From: Eubacteriales bacterium
GTDB lineage: Bacteria > Bacillota > Clostridia > Lachnospirales > Lachnospiraceae
DNA length: 64,000 bases
Reading direction: 5' to 3'
Assembly (NCBI GenBank): GCA_030524745.1
Contig: JAUNGC010000014.1
Span: 1 to 64,000 of the forward strand
Positions 1 to 64,000 of this stretch are shown piece after piece. The notes under the pieces are model-generated. The model saw only the letters and a list, made by a program, of their open reading frames with translations. It searched no databases and had not been told where the DNA came from. The translations under genes and the position numbers were made by a program. Positions within the stretch are counted from its first letter, which is position 1. Each line of letters starts with the position of its first letter.

Positions 1-1
1 T

Positions 2-1759
2 TCATGTGAAATTCAAGGCAGCTGAACTCTTCACAAACAAGTATGGCATATCCTCCCAATCCGTATAATGCGCGTTCAGGTATTGCATACAAGCATCACA
101 TACCGCTTTATTCTCTTCCTGTTTCATCAGATCATCTGATGTTTCCAGTTCGATCAGGTCAAGCAACGCATCAGGATCACGGGCAAATACACCGGACCCG
201 GACGCCCTGTCCATGGACCGCTTGCTGCCCTGGGCGCCCTTAGAATGGTGGTGGCAATAGATCACTGCAGTCCCCAGTTCCGTACATATCAGGTCAAACT
301 GATTACAGAAAGCAGCCATCTGGTCTGCGCTGTTTTCGTCTCCGGTGATGACCTTATAGATCGGATCGATTACAATAGCTATGTAATTCTTTTTTGCAGC
401 CCTGCGGATCAATTTCGGTGCCAGCTTGTCCATGGGCACTGACTTGCCCCTTAAGTTCCAGATATCGATATTGGAAAGGTTTGCAGGCTTCCATCCAAGC
501 GCCGTATATACGTCCTTAAAACGGTGCAGACAGCTTGCCCGGTCCAGTTCCAGATTCACATACATTACGCGCCCTTGCGCGCAGTGCCAGCCCAGCCATT
601 CCCGGCCTTCTGCGATCGCACAGCACAATTCTATCTGCAGGAAGGATTTTCCCGCCTTTGAAGGACCTGCGATCAGCATCTTATGTCCCTGCCGCAGTAC
701 ATCCGTGATCAGCGCCGGCGCAAGCTTCGGAAGATTATCCCAGACACCATCCAGCCCTTCCGGTTCCGGCAGGTCATCATTCACGCTTTCTATCCACTCA
801 TGCCATTCATCCCATGATGCTTTTCCAATATTCGTATCTACTAAAAACTGCTTATGGCCATTGCGGATCACCCCCGGCATTCTGGACAGCCTGGAAGGAT
901 TCCGATTCTGCTGGTCGATCTCCAAGCCGTTCTTTTTACAGACATCATAGAGGTAGTTCACGCGCTTCCTGTATTCGTCATAAGTGGACGCATCCACCCG
1001 CACAATGGCATGCAGGCTTTTCTTTCCCGAATGCACCAGACAGGCCACCGGCAGTTCCATTTCACGAATTATTGCATTCTGCTTCTCCAGTTCTGTGGAA
1101 TCAGATTCTACAAGGGCATAACGATATTCTGTCACGTTTTCATTTTTACAGCCTTTTCCGTCCAGCGGGTTAAATCGGATCCATGCACCCGCTTCCTCCT
1201 TATAATCGCCCAGGACAGCCCCGATATCTCCGTTACACTTTGACAGTTGCTCAATAAGCTGTCCGGCGGTGCGGTCCCAGCTTCCCTGTGTTGGCATATA
1301 ACGTCCGTCTTTTTCCCAGCTTCCCGTCACATAACCAACGTTTTCTCCTGCTTCAAACAGCGTCTCCAGATAACGGATCAGCTGCTGTTCCGGTTTCCAC
1401 TCCGACGGCTCCCGAATTTCTTTTCCTTCAATCCAGTTCTTATCTACTACCACACGCTCATCCGAAATAGTATCATCCCAGCCAAGTTCACGCCCGTATT
1501 CCGGCATCCACCCCTGGTCCTTTGCCATTTGTACAATGGTGCCGCCGGTGACAGGAGACAGGGTGCCCCGAAAGGTGTCCCATTTCCGGAAGCATTCCCC
1601 GGGATGGTGTCGCTTCGGGTCCCGCCTGCTCCAACTGTCCCAGTCAGATGCCGTGTAACCTTCCTCTTTCAACGCCATGCCCACATTCACCCAATCCTGA
1701 TAATCCAAAAGCGCTGGATCTATATGTTCTAAAACTTCTAAGATGTTATATCCTTCCAT
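2..1759 (-). CDS. Phage primase/RepA-like ATPase
   Basis: Replication protein of the prophage, 585 aa and complete (TGA at the window edge). The first ~85 residues look like a PriCT-type primase-associated domain (tryptophan-rich, ECFRKWDTF). Residues ~195-320 resemble the small RepB/AEP-like primase core, with an acidic ALVESDS strand and an SGKKSLHAIV motif. The C-terminal part is a RecA-fold RepA-like helicase domain: Walker A GPSKAGKS near residue 365, hydrophobic Walker B strand ending in DP, and a VIYCHHHSKG strand. It is last in this window of a leftward replication operon, 7 nt after the helicase gene. It probably primes and unwinds at the phage origin; the exact split between primase and helicase activity is inferred from the motifs. 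Confidence 0.8.
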   Translation of the reverse strand: MEGYNILEVLEHIDPALLDYQDWVNVGMALKEEGYTASDWDSWSRRDPKRHHPGECFRKWDTFRGTLSPVTGGTIVQMAKDQGWMPEYGRELGWDDTISDERVVVDKNWIEGKEIREPSEWKPEQQLIRYLETLFEAGENVGYVTGSWEKDGRYMPTQGSWDRTAGQLIEQLSKCNGDIGAVLGDYKEEAGAWIRFNPLDGKGCKNENVTEYRYALVESDSTELEKQNAIIREMELPVACLVHSGKKSLHAIVRVDASTYDEYRKRVNYLYDVCKKNGLEIDQQNRNPSRLSRMPGVIRNGHKQFLVDTNIGKASWDEWHEWIESVNDDLPEPEGLDGVWDNLPKLAPALITDVLRQGHKMLIAGPSKAGKSFLQIELCCAIAEGREWLGWHCAQGRVMYVNLELDRASCLHRFKDVYTALGWKPANLSNIDIWNLRGKSVPMDKLAPKLIRRAAKKNYIAIVIDPIYKVITGDENSADQMAAFCNQFDLICTELGTAVIYCHHHSKGAQGSKRSMDRASGSGVFARDPDALLDLIELETSDDLMKQEENKAVCDACMQYLNAHYTDWEDMPYLFVKSSAALNFT

Positions 1760-1766
1760 GTACTAC

Positions 1767-3353
1767 TCATCCTTCTGGAATGTATTCCTGCGGCACAATG
1801 CTCGCCGGCACCCGCCAGCCATTACCCGCAATACGATCGATCAGATTCTTTGCTGCTTCAAGTTTCCATGTCCCTACATGCTGGAACCCACGTCCTTCCA
1901 GAAAACGGATCTGTTTCGGCGTGGTCAGACCTTCCATACGGCGTTTATCCAGTCTGTCAAGAAGCTTCGCCGCTTTTCCTGCATTGTCAATCTCATCTGG
2001 TAAAATACCCAGTTTTTCCAGTGCTGATTTCTGCTTATCGCTTGCCGGCGCCATTTCCCATCCAAATGCCGGCACATAACCGGCCAGATCCTCTGCCTGA
2101 ATGCTCATTTCAAACTGTAGCGGATCCACCAGTTTCTTCTTGCGCCGCCGCATCTCCGCAAGCTGTTTCGCCAGCGCTTCTTCGCGCTGTGCCACCACGT
2201 CCTCACAGGCTTTATTTTCAGCAGCTTCCAGGTCAACAGCCATGCCTGCAGCTTCTTCCAGATTTTCTGTCATCTTCCTGGACACTTCCTGATCCATGCA
2301 GATCAGGTCCGCCGGATGGCACAGTTCATGCCGCTCCGTATGCCATAAAAAATCCAGTAAAAGCAGATGCTCTTTGCCGGGTGAAAGCCTTGTACCTCGT
2401 CCTACCATCTGGCTGTAAAGGCTCCGCACCTTCGTCGGCCGCAGCACCACGATGCAGTCCACGGATGGGCAATCCCAGCCTTCTGTCAGAAGCATTGAGT
2501 TACACAGTACGTTATACCTGCCGGCATCGAAGTCAGAAAGCACTTCTGCTCTGTCCGGACTCTCCCCGTTTACCTCAGCCGCGTAGAATCCTTTGCTGTT
2601 CAAAATATCTCTGAACTTCTGACTGGTCTTAACCAGCGGCAGGAATACTACGGTTTTCCGGTCATGACAATACTTCGCCATTTCATCCGCGATCTGATAC
2701 AGGTACGGGTCCAGCGCAGTCGCAAGATCGCCACTTTTAAAGTCACCGGCCTGTACGCCTACTCCGGTAAGGTCCATTTTCAGCGGAAGTGTCAGCGCTT
2801 TTATCGGCGACAGGTAGCCGGACTTGATTGCTTTCGGCAGCGTATATTCATAAGCCAGGCTTTCAAAAAACTCTCCCAGGTTGCGCATGTCCCCGCGGTC
2901 CGGCGTCGCAGTCACTCCCAACACCTTTGCATCCGGGAAATGCTGCAGCACTTTCTGGTAGCTGTCTGATATGCAATGGTGCGCCTCGTCGATGATAATG
3001 GTCTGGAAATAATCGGCCGGGAATTGTCCCAGCCGCTTCTCCCGCATCATTGTCTGCACGGATCCCACCACCACACGGAACCAGCTGCCCAGGCAGGAGG
3101 ACTCCGCCTTCTCCGTGGCACATCCCAGCCCTGTGGCCGTGGCGATCTTGTCAGCCGCCTGCTCAAGGAGTTCGCCGCGGTGCGCCAGAATCAGTACACG
3201 GTCGCCATGACGCACACAGTCCTCCGCCACCTTTGCAAACACGATGGTCTTACCGCACCCGGTAGGAAGGACAAGGAGCGTTTTGGAAACTCCCTTCTCC
3301 CATTCACCAAAGATACTGTCTTTGGCTTCCTGTTGGTATGGTCTTAACTCCAT
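1767..3353 (-). CDS. Phage DEAD/DEAH-box helicase
   Basis: Superfamily 2 DNA helicase, 528 aa, ATP-driven translocase in the phage replication module. The N-terminal RecA lobe has a Q-type start (LRPYQQEAKD), Walker A PTGCGKT, and the DEAHH motif II; motif III SAT-like is VTATPDR. The second lobe carries the TEGWDCPSVD segment and motif VI QMVGRGTRLS. A charged coiled region follows, then a C-terminal region of about 100 residues (KQIRFLEGRGFQHVGTWK) typical of phage versions of this family. Two ATGs lie in tandem; the second is chosen because it sits 6 nt from GGAGG, the first only 3 nt. It is followed by the DUF669 gene upstream with an 11-nt gap, so they are co-transcribed. Confidence 0.87.
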   Translation of the reverse strand: MELRPYQQEAKDSIFGEWEKGVSKTLLVLPTGCGKTIVFAKVAEDCVRHGDRVLILAHRGELLEQAADKIATATGLGCATEKAESSCLGSWFRVVVGSVQTMMREKRLGQFPADYFQTIIIDEAHHCISDSYQKVLQHFPDAKVLGVTATPDRGDMRNLGEFFESLAYEYTLPKAIKSGYLSPIKALTLPLKMDLTGVGVQAGDFKSGDLATALDPYLYQIADEMAKYCHDRKTVVFLPLVKTSQKFRDILNSKGFYAAEVNGESPDRAEVLSDFDAGRYNVLCNSMLLTEGWDCPSVDCIVVLRPTKVRSLYSQMVGRGTRLSPGKEHLLLLDFLWHTERHELCHPADLICMDQEVSRKMTENLEEAAGMAVDLEAAENKACEDVVAQREEALAKQLAEMRRRKKKLVDPLQFEMSIQAEDLAGYVPAFGWEMAPASDKQKSALEKLGILPDEIDNAGKAAKLLDRLDKRRMEGLTTPKQIRFLEGRGFQHVGTWKLEAAKNLIDRIAGNGWRVPASIVPQEYIPEG

Positions 3354-3364
3354 CATGAGCCTCC

Positions 3365-3805
3365 TTAGAATTTCCCTGCCTCAAACTTTCGGCCTTCTTT
3401 CGGATACAGTTTGTCAATCTTGTTTATCGTCCGTTTGTCTCCATCTTTCTCATACTCTTCAATTTTCAGTTTGCATCTGCCTGTGGAACCGGGAAGCAAC
3501 GCCCAGTTCATGCGCATCCGCTCGCCCTTCTGCTTCTGTCCAATTGCTGTAAACAGTTCCGACAGCTTCCATTCTAAAGATGTATGGAGAATATAATGCT
3601 CCCGCACGCTGATATCTTTCCCGTGAGGATTTTTGATAGTGAAATACACAACTGCCATGTTACAGGGCGGCAGTGTGCTCTTTCCCGCCGAACGGCTCCG
3701 CTCAAACTTCTCAATTGTAAAATCATAATCGCCTGCCGGCAGAGTAATAAACTCTTTCCCATCATTCTGTATGGCATCGTCCCACTGTAATTCTCTTTCT
3801 TCCAT
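3365..3805 (-). CDS. DUF669 phage protein
   Basis: A 146-aa protein of the DUF669 family, found in siphophage replication modules beside helicase and Sak4-like ATPases. The typical opening (ELQWDDAIQND, then LPAGDYDFTIEKFER) and the middle TIKNPHGKDISVREHYILH are visible, and the C-terminal half ends in a basic KLKIEEYEKDGDKRTINKIDK stretch. The role is not established; by position it is often thought to be a single-strand DNA-binding or recombination accessory protein. A GGGAG sequence lies upstream of the ATG. It lies between the Sak4-like ATPase and the helicase in one leftward operon. Confidence 0.8.
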   Translation of the reverse strand: MEERELQWDDAIQNDGKEFITLPAGDYDFTIEKFERSRSAGKSTLPPCNMAVVYFTIKNPHGKDISVREHYILHTSLEWKLSELFTAIGQKQKGERMRMNWALLPGSTGRCKLKIEEYEKDGDKRTINKIDKLYPKEGRKFEAGKF

Positions 3806-3823
3806 CTCTAAACTTCTCCCTTC

Positions 3824-4993
3824 TTAATCAAACGGAACCTCTGTTTTATCCCACAGTTCTTTGATCATGCCATGCACCTGCGGCCAGGCTGCCACCAGCA
3901 CTCCGGAAATAAAATCCGGATCATAGTTCCAGATCGGCGTATCAGACGGATAATACCCTCTGGCAGCCACCACTTCCTGAATATCCCAGTCGCTGACCTT
4001 ATTTGCTTCCATCAGATCACGCAGCGCCTTAGGGATACGCTCATCCAGCGGTGCTGCTTTATTCTCCGGCAGATTCATAGACTCCTGCGCTACTGGCTCA
4101 GCTGCAGTTACCGGCGGCGCCTGTTTTGGCTGATTCGCTGAGGGTTCTATCTGCTGTGCTGATTTGTAGGAATCTTTAACCTGGTCAAAGGACATTTCCA
4201 TCTGTACACCAGAACTCTGAGGCGGATCCGGCTGTACCATGGGCTGTTTCTGTACTGCAGGAGACTGCCCTGAAAAAATATGTACAATAGTAGCAAAATC
4301 AAAATCCACCTCTTCCGGCAGGTCATACCGGTTTTTTGCATCCCAGCAAGAATGGTGCGTGGTATACATGACGCGCCTTCCGCCCTGTACCTTGTTTTTA
4401 CCCTTCTGCGCCCCCTGGCCGTCCACGTTGATGACCATGGTCTTGTAGTTGGCAAACAGCACCATGTCCGCCCACTCCTTCACCATGGGCGCAACCTGCT
4501 TGCTCAGCTTCATCTCCCAACGGTCATAAGCCCCCAGTTCATCCGGCTGCTCAAACTTGCGCATTTTCGCATGGGCAGTCAATACCACGTTGATCCCTTT
4601 CTGCTCCACCAGTTCTGTCAGCAGGTTCAAAAGCTTCCCGAATTCTTCCTGCAGGTATGTATAGCCTTTTCCGTAGCCGAATTCTTCAATTCCACCCTTG
4701 TGGTACTGCGCACATACAGCGGCGCTGCACATCTGCTCTGCCCAGTCCGCAGTATCGATGACCAAGGTTTTAAGCATGTCCGGATGGCTGATAAAATACC
4801 GCACCTGTTCCAGCAACATCGCCCAGCTACTGGGTGCCGGTGTCCTCGCCACGTCCATGTCCTTCGTGCTTCCTTCCGTATCGATGAAAACCGGATCCGG
4901 GAAGCGGGAAGCAAACGTGGACTTCCCAATGCCTTCAGGACCATACACGACTACTTTTTTTGCGCCCGGAATTTTCCCTCTGATAATCTCCAT
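3824..4993 (-). CDS. Sak4-like phage RecA-fold ATPase
   Basis: A 389-aa ATP-binding protein of the AAA_24 / Sak4-like group, single-domain RecA relatives that assist phage single-strand annealing and recombination. Walker A is GPEGIGKST near residue 17, the Walker B strand is KTLVIDTADW, and the strand VVLTAHAKMR follows. From ~residue 235 the protein becomes Pro/Gln-rich and disordered, then ends in a separate region (IPKALRDLMEANKVSDWDIQEVVAARGYY) that looks like a small helical module. An ATG seven codons upstream exists, but the start at 4993 forms a TAATG overlap with the stop of the preceding ATPase gene, so translational coupling favours it. Confidence 0.8.
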   Translation of the reverse strand: MEIIRGKIPGAKKVVVYGPEGIGKSTFASRFPDPVFIDTEGSTKDMDVARTPAPSSWAMLLEQVRYFISHPDMLKTLVIDTADWAEQMCSAAVCAQYHKGGIEEFGYGKGYTYLQEEFGKLLNLLTELVEQKGINVVLTAHAKMRKFEQPDELGAYDRWEMKLSKQVAPMVKEWADMVLFANYKTMVINVDGQGAQKGKNKVQGGRRVMYTTHHSCWDAKNRYDLPEEVDFDFATIVHIFSGQSPAVQKQPMVQPDPPQSSGVQMEMSFDQVKDSYKSAQQIEPSANQPKQAPPVTAAEPVAQESMNLPENKAAPLDERIPKALRDLMEANKVSDWDIQEVVAARGYYPSDTPIWNYDPDFISGVLVAAWPQVHGMIKELWDKTEVPFD

Positions 4994-6309
4994 TAAAATG
5001 TACCTGCCTTCCATTCTTTCTTCTCAGGCATTACAGGATGCTCCTGTCCTGCCACGTATCCATCTTCGATAATGATGCTGCATTCATCTCCGATGCTGAC
5101 GCGGGTTGCGATCGCCTGCAGCCCTTCCGCTTCCAGCCATTGCCCGAATTCCTGCAGGGTATTAAGGTCCATCTGCTCCAGCTTGTCCAGCAACACGAAT
5201 CCGCACTTCGGGTTCAGCTTCCGCACGATCGCGGTGGAGACCTTCAGTCGGTCAGATCCGGACATGTTGTCCCACTTCTGCCCCTTATAGACCAGTTCAC
5301 CATCCTCAACGGACAACTCCGGCAGCGGAAGCGGCGCGGACTTAAGCAGTTCCAGCTTCTTATCACGGGTATCTGCAAGCTGCTTTGTCAACTCATCATA
5401 CTGGCGGCGGTATTCCCTTGCATCATCTTCCGCCTTTTCTTTGTCAAGATTTGCACGCACCTTTCGGTTGATTTCCTCAATATTGGAAATACTCTCTTCC
5501 AGTTCAGCCGTAGATTCATCCACCAGTTCCGCAACGGTCTTCATAGCAGCCTCTTCATCCCGTGCTGCCTGTTCATACTCTTTTATAATGCGGGCTTTCT
5601 GTTCTTCCAGCATTGCAATCTGGCTGTCAATCCGCCGCATTTCATCAAACGTCTGCTGTTTGCTGCGTGTGATTTCATTGAGTCTGTCACGCTTGCGCTG
5701 ATTTTCCCCATTTTTTGCAAGTATTTCCTGCTGTTCTTTAATCAGATCTGTTGCCGAAACCGGCTCTCTGGGCACGTCAGTATAATAAGGCTGTTCCTTC
5801 GCAAACTTTTCCTTCTGGTCAGCAATCTGCCCTATTGCACGGCGATTGTTATACTGTTCCGTTTCCTGCTTCTCCAATACAGTCAGCTGCTCGCCGATGC
5901 CCAGAATCTGCAGAAGGATCTTCGCTTTCTCTGCTCCGGAAGATTCCATGAATTTGGGAAGATCAAGAGCAAGCTGACTGACAAACTCATTTAAAAGCTG
6001 CTGACCGCCTTTCTTGCCGCTGGGATCCGTAACCTTTAAGTCACTGTTCTTGCCCTTGCGGTCCACCACCAGACCATTGCTCATAACTACATGCAGGCTC
6101 GGCGGAATCACAGAGCCTGTACGGACAGCCTGCGACGGGCGATAGCGGTCACCGCCCAAAGCCCAGGCAATTGAATCCAATACGGAGGTCTTCCCTTGGT
6201 TATTATTGCCGCCGATGATCGTCAGACCGTTGGCTGCCGGTTCTACCTTTACAGCTTTGATCCGCTTGACATTTTCGATTTCTAACTGGTTAATCTTTAA
6301 AGTTTCCAT
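4993..6309 (-). CDS. SMC/SbcC-like phage ATPase
   Basis: A 438-aa protein of the AAA_23/SMC-like class. The N-terminus (LKINQLEIENVKRIKAVKVE) leads to a Walker A GGNNNQGKTS near residue 35. The middle, ~160-320, is a coiled coil rich in Glu, Lys, Arg and Gln. The C-terminal head has an ABC-signature-like segment (MSGSDRLKVSTAIVRKL) and a Walker B strand CGFVLLDKLEQMD. In canonical members Walker B ends DE; here it reads DK with a Glu two places later, so catalysis may be altered. Such genes sit beside Sak4-like ATPases in Firmicutes phages and probably act in recombination or replication. It is complete and overlaps the next gene by one base. Confidence 0.8.
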   Translation of the reverse strand: METLKINQLEIENVKRIKAVKVEPAANGLTIIGGNNNQGKTSVLDSIAWALGGDRYRPSQAVRTGSVIPPSLHVVMSNGLVVDRKGKNSDLKVTDPSGKKGGQQLLNEFVSQLALDLPKFMESSGAEKAKILLQILGIGEQLTVLEKQETEQYNNRRAIGQIADQKEKFAKEQPYYTDVPREPVSATDLIKEQQEILAKNGENQRKRDRLNEITRSKQQTFDEMRRIDSQIAMLEEQKARIIKEYEQAARDEEAAMKTVAELVDESTAELEESISNIEEINRKVRANLDKEKAEDDAREYRRQYDELTKQLADTRDKKLELLKSAPLPLPELSVEDGELVYKGQKWDNMSGSDRLKVSTAIVRKLNPKCGFVLLDKLEQMDLNTLQEFGQWLEAEGLQAIATRVSIGDECSIIIEDGYVAGQEHPVMPEKKEWKAGTF

Positions 6310-6367
6310 TGAAAATTCCTCGTTTCTCGCCTATAATAAAGGTGTATATTCATAATATTTTCATATG

Positions 6368-6400
6368 GCGGCGCTGATGCTTTGATTGGTTCAGCGCCGC
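6368..6400. terminator. GC-rich hairpin in phage early operon
   Basis: A perfect 10-bp inverted repeat (GCGGCGCTGA ... TCAGCGCCGC) with a 13-nt loop. On the plus strand it is followed by TTTTTCTTTC and would terminate rightward transcripts. On the minus strand it lies over the stop codon of the small membrane protein gene and has no U-run, so leftward operon transcription could read through; there it may act as a processing or stability element. Confidence 0.55.
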
Positions 6401-6576
6401 TTTTTCTTTCTGCGTTTCGGCCTGTCCGCTGCGCAGCTACAGTATGCCAGTACCACGCACACCACACCGATCAAGCACAGCGCTGTCGCCACGCAGAACA
6501 TCCCGACTTCATAAAGCATCATTGCCAGCAACGCGCAGACCACGCATACGGTCATGTACACATCTGTCGGATTCAT
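6391..6576 (-). CDS. Small phage membrane protein
   Basis: Hypothetical 61-aa protein with two hydrophobic segments (about residues 7-22 and 25-45, cysteine-rich) and a very basic tail (RPKRRKKKRR). The basic tail predicts a cytoplasmic C-terminus. It starts at an ATG that overlaps the stop of the upstream gene (TGATG); a GTG one codon earlier is also possible. Small two-helix proteins of this kind are common in phage early operons but I do not recognise a family. Its stop lies in a strong hairpin. Confidence 0.6.
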   Translation of the reverse strand: MNPTDVYMTVCVVCALLAMMLYEVGMFCVATALCLIGVVCVVLAYCSCAADRPKRRKKKRR

Positions 6577-6821
6577 CACTTTTCACCTTCCTCTCCAAAC
6601 CGTATATCCATCAGGCAGTCACGCAGGCTGCCCTCTTCCACGGCATCAATGATGCCTGCTACTTCCAGCGCGGCTACAAAGCCTGTAAGCATGTGGTAGT
6701 ATTTATCCGCCGTATAATTCCCTGTGGCTTTCAGCAGCTTTCTGTACCATAATTCCGCTGCCACTACACACTTTCCGTTTCCGCGCAGATCATCAAATAA
6801 CTGTTCCATGGTGTATCCCAT
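6576..6821 (-). CDS. Hypothetical phage protein, 81 aa
   Basis: An 81-aa soluble, helical, acidic protein (MGYTMEQLFDDL start, ending FGEEGEK). A GAGGG ribosome site precedes the ATG and the stop overlaps the next start, so it is a genuine member of the early operon. It has no recognisable catalytic motif; the segment ADKYYHMLTGFVAALEVAG looks like an amphipathic helix pair. Function unknown. Confidence 0.65.
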   Translation of the reverse strand: MGYTMEQLFDDLRGNGKCVVAAELWYRKLLKATGNYTADKYYHMLTGFVAALEVAGIIDAVEEGSLRDCLMDIRFGEEGEK

Positions 6822-6845
6822 CAGCTTGTCCCTCCTCTCTGCCGC

Positions 6846-6938
6846 TCACGCGGCTTTCTCCAACGTATATGTAATTTTCACTTTTTCCTGGTCCTCCAGC
6901 ATTGCTATGAGGACCGCTACGATTTTTTCAATGTCCAT
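6846..6938 (-). CDS. 30-aa phage micro-ORF
   Basis: A 30-codon reading frame encoding MDIEKIVAVLIAMLED followed by a short basic/acidic tail ending EKAA. It has a good ribosome site (GAGGTGGTG just before the ATG) and sits 24 nt upstream of the 81-aa gene. Its ATG shares a base with the TGA of an open frame upstream (TGATG). The size, ribosome site and operon position support a real short gene; one amphipathic helix is all that can be predicted. Function unknown. Confidence 0.5.
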   Translation of the reverse strand: MDIEKIVAVLIAMLEDQEKVKITYTLEKAA

Positions 6939-7117
6939 CACACCACCTCTCTAAAATGTATGTGGTACTGGTTGTACAGGTTGACTGCCAATGCACTCAC
7001 AGGTGTTGCCGCACCGAGTTTACGGGGCAGTGTTATAAAATCTGAAACCGGCAGATTTGCACAACAAATTCTAAAAAGCTTCCCATAAGATAACCGAAAA
7101 GTAAAAATATCGCCAAT
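6938..7117 (-). pseudogene. Open frame without start, probable gene remnant
   Basis: A 59-codon open stretch with no usable ATG. Its C-terminal part reads like real protein (TLPRKLGAATPVSALAVNLY, then NQYHIHFREVV), and its TGA overlaps the ATG of the 30-aa gene, a pattern normally left by coupled genes. It overlaps the preceding broken gene in another frame, so it could be the downstream half of that gene after a frameshift, or the tail of a separate deleted gene. The only in-frame GTG would give about 20 residues. I do not recognise the family. Confidence 0.35.
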
Positions 7118-7269
7118 TCAACAAGATTATACTTAAGCAATTCCTTACTCAACTCCGCCATGACCCGCGAATTGTTCTGTAAATCACCGGCACACAATCT
7201 TCGGAATTCCGAGAAAGCATCTCCATCTGTTTATAGAGCATTTTCTGTACTTTTGACATCTGCATTCAT
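7033..7269 (-). pseudogene. Small phage membrane gene with in-frame stop
   Basis: Starting at an ATG with a strong GGAGGTGAG ribosome site, the frame reads MNADVKSTENAL, then TAA at 7231-7233, then continues open for 65 codons to 7033. The second part looks coding: an acidic/helical segment (MAELSKELLKYNLVELAIF) leading into one transmembrane helix (FLLFGYLMGSFLEFVVQI). A single nonsense codon therefore appears to have inactivated a 78-aa membrane protein gene. Alternatively translation restarts at the internal ATG to give a 42-aa protein, though no clear ribosome site precedes it. Confidence 0.5.
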
Positions 7270-7291
7270 CTCACCTCCAATATTTGAAATC

Positions 7292-7320
7292 TTGCTTTTC
7301 TTTTTGAAATCTCATATACT
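7292..7320 (+). promoter_or_regulatory. Promoter of the counter-oriented phage gene
   Basis: TTGCTT and TATACT hexamers separated by 17 bp, ending 34 nt before the ATG at 7355, in an AT-rich stretch with TTGAAATCT repeated twice. It would drive a single gene against the direction of the early operon. Confidence 0.5.
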
Positions 7321-7354
7321 ATGATTACCAAACAATTTAAAAGGGGGCGAAAGT

Positions 7355-7624
7355 ATGCCATACTACACGACAATCAGTAAACTTTTTCATTGTCAACAAC
7401 TAAATATTGATGTTTTTCTTACTGGAAAATATCGTTTATCAGATAACAACCTTACTCCATATCAAGCAAAATTTTGTTCCGCTTCTTGTCCTATTATTGA
7501 AAACAGTCAAAAGCCATTTTATGAGCAAGACGAGAATCTGAAATACTTTAAATGCCCTATTTCATCTTGTAATTTTTTCAACGAGTTCGAAAAAGAAATT
7601 GACTTGCGTAAGCATGGATTTTAA
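7355..7624 (+). CDS. Hypothetical Cys-rich phage protein
   Basis: An 89-aa protein with no family I recognise. It opens MPYYTTISKLFHCQQLNID and carries several cysteines (FCSASCPII and FKCPISSCNFF) spaced as two CxxxC-type pairs that could bind zinc. A strong AAAAGGGGGCG ribosome site and its own promoter support expression. It points rightward inside the otherwise leftward early operon and converges on the next small gene with 4 bp of overlap. It is AT-rich compared with neighbours. An isolated, self-promoted gene in a prophage early region fits a lysogenic-conversion or superinfection-exclusion gene, but that is inference. Confidence 0.6.
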   Translation: MPYYTTISKLFHCQQLNIDVFLTGKYRLSDNNLTPYQAKFCSASCPIIENSQKPFYEQDENLKYFKCPISSCNFFNEFEKEIDLRKHGF

Positions 7625-7848
7625 ATACGGGTCTTTCTCCTCTCAAGACAAAATTCAAACTGGATGGCTTTCTGATTTACTTTTTCTAAATCATTTAGTA
7701 TATCGGTTACAATTAAAGGCGAAAAATCGTTCCCTACTAATTCTGATCTAAGACGTGAAATAAGTAGGTTCTCCTGCTGAACCAGTTTTTCCATCTCAGA
7801 GATATTGACTATTCGCTCTGACACGTAATATCTTTTCTTTTTTAACAT
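7621..7848 (-). CDS. Hypothetical coiled-coil phage protein
   Basis: A 75-aa helical protein starting MLKKKRYYVSERIVNISEME. An upstream extension of the frame is possible, but GGAGGTGAGGAA immediately before this ATG makes it the start. The middle (EKLVQQENLLISRLRSELVG) and the C-terminal half (DILNDLEKVNQKAIQFEF) look like two amphipathic helices able to form a coiled coil. It lies directly after the Cro-like gene and is likely the second gene of the early leftward operon. Function unknown. Confidence 0.6.
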   Translation of the reverse strand: MLKKKRYYVSERIVNISEMEKLVQQENLLISRLRSELVGNDFSPLIVTDILNDLEKVNQKAIQFEFCLERRKTRI

Positions 7849-7894
7849 TTCCTCACCTCCTCCACAACGTCCTATCATAATGTCCAACTCTCCG

Positions 7895-8113
7895 CTATCT
7901 ACTTTTTGTAGACTTCGAGGGCAAAAAAATACAATCCACAGGAATATCATAGATGGTTGCGAGCATTTCCAATTCAGGAATTTTGGGTGTAATTTTCCCT
8001 TTCTCCCAGTTTACAATCGTCGTTTTACTGATTTTCATGCGTTTCGCAACATCTTCCTGCGTCAACTCAGCGTTTACTCTTGCCGCAGCAAGAGAGATTT
8101 GTATAGCCTTCAA
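7895..8113 (-). CDS. Cro-like XRE-family regulator
   Basis: A 72-aa single-domain helix-turn-helix protein. Residues ~5-60 form the five-helix XRE fold: ARVNAELTQEDVAKRMKIS with recognition helix SKTTIVNWEKGK. Its position, first gene of the leftward early operon and divergent from a larger repressor gene, matches a Cro/early switch protein. The divergent interval holds three similar short repeats that are probably its operators. It would repress the lysogeny promoter or modulate its own. Confidence 0.85.
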   Translation of the reverse strand: MKAIQISLAAARVNAELTQEDVAKRMKISKTTIVNWEKGKITPKIPELEMLATIYDIPVDCIFLPSKSTKSR

Positions 8114-8139
8114 TTTATCACCTCGCTTTCGCTAATTGT

Positions 8140-8227
8140 ATGTTACTCTACTTTTAGTAAACTGTCAATACTTTTTGTAGAGTTTTTTAAATTTTAGTAT
8201 TGATTTATTTCTACTTTCTGTTAGAAT
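8140..8227. promoter_or_regulatory. Divergent lysis/lysogeny switch region
   Basis: Two divergent promoters are visible. Leftward: TTGACA (8163-8168) with 17 bp to TAACAT (8140-8145). Rightward: TTGATT (8200-8205) with 16 bp to TAGAAT (8222-8227). Three related sites, CTACTTTTAGTA (8148-8159), TACTTTTTGTAG (8169-8180) and CTACTTTCTGTTAG (8211-8224), lie in or next to the promoter spacers. They are likely operators for the Cro-like and CI-like proteins. Confidence 0.65.
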
Positions 8228-8248
8228 CAAAGTATGGAGGTGAAACAC

Positions 8249-8635
8249 ATGTCAGAAGAAGATTATAAAAAAATTTTTTCCCGACAGTTGAATTACTATA
8301 TGAGTATCACTGGCAAAACACAGTCCGATATCATTAATGATCTTGGCTTTAATAAATCGGCCGTATCAACGTGGTGCAATGGAACTCGATTACCCAGAAT
8401 GGACAAGGTAGATGCTTTAGCTAAATATTTCGGCATCAATAGATCTGATCTTATCGAAAATAAAAATGAGTTATCTGAGCCATCATATTACCTCAATGAT
8501 GATGCTCGCGACATGGCTCAGTTCCTGTACGATAATCCGGAATATAAAGTTCTTTTTGATGCTTCCCGAAAAGTAAAAAAAGAAGATATAGAAATCGTAA
8601 AAATTATGCTGGATAAATTCAAAGGCAAGGATTAA
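8249..8635 (+). CDS. CI-like XRE-family repressor
   Basis: A 128-aa repressor. The N-terminal HTH spans ~residues 5-70 (SITGKTQSDIINDLGFNKSA, recognition helix VSTWCNGTRLPRMDK). The C-terminal half is a short helical region ending DIEIVKIMLDKFKGKD with no LexA-type serine/lysine protease, so inactivation would not be by self-cleavage. The ATG at 8249 is chosen because GGAGGTG sits 8 nt before it; an ATG five codons earlier overlaps the ribosome site. The neighbouring ImmA-type peptidase suggests cleavage-based induction as in ICEBs1. Confidence 0.85.
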   Translation: MSEEDYKKIFSRQLNYYMSITGKTQSDIINDLGFNKSAVSTWCNGTRLPRMDKVDALAKYFGINRSDLIENKNELSEPSYYLNDDARDMAQFLYDNPEYKVLFDASRKVKKEDIEIVKIMLDKFKGKD

Positions 8636-8692
8636 GTCCGTTTTATTGGACTTATTCTATGATATACTTTGTTCCAAAAGGAGTGATTATAC

Positions 8693-8911
8693 ATGGAACA
8701 AATTTTTACCAAATACGCCGATATGCCAGGAACAATCCGAGCCTACACTGCTGCTTGCGCGGATGGCTCCTATACCATTGTTTTAAACAGCCGACTTTGT
8801 TTTGAACTTCAACAAAAGGCTTATTTGCATGAAATGGCCCATATCAATAATGGGGACTATGAAATACAAACCGATGTCGGCATCCTTGAAAGCCAACGTC
8901 ATAAAAACTGA
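8693..8911 (+). CDS. Small ImmA/IrrE-type metallopeptidase
   Basis: A 72-aa zinc peptidase of the ImmA/IrrE group. The HExxH motif is seen in YLHEMAHINNGDY (residues ~44-56), preceded by SYTIVLNSRLC. Short versions of ~70-80 residues are common in clostridial prophages, so it need not be truncated. ImmA cleaves the cognate XRE repressor to induce an integrated element. The AAAAGGAGTG ribosome site and the 57-nt gap after the repressor gene indicate co-transcription. Confidence 0.8.
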   Translation: MEQIFTKYADMPGTIRAYTAACADGSYTIVLNSRLCFELQQKAYLHEMAHINNGDYEIQTDVGILESQRHKN

Positions 8912-9006
8912 TACCAAATATGGAACGATTACAAATTGTATGTTATGTGATATGGTGGTATTAAACATATGTAGCAGAATCATAACAAATGAGGGAGGAT
9001 CAGAAC

Positions 9007-10404
9007 ATGGCACTAATCAACTGTCCAGAATGCGGTCGAGAAATATCAGATAAAGCAGTTTCTTGCCCACACTGTGGATATCCGATTGAAAAACTTCTAT
9101 CAAAAAATGAATTCACTTCTTCAGAAGAAGTGGATACTCGCGCATTTCAGGATAACGACGTTTCTCAGTCAGAACCAAATCGTTGCAAAATCTGCGGAAA
9201 GGCATTGATTGACAATACACACGTATACTGTGATGCGTGCAGAGTGAACATAAAAAAAACTGCTTATGCAACGCGGGCCAGTTCAAAAATGAAAAAGGCT
9301 GATAATCAGATAGATATGGGGAATATGTTAATGACTACAACCAGATGGCTTGTGGCTGCGTTCATAGTTTTACTTGCGATCTGTCTATTTGCAGCGTGTG
9401 GCATTAAAGGAGTCTTTACATTTATTCTTTTAATGATATGTAGTTTCTTTATTTCTCCATTATCGAAGAAAGTTTCAAAATCTCTTCCTAAATGGTTAAA
9501 GGTAACAATCCCAATCGTCTTTTTCTTCGCAGCTATAATAGTAACACCCTCATCAAACTCTAAAGATACTGCAAGTATTTCTGAAGTAGAAGGCATTGAA
9601 CAGACAGAAATAGAGAAGGAAACACCTATTGCTATCGCAACAGCAAGTTCCGAAGAAAATATTGTAAGCGAAATGGAATCTGAATTATCTTCTGAAACAG
9701 AACCTTCCGATATCATTTACGAAGATATTTTTGATTTGGAGTTAAAAGAAAATTGGAGCGATTATCACGAAAAATACATAAGAACTACGTTTGAAGTAGG
9801 CAGATGCGAAGATGAATATATTGAATCTTCATATAAAGATGGCTATCTCAGAATTTATCCTGACAATTATAGAGAATTTGAGTATGGCGATTATATTACT
9901 GTTAGCGGAAAAATAACTGGTAAAACAGGAAGTTATGTGGAAATTGAAGAGGGTCATATCGAAGAGTCCGGAAGTGACGCTTTATCTACATATGATGAAG
10001 AACTTTCTGCTTATAATGAACGTAAAGCAATAGAAGCGGCTGAATATGAAGCTTCGTTCAAAGAAGAAGCTGAGAAAGTATCATATGAAAATCTCGCAAG
10101 ATATTCAGATACTTACAAGGATATAAAAATCAAAATTACTGTGACCATAAAAGAGGTTCAAAAAAAAGATAGCTTACTTTTTGCTGATTCGTATATCGCC
10201 AGTATGTCCGGCAATGAAATTGCAGTTTACGATGAAAGAGAAACTAAAGAACCCAAATTACTGGAAGGCGATAAAGTAATTATCTATGGATATGGTAATG
10301 GTCTTACAGAAATAAAAACTTATGACCGTTCTGGTATTATTCCCAAAGTTATTGACAAGCGTAAAATACCTGCAATAACCATAGAATTTATAGAGATACA
10401 ATAA
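9007..10404 (+). CDS. Zinc-ribbon membrane protein with OB-like domains
   Basis: A 465-aa protein starting MALINCPECGREISDKAVSC; the ATG follows GGGAGGA, so the upstream ATG at 8989 is rejected. Residues 6-26 form a CxxC...CxxC zinc ribbon and a second one (CKICGKALIDNTHVYCDAC) lies at ~55-75. Two or three transmembrane segments span ~110-175. The rest is extracytoplasmic or cytoplasmic and acidic, with two regions resembling tRNA_anti-like OB folds (around 235-315 and 365-460, each of the kind GDYITVSGKITGKTGSYVEI). It follows the ImmA gene on the lysogenic side of the switch and is AT-rich. Function is unknown; expression in the lysogen suggests a conversion or exclusion role. Confidence 0.75.
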   Translation: MALINCPECGREISDKAVSCPHCGYPIEKLLSKNEFTSSEEVDTRAFQDNDVSQSEPNRCKICGKALIDNTHVYCDACRVNIKKTAYATRASSKMKKADNQIDMGNMLMTTTRWLVAAFIVLLAICLFAACGIKGVFTFILLMICSFFISPLSKKVSKSLPKWLKVTIPIVFFFAAIIVTPSSNSKDTASISEVEGIEQTEIEKETPIAIATASSEENIVSEMESELSSETEPSDIIYEDIFDLELKENWSDYHEKYIRTTFEVGRCEDEYIESSYKDGYLRIYPDNYREFEYGDYITVSGKITGKTGSYVEIEEGHIEESGSDALSTYDEELSAYNERKAIEAAEYEASFKEEAEKVSYENLARYSDTYKDIKIKITVTIKEVQKKDSLLFADSYIASMSGNEIAVYDERETKEPKLLEGDKVIIYGYGNGLTEIKTYDRSGIIPKVIDKRKIPAITIEFIEIQ

Positions 10405-10515
10405 CTGAAACAGTCCCGGCTCCCCATCGGGGCGCACCTTGATAATATACTTACCCGGGCAGCCGGGGGACGTGCTCCATTCCCGTTCCGAGTCTTGCGG
10501 AAAGGAGTGGTATTT

Positions 10516-10599
10516 ATGAGTACATATGAGGAATTTATGATAATCCTGACCACTGCGTTACTGATCGTCGCGATTCTGACTTATACACATAAAAAATAG
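10516..10599 (+). CDS. Type I hydrophobic toxin, copy 1
   Basis: A 27-codon gene encoding MSTYEEFMIILTTALLIVAI followed by a basic tail ending THKK. It fits the putative holin-like toxin group (Hol_Tox family) of Firmicutes: Tyr-Glu near the start, one membrane helix, and a short lysine-rich C-terminus. AAAGGAGTGG lies upstream of the ATG. The stop overlaps the stem of a hairpin terminator (AAAAAATAGCCGTC ... GACGACTATTTTTT). An antisense RNA promoter faces it from downstream. Overexpressed peptides of this class depolarise the cell membrane; here activity is inferred from sequence. Confidence 0.8.
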   Translation: MSTYEEFMIILTTALLIVAILTYTHKK

Positions 10600-10689
10600 C
10601 CGTCCTGCCCTCGCAAAGCTGACGACTATTTTTTAGTTCAATGTTTCGCCGGGACGGGTGAGGTGCATTCACCTTCCGGCTGTCCTGTT
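10591..10689 (-). ncRNA. Predicted antisense antitoxin RNA, copy 1
   Basis: Predicted from the consensus minus-strand promoter at 10696-10724 and the bidirectional hairpin at ~10591-10632, giving an RNA of about 100 nt. It would be complementary to the 3' end of the toxin mRNA, including the last codons, the stop and the terminator stem, as in TxpA/RatA and BsrG/SR4 systems. Start and end are estimates from promoter and U-run positions. Confidence 0.65.
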
Positions 10690-10695
10690 AAGTAT

Positions 10696-10724
10696 ATTAT
10701 ATGTCAAAGTATACTTAATGTCAA
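10696..10724 (-). promoter_or_regulatory. Antisense promoter, copy 1
   Basis: Minus-strand TTGACA (10719-10724), exactly 17 bp, TATAAT (10696-10701): a full consensus sigma-A promoter reading toward the toxin gene. A second TTGACA lies within the spacer. Confidence 0.8.
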
Positions 10725-10837
10725 ACTGAAAAAGCCCCGGCGCCGCGCCCGGGCCCCAACATCATAATATACTTACCAAGGCAGCCGGGAGGGCTGGCAT
10801 GCCATCCGATCTGAGTCTTGCAGAAAGGATGATGCTT

Positions 10838-10918
10838 ATGAGTACATATGAGGAATTTATGGTTATTTTAACCGTTGCGCTGCTCATCGTAGCAATTCTG
10901 AATATCAAAAATAAGTAA
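10838..10918 (+). CDS. Type I hydrophobic toxin, copy 2
   Basis: A 26-codon paralogue of copy 1, sharing MSTYEEFM and the membrane helix (VILTVALLIVAILN) and ending IKNK. AGAAAGGATG precedes the ATG. As in copy 1 the stop lies in a hairpin (ATAAGTAAGC ... GCTTACTTAT). The two peptides are identical over the first eight residues and differ in the tail, and the UTRs have diverged clearly, so this is an old duplication with both copies apparently intact. Different antitoxin sequences suggest each RNA could be specific to its own toxin mRNA. Confidence 0.8.
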   Translation: MSTYEEFMVILTVALLIVAILNIKNK

Positions 10919-11018
10919 GCCGCCCTGTTTCCTTGGCCGGATGGGCAGCTTACTTATAGTAACTGTTTTATAATCCGCCAGAACGGATAGGTTTCGTCTA
11001 TCTTCCGGCTGTCTTGTT
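10907..11018 (-). ncRNA. Predicted antisense antitoxin RNA, copy 2
   Basis: Same arrangement as copy 1: the promoter at 11025-11053 would start an RNA near 11018 that ends at the hairpin whose minus-strand side is followed by a run of T at ~10907-10911. It overlaps the toxin stop codon region and the 3' UTR. Ends are estimates. Confidence 0.65.
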
Positions 11019-11024
11019 AAGTAC

Positions 11025-11053
11025 ATTATAGCCCAATGTACATACAATGTCAA
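11025..11053 (-). promoter_or_regulatory. Antisense promoter, copy 2
   Basis: Minus-strand TTGACA (11048-11053), 17 bp, TATAAT (11025-11030), again full consensus. The hexamers and spacing are kept between copies although the spacer has diverged, which points to selection on the promoter. Confidence 0.8.
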
Positions 11054-11067
11054 ACTTTTTGGCAATG

Positions 11068-11092
11068 AAAAAGCCCCGGCGGCAACCGGAGC
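11068..11092 (-). terminator. Minus-strand terminator before antisense promoter 2
   Basis: On the minus strand GCTCCGG, a short loop, CCGGGGC and TTTTT form a rho-independent terminator. It would insulate the antitoxin promoter from transcription coming from the recombinase side. A similar GC-rich hairpin with a T-run is present at about 10731-10757 in copy 1. Confidence 0.55.
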
Positions 11093-11274
11093 AATTCCCG
11101 AAAACTATACAGGCCCGGAGACCGGTACAATCTTCCATCAACAAGCAGATTATACCACATTTCTCCGGCACCTGTACAGGTGTCTTTTTTGCACCCAAAA
11201 ATATTTCTGTGCGACGTCGCACAAGGAATCAGGGACAGGCAGGCACCAATACACTGTACAAGGAGGATGATCCC

Positions 11275-12693
11275 ATGAAGCAGGAACAGACAGCTCCGCC
11301 CAAAATCCAGCGGGCAGCAATCTATATCCGCGTCTCCACTGCGGAACAGGTGGTTCACGGCAAGTCCCTGCAGGCACAGATGGAATACCTGCAGCACTAC
11401 GCCGACGAGCACGGCATGAAGGTGGTCGGCATTTACGCTGACGAGGGGCAGACGGCACGCAAGGAATTGAAGAAGCGCAAGGCGATCCACCAGCTTCTGG
11501 CGGCGGTGAAGCGCGATGAAGTGGACGTGATCCTCTTCTGGCGGATGGACCGATGGTTCCGATCGGTGTCGGACTTCTACAAGGTGCAGGATATTCTGGA
11601 CGCCCACGAATGTATCTGGATCTCCACGTCGGAACCGAATATCAGCATGGAGACCAGAGACGGGCGTCTGAATCTGAACCTGGTGCTGACGATCGGCCAG
11701 AACGAGGTGGACACTACCAGCGAACGCATTCGTTTCACCGTGGACAACATGATCCAGAATGGTCGCGTGGTCTGGGGCGACGCCAACCTTCCATTGGGAT
11801 TCCGGATCCAGAACGACAACGGCAGGAAGCGGATCGTGAAAGATGAGACACAGGCGCCTATGGTGGACGAATTTTTCCGTTATTTCCTCACCCACCACAA
11901 CAAAAAGAAAACGGTCCTGCACATGCAGGAGACCTTCGGTATCGAGTTTTCCTACAGTATGCTACGCACGATGCTCACCAGCGAATTCTACATCGGGAAG
12001 TACCGGGACAATGAAAACTACTGCCCCGCTTATCTGACGCCGGAACAATGGAAGGAAGTTCAGTCAATCGCAAAGCGCAACATCAAAATGCAGCGCTCCG
12101 GCCGGATCTATCTCTTTACCGGACTGATGCGCTGCCCTGTGTGCGGCCAGAAACTTGCCGGGACTGGATGCAGTTCCATCATCAACCGCAGGACCCGCGA
12201 AAGACGGACATACTGCTATTATCGGTGCAACCGCGCGCTGACGGACAACTGCTGCTCTTACACGCACAAAGTCAGTCAGAATCTGATCGAGGAATATCTT
12301 TTGGAAAACCTGTTCTCCGAGTTTGCCGATTACCGGATCCGGATGGAAAAGATCGCTGAGGAAAAGAAACTGCAGCGCCAGTCCCGCACACCGGAGAAAA
12401 TCCGCGCGGAACTGGAGCGCGTCAATTATATGTATATGAAAGAGCGCCTTACCTTTGAAGCCTATGAGAAGGAGTACCAGCGCTTGGAAGACGAACTGAA
12501 AAATTCTCTGGCGGAAAGCAGCTTGCTTCCGGAGAAACGGGATTTTTCCAAAATAGAAACACTGATGCAGGGGGACTTAAGACAGATTTACGCCTCTCTG
12601 GATCAGGAGCACCGACAGGGATTTTGGCACGGAATTATAGAAGAAATTCATCTGGATTCTGATAACAAGGTGGTTTCAGTGGACTTTTTGTAA
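11275..12693 (+). CDS. Large serine recombinase (integrase)
   Basis: Site-specific recombinase, 472 aa, that integrates and excises the element. The resolvase domain begins AAIYIRVSTAEQVVHGKSLQ with catalytic Ser in YIRVST, followed by an arginine-rich FWRMDRWFRSVSDFYKVQDI region and the helix carrying ERIRF. A Recombinase domain (~165-260), a zinc ribbon (CPVCGQKLAGTGC ... YYRCNRA ... CCSYTH) and a C-terminal coiled coil follow. The start at 11275 has AGGAGG eight bases before it; the frame is open further upstream but without a ribosome site. It is the last gene before the element/host junction, as expected for an integrase. Confidence 0.9.
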   Translation: MKQEQTAPPKIQRAAIYIRVSTAEQVVHGKSLQAQMEYLQHYADEHGMKVVGIYADEGQTARKELKKRKAIHQLLAAVKRDEVDVILFWRMDRWFRSVSDFYKVQDILDAHECIWISTSEPNISMETRDGRLNLNLVLTIGQNEVDTTSERIRFTVDNMIQNGRVVWGDANLPLGFRIQNDNGRKRIVKDETQAPMVDEFFRYFLTHHNKKKTVLHMQETFGIEFSYSMLRTMLTSEFYIGKYRDNENYCPAYLTPEQWKEVQSIAKRNIKMQRSGRIYLFTGLMRCPVCGQKLAGTGCSSIINRRTRERRTYCYYRCNRALTDNCCSYTHKVSQNLIEEYLLENLFSEFADYRIRMEKIAEEKKLQRQSRTPEKIRAELERVNYMYMKERLTFEAYEKEYQRLEDELKNSLAESSLLPEKRDFSKIETLMQGDLRQIYASLDQEHRQGFWHGIIEEIHLDSDNKVVSVDFL

Positions 12694-12748
12694 TGAATTT
12701 GTAAAGAATTATGTAAATCTATTCCCTTTCAAGGAAATCTCCTATTCT

Positions 12749-12791
12749 CGCAAACCCGCATAAATACTGGGCTTGCGGGCTTCAAATTTTT
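12749..12791 (+). terminator. Terminator after recombinase
   Basis: CGCAAACCC pairs with GGGCTTGCG (one mismatch), followed by a T-rich tail (CAAATTTTT). It closes the rightward transcript at the edge of the element. Confidence 0.5.
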
Positions 12792-12799
12792 GTCTTGTA

Positions 12800-12830
12800 C
12801 TAACGGGATTGCTCCAAACCCGGTAATTAA
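12800..12830. other. Element/host junction (attachment site)
   Basis: The reading frame of the lipoprotein fragment follows its family up to LELITGFGA (codon boundary near 12810) and then turns into unrelated residues. This places one attachment-site half within about 12,805-12,825, on the sequence GGGTTTGGAGC. The exact crossover dinucleotide cannot be fixed without the other end of the element, which lies outside the window. Confidence 0.55.
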
Positions 12831-13184
12831 TTCCAGATCAATTCCTTCTTCTTCAAAGTATCCTTCCTCGATCGCCACGTACATAGGCGCATAAAAAATG
12901 GAGTGCGCCACTTCATTCAGTCTCACCTTCGCGGCTGTCTGATTGTCGCCTCCCTTTTCTCCGGTTGCCGTCGTTGCGCCGCAGGCAGTCAGGCAGGTTA
13001 ACAACAGCGCTGCCAGCGCAGAAAAAATCAAAAGCTTCTTTTTCATCATATCCTCCGATATGCCAAGTTGGTATATCATATGCATCAAAAGTAAAAAGGT
13101 GCTTTCTGACATCCTTCTGTCAAATCAACTTTCGGTCACCCGTTTTCCTTTTTCCGACATTGACGTTTTTGTGCAATAAAAAAA

Positions 13185-13206
13185 GCCGACCGCCCGGCCG
13201 GCTTTT
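13185..13206. terminator. Bidirectional terminator
   Basis: GCCGACC-GCCC-GGCCGGC hairpin with TTTTC on the plus side and a run of T (AAAAAAA on plus) on the minus side. It separates the cold-shock gene from the truncated lipoprotein gene. Confidence 0.7.
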
Positions 13207-13382
13207 CTCCACGTGCGCTGTCATGCGCACGCCTGTCTCTTAATCACTTAGCTAGTTCGAATTCATTAAAAAAAGAATCTGTTTCTCTATTTAAAGAACA
13301 GGCACATAGGGTTATGATAAGACGCTTATAAGATCGCAAATCTTATAATTCATGACTGTAAAAAGTTCGCAAAACACTCTTC

Positions 13383-13583
13383 TTACAGTTTTGTTACGTT
13401 AACAGCCTGAGGACCTTTTTCACCCTGAACGACGTCATACTCTACAGCAGCGCCTTCTTCCAGAGATTTGAATCCTTCCATGTTCAGACCGGAGTAATGT
13501 ACGAATACATCATGACCAGCTTCATCGGAAATGAATCCATAGCCCTTCTGGTTGTTAAACCATTTAACTGTACCTTTGTTCAT
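13383..13583 (-). CDS. cspA: Cold shock protein
   Basis: A 66-aa single OB-fold RNA chaperone. RNP1 KGYGFI (residues ~13-18) and RNP2 VFVHY (~26-30) are intact, with the usual opening [12 protein letters not shown] and closing [10 protein letters not shown]. It binds single-stranded RNA and melts structure at low temperature or in stationary phase. A GGAGG site lies 8 nt before the ATG, and a leader of roughly 70 nt with a TTTACT/TATGCT promoter precedes it. Monocistronic. Downstream there is a palindrome TATAAGAT-cgca-AATCTTATA near 13327-13345. Confidence 0.93.
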
Positions 13584-13786
13584 GTAGATACCTCCAAGAA
13601 AAATAAAATGTACTTGTTACATGACGAAAGCATACCACAATCAGGAAAAAAAGTAAAGACAAATTTAATATTTCGTCACCTATTCTCCCATATGCAGGTA
13701 ACGGATGAGTTCCGTCAAATTATCCCCAGGATACAGTAACTTCCGGCCGCATGCTGCGCCATTTTGGGTCCGCTATACAACTCAGC

Positions 13787-14080
13787 CTATTTTCCTTCCT
13801 TCACCCTGCCAAATACCAACTCGTAGCCATCATTTCCGTAGTTTAATGAGCGGTTTACACGGCTGATCGTCGCAGTGGAAGCCCCGGTCTTCTCCGCGAT
13901 ATCCAGATATGTTTTCCCTTTCTTAAGCATGGCAGCCACTTCAAAGCGCTGAGAGAGGGACAGCAATTCGTTTACTGTGCATAAATCTTCAAAAAAAGCG
14001 TAGCATTCTTCCTTGTTTTCCAAGGTCAGAATCGCTTCAAACAGATGGTCTACCGCTTCTGTTTTTATTTTTCTATTCAT
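13787..14080 (-). CDS. yerC: YerC/TrpR-like regulator
   Basis: A 97-aa TrpR-fold protein (YerC/YecD family) of Firmicutes. The HTH core is LSLSQRFEVAAMLKKGKTYL followed by DIAEKTGASTATISRVNRSL, in the second half of the protein. The family is a paralogue of the tryptophan repressor, but its ligand and targets are not settled; in clostridia the neighbours vary. It is monocistronic and divergent from the DUF1836 gene. Confidence 0.88.
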   Translation of the reverse strand: MNRKIKTEAVDHLFEAILTLENKEECYAFFEDLCTVNELLSLSQRFEVAAMLKKGKTYLDIAEKTGASTATISRVNRSLNYGNDGYELVFGRVKEGK

Positions 14081-14228
14081 CTGATTTCTACCCCTTTATC
14101 GTCGATGATATTAAACATACACAATCGAATTTTAACATATTAAAGTTGCAAAGTAAAGCAAATAAAATAGAATTTACACTTGCCATGTAGTATTAAAAAC
14201 TATATAATGAGGAAAAGGAGATTTAGCT

Positions 14229-14849
14229 ATGACACTGGAAACAGAAGATTTATTACAAAGCATTCTCAATAGTCTGGACCGCATTAATTATATCCGGCCA
14301 GAAGATATTCCTGACATTGAATTATACATGGATCAGGTTACCACCTTCATGGGAAGCCGGTTAAAAAGTTCTACCCGCTATCCGGATGAAGACAAGATTC
14401 TGACCAAAACCATGATTAATAATTATGCCAAGAACGATTTACTTCCGCCCCCTATTAAAAAGAAATATTCCAAGGAGCATGTTCTTGTCCTGATATTTAT
14501 TTACTACTTTAAAGGCTTTATGTCCATCAGCGACATTCAGACCATTTTAAAGCCGATCACGGATGAATTTTTCCAGAAAGAGGACGGTTTTAAGCTGGAA
14601 GACGTATATAACGAAGTGTTCAGTCTGGAAAAGGAAGAAGTTGAACAATTAAAACAGGATGTGACAGAGAAATTTCATAAATCCCAGGAAACGTTCAAAG
14701 ACTCTCCTCAAAAAGACCGGGAATTTCTGCAAATCTTCTCTTTCGTATGTCTTCTAAGCTTCGACGTTTACGTCAAAAAGCTGATTATAGAGAAGATGAT
14801 CGATTCTTACCGTGAAGAACTAAAGGCTGCACAGGAGCCAAAAACGTGA
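14229..14849 (+). CDS. DUF1836 protein
   Basis: A 206-aa protein of the DUF1836 family. The N-terminal ~100 residues contain a MerR-like winged helix region (YIRPEDIPDIELYMDQVTTF ... NYAKNDLLPPPIKKKYSKEH), then a helical C-terminal half with hydrophobic HVLVLIFIYYFKGFMSISDI. Such proteins occur near spore or regulatory genes in clostridia; a transcriptional role is inferred from the fold. AAGGAG precedes the ATG by 8 nt. Confidence 0.8.
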   Translation: MTLETEDLLQSILNSLDRINYIRPEDIPDIELYMDQVTTFMGSRLKSSTRYPDEDKILTKTMINNYAKNDLLPPPIKKKYSKEHVLVLIFIYYFKGFMSISDIQTILKPITDEFFQKEDGFKLEDVYNEVFSLEKEEVEQLKQDVTEKFHKSQETFKDSPQKDREFLQIFSFVCLLSFDVYVKKLIIEKMIDSYREELKAAQEPKT

Positions 14850-14953
14850 TGTTTCCGCCAATGGAACAAATTCCTCGAACAGCGTCTTTGTTTTTTTTCA
14901 ATTTAGGGCTTGATTCTTTTTCATAAAGTGGTAAAATGAATAAGTCAGCACAT

Positions 14954-15027
14954 GGAAGCATAGCTCAGCTGGGATGAGCGTTCGCCTCACACGCGAGAGG
15001 CCACGGGTTCGAGCCCCGTTGCTTCCA
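14954..15027 (+). tRNA. tRNA-Val(CAC)
   Basis: 74-nt cloverleaf: acceptor GGAAGCA/TGCTTCC, D arm TAGCTCAGCTGGGATGAGC, anticodon loop CTCACAC (anticodon CAC), T arm GGGTTCGAGCCCC, discriminator A; CCA is not encoded. A TTGATT-16 bp-TAAAAT promoter lies just upstream (about 14911-14938). Confidence 0.93.
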
Positions 15028-15056
15028 TTCAAAAACGGGAAGTTTTCTTCCCGCAT

Positions 15057-15129
15057 GGGCTCGTAGCTTAGCTGGGAAAGCGCTGCGTTCGCAACGCAGA
15101 GACCGTGGGTTCGAATCCCATCGGGTCCA
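15057..15129 (+). tRNA. tRNA-Ala(CGC)
   Basis: 73-nt cloverleaf: acceptor GGGCTCG/CGGGTCC with the G3-U70 wobble that marks alanine tRNAs, anticodon loop TTCGCAA (anticodon CGC), T arm GGGTTCGAATCCC, discriminator A. Co-transcribed with the valine tRNA 29 nt upstream. CGC is one of the rarer alanine anticodons. Confidence 0.93.
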
Positions 15130-15138
15130 TTCTTTTAC

Positions 15139-15175
15139 AAATCCGAATACCCATACCAGGTGTTCGGATTTTTTG
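15139..15175 (+). terminator. tRNA operon terminator
   Basis: AAATCCGAA ... TTCGGATTT stem followed by TTTT, 9 nt after the alanine tRNA. Confidence 0.8.
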
Positions 15176-15257
15176 TGTTCTTTTCCGCTGAAAAATCATT
15201 TTTCTCATAACATTTTGGAGCGCCCCGGCATACTTTATATCAAAATCAAAAGAGGGA

Positions 15258-15572
15258 ATGAATCAACATATGAGCATGCCAAAAATCGAATGCGCAAATA
15301 TTGATAAATGCTGCGCAGCTTCCGCACTGCTTCAGTCAATTGCTCTGGAAGAAACCGCTTTGTCGCACATTTTGAACGCCGAAGGCGAAAAACTCCAAAA
15401 GGCAATTTCTTTTCATGACTGCAAACAGAAAGATTTGCTGGACATCAACAATTCCGTTAAGGATATGATTGATAAGATCACCTGTCTGGAACTCGTATTA
15501 AAAGCCAAGTTAGATCTCATTAAACCGATCCTCGACGAATGTCATTCTGAACACTGTGATTTTGAATGCTGA
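15258..15572 (+). CDS. Possible spore-surface protein
   Basis: A 104-aa protein with Cys at both ends (IDKCCAAS and ECHSEHCDFEC). The central SIALEETALSHILNAEGEKL followed by an INNSVKDMIDKITCLELVLK segment resembles the C-terminal helical domain of clostridial exosporium/collagen-like spore proteins. In those, the same SIAxEExALxHILNAEGEK pattern occurs; this copy lacks any collagen repeat. I recall this similarity rather than having searched it, so the spore role is tentative. The start codon is uncertain (ATG at 15258 or 15270), as AGAGGG sits very close to the first. Confidence 0.55.
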   Translation: MNQHMSMPKIECANIDKCCAASALLQSIALEETALSHILNAEGEKLQKAISFHDCKQKDLLDINNSVKDMIDKITCLELVLKAKLDLIKPILDECHSEHCDFEC

Positions 15573-15674
15573 ACAGCCAGAAAGGGCTGCCGTTTTACAC
15601 GGCAACCCTTTCCGTCATTTCCGCCTTCATTAACGTTCGCACTCACGTCTTTACTGCTCTTATTTCATCCTTCC

Positions 15675-16469
15675 TCATATGCTCTGCACATACCGGATCG
15701 TCTCTTCAAAAGAAAGATTCCCGCCATACAAATCCAGTGCGCTGCCGATCGTAATATGAATTCTGTCGTTCCCCGCTTTTCTGATTTTATCAATATCCTC
15801 AAAAGAACGGATACCGCCTGCATAAGTAATCGGAATCTGATTCCATCTTCCCAATAGATTGATCAGTTCCTCTTCAATACCGCTGCGTTTTCCTTCCACA
15901 TCCACACCGTGAATTAGAAATTCATCGCAAAAAGATGCCAGCATCGTCAGAATATCCGCCGAAAGCGCAACCTGCGTATATTTCTGCCATCGATCCGTCA
16001 CAATATAATATCTGCCGTCCTTTTTGCGGCAACTCAAATCCAGTACAAGTTTCTGCCTTCCGACGGTCTCCATCAGCCGGTACAGATTTTCAAAAGAAAT
16101 CGTGCCGTTTTGGAAGACATAAGAGGTTACAATCACATGGGAAGCCCCCGCATTCAGATACTCCTCCGCATTCTCAGCCGTAATCCCGCCTCCGACCTGC
16201 AGTCCGCCCGGATACGCATGCAAAGCCGCCAGCGCCTGCTGTTTTGTCGCTTCATAATAAGGGCTGTCCTTTTGATTCAGCAGGATAACGTGTCCGTTTT
16301 TCAAATTTTTTTCTGCAAAACATTCCGCATAATGCGCCGCGCTTTTTTGCGAAACATAGTTTTCTCTGGCCACGTCTCCCTGGTCCTGCACGCTGCCGCC
16401 AACAAGCTGTTTCACCTTTCCGTTATGAATATCAATACAGGGTCGCAAATCCATTTTGGCTTGTTTCAT
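15675..16469 (-). CDS. hisA: HisA, eukaryotic (HIS6-like) type
   Basis: Phosphoribosylformimino-5-aminoimidazole carboxamide ribotide isomerase of histidine biosynthesis, 264 aa, a (beta-alpha)8 barrel. Phosphate-binding glycine loops are seen as LQVGGGITAENAEEYL and ITYAGGIRSFEDIDKI, and the N-terminal LRPCIDIHNGKVKQLVGGSV carries the catalytic Asp. The sequence follows the yeast HIS6-like subfamily (SYVFQNGTISFENL, LIHGVDVEGKRSGIEEELI) rather than the usual bacterial HisA. It stands alone, with no other his genes nearby. The start is 16469 or 16454, since no clear ribosome site separates them. Confidence 0.85.
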   Translation of the reverse strand: MKQAKMDLRPCIDIHNGKVKQLVGGSVQDQGDVARENYVSQKSAAHYAECFAEKNLKNGHVILLNQKDSPYYEATKQQALAALHAYPGGLQVGGGITAENAEEYLNAGASHVIVTSYVFQNGTISFENLYRLMETVGRQKLVLDLSCRKKDGRYYIVTDRWQKYTQVALSADILTMLASFCDEFLIHGVDVEGKRSGIEEELINLLGRWNQIPITYAGGIRSFEDIDKIRKAGNDRIHITIGSALDLYGGNLSFEETIRYVQSI

Positions 16470-16653
16470 CCAATCAGACTGAAAAGTGATTGGATTTTCT
16501 CCTTTCTCCTCTTCTGCACTCCGTCAAAAATTAACTTTCCTTTTAAAACCATTTTACTAAAAAGATGTATTTTATGCAATCAAAACCCACATACTATGGC
16601 AGGAACATCAAAAGTTCTGTTTGATTCATTTTATCAAAAAAGGAGTGAAAAAC

Positions 16654-17151
16654 ATGAAAAAGCCCGGAAAACTATTTCCCCTGTTCCTCCTCTGCTGTAT
16701 GCTGATTTTCGCAACCGGCTGCGGGACGAACAAAAATAACCAGAATCAGGACGATATGGCGAACAATGCCTCACAGGATCGAACTGAGAATAATCAGGTT
16801 GGCGAAAATAATGCCCAGACAGGCACAGAAGCCTTTGACGCAAACGGCACAAACGACAGCCTGAACAACTCTGCCACAACAAACGGCAATCAGAACAACA
16901 CAGGAACCATGGATAACAACGACAATATTACAAACGACACCGGCAATATGCTCGATGATGCCGGCAATGCGGCAGGCAACATCATAGACGATGCCGGCAA
17001 TGCCGTGGGCGATGTCGTAGATGATATCGGAGACGGTATTAAGGATATGACGGATACCACCGGTAATAATCAAAACAATAATGCAGGCTCTGTCAACAGC
17101 AATACTGCTAATACCGGAGCATCTGACGGTCAGACTACAAACGGAAGGTAA
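16654..17151 (+). CDS. Asn-rich lipoprotein
   Basis: A 165-aa secreted lipoprotein. Signal peptide MKKPGKLFPLFLLCCMLIFA with lipobox ATGC gives a Cys at residue 22. The mature part is low-complexity, dominated by Asn, Asp, Gly and Thr, with a repeated DDAGNAxG unit (MLDDAGNAAGNIIDDAGNAV) followed by GDVVDDIGDGIKDM and an Asn/Gln-rich tail. GGAGTG eight bases before the ATG selects this start. No catalytic domain is evident; it may be a wall- or membrane-anchored disordered protein. Confidence 0.75.
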   Translation: MKKPGKLFPLFLLCCMLIFATGCGTNKNNQNQDDMANNASQDRTENNQVGENNAQTGTEAFDANGTNDSLNNSATTNGNQNNTGTMDNNDNITNDTGNMLDDAGNAAGNIIDDAGNAVGDVVDDIGDGIKDMTDTTGNNQNNNAGSVNSNTANTGASDGQTTNGR

Positions 17152-17267
17152 CCAATCCGGATATCTTTATGTCATGCGCCGCCAAGCGCACCACCTATTA
17201 CAGGAAACGGAAGTATACCAAATAGTATGCTTCCGTTTTCCGTTAATACCTCTGTTTTTATTTTTCT

Positions 17268-18170
17268 TTATATGCAGACCTCTGTTTTTACCAATAATTC
17301 CTGCACCTTTTTCTTTTCCTCATCCTTCAGCTTTTCCAGCGGAAATGTAATGGCGTCGGTCCCCAGTTTAAAAGCCAGCAGCATATACTTCATAGCAGAC
17401 ATCCAGCATCCGTTCACCTGCAGTATTTTACGAACTTCCACAATCCTTTTCTGCAGCGCATAGCTTTCCGCGATCTTACCGGCAGCACAATATTCATATA
17501 ACCGGACAAACAGTTCCGGCACAAAATTAGCCAGTCCCGGTATGCATCCCTGGGCCCCGAAAAGCATAGAGGCAGCACACAGTTCTTCCGCACCGTTTAA
17601 CAATGAAATATCATACTCTTCCACCGCAATCAATTCTCTCTGCAACTGCTGATAATCCGCACAACTGTCCTTATAGGCGACAACCCTGCCCCATCCCGCC
17701 ATTTTGGCAATGGTTTCCGGCAGTATGTTTACCTGTGTGGTTTCCGGAATATTATAAATAATGATATCAATATCAGTCCGTTCGCAGATTCTGTCAAAGT
17801 GGCGAAGAATTTCATCCTGCCCGAAATTCAGCAAATAAAACGGCGCCGTACAAACCGCATATTTTCCACCCGCATGCTCTATTTCTTTTATTTTCTCGAT
17901 CGCCCTTGCCGTGGAGGAATCGATTGCTCCGCAATAGACCGGAACGCGTTGATCCGCATATTCCAATGTCGCTATTGTATTCTGATACCAGACCTCATCG
18001 GTCACACGCATGGCTTCGCCTGATGTACCGTTGCAAAACAACCCATTGACCCCTTTCGAGATACAATAGTCTATCAGTCTTTTTACTGCCGTCCGGTCAA
18101 GGCTTTCATCCTCTTTTAACGGCGTCACTGTAGGAGGAATGATACCTCTTATCTTCTTTTTGTTTTCCAT
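17268..18170 (-). CDS. DHDPS/N-acetylneuraminate lyase-family aldolase
   Basis: A class I pyruvate-type aldolase, 300 aa, (beta-alpha)8 barrel. The NGTSGEA loop is present as LFCNGTSGEAMRV, the catalytic Tyr in IIYNIPETTQVNI and the Schiff-base Lys in VVAYKDSCADY. It makes or breaks 2-keto-3-deoxy acids, with pyruvate as product or substrate. It is distinct from the lysine-pathway DapA at 28691. It is the last gene of the sugar ABC operon, so it probably cleaves a catabolic intermediate rather than making lysine. GGAGA precedes the ATG; an upstream extension of the frame lies inside the permease gene and is rejected. Confidence 0.85.
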   Translation of the reverse strand: MENKKKIRGIIPPTVTPLKEDESLDRTAVKRLIDYCISKGVNGLFCNGTSGEAMRVTDEVWYQNTIATLEYADQRVPVYCGAIDSSTARAIEKIKEIEHAGGKYAVCTAPFYLLNFGQDEILRHFDRICERTDIDIIIYNIPETTQVNILPETIAKMAGWGRVVAYKDSCADYQQLQRELIAVEEYDISLLNGAEELCAASMLFGAQGCIPGLANFVPELFVRLYEYCAAGKIAESYALQKRIVEVRKILQVNGCWMSAMKYMLLAFKLGTDAITFPLEKLKDEEKKKVQELLVKTEVCI

Positions 18171-18193
18171 AAAAGCCCGTCTCCTTATTCTGT

Positions 18194-19042
18194 TCAGCCC
18201 TTTATCGCGCCGGCTGTAATTCCCGATGTAAAATATCTCTGAAAAAAAATGAATATAATCAGCAGCGGAATTGCCGCTACGGATGCGCCGGCAAACTTCA
18301 GGCCATAATCCACAATGTCCGGATTGTCCATCAGTCTTGCAATTCCTACCGGCAGTGTATACGTGTAGGAATCGGTTGCCATGGTGTACTGCCAAAGATA
18401 AGCGTTCCACATCCGGATAAAGGCCAAAATCCCCAGCGCTCCAATTCCCGGCTTAGAAAGAGGAACGCCAAACAGAAAAAAGAATCTGATACTTCCGCAC
18501 CCGTCCATCTGAGCCGCTTCTCCCAATTCATTGGGGATTCCGTCATAAAACTGCTTCAGCAAAAAGACGCCGAAGGGCATGGCCAGATCCGGAAAAATCA
18601 ACGCCTTAAACGTTCCCCTCCAGCCAAAAGAGATCATCTCCTGATAAAGAGGAAGTAAATATACCTCTTTCGGCAGCACCAACGCCGCAATCACGAACGC
18701 AAAAATCATTTTTTTCCCCGTAAATTCCAATTTGGAAAGTCCGTATCCGGCAGCCGAAGAAACCATGATAATCCCCGCCGTCCCCAAAAGCGCCGTGGCA
18801 AAGCTGTTATAGATCCATCTCCAGGCCGGATTGTCTGAAAAAATACTTCTGTAATGCTCCAATGTGACCCTTACCGGAATCCAGTCCGGCGGAATTTTCA
18901 TCACATCCGCCGGCAGCTTAATGGAACCTGTCAAAAGCCAGTAAATCGGGAAAACGGAAAGCAGGCAAAACAGAACAATAATAACGTTCAAAACAAAATC
19001 ACCTTTGGATTTTCGCATCCATCTCCAGATTCCTTTATACAT
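18194..19042 (-). CDS. Sugar ABC transporter permease (MalG-like)
   Basis: A 282-aa inner membrane permease of the CUT1 carbohydrate importer class. Six membrane helices are visible, starting GDFVLNVIIVLFCLLSVFPI, and the EAA loop reads ELGEAAQMDGCGSIRFFF, which contacts the ATPase. It pairs with the permease gene 9 nt upstream. No ATP-binding subunit is encoded here; CUT1 systems of Firmicutes often share a common MsmK-type ATPase. Confidence 0.92.
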   Translation of the reverse strand: MYKGIWRWMRKSKGDFVLNVIIVLFCLLSVFPIYWLLTGSIKLPADVMKIPPDWIPVRVTLEHYRSIFSDNPAWRWIYNSFATALLGTAGIIMVSSAAGYGLSKLEFTGKKMIFAFVIAALVLPKEVYLLPLYQEMISFGWRGTFKALIFPDLAMPFGVFLLKQFYDGIPNELGEAAQMDGCGSIRFFFLFGVPLSKPGIGALGILAFIRMWNAYLWQYTMATDSYTYTLPVGIARLMDNPDIVDYGLKFAGASVAAIPLLIIFIFFQRYFTSGITAGAIKG

Positions 19043-19051
19043 ATACCCTCC

Positions 19052-19933
19052 TTATATGTCCTGCTTTTTAATAGCCTTAAACTGAGCAAATACAAGCAGT
19101 ATCGAAAACAGGAATAAGATAATCCCCAGTGCACTGGCTGGCCCGAAATTACCGTTTTTAAATCCTTCCTCATAAAGCAGGTACATCATGGTTGTCGTCT
19201 TATGATTCGGTCCCCCGTTCGTCAATAACTGCGTCGCCACAAATACCCGGATCACCGCTGCCGTCTGCGTGACAAAATTCAGGAGCGTCACGCCGCTGGA
19301 GAACGGAATCAAAATATAACGGAACAGATCCCAGCGGTTCCCGCCGTCTATCTTCATCGCTTCTATCAGATCCCTTGGAATTCCGATCATTGTCGCCAGA
19401 TACAGGATAACGCACTGGCCAATATTCACAGTGAACAAAAATACAATAATAAGGATCAGCGCTGTCTTTGCCTCACCCAGCAAATTGACCGGCTGCTGTC
19501 CGGCCAGATTATAAAAATAGCGCAGCAATCCCGTCTGAGAATCCAACATAAAGCGCCAGATCAGGGCCATCACCACTAAAGAGGCAATTACCGGCAGATA
19601 TAAGGTGATTCTGACAAAGGATACATAAACCGGATGTTTATCAAATACGCTTCCGGCTATCAATATGCCGGCCACGCATAAAAGCGGTACTACTATAAAG
19701 GTCATCAGCAGCGTATTTCCAATTGCTCTCCTGTACAAGGGACTGGATAAAATATTCAGGTAATTCCTGAACCCGACAAACGAAATTTCACCAAACCGGA
19801 AATCAAAAAAACTGTTATAAATCCCTTTGCACATCGGATAAATGATGAACACCGCGGTCAGAATCAAAAACGGCCCGCAAAAAAGATATCCTGTCAAATT
19901 CTGCTTCATCTTTTTCTGTTTTTTCTTCTGCAA
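19052..19933 (-). CDS. Sugar ABC transporter permease (MalF-like)
   Basis: A 293-aa CUT1 permease. A basic N-terminus (MQKKKQKKMKQN) is followed by six membrane helices; the EAA loop is DLIEAMKIDGGNRWDLFRYI. It forms the transmembrane channel with the MalG-like partner. It is separated from the binding-protein gene by 94 nt holding a strong stem-loop. Confidence 0.92.
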   Translation of the reverse strand: MQKKKQKKMKQNLTGYLFCGPFLILTAVFIIYPMCKGIYNSFFDFRFGEISFVGFRNYLNILSSPLYRRAIGNTLLMTFIVVPLLCVAGILIAGSVFDKHPVYVSFVRITLYLPVIASLVVMALIWRFMLDSQTGLLRYFYNLAGQQPVNLLGEAKTALILIIVFLFTVNIGQCVILYLATMIGIPRDLIEAMKIDGGNRWDLFRYILIPFSSGVTLLNFVTQTAAVIRVFVATQLLTNGGPNHKTTTMMYLLYEEGFKNGNFGPASALGIILFLFSILLVFAQFKAIKKQDI

Positions 19934-19960
19934 TAGGACATCCTCCTTTTCTGCTACAAA

Positions 19961-20012
19961 GCCGTTTTGACGTTACGTTTCGTCCTCTCCTGCACTGCAA
20001 CGTCAAAACGGC
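19961..20012 (-). promoter_or_regulatory. Intercistronic stem-loop after the binding-protein gene
   Basis: A perfect 14-bp inverted repeat, GCCGTTTTGACGTT (19961-19974) and AACGTCAAAACGGC (19999-20012), with a 24-nt loop and no U-run. It lies between the binding-protein gene and the permeases. By analogy with other binding-protein operons, it likely protects the upstream mRNA or partly terminates, raising binding protein over permease. Confidence 0.7.
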
Positions 20013-20027
20013 TCTATGAATTGATTG

Positions 20028-21443
20028 TCAGTTCAGAACAAGAGAACGATCCGTATATTCCTTAATGATCTCATTTGCCTGTGTTTCATACTGTTCCAAA
20101 GCGCTCTGTTCATCCTGCTCTCCGGTGATGCAACTCTGGATTGCCGGATAGAATACGGCGCGAGTGCTCACGAAGCCGGGAACTGCTCCCGTGAAATCAC
20201 GGATATATTTTTCTGCATCCATATAGGACTGATAGATAGGATTTTCAGCCAACTGCGCTGTTGCCACTCTGGAAGATGCCGGAATCCCGGAAGAAAGTCC
20301 CAGCAGCACCTCGTCTTCCTGTGCGGAAAGCCATCCCAAAAATGCTTTGGCCGCCCGCTGCTGCGCTTCATCCACATTCATCATCACAAAACCATATACG
20401 TATTCATGCATCGCCGCGCTATCCGTCCCGTCCGTCTCTTCTCTGGGCACTGCCGCCACCCGGATATCAAACCGCTCTGCATCGCCTTTTTCAAAGGCAG
20501 CCAGATGGTTGTTATAAGTAGCAAACTGCCCTGCCGAAATGGCCACATTCTGTTTCTGAAAATCCGCGTTGCAGTCTACAAACACTCTGGTTGCGACATC
20601 GGAATTGGTATAGCCCTTATCAAACCACTCTTTCAGCTTTTTCAGAGCCTTTATCGTATTCTCATCCTCGCCGGCCACGCATTTTCCATCCTTAAATACC
20701 TCTCCGCCGTTCATCCAAAGCAGATTAATCAGATAAGAGTCGTTTTGTTCGCTTCCCGCATACAACGCCATCGGGTATTTTTCGGAGTTTCCAAAATACT
20801 CCTTCAGAGCCGGCAGAATCTTTCCGTCCAGGTCAGCCAGCTTCCATACTGCAATTTCTTCGGGCGATTCCGTCACAAACTCCTCCAGGCCGGCCGCCTT
20901 AAAAATATCTGCGTTATAAAGCATTCCCTGCGGGGAAGAATATACGGGGATCATATAATAATCATCCCGAATCTTTACCTGATTCAAAAGGGAATCTGAT
21001 ATATCTCCCGCATAAAATTCGTTTACCACATCTGTCAACGGCAAAATGGTTCCCTGATGAATCTCGTCAGCCGAAGTAAAATAAGCCGTCAAAAATAAGG
21101 AAGGCAAAGAGTTTCCCTGTTTTGCCAGCGCCAGTTTTTCCGGTCGTTCTGAGCCCGGAAAGCTTTCAATGCTGATCTGATACTGCGGATTGTCCGCCAT
21201 AAACAAATCCACCGCCGCCTGTAATCCTTCCGCAAGCTGCGTCGAATCCGTCCAGATTACGGTTTCCACCGTCTCCCCCGCCGGTATCTCCGCTGTCTCC
21301 TCAGAATCCGCGGCCGTTCCTTCCTGGCTCACGCTTTCTGCAGGCCTGTTTTCTTCCTGCCCTGTTTCCCCCTTCGTACCGCCGCATGCGGTCAGCATCC
21401 CTGCCATGACCAATGCCATCATAAGCGCAATTTTCCTTCTCAT
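20028..21443 (-). CDS. Sugar ABC substrate-binding lipoprotein
   Basis: A 471-aa extracellular solute-binding protein (family 1). The signal peptide MRRKIALMMALVMAGMLTAC ends in lipobox LTAC, followed by a Gly/Glu-rich linker. The mature part has the usual binding-protein fold, including VIWTDSTQLAEGLQAAVDLF and QKQNVAISAGQFATYNNHLA. It binds the carbohydrate and delivers it to the two permeases downstream. The ATG at 21443 overlaps the regulator stop (ATGA) and has GGAGG upstream, so the longer frame beginning at 21470 is rejected. Confidence 0.9.
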   Translation of the reverse strand: MRRKIALMMALVMAGMLTACGGTKGETGQEENRPAESVSQEGTAADSEETAEIPAGETVETVIWTDSTQLAEGLQAAVDLFMADNPQYQISIESFPGSERPEKLALAKQGNSLPSLFLTAYFTSADEIHQGTILPLTDVVNEFYAGDISDSLLNQVKIRDDYYMIPVYSSPQGMLYNADIFKAAGLEEFVTESPEEIAVWKLADLDGKILPALKEYFGNSEKYPMALYAGSEQNDSYLINLLWMNGGEVFKDGKCVAGEDENTIKALKKLKEWFDKGYTNSDVATRVFVDCNADFQKQNVAISAGQFATYNNHLAAFEKGDAERFDIRVAAVPREETDGTDSAAMHEYVYGFVMMNVDEAQQRAAKAFLGWLSAQEDEVLLGLSSGIPASSRVATAQLAENPIYQSYMDAEKYIRDFTGAVPGFVSTRAVFYPAIQSCITGEQDEQSALEQYETQANEIIKEYTDRSLVLN

Positions 21444-22510
21444 TCTTTTTCCTCCTGTCTTCCCCGACAACTGTCTCTTTCCACAATCGCCGGCTGAAAT
21501 AAATAATACTGGAAATCCGAAATCTTTTCCTTATGAATTAATTTCCACAAAATCTCCGCTGCCATTTCTCCGATTTCCACATTTTTATAGGAAACCGAAG
21601 TTAATTTCGGGATCAACAGGCTGTCAAAATCATCGTTATCATATCCGATCATACCGATATCATCCGACACCTGTTTTCCCATGGATTCAATCACCTGATA
21701 CAGTTCTCTTGCCACCCTGTCGTTAAAGCAGAACACAGCGTCAATTTCCTGTCCCTCCTCCAACATGGCCTGCAGCTTCTCTGCCGGGGTCCTGCCCTTT
21801 TCCAAAGAAATGATATGCCGGTTAACCTCTATACCGTTTTCAATCAGCGCAGAAATATAGCCGTGACATCTGTCCATGGATGTTCTATACTTTTCCATGG
21901 CAATGTAAGCAATCTTCCGGTATCCCTTTTCAATCAGGAATTTTGTGGCAATATAGCCCCCATAAAAATCATTGGACGAAACCACAGGCACATCAATCCC
22001 TTCCACGGAACGGTTGCAGAACACATACGGTATATTGGCCTGCGTCAATCTGTTATACAGTTTCAGATTATCTTCCAGGCGATTGGATATCACAGGTACC
22101 ATAATAAAGCCATCCACCCCATTACTTATCAGTCTTTTTATGTAGTGTTCCTGTTTTTCGCCGTCATTATCAGAATTGCATAAAATCAGATTGATTCCGT
22201 ATTTCTGTGCCACATTTTCGACGCCCCGCACCAATCCCGGATAAATTGCGTCCATCACATTTGGCACAATTACAGCCCAATTGCTCTCTTTGGTAGAAAT
22301 GCCCGTAAACTGCTCTTTAACATATGTACCGCTGCCGTTGACAGAATATAAGTACCCCTCATCTTCCAATTCCCGAATCGCCTTATCCAAGGTAGCCCTG
22401 GTGGTGTCCAGCTTCCGACACAGAAGCGGTCTGGATTTCAGCTTTTCTCCAGCCTTCATAAAGGAAATTTCATCCATCAATGCATTCTTGATTTCCTTAT
22501 ATCGTAACAT
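21440..22510 (-). CDS. GntR/LacI-type transcriptional regulator
   Basis: A 356-aa repressor with an N-terminal GntR winged helix (residues ~1-70: ALMDEISFMKAGEKLKSRPL, recognition region CRKLDTTRATLDKAIRELED) fused to a LacI-type periplasmic-binding domain (NWAVIVPNVMDAIYPGLVRG, YDNDDFDSLLIPKLTSVSYK). This is the AraR architecture. It should control the whole locus in response to the sugar or its product. It starts the leftward operon and is translationally coupled to the binding-protein gene. A tandem direct repeat in the divergent region is a candidate operator. Confidence 0.88.
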   Translation of the reverse strand: MLRYKEIKNALMDEISFMKAGEKLKSRPLLCRKLDTTRATLDKAIRELEDEGYLYSVNGSGTYVKEQFTGISTKESNWAVIVPNVMDAIYPGLVRGVENVAQKYGINLILCNSDNDGEKQEHYIKRLISNGVDGFIMVPVISNRLEDNLKLYNRLTQANIPYVFCNRSVEGIDVPVVSSNDFYGGYIATKFLIEKGYRKIAYIAMEKYRTSMDRCHGYISALIENGIEVNRHIISLEKGRTPAEKLQAMLEEGQEIDAVFCFNDRVARELYQVIESMGKQVSDDIGMIGYDNDDFDSLLIPKLTSVSYKNVEIGEMAAEILWKLIHKEKISDFQYYLFQPAIVERDSCRGRQEEKE

Positions 22511-22646
22511 TAGCCCTTCCCTTTTCTCCTGAAATGATAACCAGCCGCCTTTTCTCCTATACTGCCGGCCCGCCTTTCTGCCGGTCTTATAGTTTCCATT
22601 ATCATTTCCCATTCTGCAGTTTTCAGGAGTGTCGGCTGGTATCTTC

Positions 22647-22674
22647 ATTATACCGGTTCTTAAAATCATGTCAA
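22647..22674 (-). promoter_or_regulatory. Promoter of regulator-transporter operon
   Basis: Minus-strand TTGACA (22669-22674), 16 bp, TATAAT (22647-22652), placing the start about 130 nt upstream of the regulator ATG. Confidence 0.75.
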
Positions 22675-22692
22675 TAAATTAAGAAATAAATG

Positions 22693-22721
22693 GTCAGCTT
22701 TTTATTATTTTTAGTCAGCTT
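22693..22721. promoter_or_regulatory. Candidate operator pair
   Basis: GTCAGCTT occurs twice in the same orientation at 22693-22700 and 22714-22721, 21 bp apart (two helical turns), each followed by an AT-rich TTATT-type stretch. A weaker GTCATTT lies further on. Located between the divergent promoters, immediately upstream of the regulator -35; likely bound by the GntR/LacI-type regulator. The rest of this 350-bp gap is AT-rich and includes TATAAT at about 22784-22789, the probable -10 of the rightward operon. Confidence 0.5.
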
Positions 22722-22864
22722 ATTTATTTTTTTACTTTTTATTTCTCGATCTATTCATTTATGGTCATTTCATATTGACTTTTTATAATCCCAATGCTAT
22801 TTTAAGTTTAAGGATATTACTCAGGTATTCCGTTCATCCACCCCATATCTGGAAAGGATACTTT

Positions 22865-24262
22865 ATGCAATATCATTTTGTGCCAAACCGCACAGATCAC
22901 TATGATTTTCTCGTCTGCGGAGGCGGTCCCTCAGGATTTGCCGCCGCTGTCAGTGCTGCCCGCAAGAATCTGAAAACAGCTATTATAGAAAGAAACGGCT
23001 GTCTGGGAGGCGTTGCCACCAGCGGCTGCATTCCTTATATGCTGGCAGGCAGAAAACTACATCCCCAAACCCAAAAACATGTCCGCGTCATCGGCGGTCT
23101 CTTTGATGAAGTCACCGATCGTCTGATTGCAGACGGAAAAGCCATTGAACCGGATACGATTGATCTGGATTTTAATCCCTTCGGCTGGTATCCCCGCATG
23201 GCCTCCGGCATCGTGGTTGATGATCTGGCATACAAAATACTTCTGGAAAACATGTGCAGCGAACTGGGAATCCGCATTTATTATAATACGGATCTGATCT
23301 ATGCCCATACAGAGGAGAACAGGGTCTCCACCGTCCTTGTACACAACAAGGACGGCATTATTGAAATACAGGCCGATCTTTATGCAGACTGTACAGGAGA
23401 CGGCGATTTGCTTGCCATGAGCGGCTGTTCTTTTCTAAAAGGCAGAGCATGTGACGGACTCACCACGCCCGCTTCCCTGGAAATGCAGTTGGAGCACGTG
23501 GACGGTGATGCGCTGGTCAGATGGCAGAACAAACATCAGTCGCCCAAGCTGGTAGAAATTATTGAAGATCTGAAAAAGAAAGGGATCTGGAATTTCCCTT
23601 ATGACATTTTTGTATGCATGCAAATGATGGAAAAAGATGTTTTTCTGATTAATACCATCCGGCAAACCCGGATAGACGGCACCAGCGAATTTTCCGTCAG
23701 TCAGGCGCTTCAACAAGGACGCGCCGAAAATCTGGCGCTTTTTCAGATTATCAAAACATACTTTCCCGGCTTTGAGAATTCCCGCATCCGAAAAATAAGC
23801 GATTGGATCGGCATTCGGGAATCCCGCCGGCTGGACGGGCAGTATACCATTACCCTGCATGACGCGCTTTCCGGAAAAAAATACCCGGACTGTATCGGAG
23901 CCACCACCTACAATTTCGATCTGCCGGATCCGCTGCGCCCCAGTTATGATCCTATGATGGGAGATGCCAAAACGCCCGACGCATCCCGCCCCCATGTGGT
24001 GATTCAGATTCCTTACCGCGCACTGCTGCCAAAGGAAATATGTAATCTGATTGCTGCTGGCCGGCTGCTTTCGGCCGAAAGAGAGGTTCTGGGCGCTATG
24101 CGGCTGATGGCCAACTGCTTTCAGACCGGACAGGCTGCCGGTACGGCCGCCGCCATGGCTCATCAAGACACCCGGAACAGCTTCCCGGCAGTAGATACTG
24201 CTGTTCTTCGGAATACATTGTTCCATGACGGCATCATTGATCCGGAAACGCTGCCCTTTTAA
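22865..24262 (+). CDS. FAD-dependent oxidoreductase
   Basis: A 465-aa flavoprotein of the FAD_oxidored family. The Rossmann motif is DFLVCGGGPSGFAAAVSAAR near residue 15, followed by the conserved IIERNGCLGGVATSG segment; a second FAD contact lies in LYADCTGDGDLLAMSG, and the C-terminal IAAGRLLSAEREVLGAMRLM closes the fold. Members oxidise alcohol or CH-CH groups of small metabolites, but the substrate is not known. GGAAAGG precedes the ATG at 22865; an earlier ATG is rejected. It is first in the rightward arm of the locus. Confidence 0.85.
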   Translation: MQYHFVPNRTDHYDFLVCGGGPSGFAAAVSAARKNLKTAIIERNGCLGGVATSGCIPYMLAGRKLHPQTQKHVRVIGGLFDEVTDRLIADGKAIEPDTIDLDFNPFGWYPRMASGIVVDDLAYKILLENMCSELGIRIYYNTDLIYAHTEENRVSTVLVHNKDGIIEIQADLYADCTGDGDLLAMSGCSFLKGRACDGLTTPASLEMQLEHVDGDALVRWQNKHQSPKLVEIIEDLKKKGIWNFPYDIFVCMQMMEKDVFLINTIRQTRIDGTSEFSVSQALQQGRAENLALFQIIKTYFPGFENSRIRKISDWIGIRESRRLDGQYTITLHDALSGKKYPDCIGATTYNFDLPDPLRPSYDPMMGDAKTPDASRPHVVIQIPYRALLPKEICNLIAAGRLLSAEREVLGAMRLMANCFQTGQAAGTAAAMAHQDTRNSFPAVDTAVLRNTLFHDGIIDPETLPF

Positions 24263-24294
24263 ACCATGCTTATATGTTTACAGGAGATTCGCTT

Positions 24295-25233
24295 ATGCAT
24301 CAACTGCTTATTACCATAAAGGATTTTGAGACCCGCTTCCCAGCCGCATTTCAGAGGCTGACCGCGTCGGCTCTTTTTGATATACATCAGATTTCTTCTC
24401 TGACCGATCTCACGGAACAGGAAAAAAAGCGCTTGCTTGCGCAAACGGAGGCCTGGTTTCTTTCCACCGAAAGACTGGATGAAACATTACTGAACGATAT
24501 GCCGCTTCTTTCTATCGCTGCAAAAATGGGATCCGGCATGGACAATATCAATCTGGAAAACTGCGCCGAAAGACAAATCCGCGTTATAAATTCCAAAGGA
24601 AAAAACACCAATGCCGTAGCGGAAATGACCCTGTGTCTGATGCTCTCCGTCATGCGGCATACGCTCCCTCTTTCCGCCGCTGCCAGGGATGGAAACTGGA
24701 ATGCGCGCTGTCCCGGAAATGAAATCAGGAACAAGACCGTCGGTCTGGTCGGCTTTGGAATGATTGCCAGAAGACTGGCAGCGCTGCTCGCCCCCTTTGA
24801 GGCCGCCATTCTATCCTATGATCCGCAAATGGATGCGGTTGCGGCCAGACAACTGCATGTCACACCGGTTTCTTTTGATGAACTTCTGTCCGCTTCGGAT
24901 ATAATCAGTGTGCATATTCCCGGCCTCCCTCAAAATGAAGGTCTGTTCTGCCGCGAAACGTTTCTCCGAATGAAAAAGGGCGCCTTTTTCATCAACTGTT
25001 CCCGCGGCTCACTGGTAAGGGAAGCAGATCTGTATGAAGCGCTGCGGTCCGGTCATCTCAAAGGCGCCGCCTGCGACGTGTTTTCGCAGGAACCGCTTCC
25101 TGCCGGCAACCCACTGTTTACGCTCCCTGATTTCATCGGTACGCCTCATCTGGCGGGCATGACAGAGGAATCTATGCTGGCTGACAGTATGGAAATCGCC
25201 AATGGGCTGATCTCCCACTTTTCACGCCGATAA
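24295..25233 (+). CDS. D-2-hydroxyacid dehydrogenase
   Basis: A 312-aa NAD-dependent dehydrogenase of the D-isomer family (phosphoglycerate dehydrogenase-like). The nucleotide-binding domain shows VGLVGFGMIARRLAALLAPF (GxGxxA-type), and the catalytic residues are Arg in INCSRGSLVREADL, Glu in DVFSQEPLPAGNPL and His in GTPHLAGMT. It would interconvert a 2-keto acid and a hydroxyacid in the pathway. TACAGGAG places the start at 24295. It follows the oxidoreductase by 32 nt. Confidence 0.88.
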   Translation: MHQLLITIKDFETRFPAAFQRLTASALFDIHQISSLTDLTEQEKKRLLAQTEAWFLSTERLDETLLNDMPLLSIAAKMGSGMDNINLENCAERQIRVINSKGKNTNAVAEMTLCLMLSVMRHTLPLSAAARDGNWNARCPGNEIRNKTVGLVGFGMIARRLAALLAPFEAAILSYDPQMDAVAARQLHVTPVSFDELLSASDIISVHIPGLPQNEGLFCRETFLRMKKGAFFINCSRGSLVREADLYEALRSGHLKGAACDVFSQEPLPAGNPLFTLPDFIGTPHLAGMTEESMLADSMEIANGLISHFSRR

Positions 25234-25287
25234 TTGATTCCTTATTTACAAATAACAATAAATTTTCCAAAAGAAAGAGAATGCGAT

Positions 25288-25773
25288 ATGATTTTAGATG
25301 ATTTATCTCATGCAGAACGTTACGAAAAGCTTCACCCGCTTCTGCCCGCTGCTTTTGCCTTTTTAAAATCCCTGCATACCGGAAAAGTCCCCGCTGTGGG
25401 AACTTATCCGATTTTGGGCGAAGAATTGTATGCCGTTGTTCAGCAATATCAGACCGTTTCACCGGAAACGCTTCCATTTGAAGTACATCGGACATATATA
25501 GACCTGCAGTATCTTTTTGCCGGACAGGAGTCCGTCATCTGCTGCGACGAAAGAAAACTTCTTACCCCCACCCCCTATTCAGCGCAAAAAGATTGTCAGA
25601 CAGCCTTTCAGTCTGAATGCGCCGGCAGTATTCCTCTGACCAAAAACTGTTTTCTCCTTTTATATCCGGGAGAGGCGCACAAGCCGAAATGTATCCTGAC
25701 CGCCTCCGCTCTGGCAATAAAAGTGGTTGTTAAGATCAAAGCGGACGGTATCGGAAAGAGCGCCGCTCCCTGA
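25288..25773 (+). CDS. YhcH/YjgK/YiaL-family protein
   Basis: A 161-aa cupin-like protein of the YhcH family, associated with sialic acid and other sugar-acid catabolism as a possible epimerase. Family signs are FEVHRTYIDLQYLFAGQES and the metal-contact region LLLYPGEAHKPKCI. It ends the rightward operon. A family link with NAL-type aldolases agrees with the aldolase in the opposite arm, but no kinase or epimerase for sialic acid is present here. Confidence 0.85.
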   Translation: MILDDLSHAERYEKLHPLLPAAFAFLKSLHTGKVPAVGTYPILGEELYAVVQQYQTVSPETLPFEVHRTYIDLQYLFAGQESVICCDERKLLTPTPYSAQKDCQTAFQSECAGSIPLTKNCFLLLYPGEAHKPKCILTASALAIKVVVKIKADGIGKSAAP

Positions 25774-25794
25774 ACGGAATGTGATTTTTACGTC

Positions 25795-25832
25795 AAAACG
25801 GGGTTGCCGCTCAAAGCGTGCAACCCCGTTTT
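25795..25832. terminator. Bidirectional terminator
   Basis: AAAACGGGGTTGC and GCAACCCCGTTTT form a 13-bp perfect stem with T-runs on both strands, between the convergent YhcH and Fbp genes. Confidence 0.85.
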
Positions 25833-25842
25833 AACGTTTTTC

Positions 25843-27807
25843 TCAGCTATGTTCAATCAGCGTGCCGTCCATGTAAGCTTCCAGCAGCTTCTCCAGATGT
25901 GCGATACTCTGTTTCAACTCCGCGCCGATATCGGTATCCGCGACGAGAATCCTGCGTTTTGCAGTTTCCACAATGATCGTATCCGAAACGATATCCGTCT
26001 CCTCCCGGATCGCCGCTTCCGTGGATTCAAACGGCTTATGCGCCACCAGATTCATGCCGTGGGAGTTTTCCACCAGCGTATATCCGGCAATGCCGGTTTT
26101 TCCCTGGTATGCCTTGGAAAAACCGCCGTCGATGATCAGCAGCTTGCCGCCGCACTTGATCGGCGTTTCCCCTTTTTTCAATTCCACCGGGACATGTCCG
26201 TTAATGATGTGGGAAGATTCCGTATCCAGCCCGAATTCCCGCAGAATTTTGTTGAGCACGTCTTCATTATCCAGCAACTGATAATAAGGATTTTTTACCT
26301 CTTTATGCGTCTCTTTATCTTCCACAAAATAACGCTCAAAGGTGGTCATCTTATCCCGGCCGTACACGGGCGAGTTCGGCCCGGTCCAGATATACCAGGT
26401 AATGTCTCTTCCTTTTCTGCGCTCCTCCCGGTTCTGGGAATAAAAACCTTTTCTCGCATAAGTATCCAGCACATCATACAACGCCTTGCCGCTATAGCGT
26501 TTTCCGTAGACATTGACCTCTTTAAAATTTCCCTCGCTGTCCATGGGCACGCAGCCATGATATAACAGATTGGAATTGTGCACCTTATAAAGGCTTCCCT
26601 TGGAGAACAGAAAGCGCACATGCCGCTGCAGCTTCTCACTATGCACAAAAGCGTGGCGCAGACGGTCCACCACCTGCTCTTCCTCTTCGGTCAGGCGGTA
26701 AGGGTCCTTCGGATCAATCGTCGGGAAATCCATATCCTTCATCGGATATTCTTTCTCCCCGATTCTGACAGTTCCCGTTTCAAAATTGATCTTATCCAGC
26801 AAAAGCCGGTCATCCATCTCATATTCCGGATGGGCCATGATCAACTGTCCCTCCAGCTTGAGTTGTATGACCGCTATCGCCTTGTGCATCATCATATCCA
26901 GATGCAGATCCTTGACGTCATAGTCCGCCCCATAATGAATGGAAAAGACGCTGCAGTCCGAATTTTCATAGGTCTTCATCGCAAAGGTTGCCAGCGGAAT
27001 CAGGTTGATTCCGTAACCTTCTTCCAGAATATCCAGATTGCCGTAGCGCGCCGATACCCGGATCACCGTGGCGATACACGCCGTCTGGCCGCTGGCCGCT
27101 CCCATCCAGACGATGTCATGATTGCCCCACTGAATGTCCACGGAATGATACTGGCTTAAAGTATCCATGATGATATGAGGGCCGCGCCCTCTGTCATAAA
27201 TATCGCCGACGATATGTAAATGGTCTACCACCAGCCGCTGAATCAGATTGCACAGCGCGACAATGCACTCCGGCGCGCGCCCGATGCGAATGATCGTATG
27301 AATAATTTCATTATAATAAAGCTCTTTATCCTGAATTTCTTCCTTCTCTGTAATCAGTTCTTCGATCACATAGGAAAAATCCTTCGGCAGGGCTTTTCTC
27401 ACCTTGGATCTGGTATATTTGGAAGACACCCGCTTCGTCATCTGCACCAGCCGGTGAATCGTGATCTTAAACCAGTCCTCCAGAAGTTCCTGATCCTCTT
27501 CCTCCTGCATGACCAGTTCCAGCTTTTCCTCCGGATAATAAATGAGCGTCGCCAGACTCCGCTTATCTCTGGCGCTCAATGTATTTTCAAATTCCTCGTC
27601 AATCTTTCGTTTGACAGCGCCGGAACCGTTTTTCAGAACGTGATTAAACTGTTCCCATTCCCCATGAATATCCGTCAGGAAATGCTCCGTCCCCTTAGGC
27701 AGACTCATGATCGCCTGCATATTGATGATTTCCGTAGCGGCGTCCGCAATGGTGGGAAACTGCTTCGACAGGCTCTTTAAATATGCCTGATATTCAAAAT
27801 CTTCCAT
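25843..27807 (-). CDS. fbp: Fructose-1,6-bisphosphatase, class III
   Basis: Gluconeogenic phosphatase of Firmicutes, 654 aa (usual ~640-670). It is a metallophosphoesterase: LTDIHGEWEQF, GDIYDRGRGPHIIMD and WGNHDIVWMGA supply the metal ligands, with INGHVPVELKKGETP near the C-terminus. It hydrolyses fructose 1,6-bisphosphate to fructose 6-phosphate with Mn2+. The ATG at 27807 follows GGAGAG; a GTG at 27813 is possible but poorly spaced. It follows dapB by 2 nt, so the two are co-transcribed, which is unusual functionally (lysine plus gluconeogenesis). Confidence 0.95.
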   Translation of the reverse strand: MEDFEYQAYLKSLSKQFPTIADAATEIINMQAIMSLPKGTEHFLTDIHGEWEQFNHVLKNGSGAVKRKIDEEFENTLSARDKRSLATLIYYPEEKLELVMQEEEDQELLEDWFKITIHRLVQMTKRVSSKYTRSKVRKALPKDFSYVIEELITEKEEIQDKELYYNEIIHTIIRIGRAPECIVALCNLIQRLVVDHLHIVGDIYDRGRGPHIIMDTLSQYHSVDIQWGNHDIVWMGAASGQTACIATVIRVSARYGNLDILEEGYGINLIPLATFAMKTYENSDCSVFSIHYGADYDVKDLHLDMMMHKAIAVIQLKLEGQLIMAHPEYEMDDRLLLDKINFETGTVRIGEKEYPMKDMDFPTIDPKDPYRLTEEEEQVVDRLRHAFVHSEKLQRHVRFLFSKGSLYKVHNSNLLYHGCVPMDSEGNFKEVNVYGKRYSGKALYDVLDTYARKGFYSQNREERRKGRDITWYIWTGPNSPVYGRDKMTTFERYFVEDKETHKEVKNPYYQLLDNEDVLNKILREFGLDTESSHIINGHVPVELKKGETPIKCGGKLLIIDGGFSKAYQGKTGIAGYTLVENSHGMNLVAHKPFESTEAAIREETDIVSDTIIVETAKRRILVADTDIGAELKQSIAHLEKLLEAYMDGTLIEHS

Positions 27808-27809
27808 GT

Positions 27810-28571
27810 TCACTCTCCGTCGATCACATTGCTCATGTTATAGAGTCCGGCCGGTTTTCCCTTCATATACTTCGCCGCCTGAATCGCTCCCTTGCCGAAA
27901 ACCGCCTTGGAATATGCCCTGTGGGAAAATGTGATCACTTCGTCCGCACCGGCAAAAATCACGTCATGATCCCCGACGATTGTTCCGCCCCGCACCGCAG
28001 AAATGCCGATTTCCTTCTTCGGACGTCTTTCCCTGCGTTCGCTTCTGTCATAAACATATTCGTATTTTTCTTCGAAAGCGTCGTTCACCGCGTCCGCCAG
28101 CGCGATCGCCGTGCCGCTGGGCGCATCCACTTTCAGATTATGGTGCTTTTCCACGATTTCGATATCAAATCCGGCCTCCGCAAGAACCGGAGACGCTTCC
28201 TTCAAAAGCTTCATCAGTAGATTTACGCCCAGCGACATATTTGCGGAACGCAGCACCGCCACCTTTTGGGAAGCCTCCTTCACATGCGCGAGTTGTTCTT
28301 CTGAAAGCCCTGTGGTGCAGAGCACGCAGGGAATCTGCCTTTCCACACAATAATCCAGCAGCGCGTCCACCGCTTTAGCGGAAGCGAAATCAATCACCGC
28401 GTCCGCTTCTGCATCGCATGATGAAAGCGATGTATAAACCGGGTAAGCGTTCTGAATGTGATCGCTCACATCCACGCCCGCCACGATCTCGATTTCAGAA
28501 TCCTCCTCTATCAGCTTCGTGATCACCTGTCCCATTTTTCCGTTACAGCCATGCATGATTACTTTAACCAT
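27810..28571 (-). CDS. dapB: 4-Hydroxy-tetrahydrodipicolinate reductase
   Basis: Second committed step of lysine/diaminopimelate synthesis, 253 aa. The NAD(P)H site is MVKVIMHGCNGKMGQVITKL at the N-terminus; the catalytic segment EKHHNLKVDAPSGTA (His-His and Lys) is intact, and FSHRAYSKAVFGKGA closes the tetramer domain. It feeds both lysine and peptidoglycan and, in spore-formers, dipicolinate. It lies downstream of dapA behind an intercistronic hairpin. Confidence 0.95.
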   Translation of the reverse strand: MVKVIMHGCNGKMGQVITKLIEEDSEIEIVAGVDVSDHIQNAYPVYTSLSSCDAEADAVIDFASAKAVDALLDYCVERQIPCVLCTTGLSEEQLAHVKEASQKVAVLRSANMSLGVNLLMKLLKEASPVLAEAGFDIEIVEKHHNLKVDAPSGTAIALADAVNDAFEEKYEYVYDRSERRERRPKKEIGISAVRGGTIVGDHDVIFAGADEVITFSHRAYSKAVFGKGAIQAAKYMKGKPAGLYNMSNVIDGE

Positions 28572-28645
28572 TCTTTTCCTCCATTCTTCAAAAACGTTCC
28601 CATTATCCTGTCAGAAGCGCATCCCGTCAGGCGCGATACACGTAA

Positions 28646-28674
28646 GCAGGCTGGGACGCCCGATCCCAGCCTGC
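28646..28674 (-). terminator. Hairpin between dapA and dapB
   Basis: GCAGGCTGGGA and TCCCAGCCTGC form a perfect 11-bp stem with a 7-nt loop and no U-run on the minus strand. It probably stabilises or attenuates the dapA-dapB-fbp transcript rather than ending it. Confidence 0.55.
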
Positions 28675-28690
28675 AAAATAATGCTGTCCC

Positions 28691-29575
28691 TTATAATACG
28701 CCAAAAGCTTTCAATTCTTTTTCCAGTCTCGCAGCATGCTCCGGCTCCATTTCGGTCAGCGGCATGCGCAGCGTGCCGCCGCAAAGTCCCATCAATTCCG
28801 CCGCCTTCTTCACAGGGATCGGATTCACTTCGCAAAACAGCGCGTCAACAAGCGGAAGCGCGCGAAGCTGCAGTTTGCAGCTACCTTCCACATCCCCTTC
28901 AAAGAAACGGCTGCATATTTCATGGGTCTGGCCGGGCGCCACATTGGAAAGTACGGAAATCACGCCCTTACCTCCCAGTGAGAGCATCGGCACAATGATG
29001 CCGTCCTCGCCGGAATACAAATCCACACAGCCGTCCGCCAACTGCATCAGATGCGCAGTCTGGCTGATATTGCCCGTCGCGTCCTTCACTCCCACGATAT
29101 TCTCCACCTCTCTGCAGAGACGCACAATCGTCTCCGGCAAAAGAGCCACGCCGGTACGTCCGGGAATGTTATAAAGAATCACCGGAATCTTAACGGAATC
29201 CGCAATGGTCTTAAAGTGCTGATACAAACCGTTCTGCGTTCCTTTATTGTAGTAAGGCGTCACCAGAAGCAGGCCATCCGCGCCGGATTTCTCCGCTTCC
29301 TGCGAAAGATATACGGCTGTCTGCGTGCAGTTGGAACCGGTTCCCGCAATGACGGGAATTCTGTGATTCACCTTCTCCACGCAATACCGGATCACATCCA
29401 GATGTTCCTCATGCGTCAGCGTTGAGGACTCGCCGGTTGTGCCGCAGACGATAATCGCATCCGTTTTATTCTGAACCTGAAATTCAATGAGTTCTCCGAA
29501 TTTCTCGTAATCAACAGATCCATCTTCATGAAAGGGAGTAATAATCGCAACTCCCGCGCCCTTAAATATTGCCAT
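28691..29575 (-). CDS. dapA: 4-Hydroxy-tetrahydrodipicolinate synthase
   Basis: Condenses pyruvate with aspartate semialdehyde at the start of the lysine branch, 294 aa. CGTTGESSTLTHEEH, the Schiff-base Lys in VGVKDATGNIS, the Tyr in LVTPYYNKGTQNGLY and the IPGRTGV loop are all present. The start at 29575 follows GAGGAGG; the frame extends eight codons further but overlaps the ribosome site. It has its own promoter and heads the dapA-dapB-fbp unit. Confidence 0.95.
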   Translation of the reverse strand: MAIFKGAGVAIITPFHEDGSVDYEKFGELIEFQVQNKTDAIIVCGTTGESSTLTHEEHLDVIRYCVEKVNHRIPVIAGTGSNCTQTAVYLSQEAEKSGADGLLLVTPYYNKGTQNGLYQHFKTIADSVKIPVILYNIPGRTGVALLPETIVRLCREVENIVGVKDATGNISQTAHLMQLADGCVDLYSGEDGIIVPMLSLGGKGVISVLSNVAPGQTHEICSRFFEGDVEGSCKLQLRALPLVDALFCEVNPIPVKKAAELMGLCGGTLRMPLTEMEPEHAARLEKELKAFGVL

Positions 29576-29628
29576 ATTAACCTCCTCATACGCCAGCATC
29601 AGACAAATCGAAACTTAATTTTAGAAGT

Positions 29629-29657
29629 ATTTTATCACCCGGATAAAGCGCTGTCAA
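29629..29657 (-). promoter_or_regulatory. dapA promoter
   Basis: Minus-strand TTGACA (29652-29657), 17 bp, TAAAAT (29629-29634). The leader to the ATG is only ~45 nt, too short for a lysine riboswitch. Confidence 0.75.
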
Positions 29658-29741
29658 CAACGAAAGCGGCCCCGCATAATGCACGGCCGCCCTGTTAAAT
29701 TACTGTTCATGCCATGGCCGGTACCCCGGTCATAAACCTGA

Positions 29742-30221
29742 CTATTTTCTGCACTCTATGCTGGAAACCGTGTCCGCCAGCGCGCACATTTCCTCGCTCA
29801 TACTGATCCCGGTCAGAATCACGTCCGTATCATCTCCCCGCGCTTCCAGCACGCTTTTGAGATCCTGTTCCGCAACGATACCGTTATCCACCAGACCGAG
29901 CACTTCATCCAGAATCAAAAGATCACATTCTCCGGTATTAAGCACCTTCTTTGCAAAATTCAGACCGTTCTTCATGTTCTGAATCTCTTCCCGCTTTTTC
30001 TCTTCCGGCAGCTTCATAAAATCGCAATCCGATTTTTCAAAGCGGAACACCTTTATTTCCGGTTCCAGGCGTCTCTGGTATTGGGATTCCTCCAGACCGT
30101 TTCCCTTCAAAAACTGAATAATCACCACATGCTTTCCTCTGGCCGCAGCCATCGCGGCCTCTCCCAGCGCTGCAAGGGATTTTCCATGGCCCTTCCCCGT
30201 ATAAATGTGAATCCTGCCCAT
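29742..30221 (-). CDS. cobO: Corrinoid adenosyltransferase (CobO/BtuR type)
   Basis: A 159-aa ATP:cob(I)alamin/cobyrinate adenosyltransferase. The P-loop TGKGHGKSLAALG (residues ~7-19), the strand HVVIIQFLKGNGLEESQYQR and the LLILDEVLGLVDNGIV Walker B region are intact. It adds the 5'-deoxyadenosyl group to reduced corrinoid. No other cobalamin genes are near, so a salvage role is likely. The start is set at MGRIHIY because an upstream ATG lies within the ribosome-site region. Confidence 0.9.
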   Translation of the reverse strand: MGRIHIYTGKGHGKSLAALGEAAMAAARGKHVVIIQFLKGNGLEESQYQRRLEPEIKVFRFEKSDCDFMKLPEEKKREEIQNMKNGLNFAKKVLNTGECDLLILDEVLGLVDNGIVAEQDLKSVLEARGDDTDVILTGISMSEEMCALADTVSSIECRK

Positions 30222-30354
30222 TCTGCGTTTTCCTTCCCCCAACAGACGCGCTGTATGCCGATTTCCGCGTCCTTTTGGGACATTCTACCATGAAACGCCT
30301 GAATATGCAAGTTTTACGTTCCGGCACTGTTTTACGTTCCGGCACAGGCTCTCT

Positions 30355-30984
30355 TTATTCCTCTATCAACTCCAGTTTGCTCACGGACACCTCATAGGCA
30401 ATTCTCTTTTCCAACTGGTCATCCGATAATTTTTTCATGTATTCCCTGCTCTGGATTCTCCCCCAGACCGCGCAGTGCGCGCCCACCTCGAAGCTTCCTG
30501 CATAACGGGCGTTACGTCCCCAGCAGATGCAGGGAATGTAGTCGGATTTTCCGTAAGGGCGGTTCACCGCCAGAAGCACATCCGCAATCTCTCTTCCCAG
30601 CGGTGTTTTTCTGTAAACCGGCTCTTTGCAGATATAACCGTCCAGATAGATCTGATTGGTGCGGGAACTCTCTTCCAGTTCATCCACAAAGGTGATCTCT
30701 CTGGCGAATACGGACAGGATCAGTTTATTTTTCCGCTCTTCATGCCGGTTATAGGACCGGAATTGTCCGGAGATGCTCACATATTCTCCCTGATAATCCT
30801 CTTCCACATCGATCAGTCTTTCGGACACCATGATCGGAATGATATCATAGGATTCGCTCAGGCGGGCCACTTCCACATCCACCATATAAAATCCTTCCCC
30901 GAAGATCTCGTGGCTGTACGTAAATCCGCTCACGATTTTGCCCATGATCACTACCTGGTTGTTTTCAATTACCTTATCTGTCAT
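30355..30984 (-). CDS. Single-strand DNA-binding protein with two OB folds
   Basis: A 209-aa protein with two SSB-type OB domains in tandem: residues ~8-105 (NQVVIMGKIVSGFTYSHEIF ... YVSISGQFRSY) and ~115-205 (IYLDGYICKEPVYRKTPLGR, then EIADVLLAVNRPYGKSDYIP). The second half is the classic SSB-like core; the first is diverged. There is no acidic DDDIPF-like tail, so it is not the main SSB that recruits partner proteins, but a paralogue. GGGAG before the ATG sets the start; longer frames are rejected. Confidence 0.8.
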   Translation of the reverse strand: MTDKVIENNQVVIMGKIVSGFTYSHEIFGEGFYMVDVEVARLSESYDIIPIMVSERLIDVEEDYQGEYVSISGQFRSYNRHEERKNKLILSVFAREITFVDELEESSRTNQIYLDGYICKEPVYRKTPLGREIADVLLAVNRPYGKSDYIPCICWGRNARYAGSFEVGAHCAVWGRIQSREYMKKLSDDQLEKRIAYEVSVSKLELIEE

Positions 30985-31229
30985 TTTGAAGTTCTCCCTT
31001 CTTGATACAAGAATTTTTTCCCGGAAACCGTCTCCACATTCTGTTTCTTCCATATATAAAAGCAGCATAGCGGCGCGTCTCCTGTCATGTATTATCATTT
31101 TATGGATATACTGGAAAAAATAGACCATGGCGGCAGCGCAGCTTTCGCGCCTATTCGACAGCAGCGCGCATTTTACGGTTCCGACAGCGCTTTTTTCGTC
31201 GAAGAAAGGGCGTTTTGGCGTATTTTTAG

Positions 31230-31258
31230 TTGCAAGGCGAAAACAAGGGTGCTATACT
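31230..31258 (+). promoter_or_regulatory. typA promoter
   Basis: TTGCAA (31230-31235), 17 bp, TATACT (31253-31258), about 60 nt before the typA start. The rest of the 333-nt gap between ssb-like gene and typA shows no ORF with a ribosome site. Confidence 0.65.
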
Positions 31259-31317
31259 TGTACCGTTTGAATGAAGGAAAATTGAGATGCCGCCTGCGCG
31301 GCAGAATGTGAGGAATT

Positions 31318-33150
31318 ATGAATCAGAAAAGAGAAGATGTGAGGAATGTAGCCATCATTGCCCATGTCGATCATGGTAAAACCACCCTGGTGGACGAACT
31401 TTTAAAGCAAAGCGGCGTTTTCCGCGAAAATCAGGAAGTTGCGGAGCGCGTCATGGACTCTAACGCCATCGAGCGGGAACGCGGCATCACCATTCTCTCC
31501 AAAAATACGGCCGTCATGTATAACGGCGTAAAAATCAATATTATCGATACCCCCGGACATGCGGATTTCGGCGGCGAAGTGGAACGCGTACTGAAGATGG
31601 TAAACGGCGTCATTCTCGTCGTGGACGCGTTTGAAGGTCCCATGCCCCAGACCCGCTTCGTGCTGAAAAAAGCGCTGGAACTGCAGCTTTCCGTCATCGT
31701 CTGCATCAATAAGATCGACCGTCCCGAAGCCCGTCCCCTGGCCGTCGTAGACGAAGTTCTGGAACTGTTTCTGGATCTGGACGCCAACGACGAGCAGCTT
31801 GACTGCCCCTTTGTTTTCGCATCCGCCAAGACCGGCAGCGCGACGACCAATATCACGGTAAAAAACAAAGATATGAAGCCTCTGTTCGACACGATCATCG
31901 ATTATATTCCCGCCCCCGAAGGCGATCCGGAGGCCGGCACGCAACTCTTGATCAGCACCATCGACTACAACGAGTATGTGGGCCGCATCGGCGTCGGCAA
32001 AGTGGATAACGGCAAAATTTCCGTCAATCAGGAGGTTGTCATCGTCAACCACCATGATCCCGAAAAGCAGAAAAAAGTAAAGGTGAGCAAACTCTATGAG
32101 TTTGACGGTTTAAATAAGGTGGAAGTAAAGGAAGCACAGATCGGCTCCATCGTGGCAATTTCCGGCATTTCGGACATTCACATCGGCGACACCCTCTGCT
32201 CCCCCGAAAATCCGACGCCGATTCCGTTCCAGAAAATTTCCGAACCCACCATCGCCATGCACTTCATGGTGAACGATTCTCCTCTGGCCGGAAAGGAAGG
32301 CAAATATATCACCAGCCGCCATCTGCGCGACAGGCTTTTCAGGGAATTGAACACCGACGTTTCTCTCCGCGTGGAAGAAACGGAATCCACCGACAGCTTT
32401 AAGGTTTCCGGCAGAGGCGAACTGCATCTGTCCGTCCTGATCGAAAACATGCGCCGGGAGGGATATGAATTTGCAGTCAGCAAAGCCGAAGTTTTATATC
32501 GATATGATGAAAAGGGACATAAACTGGAGCCCATGGAACAGGTATATATCGATGTTCCCGAAGAATTCGCCGGAAATGTCATCGAAAAGCTGGGGCAGAG
32601 AAAAGGCGAACTGGTCAATATGACCCCCGGCAACGGCGGCACAACCCGCCTGGAATTCATGATTCCTTCCCGCGGACTGATCGGTTACCGCGGAGAATTT
32701 TTGACGGATACCAAAGGAAACGGCGTCATGAATGCGGTATTTGACAGCTACGGTCCCTACAAGGGCGACATCTCCTACCGGAATCTCGGTTCCCTGATCG
32801 CCTTTGAAGCGGGGGAAGCCATCACCTACGGACTGTATAACGCTCAGGAACGCGGCGTTCTCTTCATCGGTCCCGGTGAAAAAGTATATGCCGGAATGGT
32901 CATCGGCCAGACCGGACGCAGCGAGGATATCGAGGTCAACGTCTGCAAAACCAAGAAACTGACCAATACCCGTTCCTCCAGCGCGGACGAGGCGCTTCGC
33001 CTGACGCCGCCCAGAATCTTAAGTCTGGAACAGGCGCTGGATTTCATCGACACTGACGAACTGCTGGAAGTAACGCCCACTTCTCTTCGTATCCGCAAGA
33101 AAATTCTGGATCACACGATGCGCAAGCGCGCGGCGATGCAGGGGAAGTGA
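31318..33150 (+). CDS. typA: Ribosome-associated GTPase TypA/BipA
   Basis: A 610-aa translational GTPase of usual length that acts on the ribosome in 50S assembly and stress adaptation. G1 [14 protein letters not shown]2 ERERGITI, G3 DTPGHADF, G4 CINKIDR and G5 FASAKTG are all intact in residues 10-165. EF-G-like domain II, domains III and V, and the TypA-specific C-terminal domain ([17 protein letters not shown]-like) follow. GAGGAATT precedes the ATG. It is a single-gene transcript ending in a very long inverted repeat. Confidence 0.96.
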
Positions 33151-33162
33151 CAGACAGGACGC

Positions 33163-33316
33163 CATCGGGCCCGTCCGCATATTGTCTTTGGGCACGCTCC
33201 CGCTCCAAAAAAACGAAGCTGCTAAGTTCGCGCGGTCCTTCGACTGCGCTCACTAAGCGGCTTCGTTTTTTTGGAGCGGAGCTTGCCCTGCATACGATAT
33301 GCGGACGGGCCCGATG
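33163..33316. repeat. 154-bp inverted repeat between convergent genes
   Basis: An extended imperfect palindrome. The outer arms (33163-33180 and 33299-33316) are an exact 18-bp match, CATCGGGCCCGTCCGCAT to ATGCGGACGGGCCCGATG. The inner arms around 33199-33219 and 33258-33278 pair GCTCC-AAAAAAACGAAGC with GCTTCGTTTTTTT-GGAGC. The inner T7 runs would terminate transcripts from both typA and the convergent exonuclease gene. The total length far exceeds a normal terminator. Confidence 0.8.
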
Positions 33317-33330
33317 GCTGGATAACATTT

Positions 33331-34083
33331 TCACCGCAGGAAAAGTCCTACCGGACAATGGTCGGAACCGAGGATGTCGGTGTAGATCTTCGCATCCTCC
33401 AGTCTGTCCTTTAAGCACTCCGATACGATAAAATAGTCGATGCGCCATCCGGCGTTTTTCGCCCGCGCCTGAAACTGGTATGACCACCAGGAATAAATTC
33501 CCGTCTGGTCGGGATAAAAATACCGGAAAGTATCAATAAAGCCTTTGTCAAGAAGCGCCGTCATTTTCGCTCTCTCCTCGTCGGTAAAGCCCGCATTCTT
33601 CCGGTTCGTCTTCGGATTTTTCAGATCGATTTCCTTATGCGCCACATTCAAATCGCCGCAGAAGATCACCGGTTTCTTTTCTTCCAGTTTCTTTAAATAG
33701 GAAAGGAAGGCATCCTCCCACCGCATCCGGTAATCCAGACGCGTCAGTTCTCTTTGAGAATTGGGTGTATATACCGTAATCACATAATATTCCGGAAATT
33801 CCAGCGTGATAACGCGGCCCTCGTGGTCGTGCTCTTCTATGCCGATGCCGTAGGCCACGGACAGCGGCTCCTGTTTTGTAAAAACCGCCGTGCCGGAATA
33901 CCCTTTCTTCTCGGCGCTGTTCCAATACTGATAATATCCGGGCAGTTCCAGTTCGATCTGTCCGGGCTGCAGCTTCGTCTCCTGCAGGCAGAAAATATCC
34001 GCGTCCGCTTCCTTAAAAAAATCCATAAATCCCTTTGTCACGCAGGCGCGAAGCCCGTTTACATTCCAGGAAATAAATTTCAT
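33331..34083 (-). CDS. xth: Exodeoxyribonuclease III
   Basis: AP endonuclease/3' exonuclease for base excision repair, 250 aa. The catalytic motifs are NVNGLRA (start), [13 protein letters not shown], the Tyr in [18 protein letters not shown] and the C-terminal GSDHCPVGL. The RIDYF segment positions the final His-Asp. GAGGAGAAATTGAG precedes the ATG at 34083; the eight-codon upstream extension is rejected. Confidence 0.95.
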
Positions 34084-34115
34084 CTCAATTTCTCCTCTTT
34101 CCCGCAATCCGTTTG

Positions 34116-35465
34116 CTACAATCCCAGCAGCATCGTTGCAAATTTAAAATAGATCATCAAAGACAGCGCGTCTACGATGGTGGTGATGAAGGGACTCGCC
34201 ATGACCGCCGGGTCAAATCCCACTTTCTTTGCAATCATCGGCAGCGTACAGCCCACCACTTTTGCAATCGCAACCGCCGCCACCAGCGTCAGGCATACGA
34301 CCACGGATACCATCAGGCCCACTCTGTCCAGAAACATCAGTTTCAGAAAATTGCAGGCTGCCAACGTCAGTCCGCACAGCACGGCAACTCTTACTTCCTT
34401 CCAGATGACTTTAAAAATATCCGAAAACTCAATATCATTCAACGACAGGGAACGGATGACCGTCGCGCTGGCCTGTCCTCCCGCATTTCCGCCGGTATCC
34501 ATCAGCATCGGAATAAAGGCTGTCAGCACCACGCAGGAACTCAAAGCATCCTCAAAAGAGGTGATGATGCTTCCGGTAAACGTCGCCGAAATCATCAGCA
34601 GCAGCAGCCACGGGATCCTGTTTTTCCAGGTTTCGAAGACGCTTGTCTTCATATAAGGCTTATCGCCCGGCAGGATCGCGTTCATCTTCTCGATATCTTC
34701 CGTCGCCTCTTCTTCGATGATATCCATGATATCGTCGACGGTGATAATGCCCACCAGACGGTTTTCGTTGTCCACAACGGGCATGGACGTGAAATCGTAC
34801 TTTTTAAAAAGTCCGGCAACCTCTTCCTGGTCCATCAGCGTATTGATGGAAATTACGTTTTCATTCATGAAGTCGCCGATGACTTCATCGTCTTCCCGCA
34901 GCAAAAGATAGCGCAGGGAAACGGTGCCGATCAGTTTACGCCGCCTATCCAGCACATAGCAGATATTGATGGTCTCGCTGTCCACACCGACTTTCCGGAT
35001 CCGCTCAATGGCTTCCGACACAGTCAGATTTTCCTTCAGATCCACATATTCCACCGTCATGATGCTGCCGGCGGAATCCTCCGGATAGCGGAGCAGGTGA
35101 TTGATGTCCCGCCGCGTATCCGCGCTGGCATTCGCCAGGATTCGTTTCACAACATTCGCCGGCATCTCATCCATCAGATCGGCCGCATCGTCGGCCATCA
35201 GATTGTCCACAATGATACCCGCATCCTTGTCGGACAGGGAAGTTATGACAAACTGCTCGTTATCCACATCCATATAGGAAAAAACTTCCGCCGCCAGATC
35301 TTTGGGCAGGATGCAGAATATCTTGAGCATGTCCTCCTTTTCCAGTTCTTCCAGCACCGCTGCGATATCCGCTTCATTCAATTCAGACAGCGCCTGACGA
35401 ATCTTCGTATACTGCTTGCTTTCAAGCAGTTCTTCAATCACTTTAACTTCTTTGATATCTTCCAT
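34116..35465 (-). CDS. mgtE: Magnesium transporter MgtE
   Basis: A 449-aa Mg2+ channel/transporter. Order: N domain (residues ~1-130, helical LxEL repeats), two CBS domains (~135-255: [40 protein letters not shown]), a plug helix, then five membrane helices with [20 protein letters not shown] forming the conserved pore region. Mg2+ binding between cytosolic domains closes the pore. It has its own ribosome site GGAGGAAAAGGAG, and its first 28 nt overlap the last codons of a leader ORF in another frame. Confidence 0.95.
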
Positions 35466-35560
35466 CGCAATTCTCCTTTTCCTCCCTCAAAAGGGCAGAC
35501 CTTGAGAGGGAACGTGGTCTTATAACTTCGTCGGGGTACTGTACTGTCACTGTTTGTCAT
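35438..35560 (-). CDS. Leader peptide ORF upstream of mgtE
   Basis: A 40-codon ORF with an exceptionally strong ribosome site (AAAGGAGGTGG, 4 T, ATG). It encodes MTNSDSTVPRRSYKTTFPLK then [20 protein letters not shown] and ends inside mgtE, overlapping it by 28 nt. Its RNA can form a hairpin (CCCTCTCAAGG with CTTTTGAGGGA) immediately before the mgtE ribosome site. The pattern of acidic then proline/arginine residues near the start recalls proline-containing leader peptides of enterobacterial Mg2+ transporter genes. Regulation by translation of this ORF is inference; it could also be a chance frame with a good ribosome site. Confidence 0.5.
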   Translation of the reverse strand: MTNSDSTVPRRSYKTTFPLKVCPFEGGKGELRWKISKKLK

Positions 35561-35651
35561 AAAACCACCTCCTTTGGAATTGCGTAAAAACTCTGATTTT
35601 TGCTGCAATATCCGGCTATCCGAAGCGGAAAACCCGGATTGAACTGTTACA

Positions 35652-35680
35652 AGAATACTTCATGTCTCAATCTTTGTCAA
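35652..35680 (-). promoter_or_regulatory. mgtE operon promoter
   Basis: Minus-strand TTGACA (35675-35680), 17 bp, TATTCT (35652-35657), lying over the 3' end of the yigZ gene. It leaves a leader of ~85 nt before the leader ORF, with a hairpin ATCCGG ... CCGGAT. The leader is too short for, and lacks the conserved segments of, an M-box riboswitch. Confidence 0.65.
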
Positions 35681-36314
35681 CAAAATCTAACTGTTCCAGT
35701 TCGGTCAGCGCCGCTCTGGCGCTGGTCGCCTCCGTGATCTCTTTTTTGAGCGGTTCGACCGTTTCCCATGGCAGCAAAACCCGAACCTGCACACGGTCCG
35801 TATAACTGATTTCCTCCGGGCTGATTCCTTTTTGTCCCAGAATATACTGAATTTTTCCGATTCCGTTATAATCCGTGTCGATCAACAGCCGGATCCCAAA
35901 CCGCATGGTTCCGATACTGCACGCCGAAAGCCCCTCTTTTACCGCCCCGGAATATGCGCGAACCAGTCCGCCTGTTCCCAGCAACGTTCCGCCGAAATAC
36001 CTTGTTACCACAACGGCCACGTTGCGCACCCCTTCTCCCAGGAGCACTTCCAGCATGGGGCGTCCCGCGGTTCCGGACGGTTCTCCGTCGTCGCTGCAGC
36101 GGGTCAACTCCGCTTTTTTCCCAATCACAAAAGCGGAACAATTGTGTCTCGCATCCCAGTATTTCTTTTTGATTTCCTCAATAAAGGCAACAGCCTCTTC
36201 TTCCGACTCCACCGGCCGCACGGTGGCGATAAAACGTGACTTTTTTTCAACCAGTTCTCCCTGTCCGCCTTTCAGCACTACTTTGTAGGATTCCCGGTTT
36301 TTATATTTTTCCAT
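35667..36314 (-). CDS. YigZ/IMPACT family protein
   Basis: A 215-aa protein of the YigZ (UPF0029/IMPACT) family. The N-terminal domain holds KSRFIATVRPVESEEEAVAF, CSAFVIGKKAELTRCSDDGE and PSGTAGRPMLEVL, all strongly conserved, and VVTRYFGGTLLGTGGLVRAY. The C-terminal domain (TDYNGIGKIQYILGQKGI) has an EF-G domain V-like fold. Role in bacteria unclear; possibly translation-related nucleic acid binding. ATG at 36314 preferred over GTG at 36323 by ribosome-site spacing. Confidence 0.9.
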   Translation of the reverse strand: MEKYKNRESYKVVLKGGQGELVEKKSRFIATVRPVESEEEAVAFIEEIKKKYWDARHNCSAFVIGKKAELTRCSDDGEPSGTAGRPMLEVLLGEGVRNVAVVVTRYFGGTLLGTGGLVRAYSGAVKEGLSACSIGTMRFGIRLLIDTDYNGIGKIQYILGQKGISPEEISYTDRVQVRVLLPWETVEPLKKEITEATSARAALTELEQLDFVDKD

Positions 36315-36561
36315 AACAATCACGGTCCTTTTTCTGATTTTCTTTTACTGATTTTCCTTTTTTATCTTATCATCAGTTCTGGTTTCTGCAAGCATAAATG
36401 TGTAAAAATTTGTGAACAATCTCTTAATATGGAAGAAAAAACTTTATTTACCCATCTGATTTTGCTATAATCATATAGGTAATGTCCAAAAAAACCTGTA
36501 TTCAAGACGACCGGCGGCTGTATAACGCCGCTTTCGTTTATCATCAAGGAGGCTTATTTGC

Positions 36562-39411
36562 ATGAATTATGGCAAAAAGAGTGTAGAAAAGAAGCAGAAA
36601 ACACTCCAATCCAGTTCCAAGCGCTGGGGCCGCAGATTCCTGCTCATTTTTGCAAAAGCGTTTCTGCTTTTTTTATTGGGCGTCGGAATTATCTGTATTT
36701 GCGGCGGGATCGGTGTTTTCAAAGGTATCATAGATTCGGCTCCGACCATCAATCTGGAAGATGCGACGCCCAGCCGGTTTTCTTCCTTTATTTATGACTC
36801 ACAGGGCAATCAGATTGCCAAACTCGTCGCGGAAGATTCCAACCGTGTGCCGGTGACAATGGACCAGATTCCCCAGGATCTTGCCGATGCCTTTGTCGCA
36901 GTTGAAGATTCCCGTTTCTATGAACATAACGGCATCGATATCAAAGGTATTCTCCGCGCCGGCGTGACCGCTATTGCCACAGGCTTCGAACGCAAGGAAG
37001 GCGCCAGCACCATCACGCAGCAGCTCATCAAGAATACCGTTCTGACCACCTGGACGCAGGAAAAAACACTTCCGGAGCAGGTCAAACGAAAAGTTCAGGA
37101 GCAATATCTTGCCATACAGTTGGAAAAGAATACAAATGACAAGTCCAAAATCCTGGAACAATACATGAACACGATTAACCTGGGACAGAATACGCTGGGC
37201 GTGCAGGCCGCATCCAAACGTTACTTCAACAAAAATGTGTGGGAACTGACCCTTTCCGAATGCGCAGCCATTGCCGGCATCACCCAGAACCCTTCCCGGT
37301 ACAATCCGATCTCCCATCCGGAAGAGAATGTGAAACGCCGTTCCAAAGTGCTCGGGGACATGCTCGATCAGGGATATATCACCCAGGCCGAATACGATGA
37401 AGCGCTCGCTGATACAGATGCGCTTTATGACCGCATTCAGACAGCAAACGCTGTTGTGGAAGAAACTTCCATCGATTCCTATTATGCGGACGCTGTAAAA
37501 GAAGCTGTTATCGAAGACCTGATCGCCGCAGGTTACACGGAAACCCAGGCATATGTCATGGTATATTCCGGCGGCCTGAGCATTTATGCCGCAATGGATC
37601 CCGATATCCAGAAAATCTGTGATGATGTGTGCTCCAACGAAGAAAACTATCCCGACGGAATCAGATGGCTGTTAAGTTACCAGCTCACATACCGCGCAGA
37701 AGGCGAGGACGCCGTCAATATCAGTTCTGAAATGTTCAAGCTTTACCAGCAGGAAAACGGAGATAAAAACTTCAACCTGCTTTACGATTCAAAGGATGAG
37801 GCGTATGCAGCCATCGAAGCCTATAAGGCGGAAACGGTTCCTTCCAATGCCGAGATCCTTGGAGAAGTTGTTTCACTGACCCCTCAGCCCCAGATTTCCC
37901 TGGTGGTGGAGGATCAGTCCACGGGCTATGTGGTCGCTATGGTCGGCGGGCGCGGCACAAAGGAAGGCAACCTCACGCTAAACCGTGCGATCGGCACAAC
38001 CCGCCAGCCGGGCTCCACCTTTAAGATCGTCTCCACCTACGCGCCTGCGCTGGACAGCGCGGGAATGACGCTGGCAGATGTGGAAGTGGACGGCCCCTTC
38101 AATTATGAGGACGGCAGACCGGTCAACAACTGGTACAGTTCCGGTTACAAAGGCATCTGTTCTTTGCGTTACGGCATCGAGCAATCCTTAAACATTGTCA
38201 CCGTCAAAGTGCTAACGCAGATCACGCCCCGTCTGGGCTATGAATATCTGCAGAATTTTGGGTTTACAACACTCGTGGACGGTCTTGAGAAAAACGGTAA
38301 AGTTTACACTGACGTTACCCAGGCTCTGGCTCTGGGCGGCATCACAAACGGCGTCACCAATCTGGAATTAAACGCCTCCTATGCGACGATCGCCAATAAC
38401 GGTCAATACATTAAGCCCAAGCTTTACAGCATTGTAAAGGATCATGACGGCAATATCATTCTGGATAACACCGTCACGGAGAGCCGTCAGGTCATCAAGC
38501 CATCCACCGCTTTCCTGCTCACGGACGCAATGGTGGGCGTTGTTACGAAAGGTACCGGCGGAGCCGTCAACTTTGAAGGTATGTCCATCGCCGGAAAGAC
38601 GGGAACCACATCCGACTATAACGACGTCTGGTTTGCCGGCTACACGCCGTATTACACCTGCACCACCTGGACCGGTTATGACAATAACACCAAGCTTCGC
38701 TCCGGCGACGAGCGAAATCTCGCCAAAAAACTCTGGCGGGAAGTCATGAAAGAAATACACGCGGATCTGGAAAACAAAGCGTTTGAGAAACCTGCCGATA
38801 TTGTGGCGGTACAGGTTTGTTCCCAATCCGGCAAACTGCCGAACGAAGCGCTCTGCAAAGATACATTGAGCGTCGAATATTTCACGCCGGATACCGTACC
38901 CACAGAGACCTGCGACGTTCATTATCAGGGTATCGTCTGTGCATACAGCGCATTGCCCGCTGCCGACGGATGTCCGTTTGCCGTTCCGGGCGTGCTTTCC
39001 ATGCAGCCGGAAAATGAGCGGATCTTATCAGGCATGACCAATGCGGACGGCACAGCGCAGGATACCTGTCAGCACACTGCTGAATTCATGGCTGATCCGA
39101 ATGCTGAGGCGATTATCGCACAACAGCGTCTGGAAATGGAACTCCGTGCGGATCAGTCCCAATATGCGCTCAAGCTGGCTGAACTTCAGCAGCAATTGGA
39201 ACAGGCTTCCGCCAGCAAAGCGGAGGCGGATAACAGACTTGCCGTGGAAACCGATGAAACCGCCCGTGCCGAAGCGCAGGCTGCTTCAAACAACGCGCAG
39301 GCTTTGATCGACAATTTGAACGCACAGATCGCGCAGCTTCAGGCGGCGCAAAATGCTGCAATTGCCACCCAGGCCGATCCGAATGCCGGCGCTGAAGGCG
39401 GCGAAGGCTGA
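36562..39411 (+). CDS. Class A penicillin-binding protein (PBP1A-like)
   Basis: Bifunctional peptidoglycan glycosyltransferase/transpeptidase, 949 aa, larger than most (~750-850). Cytoplasmic basic N-terminus, one membrane anchor (~residues 30-52), glycosyltransferase domain with catalytic Glu in VAVEDSRFYEHNGIDIKG and GASTITQQLIKNTVL. The transpeptidase domain has SxxK in RQPGSTFKIV, SxN in EQSLNIVT and KTG in AGKTGTTSDYN. The C-terminal ~90 residues are an Ala/Gln-rich coiled coil (QLEQASASKAEADNRL ... NAQIAQLQAAQNAA), an extension not seen in standard members. GGAGG precedes the start. Confidence 0.94.
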   Translation: MNYGKKSVEKKQKTLQSSSKRWGRRFLLIFAKAFLLFLLGVGIICICGGIGVFKGIIDSAPTINLEDATPSRFSSFIYDSQGNQIAKLVAEDSNRVPVTMDQIPQDLADAFVAVEDSRFYEHNGIDIKGILRAGVTAIATGFERKEGASTITQQLIKNTVLTTWTQEKTLPEQVKRKVQEQYLAIQLEKNTNDKSKILEQYMNTINLGQNTLGVQAASKRYFNKNVWELTLSECAAIAGITQNPSRYNPISHPEENVKRRSKVLGDMLDQGYITQAEYDEALADTDALYDRIQTANAVVEETSIDSYYADAVKEAVIEDLIAAGYTETQAYVMVYSGGLSIYAAMDPDIQKICDDVCSNEENYPDGIRWLLSYQLTYRAEGEDAVNISSEMFKLYQQENGDKNFNLLYDSKDEAYAAIEAYKAETVPSNAEILGEVVSLTPQPQISLVVEDQSTGYVVAMVGGRGTKEGNLTLNRAIGTTRQPGSTFKIVSTYAPALDSAGMTLADVEVDGPFNYEDGRPVNNWYSSGYKGICSLRYGIEQSLNIVTVKVLTQITPRLGYEYLQNFGFTTLVDGLEKNGKVYTDVTQALALGGITNGVTNLELNASYATIANNGQYIKPKLYSIVKDHDGNIILDNTVTESRQVIKPSTAFLLTDAMVGVVTKGTGGAVNFEGMSIAGKTGTTSDYNDVWFAGYTPYYTCTTWTGYDNNTKLRSGDERNLAKKLWREVMKEIHADLENKAFEKPADIVAVQVCSQSGKLPNEALCKDTLSVEYFTPDTVPTETCDVHYQGIVCAYSALPAADGCPFAVPGVLSMQPENERILSGMTNADGTAQDTCQHTAEFMADPNAEAIIAQQRLEMELRADQSQYALKLAELQQQLEQASASKAEADNRLAVETDETARAEAQAASNNAQALIDNLNAQIAQLQAAQNAAIATQADPNAGAEGGEG

Positions 39412-39504
39412 CAGGCATCCGGTTCAAGCGTAATTTTCGGATTTTATACCGTTCCGGAAAGGCAATGAAATCTACACTTTATAAGAATTTATCAAGTGCA
39501 ACAA

Positions 39505-39549
39505 AAGGCTGCCACACCATTTTTCATTTGGTGTGACAGCCTTCTTTTT
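39505..39549. terminator. Bidirectional terminator
   Basis: AAGGCTGCCACACCA and TGGTGTGACAGCCTT stem with one mismatch and CTTTTT tail, between the convergent PBP and trmO genes. Confidence 0.85.
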
Positions 39550-39560
39550 CTCCGTCTCCT

Positions 39561-40271
39561 CTATTTCACCCTCTTCCAGCCGGACTCCCGTCTGTCTGCA
39601 ATTTCCTTTACAATCAGCACGTCCTCTTTCACCACAAAGCGAATATCATATCCTGCGAAACTCATACCGTAAACATAGTCCGGTTTTTTATTATAAGCGG
39701 CTCTTGGATCCTGGGAAAGGACCTCCAGCACAGTCTGCTGTAAATCCCCGGGAAGCTGCTGCCTTAACTCTTCCGGGAAAATCACCTCAACGCCGTCTTT
39801 TTTGTGCGCTTCCCCAAAACTTCCTTCCGCCTCCGGATGGGAATCCGTGTATGGCAGATACGGCTTAATATCGTAAATCGGCGTTCCGTCCAGCAAATCC
39901 GCGCCGGACACCACCAGAACAGGTTCCCCGCCTTCCCCGTATCGTACTTCTTCCAATCGCACGCTGGACAAGCCGATCGAATTGGGACGGAAGGGAGATC
40001 GGGTTGCAAAAACGCCCTTTCGTTCCTTTCCTCCTAATCTGGGCGGCGCCACCGTCAGATTCATGCCGTCCTTTTTGGCCTCGGAAAACCCCCATAACAG
40101 CCACAGGTGGGAATACTCTTCAATCCCCCTGACAGCATCCGGATTCCGAAATACGCCTTCAAAATGAATTTCCCCCCTCAGAGTGGAAACCAGCCCGCTC
40201 TGTCTCGGGATACCGAATTTTTCCGGGAAATCCGTGTGAATTCTTGCCACTACAATCAAATTCTCGTTCAT
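39561..40271 (-). CDS. trmO: tRNA (t6A37) methyltransferase TrmO
   Basis: A 236-aa TsaA/TrmO (YaeB) protein, the SAM-dependent N6-methyltransferase of t6A37 in tRNA-Thr. Conserved elements: FPEKFGIPRQSGLV, IEEYSHLWLLWGFS, KGVFATRSPFRPNSIGLSSV and GTPIYDIKPYLPYTD. The C-terminal accessory domain is complete (DPRAAYNKKPDYVYGMSFAG). GGAAGGAAT precedes the ATG. A tRNA-Thr gene lies just upstream, a fitting but probably accidental neighbour. Confidence 0.92.
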   Translation of the reverse strand: MNENLIVVARIHTDFPEKFGIPRQSGLVSTLRGEIHFEGVFRNPDAVRGIEEYSHLWLLWGFSEAKKDGMNLTVAPPRLGGKERKGVFATRSPFRPNSIGLSSVRLEEVRYGEGGEPVLVVSGADLLDGTPIYDIKPYLPYTDSHPEAEGSFGEAHKKDGVEVIFPEELRQQLPGDLQQTVLEVLSQDPRAAYNKKPDYVYGMSFAGYDIRFVVKEDVLIVKEIADRRESGWKRVK

Positions 40272-40338
40272 CTTATTCCTTCCAGACGCTTAAAAAAGAA
40301 ATGTGATACATTGACTCGTTTTGATCCTGTATAACAGA

Positions 40339-40374
40339 AAAGACTTTTCAAGGGACAAACCTTGAAAAGTCTTT
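40339..40374. terminator. Terminator after tRNA-Thr
   Basis: Perfect 15-bp inverted repeat AAAGACTTTTCAAGG ... CCTTGAAAAGTCTTT with T-rich flanks, 17 nt downstream of the leftward tRNA-Thr. Confidence 0.8.
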
Positions 40375-40391
40375 CTTTATAATACTTTTAA

Positions 40392-40464
40392 AGCTGCTGA
40401 CGGGAATCGGACCCGTGACCTCCGCCTTACCAAGGCGACGCTCTACCGACTGAGCCACAGCAGC
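40392..40464 (-). tRNA. tRNA-Thr(GGT)
   Basis: 73-nt cloverleaf on the minus strand: acceptor GCTGCTG/CAGCAGC, D arm TGGCTCAGTCGGTAGAGC, anticodon loop TTGGTAA (anticodon GGT), T arm CGGGTCCGATTCCCG, discriminator U. Transcribed alone. Confidence 0.93.
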
Positions 40465-40625
40465 ATCAGGTCGTTGTCTCACAACCGAATCATAGTATAG
40501 CATAGGGGATATAAACTTGTCAATCAAAATTTTTAGTTTCTTGAAATCACCTTAAATCCTGTCGGCCGACGCTCCGCTTTGTTCCGGCATACTTATCATA
40601 ACATATCTGCCCGGCAAATCGTAAC

Positions 40626-40654
40626 TTGCCTGTCTTTTTTATCCATGCTATAAT
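40626..40654 (+). promoter_or_regulatory. Promoter of the DUF4236 gene
   Basis: TTGCCT (40626-40631), 17 bp, TATAAT (40649-40654), about 105 nt before the ATG. Together with tRNA-Thr and its terminator this accounts for the 490-nt gap after trmO; nothing else is evident there. Confidence 0.65.
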
Positions 40655-40763
40655 CAAGCGTATCGGCGGGCGTAAAGCGAACTGTAACCTGCAATTGACA
40701 AATCGTAACAGTTCAGCTACGCCGAAGCGTTACGGGAGATCACTACAAAAAAGGAGAACGATC

Positions 40764-41351
40764 ATGGGTTTACGATTCAGAAAAAGCATTAAAGTTGCAC
40801 CGGGCGTTAAAATAAATTTAAACAAAAAGAGCGCCGGAGTCACGCTGGGAACCAAAGGCGCTCACTATACCATCAACACTTCCGGGAAGCGTACGGCAAG
40901 CGTAGGACTGCCCGGAACGGGGCTTTCCTACTCCACTTCTTCGGGCGGCTCCAAAAAGGGAAGCAAACGTAAGACGACGAAGAAAGATGTCTTCAATAAG
41001 ATATTCGGCGTCATCATCGCCGTTATCGCCATTGTCTGCGTGCTGGGCGCGATCAAAACCTCACTGGATAAGAAGGCAGCCTCCGCCGCAGATACTCCGG
41101 CCATCAGCGCACAGGCCGATACCTCCGCCGTGACGGATTCTTCTGCTGTGACGGATACCTCTGCTGTGACGGATTCTTCAGCCGTAGCGGATGCCGCCGC
41201 GGACGCTTCCCAGACGAAGGTCTGGATATCCGCTTCCGGATCGAAATACCATGCAAAATCAGACTGCAGCGGAATGGAGAATCCCACAGAAATCACATTG
41301 CAGGAAGCGCTGGACATGGGCAAAGAAGCATGTAAGCGCTGCAATCCGTAG
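40764..41351 (+). CDS. DUF4236 membrane protein with repeat linker
   Basis: A 195-aa protein starting at the ATG after AAAAGGAGAACG. Residues ~1-55 are a DUF4236 domain (MGLRFRKSIKVAPGVKINLN ... SVGLPGTGLSYSTSS). A basic stretch and one membrane helix (~75-95) follow, then a linker with a repeated SAVTD(S/T) unit of 18 bp per copy, about 3.8 copies. The final ~40 residues (YHAKSDCSGMENPTEITLQE ... CKRCNP) are a small cysteine domain seen at the ends of many exported clostridial proteins. Function unknown; it probably displays the Cys domain outside the membrane. Confidence 0.75.
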   Translation: MGLRFRKSIKVAPGVKINLNKKSAGVTLGTKGAHYTINTSGKRTASVGLPGTGLSYSTSSGGSKKGSKRKTTKKDVFNKIFGVIIAVIAIVCVLGAIKTSLDKKAASAADTPAISAQADTSAVTDSSAVTDTSAVTDSSAVADAAADASQTKVWISASGSKYHAKSDCSGMENPTEITLQEALDMGKEACKRCNP

Positions 41352-41393
41352 AAACGGTTCAGACATCTGACCGGCTTCCCTTTCCGGACAAAG

Positions 41394-42425
41394 CTACTGT
41401 TTTTCCGTGCTCACCGCCAGTCCGTCTTTCCGGCTTGCAATGACGACCGTACCGTTCTGGTCCATGCGGTAAGTTTCCACTCCGGCCTCCTTCAAGCGGT
41501 TCAACACCTTTTCGGAAGGCTCCTGTTTTTCCCCGTCGCCGTCTATTCCGCAGGAAATAACGGCGATCCGGGGAGAGACAGCCTGCAAAATTTCTTTTCC
41601 CGTCGAACTCTTGCTCCCATGATGCGCTATCATCATCACATCGCTGTTTAATTCATATCCGCTCTCCAGCAGCGCATTCTCCATTTTTTCTTCCCCGTCC
41701 CCGTAAAAAAGAAAACGATGAAAACCGTCCGTCAAAAGCAGACCGATCGAGCAGTCGTTGAGTTCCTCCGATGCTGTCTCAACAGAATCATCGTTTGCAA
41801 GAATCATAAAAGAGGCGCTACCCAGCCCATAAGTTTCTCCCGGAAGCGGCCGCGTGATCAGCAAATCCTTTGCCGCCAGCGCATCCATAACGCGTTCATA
41901 GGTCTTTGTGCCCACCGTTTCCGTCTCAAAGTTCCCCATCAGAACTTCCTCTACGGTAAAATAATTGATAATTTGCGGAACCGCCCGGATGTGATCCTTA
42001 TGCGGATGGGTAATCAGCAGATAATCCAGCGTCTGCACGCCCTGCGCCTTCAGATAGGTCACGATCTTTTCCGTATGAGCGTCGTCGTTGCTTCCCGCAT
42101 CGATCAGCATGTGATGACCGTTCGCAGAGGATACGAGCACACAATTACATTTCTCCACGTCCAGAAAGTGAACCGTCAGCCCCTCACGGCCGTCCGGTTC
42201 TGCATCTTTTCCGTCGCTTTGCTGCTCCCTGTCGTCCGGTTCTGCATCTTTTCCGACACTTTGCTGCTCCCGGCCGGTCTGCCTCATCCCGCCTCGGACG
42301 CTTTCCCAAAATTCCGGTTTTGCCGCCAGAGACAGCGCTGCCGCCAGAAGCAGAATACCGGTCAGGCGCAGCAATTCCATTCCTTTTCCTCTGAAATATC
42401 TCCTTTTTCTTCGCCGCTTTGTCAT
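41394..42425 (-). CDS. ComEC-like MBL-fold protein
   Basis: A 343-aa exported metallo-beta-lactamase-fold hydrolase. The N-terminus is basic with one membrane segment (LLRLTGILLLAAALSLA), followed by a charged linker with a 14-residue tandem repeat (GKDAEPD). The MBL domain shows TVHFLDVEKCNCVLV, the HxHxDH motif in ITHPHKDHIRAVPQI, the Asp in FLFYGDGEEKM and MIAHHGSKSSTG. This is the extracellular domain type of ComEC/Rec2, but the competence membrane channel is absent, so a separate nuclease or phosphodiesterase role is likely. GGGAGG before the ATG sets the start. Confidence 0.82.
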   Translation of the reverse strand: MTKRRRKRRYFRGKGMELLRLTGILLLAAALSLAAKPEFWESVRGGMRQTGREQQSVGKDAEPDDREQQSDGKDAEPDGREGLTVHFLDVEKCNCVLVSSANGHHMLIDAGSNDDAHTEKIVTYLKAQGVQTLDYLLITHPHKDHIRAVPQIINYFTVEEVLMGNFETETVGTKTYERVMDALAAKDLLITRPLPGETYGLGSASFMILANDDSVETASEELNDCSIGLLLTDGFHRFLFYGDGEEKMENALLESGYELNSDVMMIAHHGSKSSTGKEILQAVSPRIAVISCGIDGDGEKQEPSEKVLNRLKEAGVETYRMDQNGTVVIASRKDGLAVSTEKQ

Positions 42426-42494
42426 AAACCTCCCGCCTGCTCTTGTCCGCAATATACAGGAAACACACGCAGGTCGCCCTGTATACCGGGGCAT

Positions 42495-43682
42495 TTAACG
42501 CTGAAATAACATCTGTAAAAACTCATATGCGCACTGACGCCATACGTTCCAGTCATGTCCGCCTTCATACACCCGGCGGACCTGTCTGATGCGATAATCC
42601 TCACAAAGCTGGTCCTCTTCCATAAAAAAGCCAAAATAGGAATCCTGTTTTCCCATCGCTCTGAAAAAGAGGCGGTTCTCTTCATTGAATTTTTCCGGTT
42701 CCGCAAGCAGCAGTTTCAGGTGAGATGCGTCTACCTTTTCCACGCCGATAAAATTCCGCATAAAGCCGCTGAACAACCCGATCCATCCGAACAATTCCGG
42801 ATGCATAAGAGCAGTCATGGACGTCTGGATCGATCCCATGGACAACCCGGCCATAGCGCGGTGCTCCCGGTCCGATAAGACCCGGTATTTCTTTTCCACA
42901 AAGGGCAGCATATCCTGCAGCAAAAACGCCGGAAATTTCTCATGCGCCAGTTTTTCTTCTTCTCCCCCCGTTTGCCGGATCATGCCGTCAGCCATGACGA
43001 TGAGCATGGGAACAGCCCGGTTCCTTGCGAGCAGGTTATCCATGATGCGCCCGATTCTTCCCTGCCAGGTCCAGCCGGTCTCGTTTTCCCCGAAACCATG
43101 CTGCAGATAAAGAACCGGATAGGCTTCTTCCGAATCCTCATAGCCGGGCGGCGCATAAATCAGGCAGGTTTCCGTTTTCTGTGTCACTTCGGAATAAAAA
43201 TATTCATGCCGGATGCTGCCGTGAGGAACATTCCGGATTCTCAGCCAGGACGCCGCCGGACCGATTTCCAGATAATTACAGGGTCTGGAATACCCATAAC
43301 CGATCGGCAGAAAAGGACTCAATACCTCCACGCCGTCCACCAAAAGCGTCGCATAATAAAAGCCCGGCTCCAGCGGCAGCGTCAATTCCCATATATTCCT
43401 TTCCACTTCCAGAAAAATAAACTTTTCCTGCCCGACTTCCAATTCCACATTGCAGGCATTTTTCAAACAGAATTTCAGGAATGGAGTTTTGTTCTCCCGG
43501 TAAAACAGGCCCTGCTGCCGCAGCGTCGCCTGTTGCTCCTCCATGCCAAAATTCCTGGGCCGTGAAAAAGCCACCGCCTGATCGAAGGTTTCTTCTCCCG
43601 CTTCCGCCATGCCGTTTGCCTCTTCCCTGGATATTCTCATATTCTCTGCCGCTTTCAATGCCGATAGATTCAAATGAATCAT
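42495..43682 (-). CDS. Esterase family (enterochelin esterase/XynZ-like) protein
   Basis: A 395-aa alpha/beta hydrolase of the putative esterase family. An N-terminal Ig/CBM48-like beta domain (~60-170, FLKFCLKNACNVELEV) precedes the catalytic domain (~180-395): AYPVLYLQHGFGENETGW, nucleophile in MAGLSMGSIQT, and final His in VYEGGHDWNVWRQ. The architecture matches Fes and feruloyl/acetyl esterase-type enzymes; the substrate is not evident and no secretion signal is present. Its ATG overlaps the sigH stop (ATGA), so it is coupled to sigH. Confidence 0.82.
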   Translation of the reverse strand: MIHLNLSALKAAENMRISREEANGMAEAGEETFDQAVAFSRPRNFGMEEQQATLRQQGLFYRENKTPFLKFCLKNACNVELEVGQEKFIFLEVERNIWELTLPLEPGFYYATLLVDGVEVLSPFLPIGYGYSRPCNYLEIGPAASWLRIRNVPHGSIRHEYFYSEVTQKTETCLIYAPPGYEDSEEAYPVLYLQHGFGENETGWTWQGRIGRIMDNLLARNRAVPMLIVMADGMIRQTGGEEEKLAHEKFPAFLLQDMLPFVEKKYRVLSDREHRAMAGLSMGSIQTSMTALMHPELFGWIGLFSGFMRNFIGVEKVDASHLKLLLAEPEKFNEENRLFFRAMGKQDSYFGFFMEEDQLCEDYRIRQVRRVYEGGHDWNVWRQCAYEFLQMLFQR

Positions 43683-44296
43683 GGTACCTCCAAATCCAGC
43701 GCCTTCCGCAGCTTTCCCTTGATCCGCTGCAGCGCGTTGTCCGTGCTTTTTTCATCCCGCCCCAGCACTTTTGCGATCTGGACGTATCCCATACCGGTCA
43801 TGTACAGATCCAGCACCTGCTTTTCAAAATTGCTGAGTTCCTTTTCAATCATTTTCTGCAGACGTTCCACATTTTCCCGGTCGATAAAAAGTTCCTCCGG
43901 GCTTTTTTCCCAGGCGTCAGGCAGTTCAAAAGCATGCTCTTTTTCATCACTGCCGCCGTTTTCCCCACCGCTTAAAGAAATATAACGGTTTAACGGCGCA
44001 TGCTTTTTCCTGGCCGACGCCTGCACCGCCGTATACATCTGTCTGGAAACGCACAAATCCGCAAATGTATAAAAGCTGGCATCCCTGCCCGCATCATAAT
44101 CCCGGACAGCTTTAAAAAGGCCAATCATGCCCTCCTGGATCAGATCCTCACCGTCCGCTCCCAGCAGATACATGGATTTGGCCTTACTGCGCACCAAGCC
44201 TTTATATTTTTCCATAATATAGTCCATGACGCGATCGTCCCCGTCCCGAAGGCAGAGGATCAGTTCTTCGTCACTGTACGCTTTGTAATCATTCAT
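43679..44296 (-). CDS. sigH: Sporulation sigma factor SigH
   Basis: RNA polymerase sigma-H, 205 aa, controlling entry into sporulation and transition state. Region 2 has DYIMEKYKGLVRSKAKSMYL and GADGEDLIQEGMIGLFKAVR; region 4 HTH is FEKQVLDLYMTGMGYVQIAK with GRDEKSTDNALQRIKGKLRK. The gene context rlmB-sigH, downstream of cysS and mrnC, is the same order as in many Firmicutes (cysS-mrnC-rlmB-yacP-sigH), here without yacP. Confidence 0.95.
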   Translation of the reverse strand: MNDYKAYSDEELILCLRDGDDRVMDYIMEKYKGLVRSKAKSMYLLGADGEDLIQEGMIGLFKAVRDYDAGRDASFYTFADLCVSRQMYTAVQASARKKHAPLNRYISLSGGENGGSDEKEHAFELPDAWEKSPEELFIDRENVERLQKMIEKELSNFEKQVLDLYMTGMGYVQIAKVLGRDEKSTDNALQRIKGKLRKALDLEVP

Positions 44297-44302
44297 CCGC
44301 GC

Positions 44303-45046
44303 TCATCCTTCCAGCCTTTGACGGACAATTTCATACGCAAGCACGCCGGCCGCCACCGACGCATTCAGAGAATCGATATCGCCCTTCATCGGGATGGAAG
44401 CGATCATATCGCACTTCTCCTTTACCAGACGTCCCACGCCTTCTCCCTCGTTTCCGATCACAAGGCCGACCGGTCCTTTCAGGTTCAGATCATACATTCT
44501 CGTTCCGCCCATGTCCGCGCATACAAACCAGATGCCTTCTTTTTTCAGACTTTCAATCGTCTTCGCCATATTGGTCACCCGCGCCACCGGCGTGAAATTC
44601 AAAGCGCCGGCAGAGGTCCTCGCCACTACCGCAGTCAGTCCTGCCGCCCGGTTTTTGGGAATGATGACGCCGTGCGCCCCCGCCAGGTTGGCCGTGCGGA
44701 TGATCGCCCCCAGATTGTGAGGGTCCTCAATGTTGTCCAGTAAAAACAAAAAGGGCGCCTCCCCTTTCTGCCTTGCCGCCTCCAGAATATCCTCCACTTC
44801 CGCATATTCATAAGCGGCCGCATACGCGATAACGCCCTGGTGTTTTCCGGTTTCCGAAAGCTGATCCAGACGTTCCTTCGTCACATATTTGACCGGCGTA
44901 TCCTGCTTTTTGGCTTCCCGCTTAATCGTCATGACGGGACCGTCCTGACATCCGTCCAGCAAAAACAGCTTATCGATGGGTCTGCCCGCGCGGTAAGCTT
45001 CTATTACGGCATTTCTGCCCTCAATCGTAAATTCCTCGTAACGCAT
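44303..45046 (-). CDS. rlmB: 23S rRNA Gm2251 methyltransferase RlmB
   Basis: SpoU-family 2'-O-ribose methyltransferase, 247 aa. It has an N-terminal substrate-binding domain (YEEFTIEGRNAVIEAYRAGR) and a C-terminal trefoil-knot domain: motif 1 DPHNLGAIIRTANLAG, motif 2 GLVIGNEGEGVGRLV and motif 3 ASIPMKGDIDSLNASVAAGV. Complete and of normal length. It follows mrnC by 66 nt and precedes sigH by 6 nt. Confidence 0.95.
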   Translation of the reverse strand: MRYEEFTIEGRNAVIEAYRAGRPIDKLFLLDGCQDGPVMTIKREAKKQDTPVKYVTKERLDQLSETGKHQGVIAYAAAYEYAEVEDILEAARQKGEAPFLFLLDNIEDPHNLGAIIRTANLAGAHGVIIPKNRAAGLTAVVARTSAGALNFTPVARVTNMAKTIESLKKEGIWFVCADMGGTRMYDLNLKGPVGLVIGNEGEGVGRLVKEKCDMIASIPMKGDIDSLNASVAAGVLAYEIVRQRLEG

Positions 45047-45112
45047 CTTTTTGTCCTCATTTTATGCCCGCAGGGCCCGTTCCCGCTGCCGTAGCGCTTT
45101 TGTCAGACCGCG

Positions 45113-45553
45113 CTACAGCTTTGTACCGGTCAGTTCAAAGCTTTGTTTTACCAGATACAACAGCCTGTCCACCCGGTCCGTCAGATACAAAAAACCATAC
45201 AGCGCTTCCAGCCCTGTAGCCTTGCGGTAATCTCCGACGGACGCGTTTTTCGCCGTCGTATGGGAATGGGCATTGCGCCCTCTCTTATAGACCGCAAGTT
45301 CCTCTTCGGTCAACTCAGGCAGCAGCGCGTCCGCATATGCCGCCTGCGCCGCCGCCTTTACCACTTCGCTTTTCCTCTTATGCAGCGTGTTCGGAGCCGT
45401 GTTGGCCCGTTCCACCACGATTGTCCTGACGATCAGGTCATAAATGCAGTCTCCCACAAAGGCCAGCGTCAGGGGCGAATAAGTCTTCAGATCCACACTT
45501 TTGCAGGCAAATTCCTCCCGGATTGCCGCCAGCAGCGTTAAGTTCTCTTCCAT
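45113..45553 (-). CDS. mrnC: Mini-ribonuclease 3
   Basis: A 146-aa RNase III catalytic domain without dsRBD, which processes 23S rRNA precursor in Firmicutes. The signature LTLAFVGDCIYDLIVRTIVV carries the catalytic Asp/Glu region, with KAAAQAAYADALLPELTEEE and GRNAHSHTTAKNASVGDYRK. It overlaps the end of cysS by 16 nt, so it is co-translated. Confidence 0.94.
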   Translation of the reverse strand: MEENLTLLAAIREEFACKSVDLKTYSPLTLAFVGDCIYDLIVRTIVVERANTAPNTLHKRKSEVVKAAAQAAYADALLPELTEEELAVYKRGRNAHSHTTAKNASVGDYRKATGLEALYGFLYLTDRVDRLLYLVKQSFELTGTKL

Positions 45554-46947
45554 TTCACTCCCTCGCGGGTATCTTCCAGCACGATCCCTTTTTTCAGCAG
45601 TTCATTGCGGATTTCGTCCGCGCGGGCAAAGTTCTTCGCCTTTCTCGCCGCCTGCCGTTCCGCAATCAGCGCCTCTATATCGGAATCCAGAAGTTCCTCT
45701 TTGGTCTCCACAATCAGACCGCAAATGCCGCACAGCGTCTCAACCTTCTCCAAAAGCGCCTGCAAAAACGCCTTGCTGCTGTCCGCGTTTGTATTGGTGT
45801 TGACAAATTTCACCAGTTCAAAAATCACGGACAGCGCGTCCGCCGTGTTGAAATCATCGTCCATGGCTTCATCGAATCTCTCCGTAAAGCCTTCCGCTTC
45901 CGCAAGCAGCGCCGTCTCCGTCTCGCTTAAAGCGCCTTCTTTTGCATTCTGCAAAAGGAACTTCACATTGGAAACCGCCGTACGGATGCGTTCCAGACCG
46001 TTTTTCGCCGCTTCCATCAGATCCGCGCTGAAGTTTAACTGGCTTCTGTAATGGGCGGACAGCATAAAGAAACGCAGCACCATAGGATCATATTTTTCCA
46101 GAATATCCCTGACCGTAAAAAAGTTGCCGGCGGACTTGCTCATTTTCTTATTGTCAATGTTCAAAAATGCGTTGTGCATCCAATAACGGGCAAAAGTTTT
46201 TCCGTTGGCAGCCTCCGACTGGGCGATCTCATTTTCATGATGAGGGAACACAAGATCCTCTCCGCCTGCATGAATGTCAATCTCCTCACCCAGATATTTC
46301 TTACTCATGACGGAGCACTCAATATGCCAGCCCGGCCGTCCGTTACACCAGGGGGATTCCCAGTAAGGTTCTCCTTCCTTTTTCGGCTTCCACAGCACGA
46401 AATCCAGCGGATCTTCCTTCTGGTCCTCGCCGGAAACGAGCAGAGAGCGCTTGCCCCCTTCCAGTTCATCCAGATTCTTGTGGGACAGCTTGCCGTATTC
46501 CTTAAAACTTCTTGTGCGGAAATATACGGTTCCGTCCTCCGCCACATAAGCATGGCCTTTGTCGATCAGCGTCTGAATCATTTCCTCCATGCCGCAGATT
46601 TCCTGGGTTGCAAGGGGATGCGTGGTCGCGGGCTTCACGTTTAAGGATTCCATATCCTTCTTGCACTCCGCAATATAACGTTCGGAAACCACGCTGGCCT
46701 CCACGCCCTCTTCGATCGCCTTTTTAATAATCTTATCGTCAACATCCGTGAAATTGCTGACATAATTCACTTCATAGCCTTTATGCTCCATATAACGGCG
46801 TACCGTATCGAACACGATCATCGGACGCGCATTGCCGATATGGATCAGATTGTATACGGTAGGCCCGCAGACATACATGCGCACTTTCCCCGGCTCAATG
46901 GGCACAAATTCTTCCTTTTTCTTGTTCAAGGTGTTATAAATTTTCAT
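45538..46947 (-). CDS. cysS: Cysteinyl-tRNA synthetase
   Basis: Class I synthetase, 469 aa. HIGH-type motif [15 protein letters not shown] near residue 30, zinc ligands Cys (VCGPTVYN), Cys-His ([27 protein letters not shown]) and KMSKS ([13 protein letters not shown]) are intact. GAGAGG before the ATG sets the start; the longer frame upstream is rejected. It follows cysE in a unit headed by a cysteine T-box, so both respond to uncharged tRNA-Cys. Confidence 0.96.
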
Positions 46948-47019
46948 GAGTCCTCTCGCTTTCTTCCGCATTCGCGGCATTTTTCCGTCATTATTTTCTT
47001 CCGCATCTGCGGCGCTTTA

Positions 47020-47712
47020 TTATATTTCTTTTTCTTCTGAAACTGCGGCGCTTTTGCGCAACTGCTTCATTTCCGCTTCCAGTTCCAGCACCCTGTTGAT
47101 CAGTTCGCTGTTGGCTTTCTGCAGATTGACGATGTCCTCCCTGACCGGATCGGGCAGATGCACCTGATCCATCGTCTCCCTGGGCAGCGGCTGATTGTCC
47201 CGGCGCACCACGCGTCCCGGCACGCCCACGACCGTGGAATTGGGCGGCACGGGCGACAGCACCACGCTTCCCGCTCCGATCTTGGAATTTTCTCCGATCG
47301 TAAAAGATCCCAGTACCTTGGCGCCGGCGCTGATCATCACATTATCTTTGATCGTCGGATGACGCTTGCCCTGTTCCTTGCCGGTACCTCCCAGCGTCAC
47401 GCCCTGATAAAGCGTGACATTGTTTCCGATCACCGCCGTTTCCCCGATGATGACGCCGTTTCCGTGATCGATGAAAAAACCGCTCCCGATTTTGGCGCCG
47501 GGATGAATCTCGATTCCGGTCTTACGCACGCCTCTCTGGGAAATCCAGCGCGCCAGAAAATAATGCCCTGACAAATACAGTTTGTGCGCAATGCGATAAT
47601 GCAGCATCACCTTAAAACTCGGATACAAAAAAACTTCCATGGAAGAATGAATTGCCGGATCCCTCTCCCGGATGATCCGAATTTCTTCCTTCACATTTTT
47701 GATCAATCCCAT
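47020..47712 (-). CDS. cysE: Serine O-acetyltransferase
   Basis: First step of cysteine synthesis from serine, 230 aa. The N-terminal helical domain (KEEIRIIRERDPAIHSSMEV) leads to the left-handed beta-helix of hexapeptide repeats (GIEIHPGAKIGSGFFIDHGN, GVIIGETAVIGNNVTLYQGV, TLGGTGKEQGKRHPTIKDNV). The catalytic His lies in FIDHGNG. A C-terminal coiled coil (LQKANSELINRVLELEAEMK) is present. It is the first gene behind the T-box. Confidence 0.95.
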   Translation of the reverse strand: MGLIKNVKEEIRIIRERDPAIHSSMEVFLYPSFKVMLHYRIAHKLYLSGHYFLARWISQRGVRKTGIEIHPGAKIGSGFFIDHGNGVIIGETAVIGNNVTLYQGVTLGGTGKEQGKRHPTIKDNVMISAGAKVLGSFTIGENSKIGAGSVVLSPVPPNSTVVGVPGRVVRRDNQPLPRETMDQVHLPDPVREDIVNLQKANSELINRVLELEAEMKQLRKSAAVSEEKEI

Positions 47713-47784
47713 ATCCAGACCCCCGTTATACACAGACAGCCGCCTGCATCAATAACATCCGCTCAAATCACAAAATAAATAACA

Positions 47785-48088
47785 AAAGAACCGAAGACCT
47801 GCCCCTTTCTCAGAGACGAAATAATCCGCGGTTCCACTCTTCTTCAGAATCCTGCCGCCATCTGTTTCGGGGCGGCTCCCGTTCTGCCCTCATGCGCGTA
47901 ACGTGCGCTCTTTACGTACCCGGCTCAATCCGCCTGCGGCGCTTCGCCGGATCAGCTCCCGGATGCACTTTCTGCCACACAGCACATGGGACGCTCTCAG
48001 CCGGCGGCCTCCCTCTCTGTTGCGGCAATCGCCGCCTTTGATGCTGACGTATGCATACTCTTTCCGTTCACAGCTTTTTTCCTATTAA
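47785..48088 (-). promoter_or_regulatory. Cysteine T-box leader
   Basis: The T-box sequence is seen on the minus strand as GAGTGGAACCGCGG (complement of about 47827-47842), in an antiterminator that competes with a terminator stem GAACCG ... CGGTTC ending in TTTTGTT near 47785. A long stem I region lies upstream. The likely specifier is TGC (minus-strand, 47967-47965) in GAAAGTGCATCC, followed by a purine, which codes for cysteine and agrees with the cysE-cysS operon. Uncharged tRNA-Cys would allow read-through. Confidence 0.85.
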
Positions 48089-48090
48089 TC

Positions 48091-48119
48091 AGAATAAAAA
48101 ATTTTTACCGTTTTGTCAA
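48091..48119 (-). promoter_or_regulatory. Promoter of the T-box operon
   Basis: Minus-strand TTGACA (48114-48119), 17 bp, TATTCT (48091-48096), just upstream of stem I of the leader. Confidence 0.75.
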
Positions 48120-48129
48120 CCGCTTTGCT

Positions 48130-48189
48130 CAATTTCACCGGCTCCTGGCGCTACACAATTTCACCGGCGACTGGCGTTACACAATTTCA
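48130..48189. repeat. 26-bp tandem repeat at gene end
   Basis: Two copies of a 26-bp unit (48130-48155 and 48156-48181; CAATTTCACCGGC then CTGGCG and TACA) plus a partial third copy (CAATTTCA). The second copy contains the stop codon of the GNAT gene, so the duplication occurred at its 3' end. Confidence 0.75.
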
Positions 48190-49205
48190 TTGATCCACAC
48201 CGGCGCGAGGAAACGAATTTTGGAAAAGACTTCTCCCTGCGGTTTTCGGTAACCAAACACGATTGCGGTCAGTTCTGCAATGCCGGTCTGTAAGTCGGCT
48301 TTCCGCACTTCCCTGCATTCCGTGATCTGCGCGCCGTCCTTTTTGACCCGGCACAAAAAGCGGCCGTTGTTTTCCCCGATCAGAGAATCTGTAACCTCGA
48401 GGACAAATTCTGTCTCTTCTTCGCTTCGCAGCAGGGAAAGCATGCTTTTCAGATTCACAATGCGCGCCATGATGACAGGCTCCGTCTCTTTTCCGCGCGT
48501 TACAAACGCAGCTTCGGCCTCCCGCCCCGCCAGCACTTCCGTAATTTCCGGACTGCCGCCCTCGTTGGTATACATGCACAGCCCTTCCAGATCGCCGCCA
48601 TCCCCGGCATATCCTAAAATACAGCCTTCCTGAGCCTCAAGTTCTTTTATCTGTTCTTTATAATATGCCCGGTCCCGCCAAACGTACACGCTCTTTTCCT
48701 TTTTTAAAAAGCCCTGTGCAAAATCCGCCATCCGGTCTGCGTCCCGCTCCGTCAGAACCTGCAGCTTTTCCCGGCGTAAGCTTTCCGCCTCCCAAACCGG
48801 TTTTTCATAAATATAGGTAAAATCAAAAGGCGCATAAATGTCGGGGGAGGCGGGCATCAGAAAAACAAAAGGCATCTGTTCCTGATATAACATCCGAAAC
48901 GCCTCTTTTAATAAGGAAGCCATATATCCTCTGTGCCGGTATTTTTCCTTCGTGGCGACTCCTACAAGATAAACGGAATCCGCCCGGTTTTCTCCAACCG
49001 CCATATGCTCCGGCGTCAGATAGAGCATGGCGCGGATTCCGTCCTCTCCTTCCAGCACAAGTCCCCTGTTTTTCTCCGCTTTATGAGAAAAATAGTAATC
49101 CGTAAAACGTTTGGCGTCTTCCCAAAACACTTCCCGCCAAAGCGGCTCCGCTTCCAGACAGGCTTTGTTTTCCAGCAGGCGAATCCGGCGCAGTTCTTCG
49201 CTCAT
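48177..49205 (-). CDS. GNAT-family N-acetyltransferase (Eis-like)
   Basis: A 342-aa acetyltransferase. The acetyl-CoA fold occupies the first ~150 residues with [20 protein letters not shown] (motif A, R/Q-x-x-G-x-G/A variant HRGYMA) and [21 protein letters not shown] second diverged GNAT-like region and a C-terminal SCP2-like part ([20 protein letters not shown]) follow, which is the Eis architecture. Substrate unknown. Its ATG overlaps the ispF stop. Confidence 0.82.
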
Positions 49206-49741
49206 GCCTTCACACAGCCGCTGCAGCCCGCGCAGCCGGCCTGTGTCACATCCCTGTCATAAAGTTCCATCGGACTTGTCAAAAGGCAGATCGCCTGTGA
49301 AGAAATTCCCTCCTTGCTTCCGGTAAAGCCGAGTCCTTCCTCCGTGGTCGCCTTTACGTTGACCTGGGAAATGTCGATTTTCAACGCGTCCGCGATATTC
49401 TGACGCATGGCGTCAATGTGAGGACGCATTTTGGGCGCCTGCGCAATGATCGTCGCGTCGATGTTTTCCACCAGGAAGCAATGCTCTTCCAGAAGTTTCC
49501 CCACATGCTTGAGTAACTCCATGCTGCTGATTCCCTTATAGGCCGGATCGGTGTCCGGAAAGTGTTTGCCGATGTCGCCCAGCGCCGCCGCGCCCAACAG
49601 CGCGTCCATAATGGCATGCAGCAGCACATCCGCATCCGAATGCCCCAGCAGTCCTTTCTCATAAGGAATCTCCACGCCTCCCATAATCAGCTTCCTGTCT
49701 TCCGCCAGTCTATGCACATCATATCCCATACCGATTCTCAT
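49202..49741 (-). CDS. ispF: 2-C-methyl-D-erythritol 2,4-cyclodiphosphate synthase
   Basis: MEP-pathway isoprenoid enzyme, 179 aa. Metal-binding [10 protein letters not shown] at the N-terminus, the [20 protein letters not shown] segment, and [17 protein letters not shown] near the end are intact. A short extra C-terminal tail with [10 protein letters not shown] (three cysteines) goes beyond the usual ~157 residues. Stop overlaps the next start by 4 nt. Confidence 0.95.
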
Positions 49742-49827
49742 AATCTATCCCTGCTTTCTGAAAAAAATAAGGTATACTGCAGCTACAACATCCACAGTAT
49801 ACCATATTTTACTTATTTGATACAACC

Positions 49828-50535
49828 TCAATCCGGATCCAGCATGCGGTACCCCACGCCCACTTCCGTAAAGATATACCTGGGCTGGGCCGGGTTCTTC
49901 TCCAGCTTTCGCCGGATATTCGCCATGTTCACCCGCAGAATCCGGTTATTGTTTTCCATATTCGGCCCCCAGATTTCCTTAATCAAAAAATCATAGGTCA
50001 GCACCTTCCCCGCATATTTTCCCAAAAGCCCCACCAGTTTAAATTCGTTCTGCGTCAGGTTCGCATCATTGCCGTCCACATAGACCCGGTGCTTATCATA
50101 ATCGATGACCAGTCCACCCGCCTGAAACGTTCCGGTAAGCCCGCCGTCCGGCGCAGGATAGGAGGTTCTGGAATGCCGGATCGCAGTCCTGATCCGCGCC
50201 AGCAGTTCCGATGTGCCAAAAGGCTTTGTAATATAATCATCCGCGCCCAGATCCAGCGCTTCCACCTTATCCTTTTCATGGGTTCTGGCGGAAACCACAA
50301 TGACCGGCATGCCCGACCACTCCCTGACCTGCTTTAAAATCCGGATGCCGTCCATATCCGGCAGGCCGAGGTCCAAAATGACCAGATCCGGGCAGCGGGA
50401 GGTGATAATGCTGTACGCCTCCGTTCCCGTGCTTGCGATCATCACATCATAATTGTTCGCCTCCAGAATGGCGCGGATAAAATTCCGGATGCTTTTATCG
50501 TCTTCCACGATCAACACTCTGTCTTTGATTTCCAT
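49828..50535 (-). CDS. kdpE: Response regulator, KdpE-like
   Basis: OmpR-family regulator, 235 aa. The receiver domain has acidic pair VEDDKS, phospho-Asp in LVILDLGLPDMDG, Thr/Ser VVSARTH and Lys in ITKPFG. The DNA-binding winged helix follows (LTQNEFKLVGLLGKYAGKVL, NNRILRVNMANIRRKLEKNP). Sequence resembles KdpE, which activates high-affinity K+ uptake. GGAAGG precedes the ATG. It lies one base downstream of the sensor gene. Confidence 0.9.
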   Translation of the reverse strand: MEIKDRVLIVEDDKSIRNFIRAILEANNYDVMIASTGTEAYSIITSRCPDLVILDLGLPDMDGIRILKQVREWSGMPVIVVSARTHEKDKVEALDLGADDYITKPFGTSELLARIRTAIRHSRTSYPAPDGGLTGTFQAGGLVIDYDKHRVYVDGNDANLTQNEFKLVGLLGKYAGKVLTYDFLIKEIWGPNMENNNRILRVNMANIRRKLEKNPAQPRYIFTEVGVGYRMLDPD

Positions 50536-50536
50536 T

Positions 50537-51604
50537 CTATTCTTCCCCTTCCTTCGGGAGCCAGAATTCCACCTTCGCACCCTGCGGTTCCAGATTCTGC
50601 GCCTTCATGTTTCCTTTATGGGCTTTTACGATGCTCATGCAGACGGAGAGACCGATTCCCATATTCCGCTTGGAATCATACTCTTCTCCCTCTCTGGACT
50701 GCAGGCTCGCCTCAAACATGACCGGCAGCACGCTCTCTTTGATTCCCTGCCCGTCGTCCTCCACAGAAAAAGTAACCCTGCCTTCCGTCTGCGTCACAAC
50801 AATCCGGATCAGCTTCGTCGTTTTCCCGTGCAGAACGGAATTTTCCATCAGATTCACAAGCACCTGCTCGATCAGCACGCCGTCCATTGCGACCAGCAGT
50901 ACGTCCGGCGGCATTTCCACTTCCACCTCAACCTGCGGAAAGCGCTTTTTAAACTTCATAACCGCCCCGCCGATCACTTCTTCCACCACTTCCTCACAGG
51001 TTGTAATCCGCGTGCTGTCGCCGTTGATGCGCGTGACGGAAAGCAGATTTTCCACAACCCGGATCAGCCACTGCGCTTCATCCACAATATCCCTTGTCAG
51101 TTCCAGCTTTTCCTGCTTCGCCAGAACGTCATAATTTTCCAGAATGGCGGTGGCGGACCCCAGAATAGAAGTCAGCGGCGTGCGGATATCATGGGAAACG
51201 GCCCGCAGCAGATTGCCGCGCATTTTCTCTTTTTCCACCTCAAGCCGCACCTGCTCCTGCTGTTTGATCTGCGTGGTCAGCGTGCTGACGATGGCCGCCA
51301 CCGCCAGCATCGCCAGAAATGTCAGCGGATATCCGGTGATGGTAAAATTCAGCGCGAAGTACGGATATGTGAACACAAAATTCACGCCTACCACCGCAAT
51401 CATGGAGGAAACAATCCCATACAGATATCCGTCCGTATAGCGGGAGATGAACACTACCGCCAGCACAAACAGAAGCGGCACATGGGTATCCGTGGTGGCG
51501 AAGTTCTGCAGAAAAAAGCAAAAGGCAGTGGCAATTCCCAGAATCCCCACCGTAACCGCGCAGTTTTGAAAAATCTTTCTTTTCCTCACCGAATTCATCC
51601 GCAT
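50537..51604 (-). CDS. kdpD: Sensor histidine kinase, KdpD C-terminal type
   Basis: A 355-aa sensor with a DUF4118 membrane domain of four helices (~10-105: FFLQNFATTDTHVPLLFVLA, FISRYTDGYLYGIVSSMIAV), then HisKA with phospho-His in AVSHDIRTPLTSILGSA. ATPase boxes: N in LVNLMENSVLHG, G1 VEDDGQGI, G2 NMGIGLSVC. The large N-terminal KdpD/USP domain of full-length KdpD (~900 aa) is absent, a short form common in this group of bacteria. It overlaps the end of the preceding gene by 10 nt. The kdpFABC genes are not in the window. Confidence 0.88.
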   Translation of the reverse strand: MRMNSVRKRKIFQNCAVTVGILGIATAFCFFLQNFATTDTHVPLLFVLAVVFISRYTDGYLYGIVSSMIAVVGVNFVFTYPYFALNFTITGYPLTFLAMLAVAAIVSTLTTQIKQQEQVRLEVEKEKMRGNLLRAVSHDIRTPLTSILGSATAILENYDVLAKQEKLELTRDIVDEAQWLIRVVENLLSVTRINGDSTRITTCEEVVEEVIGGAVMKFKKRFPQVEVEVEMPPDVLLVAMDGVLIEQVLVNLMENSVLHGKTTKLIRIVVTQTEGRVTFSVEDDGQGIKESVLPVMFEASLQSREGEEYDSKRNMGIGLSVCMSIVKAHKGNMKAQNLEPQGAKVEFWLPKEGEE

Positions 51605-51942
51605 ACATCCATTCTCCGCTTTTCCTTTTTCGTCTCAATCACATGCCTGACCGCCGCCACCGGATGGTGAAATATCATCCTCGGCCCGGAGAAGCGCATC
51701 ACTACGCGGATTTTTTCCCGCATATCGGGCTTATAACAGTGCACCTTACAATTCGAGCAAAAAGTTTTTGTCTCCATGAACGGACATTTATCGCTGCGCA
51801 TTCTGGCATACTGATCCAGTTCGGCGCATTCCGGACACAATGTTTCTTTGGTATGATGCTGTTTTCTGCAATATAAAGCGATCATTTCGGAAACCATCTT
51901 CTTTTCCCGGTTCCGCTTGCTTTCCGTGTTTTTCATCTGCAT
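51595..51942 (-). CDS. Nitrous oxide-stimulated promoter family protein
   Basis: A 115-aa small Cys-rich protein of the YgbA_NO family. Conserved features: MIALYCRKQHHTKETLCPEC, YARMRSDKCPFMETKTFCSN, CKVHCYKPDMREKIRVVMRF and SGPRMIFHHPVAAVRHVIE. The four-Cys pattern suggests a metal or Fe-S site; a link with nitrosative stress is known only by the family name. It overlaps the sensor kinase start, so the three genes may be one unit. Confidence 0.85.
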   Translation of the reverse strand: MQMKNTESKRNREKKMVSEMIALYCRKQHHTKETLCPECAELDQYARMRSDKCPFMETKTFCSNCKVHCYKPDMREKIRVVMRFSGPRMIFHHPVAAVRHVIETKKEKRRMDVCG

Positions 51943-52025
51943 AGTTCCTCATATCATAAACTTTGGATCTCCTTTCATTTTAACAATCGTATGCGTAAAG
52001 TCAAGATACAGGAAATTCCGGCCTA

Positions 52026-52052
52026 CAAAAAAAGAGCCGTCACCGACTCTCT
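52026..52052 (-). terminator. Terminator of the small membrane protein gene
   Basis: On the minus strand AGAGTCGGTGACGGCTCT followed by TTTTTTT, 25 nt after the stop of the 48-aa gene. Confidence 0.75.
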
Positions 52053-52076
52053 TTTGCCGCGTTTCCTTCAAACTCT

Positions 52077-52223
52077 TCAGGCGTATAAAGATTTTCCATA
52101 TTTAATCTTCCCGTAAATCTTCTGACATAACACAACCGGCAGGCTCACTGTAATGTAAATCGTCGGCACTCCGCCCAGAAGAACCATTAAGATGACCATA
52201 ATAATGCTTACAATATTTCCCAT
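52077..52223 (-). CDS. Small conserved membrane protein, 48 aa
   Basis: Begins MGNIVSIIMVILMVLLGGVP and continues TIYITVSLPVVLCQKIYGKI with a basic tail, i.e. two hydrophobic segments. GAGGG lies before the ATG at 52223; a longer frame to 52292 has no ribosome site. Small proteins of this pattern are widespread in clostridia; function unknown. Its place between the two-component genes and the metal ATPase operon does not fix a role. Confidence 0.6.
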   Translation of the reverse strand: MGNIVSIIMVILMVLLGGVPTIYITVSLPVVLCQKIYGKIKYGKSLYA

Positions 52224-52389
52224 AAATTCAACCCTCTTTCTGATACTTTCCTGAATTGATCGAAAAGATAATAGCATAATCTTTTCCCACAATCCACAAG
52301 AGGGACGGCATCTTAACCGCCGTTTAACGCGCGTCTTCTTTTTCTTAGCAGAAACTTAACCGTCAGCATCATTCATCACCGAATATATG

Positions 52390-52566
52390 CTATAACAATT
52401 CCAACAGCATCTTTACAATGATAAATATTGTAATTACCGCCCCGATTCCCGCCGTGATTCCATAAATTTTGCGGGACTCTTTGTCCCCCTTTTCCTTATG
52501 CAGGTAATAAATACCCGCACCTGAAATCAACACGCCGATTGCCAGACCGATCACATTAAAAATCAT
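52390..52566 (-). CDS. Small membrane protein downstream of metal ATPase
   Basis: A 58-aa protein with two membrane helices (MIFNVIGLAIGVLISGAGIY and ITAGIGAVITIFIIVKMLLE) separated by a charged loop (HKEKGDKESRK). Its ATG overlaps the ATPase stop (ATGA) and GGAGG sits 8 nt upstream, so it is translated with the pump. It may be a small accessory subunit of the efflux system; family not recognised. Confidence 0.6.
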   Translation of the reverse strand: MIFNVIGLAIGVLISGAGIYYLHKEKGDKESRKIYGITAGIGAVITIFIIVKMLLELL

Positions 52567-54443
52567 TTTCTTTTCCTCCATTTCAATAATAAAGCTGAAT
52601 TTATAATTACAAGCACAGAGCCTGCATTATGGACCAACGCGCCGACGACCGGATTGAGAATGCCTGTAATGGCCAGAATGATGGCCAGAAAATTGAGGCC
52701 CATGGAAAAGGTCAGATTGCATTTTATCGTTGTCATCATCCGTTTTGAAAGCGCCAGCAGGTGCGGCAATTCCTTCACCTCATCGTCCACCAGCACGATA
52801 TCTGCGGCGTCTACCGCGATATCGCTTCCGACTCCGCCCATGGCAATTCCCACATCAGCTTTTTTCAGGGCGGGCGCGTCATTAATGCCGTCCCCTATCA
52901 TACATACCGCTTCCCCGTTTTCCTGATAGCGGGCGATCCATTTCAATTTATCCTCCGGCAGACAATTCGCATGCACTTCTTCCACGCACAGCTTTTCCGC
53001 AATGGCTGCCGCCGCGTTCTCATGATCGCCTGTCAGTAAAACAGGCCGTACCTTTAAAGCCTGCAAACGCGCAAGCATCGCTGCGCTCTCCGGGCGAACC
53101 GTATCCGACAACACAATGTATCCGGCCAGAATCCGGTCGATGGCGATATAAATTACCGTGCAGCCCCGCTGCAAATGCCGTTCCGTTTCTTTTTCCGTTT
53201 TGTCCGTAAGTTCAATGCCGTTTTCCGCAAGCATTTTTACATTGCCCGCCAGAACGGTTTTATTTTCAATCACGGCCGATACACCCTGTCCGGGTATCAT
53301 CCGGAAACGCTCTGCCAAAAGCGGTTCTTTTTCTTCCTGTTCCCGGTAACTGCGAACGATCGCCTTGCCCAGCGGATGCTCGGATGAGCCTTCCGCAGCG
53401 GCGGCGAATCCATAGATTTCTTTGTCCGTATAAGACGAAAGGCTTCTGATCTCTGTCACCCGGGGCGTTCCGTAGGTCAGGGTCCCCGTTTTGTCAAAAG
53501 TGATTCCGGATACCTTCGCCAGCCGTTCCAGCGCATCCCCTTCCCGCACAAGAAAGCCATGCTTCGTGGCGTTGCCGATGGCCGCCATAATTGCGGTCGG
53601 CGTTGCCAGAACCAACGCGCAGGGACAAAACACCACCAAGATCGTGACGGCCCGGATAATCTGTCCGGAAAAGATCCAGGTCAGCGCCGCGGCGGACAGG
53701 GCAATCGCCACGATCCAGGTAGCCCACCGGTCAGCCAGGCCGACTATTTTTGCCTTTCCCGCATCTGCGGACTGCACAAGCCTGATCATGCGCTGTATGG
53801 AACTGTCCTCGCCAACCTTTGCCGCCCGCATCGTAAATGCGCCGAACTGATTGAGCGTACCGCTGGACACTTCATCCCCGGCCGTCTTATCTACCGGCAT
53901 GGACTCTCCGGTCATGACCGCCTGATTCACAGAAGTCTGCCCCGACAGGATAACGCCGTCAACCGGAACTGTCTCGCCGGGAAGAACGCGCACCACATCT
54001 CCCACTTCAACCGCCATGGCGGAAACGATTTCTTCCGCATTGCCCCGCAGAACTCTCGCTGTCTGCGGCGTCAGACGTACCAGCTTTTCAATACCCGCTC
54101 TCGCTTTAGCGACGGTCAGATCTTCCAGCAGCGCCCCGAGCTGCATAATAAAAGCCACCTCGCCCGCCGCAAAATCTTCCCCGATGCAGACGGACGCGAT
54201 CAGCGCCAGCGATACGAGAACATCCGCCTTGATATCAAACGCCGTAACGAGGCCGATTACCGCTTCCAGAACAATGGGGATTCCGCACAGCACAATGGAA
54301 ATCCAGGCGGCATCAAAGGGCAGCCGTACCAGATCAAAAATACTCACGATCAGCGCGATCCCTGATATGGCCAGCAGCGTAATATCCTTCTTCGTACCGC
54401 CCAGTTCCAGAAACCTCTCCATTTTTTCTATTACATGCTTCAT
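52563..54443 (-). CDS. Heavy-metal P1B-type ATPase
   Basis: A 626-aa metal efflux pump without an N-terminal metal-binding domain. Elements in order: membrane helices, TGES actuator loop (AVMTGESMPVDK), metal-site CPC in VVFCPCALVLATPTAIM, phospho-Asp DKTGTLTYG, HP motif SSEHPLGKAI and hinge MIGDGINDAPALKKADVGIA. Membrane helix 8 residues near the C-terminus (NLTFSMGLNFLAIILAITGI) do not clearly mark Zn/Cd or Cu type. It sits under a CsoR-type operator and its regulator gene lies upstream, suggesting copper or nickel/cobalt; the metal is uncertain. Confidence 0.88.
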   Translation of the reverse strand: MKHVIEKMERFLELGGTKKDITLLAISGIALIVSIFDLVRLPFDAAWISIVLCGIPIVLEAVIGLVTAFDIKADVLVSLALIASVCIGEDFAAGEVAFIMQLGALLEDLTVAKARAGIEKLVRLTPQTARVLRGNAEEIVSAMAVEVGDVVRVLPGETVPVDGVILSGQTSVNQAVMTGESMPVDKTAGDEVSSGTLNQFGAFTMRAAKVGEDSSIQRMIRLVQSADAGKAKIVGLADRWATWIVAIALSAAALTWIFSGQIIRAVTILVVFCPCALVLATPTAIMAAIGNATKHGFLVREGDALERLAKVSGITFDKTGTLTYGTPRVTEIRSLSSYTDKEIYGFAAAAEGSSEHPLGKAIVRSYREQEEKEPLLAERFRMIPGQGVSAVIENKTVLAGNVKMLAENGIELTDKTEKETERHLQRGCTVIYIAIDRILAGYIVLSDTVRPESAAMLARLQALKVRPVLLTGDHENAAAAIAEKLCVEEVHANCLPEDKLKWIARYQENGEAVCMIGDGINDAPALKKADVGIAMGGVGSDIAVDAADIVLVDDEVKELPHLLALSKRMMTTIKCNLTFSMGLNFLAIILAITGILNPVVGALVHNAGSVLVIINSALLLKWRKRK

Positions 54444-54456
54444 AAGTTCCTCCTAT

Positions 54457-54507
54457 ATACCCTTAGGGGTATGGGCATATAATACCATGGGGGTATGGGT
54501 TTGTCAA
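54457..54507 (-). promoter_or_regulatory. Metal ATPase promoter with CsoR-type operators
   Basis: Minus-strand TTGACA (54502-54507), 17 bp, TATTAT (54479-54484). Two similar G-tract palindromes overlap it: ATACCATGGGGGTAT (54482-54496, in the spacer) and ATACCCTTAGGGGTAT (54457-54472, around the start). Same motif occurs before csoR. Repressor binding here would block RNA polymerase. Confidence 0.8.
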
Positions 54508-54515
54508 CGTCATAA

Positions 54516-54653
54516 GAGAATCCTGCTTTGCAGGATTCTCGCGTTGCGCGCGGTTGCCATCAGGCAACTTTTTCCTTTCCGCGCGCATGCGCATCCCCCG
54601 GAGGGCTTTTTATGCGATAGGAAATCCGGAGGAATTTCCTATCGCATAAAAAG
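54516..54653. repeat. Cluster of three hairpins
   Basis: Three inverted repeats in one 140-bp gap. GAGAATCCTGC-ttt-GCAGGATTCTC (54516-54540). A nested pair: GCGCGCGG ... CCGCGCGC (54546-54586) enclosing GTTGCC-atca-GGCAAC and TTTTT. A 20-bp perfect repeat with an 8-nt loop (54606-54625 and 54634-54653, CTTTTTATGCGATAGGAAAT and its complement). They lie between the csoR terminator and the ATPase promoter. Confidence 0.75.
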
Positions 54654-54712
54654 AAAACCATTGTAAAGCTTTGAACAGTTCAAATCCCAAAACTGTCCGC
54701 CTTACAACGGTT
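54645..54712 (-). terminator. csoR terminator
   Basis: On the minus strand AACCGTTGTAAGG pairs with CTTTACAATGGTT, with an inner ACAGTT/AACTGT stem, followed by TTTCTTTTT. Confidence 0.65.
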
Positions 54713-54745
54713 CTCTGATTTTTACAAACAAATTCTCAGTTCCTT

Positions 54746-55021
54746 TCAGCCCATATTGGAGAAGCGTTCCACCGCTTTTGTAAAGTTTTCGATCGTTTTA
54801 TCCGCGTCTCCATGCTCCAGGCCGTCTTTCACGCAATGCCTGATATGCCCTTCCAGCACGACCTGTCCGCATTTATGTAGCGCGGACTTGGCGGCGTTTA
54901 GCTGTGCAAGAATGTCCTCGCACGGCACGTCTTCATCAATCATCCTGTCGATAGCCTGTACCTGTCCGATTATCTTTTTCAATCTCCGATGCAGATTTTC
55001 CGAATCCATACATTGTATCAT
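54746..55021 (-). CDS. csoR: CsoR/RcnR-family metal-sensing repressor
   Basis: A 91-aa all-helical repressor of the DUF156 family. LHRRLKKIIGQVQAIDRMID and EDVPCEDILAQLNAAKSALH carry the first metal-site Cys; LEGHIRHCVKDGL carries His and Cys of the x-x-H-x3-C pattern that marks Cu(I)-type CsoR. Metal binding would release DNA. GAGGTG precedes the ATG at 55021. It faces the pump gene in the same orientation and both promoters carry matching operators. Confidence 0.88.
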   Translation of the reverse strand: MIQCMDSENLHRRLKKIIGQVQAIDRMIDEDVPCEDILAQLNAAKSALHKCGQVVLEGHIRHCVKDGLEHGDADKTIENFTKAVERFSNMG

Positions 55022-55035
55022 AATCTCACCTCTCT

Positions 55036-55086
55036 ATACCGTAAGGGGTATGTGTACATTATAGAGAGATTCGGCCTGCCTGTCAA
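55036..55086 (-). promoter_or_regulatory. csoR promoter and operator
   Basis: Minus-strand TTGACA (55081-55086), 17 bp, TATAAT (55058-55063), with ATACCGTAAGGGGTAT (55036-55051) just downstream of the -10, matching the operators before the ATPase. This indicates autoregulation. Confidence 0.8.
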
Positions 55087-55087
55087 C

Positions 55088-55906
55088 TCACCGGATCTCA
55101 TTGTTTTGCGATTCCTTTTCCTGATCCGATTCCATCCCGCAGCACCGTCTGACTTCCCTGACCCATTCTTCCGGATGGCACACCAGCAGTTCTTCGTGCT
55201 GCATCTCATGACGGCGGATATCGGGATTTTTAAAATGCTGCCGGTAGCGTTTTTCATATTGCTCTCCCATCTTCACCGCATAGAAGCAGTGGATTGCGGT
55301 TCCTTCCACAGAAATTTCATTTTCCAGCGGGGTAACCAGATCGGAATAAAACTGATTGCGGATACTTTCCTTTCTGACAAAGGCCATGTCCGAATTGCCC
55401 ACGCCAAACATTTTCAGCATCTGATCCATATAGGCCCGTTCTGTGAGCGCTTTCTTTTCCAGTCGCTTCTGCATCCAGCCGGGCAGCTTTCCTTTTTGAA
55501 ATATTCCATAAAGCGCCTTTGAGATCAGCCATGTCTGAAGCTTTGCCGAAATGCCGCTGCCCTGATCCAGATCGGAACTTCCCAGAATCCCGTGTTCCAT
55601 ATGAATCTTTCCCCGCTGTGCCAAAAGTCCCACAAAAGAACCGCCCATGGAACAGCCGTAAGCGGCGCAGATGTGCCCGTCAAAATGTTTCTGTATGTAA
55701 TCCTCTATTTTCCCGGCTTCCGTCATCATGTCCGGAAAGACGCTGTTCTCCGTCTCATCAAAGCCGTCGTAGGATACGCAGACCACCTCGAAGTCCCGCT
55801 CAAGCAGTCCGATTACCCCGTCAAAATTGCGCTTCCAATGACAGCAGGTGCCGGGCAGCAACATAATCACCGGTTTTCCTTTTTCCCCGAATGTATAAAA
55901 CTTCAT
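55088..55906 (-). CDS. Alpha/beta hydrolase
   Basis: A 272-aa hydrolase. Oxyanion segment PVIMLLPGTCCHWKRNF, nucleophile elbow GCSMGGSFVGLLAQ (GxSxG with GCSMG) near residue 97, and catalytic His late in the protein (MQHEELLVCHPEEWVREVRR). Cytoplasmic; substrate unknown. GAGGGAAG precedes the ATG. Its stop is only 1-2 nt from the csoR -35, so csoR transcription starts where this gene ends. Confidence 0.8.
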   Translation of the reverse strand: MKFYTFGEKGKPVIMLLPGTCCHWKRNFDGVIGLLERDFEVVCVSYDGFDETENSVFPDMMTEAGKIEDYIQKHFDGHICAAYGCSMGGSFVGLLAQRGKIHMEHGILGSSDLDQGSGISAKLQTWLISKALYGIFQKGKLPGWMQKRLEKKALTERAYMDQMLKMFGVGNSDMAFVRKESIRNQFYSDLVTPLENEISVEGTAIHCFYAVKMGEQYEKRYRQHFKNPDIRRHEMQHEELLVCHPEEWVREVRRCCGMESDQEKESQNNEIR

Positions 55907-56017
55907 TTTCTTCCCTCTTCTTCCTCATATCCGCTTTTCCATGTGTTAGCTATAACTAACACGTATTTTAAAAAAATCCGGATGCTTTATAAAAAGCTTC
56001 CGGACTTTTCATATGCG

Positions 56018-56091
56018 TAGCGAGAGGGGGACTTGAACCCTCGACACCACGGGTATGAACCGTGTGCTCTAGCCAGCTGAGCTATCTCGCC
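56018..56091 (-). tRNA. tRNA-Met(CAT), elongator type
   Basis: 74-nt cloverleaf: acceptor GGCGAGA/TCTCGCT, D arm TAGCTCAGCTGGCTAGAGC, anticodon loop TTCATAC (CAT), discriminator A. The T stem pairs GAGGG with CCCCC, with an A-C mismatch. Lacks initiator features. Separated by 9 nt from the tRNA-Val gene upstream on the same strand. Confidence 0.9.
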
Positions 56092-56100
56092 AAGGTGATA

Positions 56101-56173
56101 TGGGGCCTACAGGGCTCGAACCTGTGACCCTCTGCTTGTAAGGCAGATGCTCTCCCAGCTGAGCTAAGACCCC
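56101..56173 (-). tRNA. tRNA-Val(TAC)
   Basis: 73-nt cloverleaf: acceptor GGGGTCT/AGGCCCC, D arm TAGCTCAGCTGGGAGAGC, anticodon loop CTTACAA (anticodon TAC), T arm CAGGTTCGAGCCCTG, discriminator A. First gene of a two-tRNA transcript. The remaining gap to the protease gene shows only AT-rich, T-run sequence. Confidence 0.93.
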
Positions 56174-56352
56174 GTATCTGTTTGCCGCTCATTTGCGACT
56201 GCTTGATTAGTATACAAAAATCATCAAAAAAAGTCAAGCTGTTTTTTTAAAAAAGCTAAAACTTTTTCTCTCCCCTTTTTCTCTGATCTGCTGCCGCCAT
56301 CCCGCGCCGCCTTCTTCCGTAACCGCCGGAAACTGGATTCAGGGAACAGGAT

Positions 56353-57204
56353 TCAGGCCGCCGCATCCTGCTGCATGGCCAGTTCCGTCAGCCAGATCGT
56401 GAATTCTGACAGAATATCCTGATACGGCACCGCCCAGCAGGTTCCGTAAGTATCTCCGCCTGAAATATTGCCGATCCAGATTCCTTCCATAGTATACAAT
56501 GCCGCGCCGCTGGAACCATAACTCACTGTGGAATAAAACTGCAGCACATTCTGCGCAGGATTGTTGGGATACACGACGCTGTACTGGTCGAGAATGCCTG
56601 CGAACACTTCTTCATTGGGCTTTTGGGAAGCATTCAGCACAAACAGCACATCTCCCTGCGCTGTTCCCAGCGCTTCCGCATCCGCCCCCGCTGCCGGAGA
56701 GATCGCATTCAGCGTTTCCCCGCTCAAAACCGCTCTGCTCACCAGCAAAAATCCAACGTCCTTTGCCTCATTTCTGTAGGCGATAAACGCCTCATGCCGC
56801 GCGCCGTCCGCAAACTCCACAACCGTGTGCTCCCTTTTGAGACAATGCGCGGCGGTTGCGATATACACCATGTTTTCATCCATTGCCAGAATGACGCCGC
56901 TTCCCACGCTTTCATATACAATTCCCAAAGAATCCGCGTCGCTGTAATTGTTCACTTTCACATTATGTCCGTAGGTCGCGGGCGCTAAAGCGTCCACCGT
57001 TTCCTGCCAGACGGCGGTCATCGCCGTCACCTGCTGTAAAAGCGCATCCTTTTCTCCCTGCGCCTCCTTTGTTCCGTAATGCGGCGCTGCAAATTCCCGA
57101 ACAATATTTTGACTTACGCCGTCTCCATCCGGCGCCGCAAATGCAGTCACCGGCGTACCTATCATGCAAAGCGCCAATAAAAATGCTCCGATTTTTTTCT
57201 TCAT
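56353..57204 (-). CDS. Secreted trypsin-like serine protease
   Basis: A 283-aa exported protease of the chymotrypsin/HtrA fold. Signal peptide MKKKIGAFLLALCMIGTPVT with AFAA cleavage site. Catalytic triad: His in YIATAAHCLK (~residue 120), Asp in NEAKDVGFLLV, Ser in YSTVSYGSSGAALYTME. There is no PDZ domain. A weak GGCGG-type ribosome site precedes it. It may process surface proteins or act in quality control; the target is unknown. Confidence 0.8.
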   Translation of the reverse strand: MKKKIGAFLLALCMIGTPVTAFAAPDGDGVSQNIVREFAAPHYGTKEAQGEKDALLQQVTAMTAVWQETVDALAPATYGHNVKVNNYSDADSLGIVYESVGSGVILAMDENMVYIATAAHCLKREHTVVEFADGARHEAFIAYRNEAKDVGFLLVSRAVLSGETLNAISPAAGADAEALGTAQGDVLFVLNASQKPNEEVFAGILDQYSVVYPNNPAQNVLQFYSTVSYGSSGAALYTMEGIWIGNISGGDTYGTCWAVPYQDILSEFTIWLTELAMQQDAAA

Positions 57205-57377
57205 TTTCCGCCTCCGCTGCCTTCTGTTTCTGCTATACAGTATAGCTTACTGTCACTTTCTAAACAAGTCTTACTTTTAATGTTTGAAAAAAACAAATTT
57301 CATTGTATACTATACATACGGTTTTCTTTTATGAACTTTTAAAAAGGCCGTCATTTTATCTCAGAGAGGTCCAATTT

Positions 57378-59315
57378 ATGCAAAAAAAACCAAATCTTAT
57401 ATGGATTCCGTATCTTTGCATCCTGGTTTTCTTCGTGCTTTCCCTCATTTTGATTTATCGTATCCCAACCAGGCAGGAGTTATCCATAGAATTACAATAC
57501 GGCAGCGCCGACGAAGACATTCTGGCCCAGCTTTTCTGGGGAGAAAACGGCGCGCTTTCCGCCGACCGCTGTTCTGACGGATACCGCACCGGCAGCGTCG
57601 TATTCTTTGATCTTCCGCAGGCTCCGTCCGGGTTCAGAATGCTGCGCATCGATCCGTCCAATACCGATTCCGTATATAGCATTACCCGCGTTATTTTCCG
57701 TTTAAATGAAGAGGAATTTTATTCCATGGGCGCTGAAAAAATCATGGCGGACTTCACGCCTGTGAACGCTGATGTCTCCCTCTCCGGAGAGGAATTGACT
57801 GTCATCCCGCACAATACGGACAGCGGCCTCTTGATTGACAGCCAGGATCTGAACCGGCGCGCAGTCGAAGCATCTGACGCCCTGCGCACTCTGCAGATAA
57901 GGCAGCGCTTCTTTTTGTTGCTTTTTCTGACTGTTTTCCTCATTCTTCCGGTACATTTTGCAAAACCTCTGAAAAACTGGCTGATTTCCCTGTTTTCCAG
58001 AGATGAAAACGGGCGTTTCGATTTTCTCACCCTGTTTGCCGTCGCGGTAATGGCAGGCGCAATGCTCGTCGTAATCGTGATCGGACTTTTCAGCGAACTG
58101 GGACTTCATCCTGACGAATGGGACGTCAAAAAATGTCTGGATTACGGCATGACGCACTTTTTGCCGCCTGATATGCGGGATCCTGAGGTGGCCAGCACTT
58201 ATAGCGGTTATGGTTATACAAAACTGATAAACTACACCTGGTATTTCTTCCTTGCCGGCAAAATTGCCCTGCCCTTTCAGAAGATGTTTTATTCCATACA
58301 GTATTACCGCATTCCAAATATTCTCCTGTTCACGGCCCTCGCAATTTTTCTGGTCCGCAACATAAAAAAACGTCCCTGGCTCATGATCGCTTTCGGCATC
58401 TGCGTTCAGGCATGGTATATTTTCTGTTATACAACGGCAGACGCCCTGGATTTTTCGCTTTCTCTGCTGATAATTTATGAACTGGCAACAGAGAATAGTC
58501 TGCTTTACCGGACCGTATCTGCCAGAAAGATCACCCGCCGCAACCTGCCCGCCTTTTTGCTTTTGGGCATTTTATTCGGCATGATCGCGTTGGGCAAACC
58601 CAATTATCTTGCCGTTCTTGCGCTGGCCTTTTTCGTTCTTCTCTATAAACTGATCCGTGAAAAAGACAAAGGAAGCCGCAAAAACCTGTGGCGCAACTAT
58701 TGGCTGATTATCGCCGTATTCCTCATCGTTTTTCTCACCCGCGCCAGCTTCGACCTCATACATTACGGCTTTGACAAAGCTGCGGTGAAAGAGGAGATGT
58801 CCCTGATATACTCCGATCCGGACAAGAACCCGGCAACTCCGATAGAGGAACAATGTCCTTCCTATCATATGATGTCAAAGGGCGCTTCTCTCGCGGATGT
58901 ATTCAGAGAAAATCCCAAATGGTTTTCCATGAGTTATCAAAGTTTTTGCGGAATTTGCGCGCCTTCCGATACAAATATATGGTATTATATATTTATGGGA
59001 ATTTTCTATGCCGCTCTTTTCCTCGGTATCGGAATCGTCGCGTTCCGGCAAAAGGACAATTACTGGGGCAGAGTGGAATTCATAACCGGAACGGTTCTCA
59101 TGCTCTGCGGGCTCGGTGCGTCGGTCATTAACTCCTACGTCATTGATTCACAGGCGCAGGGCCGTTATCTGCTTCCCATGATCCTCATTGCCGGATATCT
59201 TGCCAGCCGCACCCCGCAGTTATTTGAAAAATGGTATTACCGGGCGCTGCTCATTGCCGCCGGCGTACTGTCCGTGGCTTATTTCGGACTTGTCGGAGTG
59301 CCGATGTTCCTGTAA
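57378..59315 (+). CDS. Polytopic membrane glycosyltransferase-like protein
   Basis: A 645-aa integral membrane protein with about 11 predicted helices. One N-terminal helix (LIWIPYLCILVFFVLSLILI), an extracellular domain of ~150 residues, then a bundle starting RFFLLLFLTVFLILPVHFAK. The first large loop holds GLHPDEWDVKKCLDYGMTHF, an acidic motif typical of GT-C lipid-linked-sugar transferases (DUF2142/PMT-like). It likely transfers sugars from lipid carriers to surface polymers. GAGAGGT before the ATG sets the start. Monocistronic or with the small gene downstream. Confidence 0.72.
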   Translation: MQKKPNLIWIPYLCILVFFVLSLILIYRIPTRQELSIELQYGSADEDILAQLFWGENGALSADRCSDGYRTGSVVFFDLPQAPSGFRMLRIDPSNTDSVYSITRVIFRLNEEEFYSMGAEKIMADFTPVNADVSLSGEELTVIPHNTDSGLLIDSQDLNRRAVEASDALRTLQIRQRFFLLLFLTVFLILPVHFAKPLKNWLISLFSRDENGRFDFLTLFAVAVMAGAMLVVIVIGLFSELGLHPDEWDVKKCLDYGMTHFLPPDMRDPEVASTYSGYGYTKLINYTWYFFLAGKIALPFQKMFYSIQYYRIPNILLFTALAIFLVRNIKKRPWLMIAFGICVQAWYIFCYTTADALDFSLSLLIIYELATENSLLYRTVSARKITRRNLPAFLLLGILFGMIALGKPNYLAVLALAFFVLLYKLIREKDKGSRKNLWRNYWLIIAVFLIVFLTRASFDLIHYGFDKAAVKEEMSLIYSDPDKNPATPIEEQCPSYHMMSKGASLADVFRENPKWFSMSYQSFCGICAPSDTNIWYYIFMGIFYAALFLGIGIVAFRQKDNYWGRVEFITGTVLMLCGLGASVINSYVIDSQAQGRYLLPMILIAGYLASRTPQLFEKWYYRALLIAAGVLSVAYFGLVGVPMFL

Positions 59316-59382
59316 ATCCGCTCCGGCGCCCGCAGTCGTCGCGCCGGTATAAAAATGCCCGGATATCGTTTCAGGAGGAATT

Positions 59383-59661
59383 ATGATTGATCCCAATATC
59401 ATTCACTTAAATTATATCAAAAAAGAACCCCAATCCGGCAGCTACCAGGGCATGCGCTATTTATTCTCCAAGGGAAAAAATGAGGAAGGCGACTGCTTAA
59501 ACGTCACCATATGGCCTGAACCGCTCTGTTTTGTCAAAACGCCGGCGGATCAAAAAGAAACCGTCCAGTTTCCTCTCACAATCGAGGGAAAAGACGATGC
59601 TGTAGAATGGCTCAACGAACAATACGAATTGCAGAAAGAACGCTGGGAAAAACGACAGTGA
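59383..59661 (+). CDS. Conserved hypothetical protein, 92 aa
   Basis: A soluble 92-aa protein: MIDPNIIHLNYIKKEPQSGS then YQGMRYLFSKGKNEEGDCLN, ending in an acidic/basic helix (WLNEQYELQKERWEKRQ). AGGAGGAATT precedes the ATG. It resembles short conserved clostridial proteins of unknown function; no motif identifies it. It ends just upstream of a long hairpin and converges on argS. Confidence 0.65.
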   Translation: MIDPNIIHLNYIKKEPQSGSYQGMRYLFSKGKNEEGDCLNVTIWPEPLCFVKTPADQKETVQFPLTIEGKDDAVEWLNEQYELQKERWEKRQ

Positions 59662-59736
59662 GCAGTGCGGTCGCCTGGGAACGGGGGTTTTGGCGTTTCC
59701 GGAGTGGCAAGAGGACGAAGCCCGGGCAGTTCTCCG

Positions 59737-59795
59737 GCACGAAACTTAGAAGTTCTTAGCGCGGCACTGCCGCGCTTTAGAACTTCTTTTCGTGC
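59737..59795. repeat. 59-bp hairpin before argS stop
   Basis: Near-perfect inverted repeat of three stacked stems: GCACGAAA/TTTCGTGC, AGAAGTTCT/AGAACTTCT and AGCGCGGCA/TGCCGCGCT, 26 bp in all with a 1-nt loop. It lies at the convergence of the 92-aa gene and argS and has no U-run. Confidence 0.8.
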
Positions 59796-59796
59796 T

Positions 59797-61566
59797 CTAC
59801 ATGCGGTCCGGTGCGGAGAAGCCCAGGACATCGATACAGGTTTCCAGCACCTGCTGCGTCAGCAGAAGCAGCGCAATCCAGCCCGCTTTTTTCTCCGGGT
59901 TCTCTTCCGTAAGAATTTTTGTTTCGTGATAAAATTTATTAAACGCATTTGCAAGGTCATAAATATAGGCGCAGATCTTATGGGGCGCTTTTTCCTGATA
60001 AGCCCCTTTCATCATCGCGTTGAAGCCGCTAAGCTGCATCATCAGGTCCTTCTCGGCCGCGTTTGAAGCGTTTTGGAATGCGAGTTCTTCCAGGTTGCCG
60101 CCCTGTTCCCGATATTTATTCAGGATGGACTTGATGCGGACAATCGTATACAGAATATACGGTCCGGTATCCCCTTCGAAGGAAGTAAAGCGGTCGATAT
60201 CAAAAATATAGTCCTTGCTGGCCTGATTGGACAGATCGCCGTATTTGATCGCCGCAAGGCCGATGATTTTTGCCGTCTCCCTGGCCTCTTCTTCCGAAAT
60301 GTCCTCGCGGCTTTCCACGATTTTGCGGTACATCTCTTCGTTGATATCGCGGATCAGGTATTCCAGACGCATTACGCCGCCTTCCCTTGTCTTAAAAGGC
60401 TTGCCGTCTTTACCGTTCATCGTGCCGAACCCGATGTGCTTCAACTCCGTATCCGAAGAAACCATGCCGGATTTACGCGCTACGCGGAACACCTGCAAAA
60501 AGTGCATTTCCTGACGCTTGTCCGTCAGATAAATCAGCGAATCCGCATGCAGATTTTCCATCCGGTCTTTGATCGTCGCCAGATCCGTGGTCGCATACAG
60601 AGCGGCGCCGTCGGATTTCAGGATGATGCAGGGCGGAATCTCCTTGGTATCCGTCTCTTCCTTCACATCCACCACCAGCGCGCCTTCGCTTTCATGCGCC
60701 AGTCCGGATTGTTTCAATTCCTCCACCATACCCGGAATGATCGGATCGGCGTCGGATTCCCCTTTCCAAAAATCAAATTCCACATTCAGATCCGCATAGT
60801 TTTTCTTCAAATCGGCTACGGAAACGTCAATAATATGCTTCCACAGCGCGCGGTAACCGCGGTTGCCGCTCTGCAGCTTCAGCGTCGCTTCCAGCGCTTC
60901 CTGTTTATATGCAGGATCTTCTTTGGATTTACCGCTTGCGGTCGGATAAATCTCTTCCAGTTCTGAAACGGTAAAAGGAGCCTCCTTGGGATATTCCCCG
61001 TCAAAAGCTTCATCAAAATACGGCAGTTCGGGCTTGCGCAGCTTTAACTCCGTGATAATAAGACCCATCTGCAGTCCCCAGTCGCCCAGATGGACGTCTC
61101 CGATTACCTGATGCCCGTTATAGCGGCATATCCGCTTGATGCTCTCTCCTATGATGGCGGAACGCAGATGTCCTACATGCAGCGGCTTTGCCACATTGGG
61201 ACCGCCGTAGTCGATCACAATTGTCTTTGCCGTTTCAGGCGCTTCCAGCCCGAACTTTTCAGAGGCCGCCATCTCTTTTAAATAATCCCGGACAAAGCTT
61301 TCCTTCAGTTTCAGATTCAAAAAGCCCGGCGCAACAGCCGCCACTTCACAGAACACTTCACTGTCAGCCAGTTTCGCCGCCACATCGTTTGCAATCATGA
61401 TCGGCGCTTTATGATATTTCTTTGCGCCTGCCATCGCGCCGTTGCACTGATATTCACACAAATCAGGACGGTTGGAAACCGTCACTCTGCCCAGTTCTTC
61501 GTCATATCCCGCCTGTATAAATCCTTTTTTCATTTCATCGGAAATGAGTTCCAGAAACTTCTTCAT
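59797..61566 (-). CDS. argS: Arginyl-tRNA synthetase
   Basis: Class I synthetase, 589 aa. The N-terminal Add-1 domain binds the tRNA D-loop; HIGH-type motif VAKPLHVGHLRSAIIGE at ~residue 125; the KMSKS equivalent is the KPFKTREGGVMRLEYLI segment (degenerate as usual in ArgS). DALR anticodon-binding domain at the C-terminus (YKYDLANAFNKFYHETKIL-like, ends GFSAPDRM). Complete and of normal size. No T-box was seen in the ~160 nt upstream. Confidence 0.95.
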   Translation of the reverse strand: MKKFLELISDEMKKGFIQAGYDEELGRVTVSNRPDLCEYQCNGAMAGAKKYHKAPIMIANDVAAKLADSEVFCEVAAVAPGFLNLKLKESFVRDYLKEMAASEKFGLEAPETAKTIVIDYGGPNVAKPLHVGHLRSAIIGESIKRICRYNGHQVIGDVHLGDWGLQMGLIITELKLRKPELPYFDEAFDGEYPKEAPFTVSELEEIYPTASGKSKEDPAYKQEALEATLKLQSGNRGYRALWKHIIDVSVADLKKNYADLNVEFDFWKGESDADPIIPGMVEELKQSGLAHESEGALVVDVKEETDTKEIPPCIILKSDGAALYATTDLATIKDRMENLHADSLIYLTDKRQEMHFLQVFRVARKSGMVSSDTELKHIGFGTMNGKDGKPFKTREGGVMRLEYLIRDINEEMYRKIVESREDISEEEARETAKIIGLAAIKYGDLSNQASKDYIFDIDRFTSFEGDTGPYILYTIVRIKSILNKYREQGGNLEELAFQNASNAAEKDLMMQLSGFNAMMKGAYQEKAPHKICAYIYDLANAFNKFYHETKILTEENPEKKAGWIALLLLTQQVLETCIDVLGFSAPDRM

Positions 61567-61672
61567 TTTCTCTATTCTCTCCTCTCCTGCCGTACAGATA
61601 TTATTTTTAGTCTACCACAACGCTTCTGATTTTACCACATATTTCTATCAAACCGGCTTTGCACACAAATGA

Positions 61673-61719
61673 ATGCCCGCAGTACACAGGATCTTCTGCT
61701 CCTTGTGTACTGCGGGCAT
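61673..61719 (-). terminator. Hairpin after the ABC transporter operon
   Basis: A perfect 16-bp repeat, ATGCCCGCAGTACACA (61673-61688) and TGTGTACTGCGGGCAT (61704-61719), with a 15-nt loop, 12 nt after the ATPase gene. The following minus-strand bases are only moderately T-rich. Confidence 0.65.
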
Positions 61720-61730
61720 CGTCACGATAG

Positions 61731-62858
61731 TTATTCTTTTATGTGAGAAATCTTCCCCAGGGAAATCAGTTCTTTTGTTTCCTTATGGAAAAAGCAGGTT
61801 CTCCGGTTGTCCAGATCGACCATGATCTCCTGTCCTTCCGTAAAGTTGATACTGCCGAATACGACGGAACGCAGATTGGTTCCCATGCACTCCACAATAA
61901 CGGTCGTCTCCATGCCGTAGGGGAAGGAGGAAATGACTTTGCCCGGTATTTTTCCGGCGCTTCCGATCTTCACATCCTCCGGACGGATTCCCAGGATCAC
62001 ATCTTTGCCGGAAGCCTTCAATTCTTTTTCCTGCAGCGCTTCCACCCCGAAAGTTTCCTTTTCCCGCCGGATAAAGGGTACGCTTCCGGACGTCTCCAAT
62101 GAAAAATCCACAAAGTTCATGGCGGGATTCCCCACGAAGTCAGCCACAAACATGTTCACCGGCTCCGCGTAAATCTTCAGCGGCGGCGCGTACTGCTGCA
62201 GCACTGCGGTATTCATCAGACAGATGGAGGTGGAAAGCGCCATTGCTTCCAACTGGTCATGAGTTACATAAACAAAGGTCGCTTTCGTCGTGCTGTGCAG
62301 CCGTTTTAACTCCGTGCGCATTTCCAGGCGCAGCTTGGCGTCCAGATTGGAAAGCGGTTCATCCATGAGCAGAATCTGGGGACTGGTGGCCAGCGTTCTG
62401 GCGATCGCCACTCTCTGCTGCTGCCCGCCGGAAAGTTCGGAAGGATAGCGGTTTAAAAAGTCGGATAGCTGCAGCAACTCGCAGAGTTCATCCACTTTCT
62501 TTTTGATATCAGCCTTGCTCCACTTCAGATTTTCAAGGCCGAATGCAATATTTTTATATACCGTCATGTGAGGCCACAGCGCGTAATTCTGGAACAGAAA
62601 TCCCACGCCTCTTTCATTGGGCGGAACGTCGATTCCTTTTTGCGCGGAAAACACCAGTCTGTCTCCGATCCAGATTTCCCCTTCCGTGGGCGTCTCCAGT
62701 CCCGCTATCATCCGAAGCGTAGTCGTTTTCCCGCAGCCGGAAGGACCCAGAAGGGAAACGAAGCTGTTTGCATCAATTTCCAGATTCAGATGATCCACCG
62801 CCACTGATTTTCCAAACCGCTTTGTTACATTTTTTAAAACAATACTGTTCTCAGCCAT
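61731..62858 (-). CDS. ABC transporter ATPase (Fe3+/spermidine type)
   Basis: A 375-aa importer ATPase. Walker A LLGPSGCGKTTTLRM near residue 38, Q-loop NYALWPH, signature LSGGQQQRVAIARTL, Walker B LMDEPLSNLDA, and H-loop YVTHDQ. A C-terminal TOBE-like regulatory domain begins ~245 (VILGIRPEDVKIGSAGKIPG). Resembles FbpC/PotA. Together with the two-domain permease upstream it forms an iron(III), spermidine/putrescine or phosphonate importer. GGAGGTTGAAG sets the start at 62858. Confidence 0.9.
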   Translation of the reverse strand: MAENSIVLKNVTKRFGKSVAVDHLNLEIDANSFVSLLGPSGCGKTTTLRMIAGLETPTEGEIWIGDRLVFSAQKGIDVPPNERGVGFLFQNYALWPHMTVYKNIAFGLENLKWSKADIKKKVDELCELLQLSDFLNRYPSELSGGQQQRVAIARTLATSPQILLMDEPLSNLDAKLRLEMRTELKRLHSTTKATFVYVTHDQLEAMALSTSICLMNTAVLQQYAPPLKIYAEPVNMFVADFVGNPAMNFVDFSLETSGSVPFIRREKETFGVEALQEKELKASGKDVILGIRPEDVKIGSAGKIPGKVISSFPYGMETTVIVECMGTNLRSVVFGSINFTEGQEIMVDLDNRRTCFFHKETKELISLGKISHIKE

Positions 62859-62862
62859 TTCT

Positions 62863-64000
62863 TCAACCTCCAATGCCGGAATCAATGGATGCTCCGGTCA
62901 GCTTATTGATAATTGTGTTCAGCGATATGACGATAATCACGATCAACAGCGTTATCGCATTTGCAAACTGTTCATAGCCCTTCTGGTTATACATGAACAG
63001 CAGCGTCGTGAGCAGCACTGAACTCGGCGTATACAGCAGAACGAACAATTCCATTTCACGGGTACAACTGATAAAAGGCAGAAGATAGCCGGACATAATG
63101 CTGGTCTTCTGGATCGGCACTAAAATGCGGCACATTCTTTTATGCCAGGGCACGCCCATAATCAGCGCCGACTCTTCCAGGGTCGCGCTGATCTGGAACA
63201 TGGAATTTAAGCCGGACCGGGACGCCATCGGAAGGTACTTGACCACGCCGATCAGCACGAGCATCGCAGAGGAACCATACAGCGCCGGAATGATGCCATG
63301 CCTCACCGAAAACATGGACAGATAAATTGCGGAAATCGCAATGCTCGGAATCAAATAGGGAAGGAAGGTTAAGCTGTTCACACAGGACGCCAGTTTCGTT
63401 CCCCATTTTCTTGCAATTCCGTATCCTGCAAGGCAGCCCACCGTTCCTGCTCCGACGCTGCAGCATACCGCCAGCAGCAGCGTATTTTTCAGCGCTTTCC
63501 AGAAGGTCGGATTCCGCAGAATTCCGGAGAAACCGATTCCCGCATCTTCCGCAATCCAATATCGCAGGGTAAAGTTTGCCAGGGAATAATCTCCCTTGAC
63601 CTGGGTCAGGGATTCCGTCGCAAAGCTGAGGAACGGAAGCAGCGTTACAGCCATCACAAATATGACCACCGCTGCGCTGATGATTTTTCTTCCTCCCCGC
63701 AGCTTTGTCAGCGATATGTTGGAACTCTTGCCGGAAACCGTCGTATAGGATTTTCTGGTGCCCAGCATGCGCTGGTTCAGATACAGAATGGAAAAGCTTA
63801 AAACCAGCATGATGACGGCATATACATAGCCGCGTCCGGGATTCGTGCCGTTTAAATAGCTGTACATCTTCGTCGCCAGCGTATAGAACTTAACCGGCAG
63901 TCCCAGAAACTGGGCGGTGGAAAATACGCTCAGGCCGGAAGCAAACACCAGAAGAACGGTGGAGAGAACAGCCGGCTTCACAAGCGGCAAAGTCACCTTT
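62863..64000 (-). CDS. Iron(III)-type ABC permease, partial
   Basis: Runs off the right edge; at least 379 codons are present, no start in the window. Two permease units in tandem: the end of the first (TLPLVKPAVLSTVLLVFASG, FSTAQFLG) and a complete second one with six helices and an EAA-type loop (ATLEESALIMGVPWHKRMCR). This is the FbpB/two-domain permease type of ~550 aa. It ends 4 nt before the ATPase gene. The N-terminal half and any binding protein are outside. Confidence 0.85.
   Translation of the reverse strand, partial: KVTLPLVKPAVLSTVLLVFASGLSVFSTAQFLGLPVKFYTLATKMYSYLNGTNPGRGYVYAVIMLVLSFSILYLNQRMLGTRKSYTTVSGKSSNISLTKLRGGRKIISAAVVIFVMAVTLLPFLSFATESLTQVKGDYSLANFTLRYWIAEDAGIGFSGILRNPTFWKALKNTLLLAVCCSVGAGTVGCLAGYGIARKWGTKLASCVNSLTFLPYLIPSIAISAIYLSMFSVRHGIIPALYGSSAMLVLIGVVKYLPMASRSGLNSMFQISATLEESALIMGVPWHKRMCRILVPIQKTSIMSGYLLPFISCTREMELFVLLYTPSSVLLTTLLFMYNQKGYEQFANAITLLIVIIVISLNTIINKLTGASIDSGIGG

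What the first reader, a model, noticed from the sequence alone, without database searches (positions are those of the whole stretch)
10405..11060. Two tandem type I toxin-antitoxin units in the prophage
Seen: two ORFs of 27 and 26 codons, identical in the first eight residues, each a single hydrophobic helix with a lysine tail, good ribosome sites, stops buried in hairpins, and identical flank order. Known: type I hydrophobic toxins with 3'-overlapping antisense antitoxins stabilise prophages in Firmicutes. Inference: this is a duplicated stabilisation system, and the divergence of the copies suggests independent antitoxin specificity.
Basis: partly seen in the sequence, partly recalled or inferred. 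Interest (0 to 1): 0.72.

Follow-up and report, generated by a model that had tools for sequence, protein, structure and literature searches.

The report
Two side-by-side RNA-silenced toxin peptide genes
A prophage in a gut bacterium carries, side by side, two tiny genes for membrane peptides that look like bacterial self-toxins, each apparently kept silent by its own small RNA made from the opposite DNA strand; the two are distant relatives rather than fresh copies of one another.

Summary
At 10405-11060 lie two ~325-bp units, each with a 26-27 aa single-helix peptide, a Shine-Dalgarno site, a hairpin over the stop codon and, pointing back at it, a perfect TTGACA-N17-TATAAT promoter. They belong to a large family in Lachnospiraceae: 65 of 397 family genomes have a peptide match, and 225 distinct units were recovered. 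In 176 of 216 units scored the antisense strand carries a promoter with 11 or 12 of 12 consensus bases (+ strand 2, shuffles 0; random genomic stretches 62 of 3000). Covariation supports a Shine-Dalgarno-masking hairpin in the toxin mRNA and a hairpin at the 5' end of the antisense RNA. The peptides are distant relatives of Hol_Tox, which takes in the known type I toxin BsrG. So: type I toxin-antitoxin units (confidence 0.88); toxicity and transcripts are untested. Two corrections. The copies are not a recent duplication: each has closer relatives elsewhere, and 10 of 15 tandem pairs on the tree span most of the family. And 8 of 11 relatives scanned have no phage-like neighbour, so prophage maintenance is not the family-wide role. 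Predicted pairing is strong only for cognate RNAs (-61, -56 versus -4, -10 kcal/mol).

The parts
10441..10446 (+). candidate -10 (GATAAT) of toxin mRNA 1; no good -35
   Evidence: sequence; in the family the best sense -10 in a 50-nt stretch matches TATAAT in 5-6 of 6 bases in 196 of 216 units (no null computed) but its best -35 has 4 or more of 6 in only 33 of 216
10442..10466 (+). left arm of the inverted repeat shared by the starts of toxin mRNA 1 and antisense RNA 1 (right arm 10676-10700)
   Evidence: 88% complementary; best 22-mer identity 17 or more in 104 of 128 representative units, 0 of 128 shuffled
10477..10510 (+). Shine-Dalgarno-masking hairpin of toxin mRNA 1
   Evidence: fold; covariation in 60 relatives, 66 double-change cells against 28.9 shuffled, 0 of 500
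10516..10599 (+). toxin-like peptide 1, 27 aa
   Evidence: Hol_Tox 20.3 bits, cut-off 23.3; dN<dS
10590..10635 (.). hairpin over stop codon 1, A/T tracts on both sides: probable shared (bidirectional) terminator, large variable loop
10584..10689 (-). predicted antisense RNA 1 (antitoxin), about 106 nt
   Evidence: promoter and hairpin positions; transcript not observed
10648..10680 (-). 5' hairpin of antisense RNA 1
   Evidence: fold; covariation in 59 relatives, 87 double-change cells against 31.7 shuffled, 0 of 500
10696..10724 (-). antisense promoter 1, TTGACA-N17-TATAAT
   Evidence: 12/12; conserved in family
10736..10753 (-). GC-rich terminator-like hairpin on the - strand between the units
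   Evidence: it lies in repeat D4, other copies at 10406 and 11066
10763..10768 (+). candidate -10 (CATAAT) of toxin mRNA 2
   Evidence: sequence, family pattern
10804..10830 (+). Shine-Dalgarno-masking hairpin of toxin mRNA 2
   Evidence: fold, covariation
10838..10918 (+). toxin-like peptide 2, 26 aa
   Evidence: (Hol_Tox 18.1 bits, cut-off 23.3)
10911..10957 (.). hairpin over stop codon 2, probable shared terminator with a different loop
10907..11018 (-). predicted antisense RNA 2 (antitoxin), about 112 nt
   Evidence: transcript not observed
11025..11053 (-). antisense promoter 2, TTGACA-N17-TATAAT
   Evidence: 12/12
11275..12693 (+). serine integrase next to the array (context)
   Evidence: Resolvase/Recombinase, PHROG 95 integrase

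Best explanation
Each unit is a type I toxin-antitoxin module. A weak + promoter makes a ~185-nt mRNA for a 26-27 aa membrane peptide; its Shine-Dalgarno site is folded away in a hairpin. A strong, consensus - promoter about 100 nt beyond the stop codon makes a ~106-112-nt antisense RNA with its own folded 5' hairpin. Both transcripts run into the hairpin over the stop codon, which serves as terminator for both, so they share ~54 complementary bases with a large, unit-specific loop. The antisense RNA most likely starts contact at that loop, forms a duplex, and exposes the mRNA to RNase III and/or keeps the start site closed. If the unit is lost or antisense synthesis stops, the less stable antisense RNA disappears first and the peptide damages the membrane. 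Shown by sequence and comparison: antisense promoters, both structured RNA leaders, the shared hairpin, purifying selection on the peptide, homology to BsrG. Inferred: transcription and its end points, toxicity, duplex formation, RNA stabilities and decay, and benefit to the prophage.
For: Antisense promoter 11/12 or better in 176 of 216 units, + strand of the same stretch 2 of 216, shuffled 0 of 216, random genomic stretches of that length 62 of 3000. Covariation of the Shine-Dalgarno hairpin and of the antisense 5' hairpin: paired cells, double-change cells and covariation score reached by 0 of 500 shuffles; in the latter, G-U cells (28) outnumber A-C cells (13), which favours the antisense strand. 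BsrG of phage SPbeta scores 34.5 bits in Hol_Tox; the 14 family peptides I chose (of 199) all match Hol_Tox at E up to 1, best 3.6e-8; profile-profile probability 97.6. Rfam BsrG matches unit 1 with 27.0 bits, E 2.6e-4, right strand and place. dN<dS in all 904 usable pairs. Location between repressor-like genes and integrase.
Against: No transcript or toxicity data. The two window peptides are below the Hol_Tox cut-off, the Rfam BsrG hits are far below the gathering score of 55, and only 6 of 20 relatives hit Rfam BsrG at E up to 1, five of them with E 0.18-0.75. In both covariation tests the two measures that count pairs or pair types do not exceed the shuffles. The sense promoter has no good -35 (10/12 or better in 25 of 216 upstream stretches against 4 of 216 shuffled). 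The hairpin over the stop seems better suited to the antisense RNA than to the mRNA: of 84 single interruptions of long stems 66 would be G-U on the antisense strand, 8 on the toxin strand, so where the mRNA ends is uncertain. 40 of 216 units lack an antisense promoter of 11/12.
Confidence: 0.88

Rival explanations
1. A small membrane peptide gene of another use (signal, holin-like or antibacterial peptide) that merely has an antisense regulator; not a self-toxin.
For: Hol_Tox is annotated as holin-like; one paper says of a homologous gene that its product is thought to be antibacterial (PMC11357604, passages seen). Toxicity untested here; 8 of 11 scanned relatives lie among non-phage genes.
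Against: BsrG, a type I toxin in print (PMC6562991, passages), is in the same Pfam family above cut-off; the convergent strong antisense promoter at fixed distance and the masked start site are the layout of type I units.
Confidence: 0.08
2. A par/Fst-like unit in mechanism: the antisense RNA also carries an anti-Shine-Dalgarno arm, so it closes the start site in trans in addition to pairing at the terminator.
For: In 114 of 128 representatives the 3' arm of the antisense hairpin (nt 22-46) pairs with the Shine-Dalgarno arm slightly better in cognate than non-cognate combinations (-13.8 against -12.8, z -4.8; shuffled arm -10.4; segments 1-20 and 46-70 show no preference, the overlapping 15-40 a weaker one, z -2.5) and resembles the mRNA's own anti-Shine-Dalgarno arm (11-mer identity 8.45 against 7.50, z 12). 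Same logic as DRa/DRb of par pAD1 (PMC7472228, passages).
Against: The cognate advantage is about 1 kcal/mol and permutation does not remove relatedness fully. It is not special to the Shine-Dalgarno site: in 90 units a control segment of the leader further upstream shows a larger one (centred -1.26 against -0.70). The arm is locked in the antisense RNA's own hairpin; dimer folding of the 5' parts gives almost nothing for the window's cognate pairs (-1.3 and -2.0) and more for one swapped pair (-6.3); Shine-Dalgarno 1 pairs better with antisense 2 (-19.4) than with its own (-13.7). Similar arms could also arise by gene conversion between the inverted repeats.
Confidence: 0.25
3. The mirrored ends mark a small mobile element (MITE-like) that happens to carry a peptide gene.
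For: About 25-nt inverted ends in 104 of 128 representatives, scattered contexts, several copies in many genomes, tandem units that are not sisters.
Against: The ends coincide with the two promoters and RNA leaders; the RNAs and peptide are under selection. Target-site duplications and empty sites were not examined.
Confidence: 0.07
4. Chance promoter matches next to unrelated small ORFs.
For: Short ORFs and promoter-like strings are common.
Against: Conservation and controls.
Confidence: 0.01

Closest known systems
bsrG/SR4 and txpA/RatA of Bacillus subtilis prophages (BsrG: Hol_Tox PF16935, Rfam RF01412)
   Same: related N-terminal motif and single helix (BsrG tested; TxpA not tested, said in PMC6562991 to be of BsrG's family), weak match to the BsrG RNA model over leader and ORF, antisense RNA overlapping the 3' end, masked Shine-Dalgarno in bsrG, prophage setting (PMC6562991, passages)
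   Different: 26-28 aa in most units instead of 38 (BsrG); predicted overlap ~54 bases against 100-140 bp in print; one hairpin seems to serve both RNAs; antisense RNA matches no Rfam family at gathering; below Hol_Tox and RF01412 cut-offs
par of plasmid pAD1 (Fst/RNA II)
   Same: convergent promoters, shared bidirectional terminator, hairpin over the Shine-Dalgarno, possible second contact at the start site (PMC7472228, passages)
   Different: no Fst match in Pfam; no clear DRa/DRb; both RNAs begin with nearly the same sequence because the unit's ends are inverted repeats
zorO-orzO / zorP-orzP of E. coli O157:H7
   Same: two tandem type I units; OrzP does not repress zorO, and a 3-nt stretch sets this specificity (PMC3919570, abstract and passages)
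   Different: sRNA gene divergent from the toxin gene rather than overlapping its 3' end; sequence relation of the toxins not tested
type I units of Clostridioides difficile prophages (CD0977.1-RCd11 and others)
   Same: type I units in Clostridia, most in prophages, several convergent, that stabilise a plasmid and are reported to help maintain phiCD630-1 (PMC7699646, passages; PMC6563280, passages)
   Different: toxins of 34-59 aa, described as without sequence homology to other known type I toxins

Membership tests
type I toxin-antitoxin system | small hydrophobic peptide ORF under selection | tested here: met
   26-28 aa in 196 of 225 units; dN<dS in 904 of 904 usable pairs
type I toxin-antitoxin system | antisense RNA gene with own promoter overlapping the mRNA | tested here: met
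   by sequence only: 176 of 216 units, structured antisense leader; transcript itself not observed
type I toxin-antitoxin system | peptide is toxic to its own cell and the RNA relieves it | not testable with these tools
   needs expression in a laboratory strain
Hol_Tox (PF16935), the Pfam family that includes BsrG | Pfam gathering score 23.3 bits | tested here: not met
   window peptides 20.3 and 18.1 bits; 14 of 14 chosen family peptides match at E up to 1, best 3.6e-8
Hol_Tox (PF16935), the Pfam family that includes BsrG | profile similarity | tested here: met
   hhalign probability 97.6, E 3.3e-12, profile of 14 chosen family peptides against 10 chosen Hol_Tox sequences including BsrG
Rfam BsrG RF01412 | gathering score 55 bits | tested here: not met
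   27.0 and 16.6 bits; 6 of 20 relatives at E up to 1, best 30.3 bits
Fst/par | Fst-type toxin sequence | tested here: not met
   no Fst family among Pfam matches listed up to E 10 (HMMER's filters drop many weak ones)
Fst/par | convergent promoters and shared bidirectional terminator | tested here: inconclusive
   antisense promoter clear, sense promoter weak; hairpin with tracts on both sides but termination not measured and G-U asymmetry favours the antisense side
Fst/par | hairpin masking the Shine-Dalgarno site | tested here: met
Fst/par | direct repeats giving complementarity at the start site | tested here: inconclusive
   weak cognate preference, larger in a control segment, little predicted gain
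Fst/par | U-turn motif in terminator loop | tested here: inconclusive
   YUNR string in 199 of 216 loops, but loops are long and no null was computed

The most novel reading that the evidence does not exclude
In Lachnospiraceae these units behave as interchangeable cassettes with mirror-image ends. Tandem arrays are assembled from distant members of the family rather than by copying, and the terminator loop is a small 'address' that keeps each antitoxin to its own toxin, changing early when two near-identical units sit side by side.
Probability: 0.2. Interest if true: 0.6.

Novelty: new variant of a known kind. Interest (0 to 1): 0.42.

Why it matters
It adds a compact, widespread family of probable RNA-controlled toxin peptides in major gut Clostridia. 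In the passages read, type I units of Clostridia were the C. [quoted passage not shown] asparagiforme (PMC6563280), and a SymE-like toxin in prophages of C. clostridioforme (PMC11318856). The antisense RNA matches no Rfam 15 family at gathering. With natural tandem pairs, some nearly identical in the ORF but one base apart in the loop, it offers a test of how few bases are needed to keep two antisense antitoxins apart.

Tried and rejected
Recent tandem duplication: rejected by the tree. Anti-Shine-Dalgarno action in trans as the main mechanism: kept only as a rival. Antisense promoters behind other Hol_Tox genes of the phylum: inconclusive; 12 of 30 loci had a 10/12 or better site on the antisense strand against 7 of 30 on the other strand and 80 of 600 shuffles, and my ORF choice failed visibly in several of the 30. 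DNA and protein searches of the phage and plasmid collections gave nothing. Phage proteins near relatives by tblastn with four queries: 10 of 117 loci, a lower bound because only four proteins were used, one of which hit nothing. The first structure string for the antisense hairpin was off by two columns and was replaced.

Loop divergence in near-identical tandem pairs: each of 4 pairs differs by exactly one change in the loop of 17-19 nt, but the same pairs also differ elsewhere: leader 10, 1, 2, 1; ORF 3, 1, 1, 0; stem 0; antisense leader plus promoter 10, 14, 14, 4. Two of the pairs are from one genus (G027 and G389, both g16) and show the same loop difference, so there are at most three distinct changes; suggestive only. 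The automatic loop finder takes the longest perfect stem, so a few 'loops' include stem bases. Two statements in my notebook are corrected here: 10, not 11, of 15 tandem pairs have a common ancestor spanning 116 or more of 216 leaves; and the third copy of this genome, noted as chromosomal, lies beside a 71-bp remnant of a gene of this prophage.

Full report
What is there. Window 10405-11060 holds two units of about 325 bp. Each contains, left to right on the + strand: a -10-like box without a good -35; a leader whose 5' arm masks the Shine-Dalgarno site; an ORF of 27 or 26 codons starting MSTYEEFM; an inverted repeat over the stop codon with A and T tracts on both sides; a second structured stretch; and a - strand promoter TTGACA-N17-TATAAT, perfect in both units. 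Between the units and at both outer borders lies a 16-nt repeat, which between the units and at the right border is part of a GC-rich terminator-like hairpin on the - strand. The surroundings are part of a prophage that reaches the contig end: primase, helicase and a Sak4-like gene on the - strand, repressor-like genes, a zinc-ribbon protein, the array, then a serine integrase.

Is it more than chance. The unit recurs in this genome once more (G000:C26:69167-69469), in 19 of 98 near genomes by DNA, and by peptide at E up to 0.01 in 65 of 397 genomes of the bacterial family, 16 of 295 of the order and 1 of 299 of the phylum, the window's own; all these counts include the window's genome. Viral contigs gave 7 and 17 stretches with two patterns. 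Together I extracted 225 distinct units with 199 distinct peptides; 216 were used, nine with odd start or length being dropped. The antisense strand has a promoter of 11 or 12 of 12 in 176 of 216; the + strand of the same stretch in 2 of 216; shuffles in 0 of 216; random stretches of the same length from these loci in 62 of 3000. An earlier, smaller set with longer stretches gave 76 of 97, 3 of 97 and, in five shuffles each, 2 of 485. The median distance from stop to -10 is 101 nt. The peptide is under purifying selection: mean diversity at codon positions 1, 2, 3 is 0.27, 0.13, 0.50 in 128 representatives, and dN<dS in all 904 usable pairs of 1500 drawn; for the window pair dN 0.15, dS 1.12.

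The RNAs. On 60 of 128 representatives less than 80% identical in leader and ORF, the Shine-Dalgarno hairpin forms standard pairs in 81.2% of cells, with 66 double changes against 28.9 in shuffles, 0 of 500 reaching it. On 59 of those 60, the antisense 5' hairpin pairs in 91.3% of cells, 87 double changes against 31.7, 0 of 500. The counts of pairs with double changes and of pair types do not exceed the shuffles in either case. Sliding the partners by 1-3 columns lowers pairing to 61% and 50% at most. G-U against A-C cells are 28 to 13 for the antisense hairpin and 57 to 44 for the Shine-Dalgarno hairpin, so each leans to the strand proposed, the second only slightly. For the hairpin over the stop, single interruptions next to stems of 8 or more pairs are 66 G-U on the antisense strand, 8 on the toxin strand, 10 other; these are not independent, but they suggest that the hairpin serves the antisense RNA first. 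That leaves the 3' end of the mRNA open. The starts of both RNAs share a ~25-nt inverted repeat, 17 of 22 or better in 104 of 128 representatives and 0 of 128 shuffled: both RNAs begin alike, for which I have no firm explanation.

What it is. The window peptides hit Pfam Hol_Tox just below its cut-off (20.3 and 18.1, cut-off 23.3). BsrG, read from the SPbeta record between yokL and yolA (that this ORF is BsrG is recalled from its place and sequence, the record does not annotate it), hits Hol_Tox above the cut-off at 34.5. A profile of 14 family peptides and one of ten Hol_Tox sequences with BsrG, both chosen by me, align with probability 97.6. Independently, Rfam's BsrG RNA model matches unit 1 on the right strand from the Shine-Dalgarno hairpin to the stop, 27.0 bits, E 2.6e-4, unit 2 with 16.6 bits, E 0.18, and 6 of 20 relatives at E up to 1, all at the unit and on its strand; all are below the gathering score of 55. 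So the toxin-like gene is a distant relative of BsrG, and the unit works like a type I module; by the curated cut-offs it is not a member of Hol_Tox or RF01412. In layout it is near to par of pAD1, with convergent promoters, a shared terminator and a masked start site (PMC7472228, passages), though the toxin is not Fst.

Specificity. Dimer folding of the predicted full RNAs gives -60.9 and -56.0 kcal/mol for the cognate and -3.8 and -9.5 for the swapped pairs: the shared hairpin makes the antitoxins private, as expected of overlapping RNAs whose overlaps have diverged. All 15 tandem pairs with both loops scored, of 16, have different terminator loops; 174 of 216 loops are distinct. In four near-identical tandem pairs the loop differs by one change each (at most three distinct changes, and these pairs differ elsewhere too). 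In print, a 3-nt stretch separates OrzO from OrzP (PMC3919570), whereas RCd12 tolerates at least three mismatches (PMC7699646), so one-base loop differences need a test. A second contact at the start site is possible but weakly supported; a control segment of the leader showed a larger cognate preference.

Origin of the pair. On a midpoint-rooted tree of 216 units the distance between units 1 and 2 is 0.84, while their nearest relatives elsewhere are at 0.27 and 0.19. Of 15 tandem pairs on the tree, 10 have a last common ancestor spanning 116 or more leaves, one spans 9, four are near-identical; 8 of 15 are at least as far apart as the median random pair, 1.17. Deep nodes are weakly supported, but the nearest-relative result does not rest on them. 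The pair is therefore a meeting of two lineages, or a very old duplication, not a fresh copy. Deletion of similar neighbours by recombination could produce part of this pattern.

Function. Flanking ORFs were scanned for 11 of 13 loci that had 3 kb on both sides (one search lists them; two of the 11 on one side only). In 3 of 11 (L228, L260, L267) a flank is a phage-type integrase, and in L228 and L260 the other flank is a repressor-like gene; in the window the repressor-like gene lies two genes further left. In the other 8 of 11 no flanking match was phage-like (kinases, transporters, dehydrogenases and the like). The three tandem units of Diplocloster agilis lie between ADP-ribosylglycohydrolase and sulphite-reductase genes. 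The third copy of this genome lies near a choloylglycine-hydrolase-like and two acetate-metabolism genes, but about 100 bp from it is a 71-bp stretch 93% identical to window 8836-8906, part of a short gene of this prophage, so it may sit in a prophage remnant. Prophage maintenance is plausible here and was reported for type I units of C. difficile (PMC7699646, passages), but it is not the family's common denominator.

What is not shown. No transcript, toxicity, RNA pairing or decay was measured. As to print: the listings, several of them capped, showed no paper on these units in Lachnospiraceae; mentions TxpA-like sequences predicted in Clostridium bolteae, so part of the family may have been seen before.

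Noticed in passing
window 11073-11178, - strand: A further conserved small-RNA-like gene beside the array: palindrome ACCTGTACAGGT, -10 TATAAT preceded by TG, about 70 nt, GC-rich terminator. Similar stretches in 11 other loci, 9 distinct sequences, at E below 1e-3, one over 26 nt only; no Rfam family at gathering.
   Followed up: partly
window 10406-10421, 10727-10742, 11066-11081: A 16-nt repeat (TGAAAAAGCCCCGGCG and a variant) at the borders of the units; the second and third copies are part of - strand terminator-like hairpins and may insulate neighbouring units.
   Followed up: no
window 10442-10466 with 10676-10700: Toxin mRNA and antisense RNA seem to start with nearly the same ~25 nt (inverted repeat), conserved in the family; purpose unclear.
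   Followed up: partly
G000:C45:18076-18138 and G000:C27:895-942: Two further weak Hol_Tox-like matches in the same genome, below cut-off.
   Followed up: no
L002 1339-1409 (beside the third copy, G000:C26): A 71-bp remnant, 93% identical to window 8836-8906 of the prophage, next to the third unit: perhaps a decayed prophage.
   Followed up: no
L296 (G027:C118), three units: Three near-identical tandem units between non-phage genes whose terminator loops all differ.
   Followed up: partly
L006/L210 against window 11063-13057: A close relative has the same integrase and flank (87-91% identical) but about 0.8 kb of other sequence between the unit and the integrase region, with the break at 11063.
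   Followed up: no
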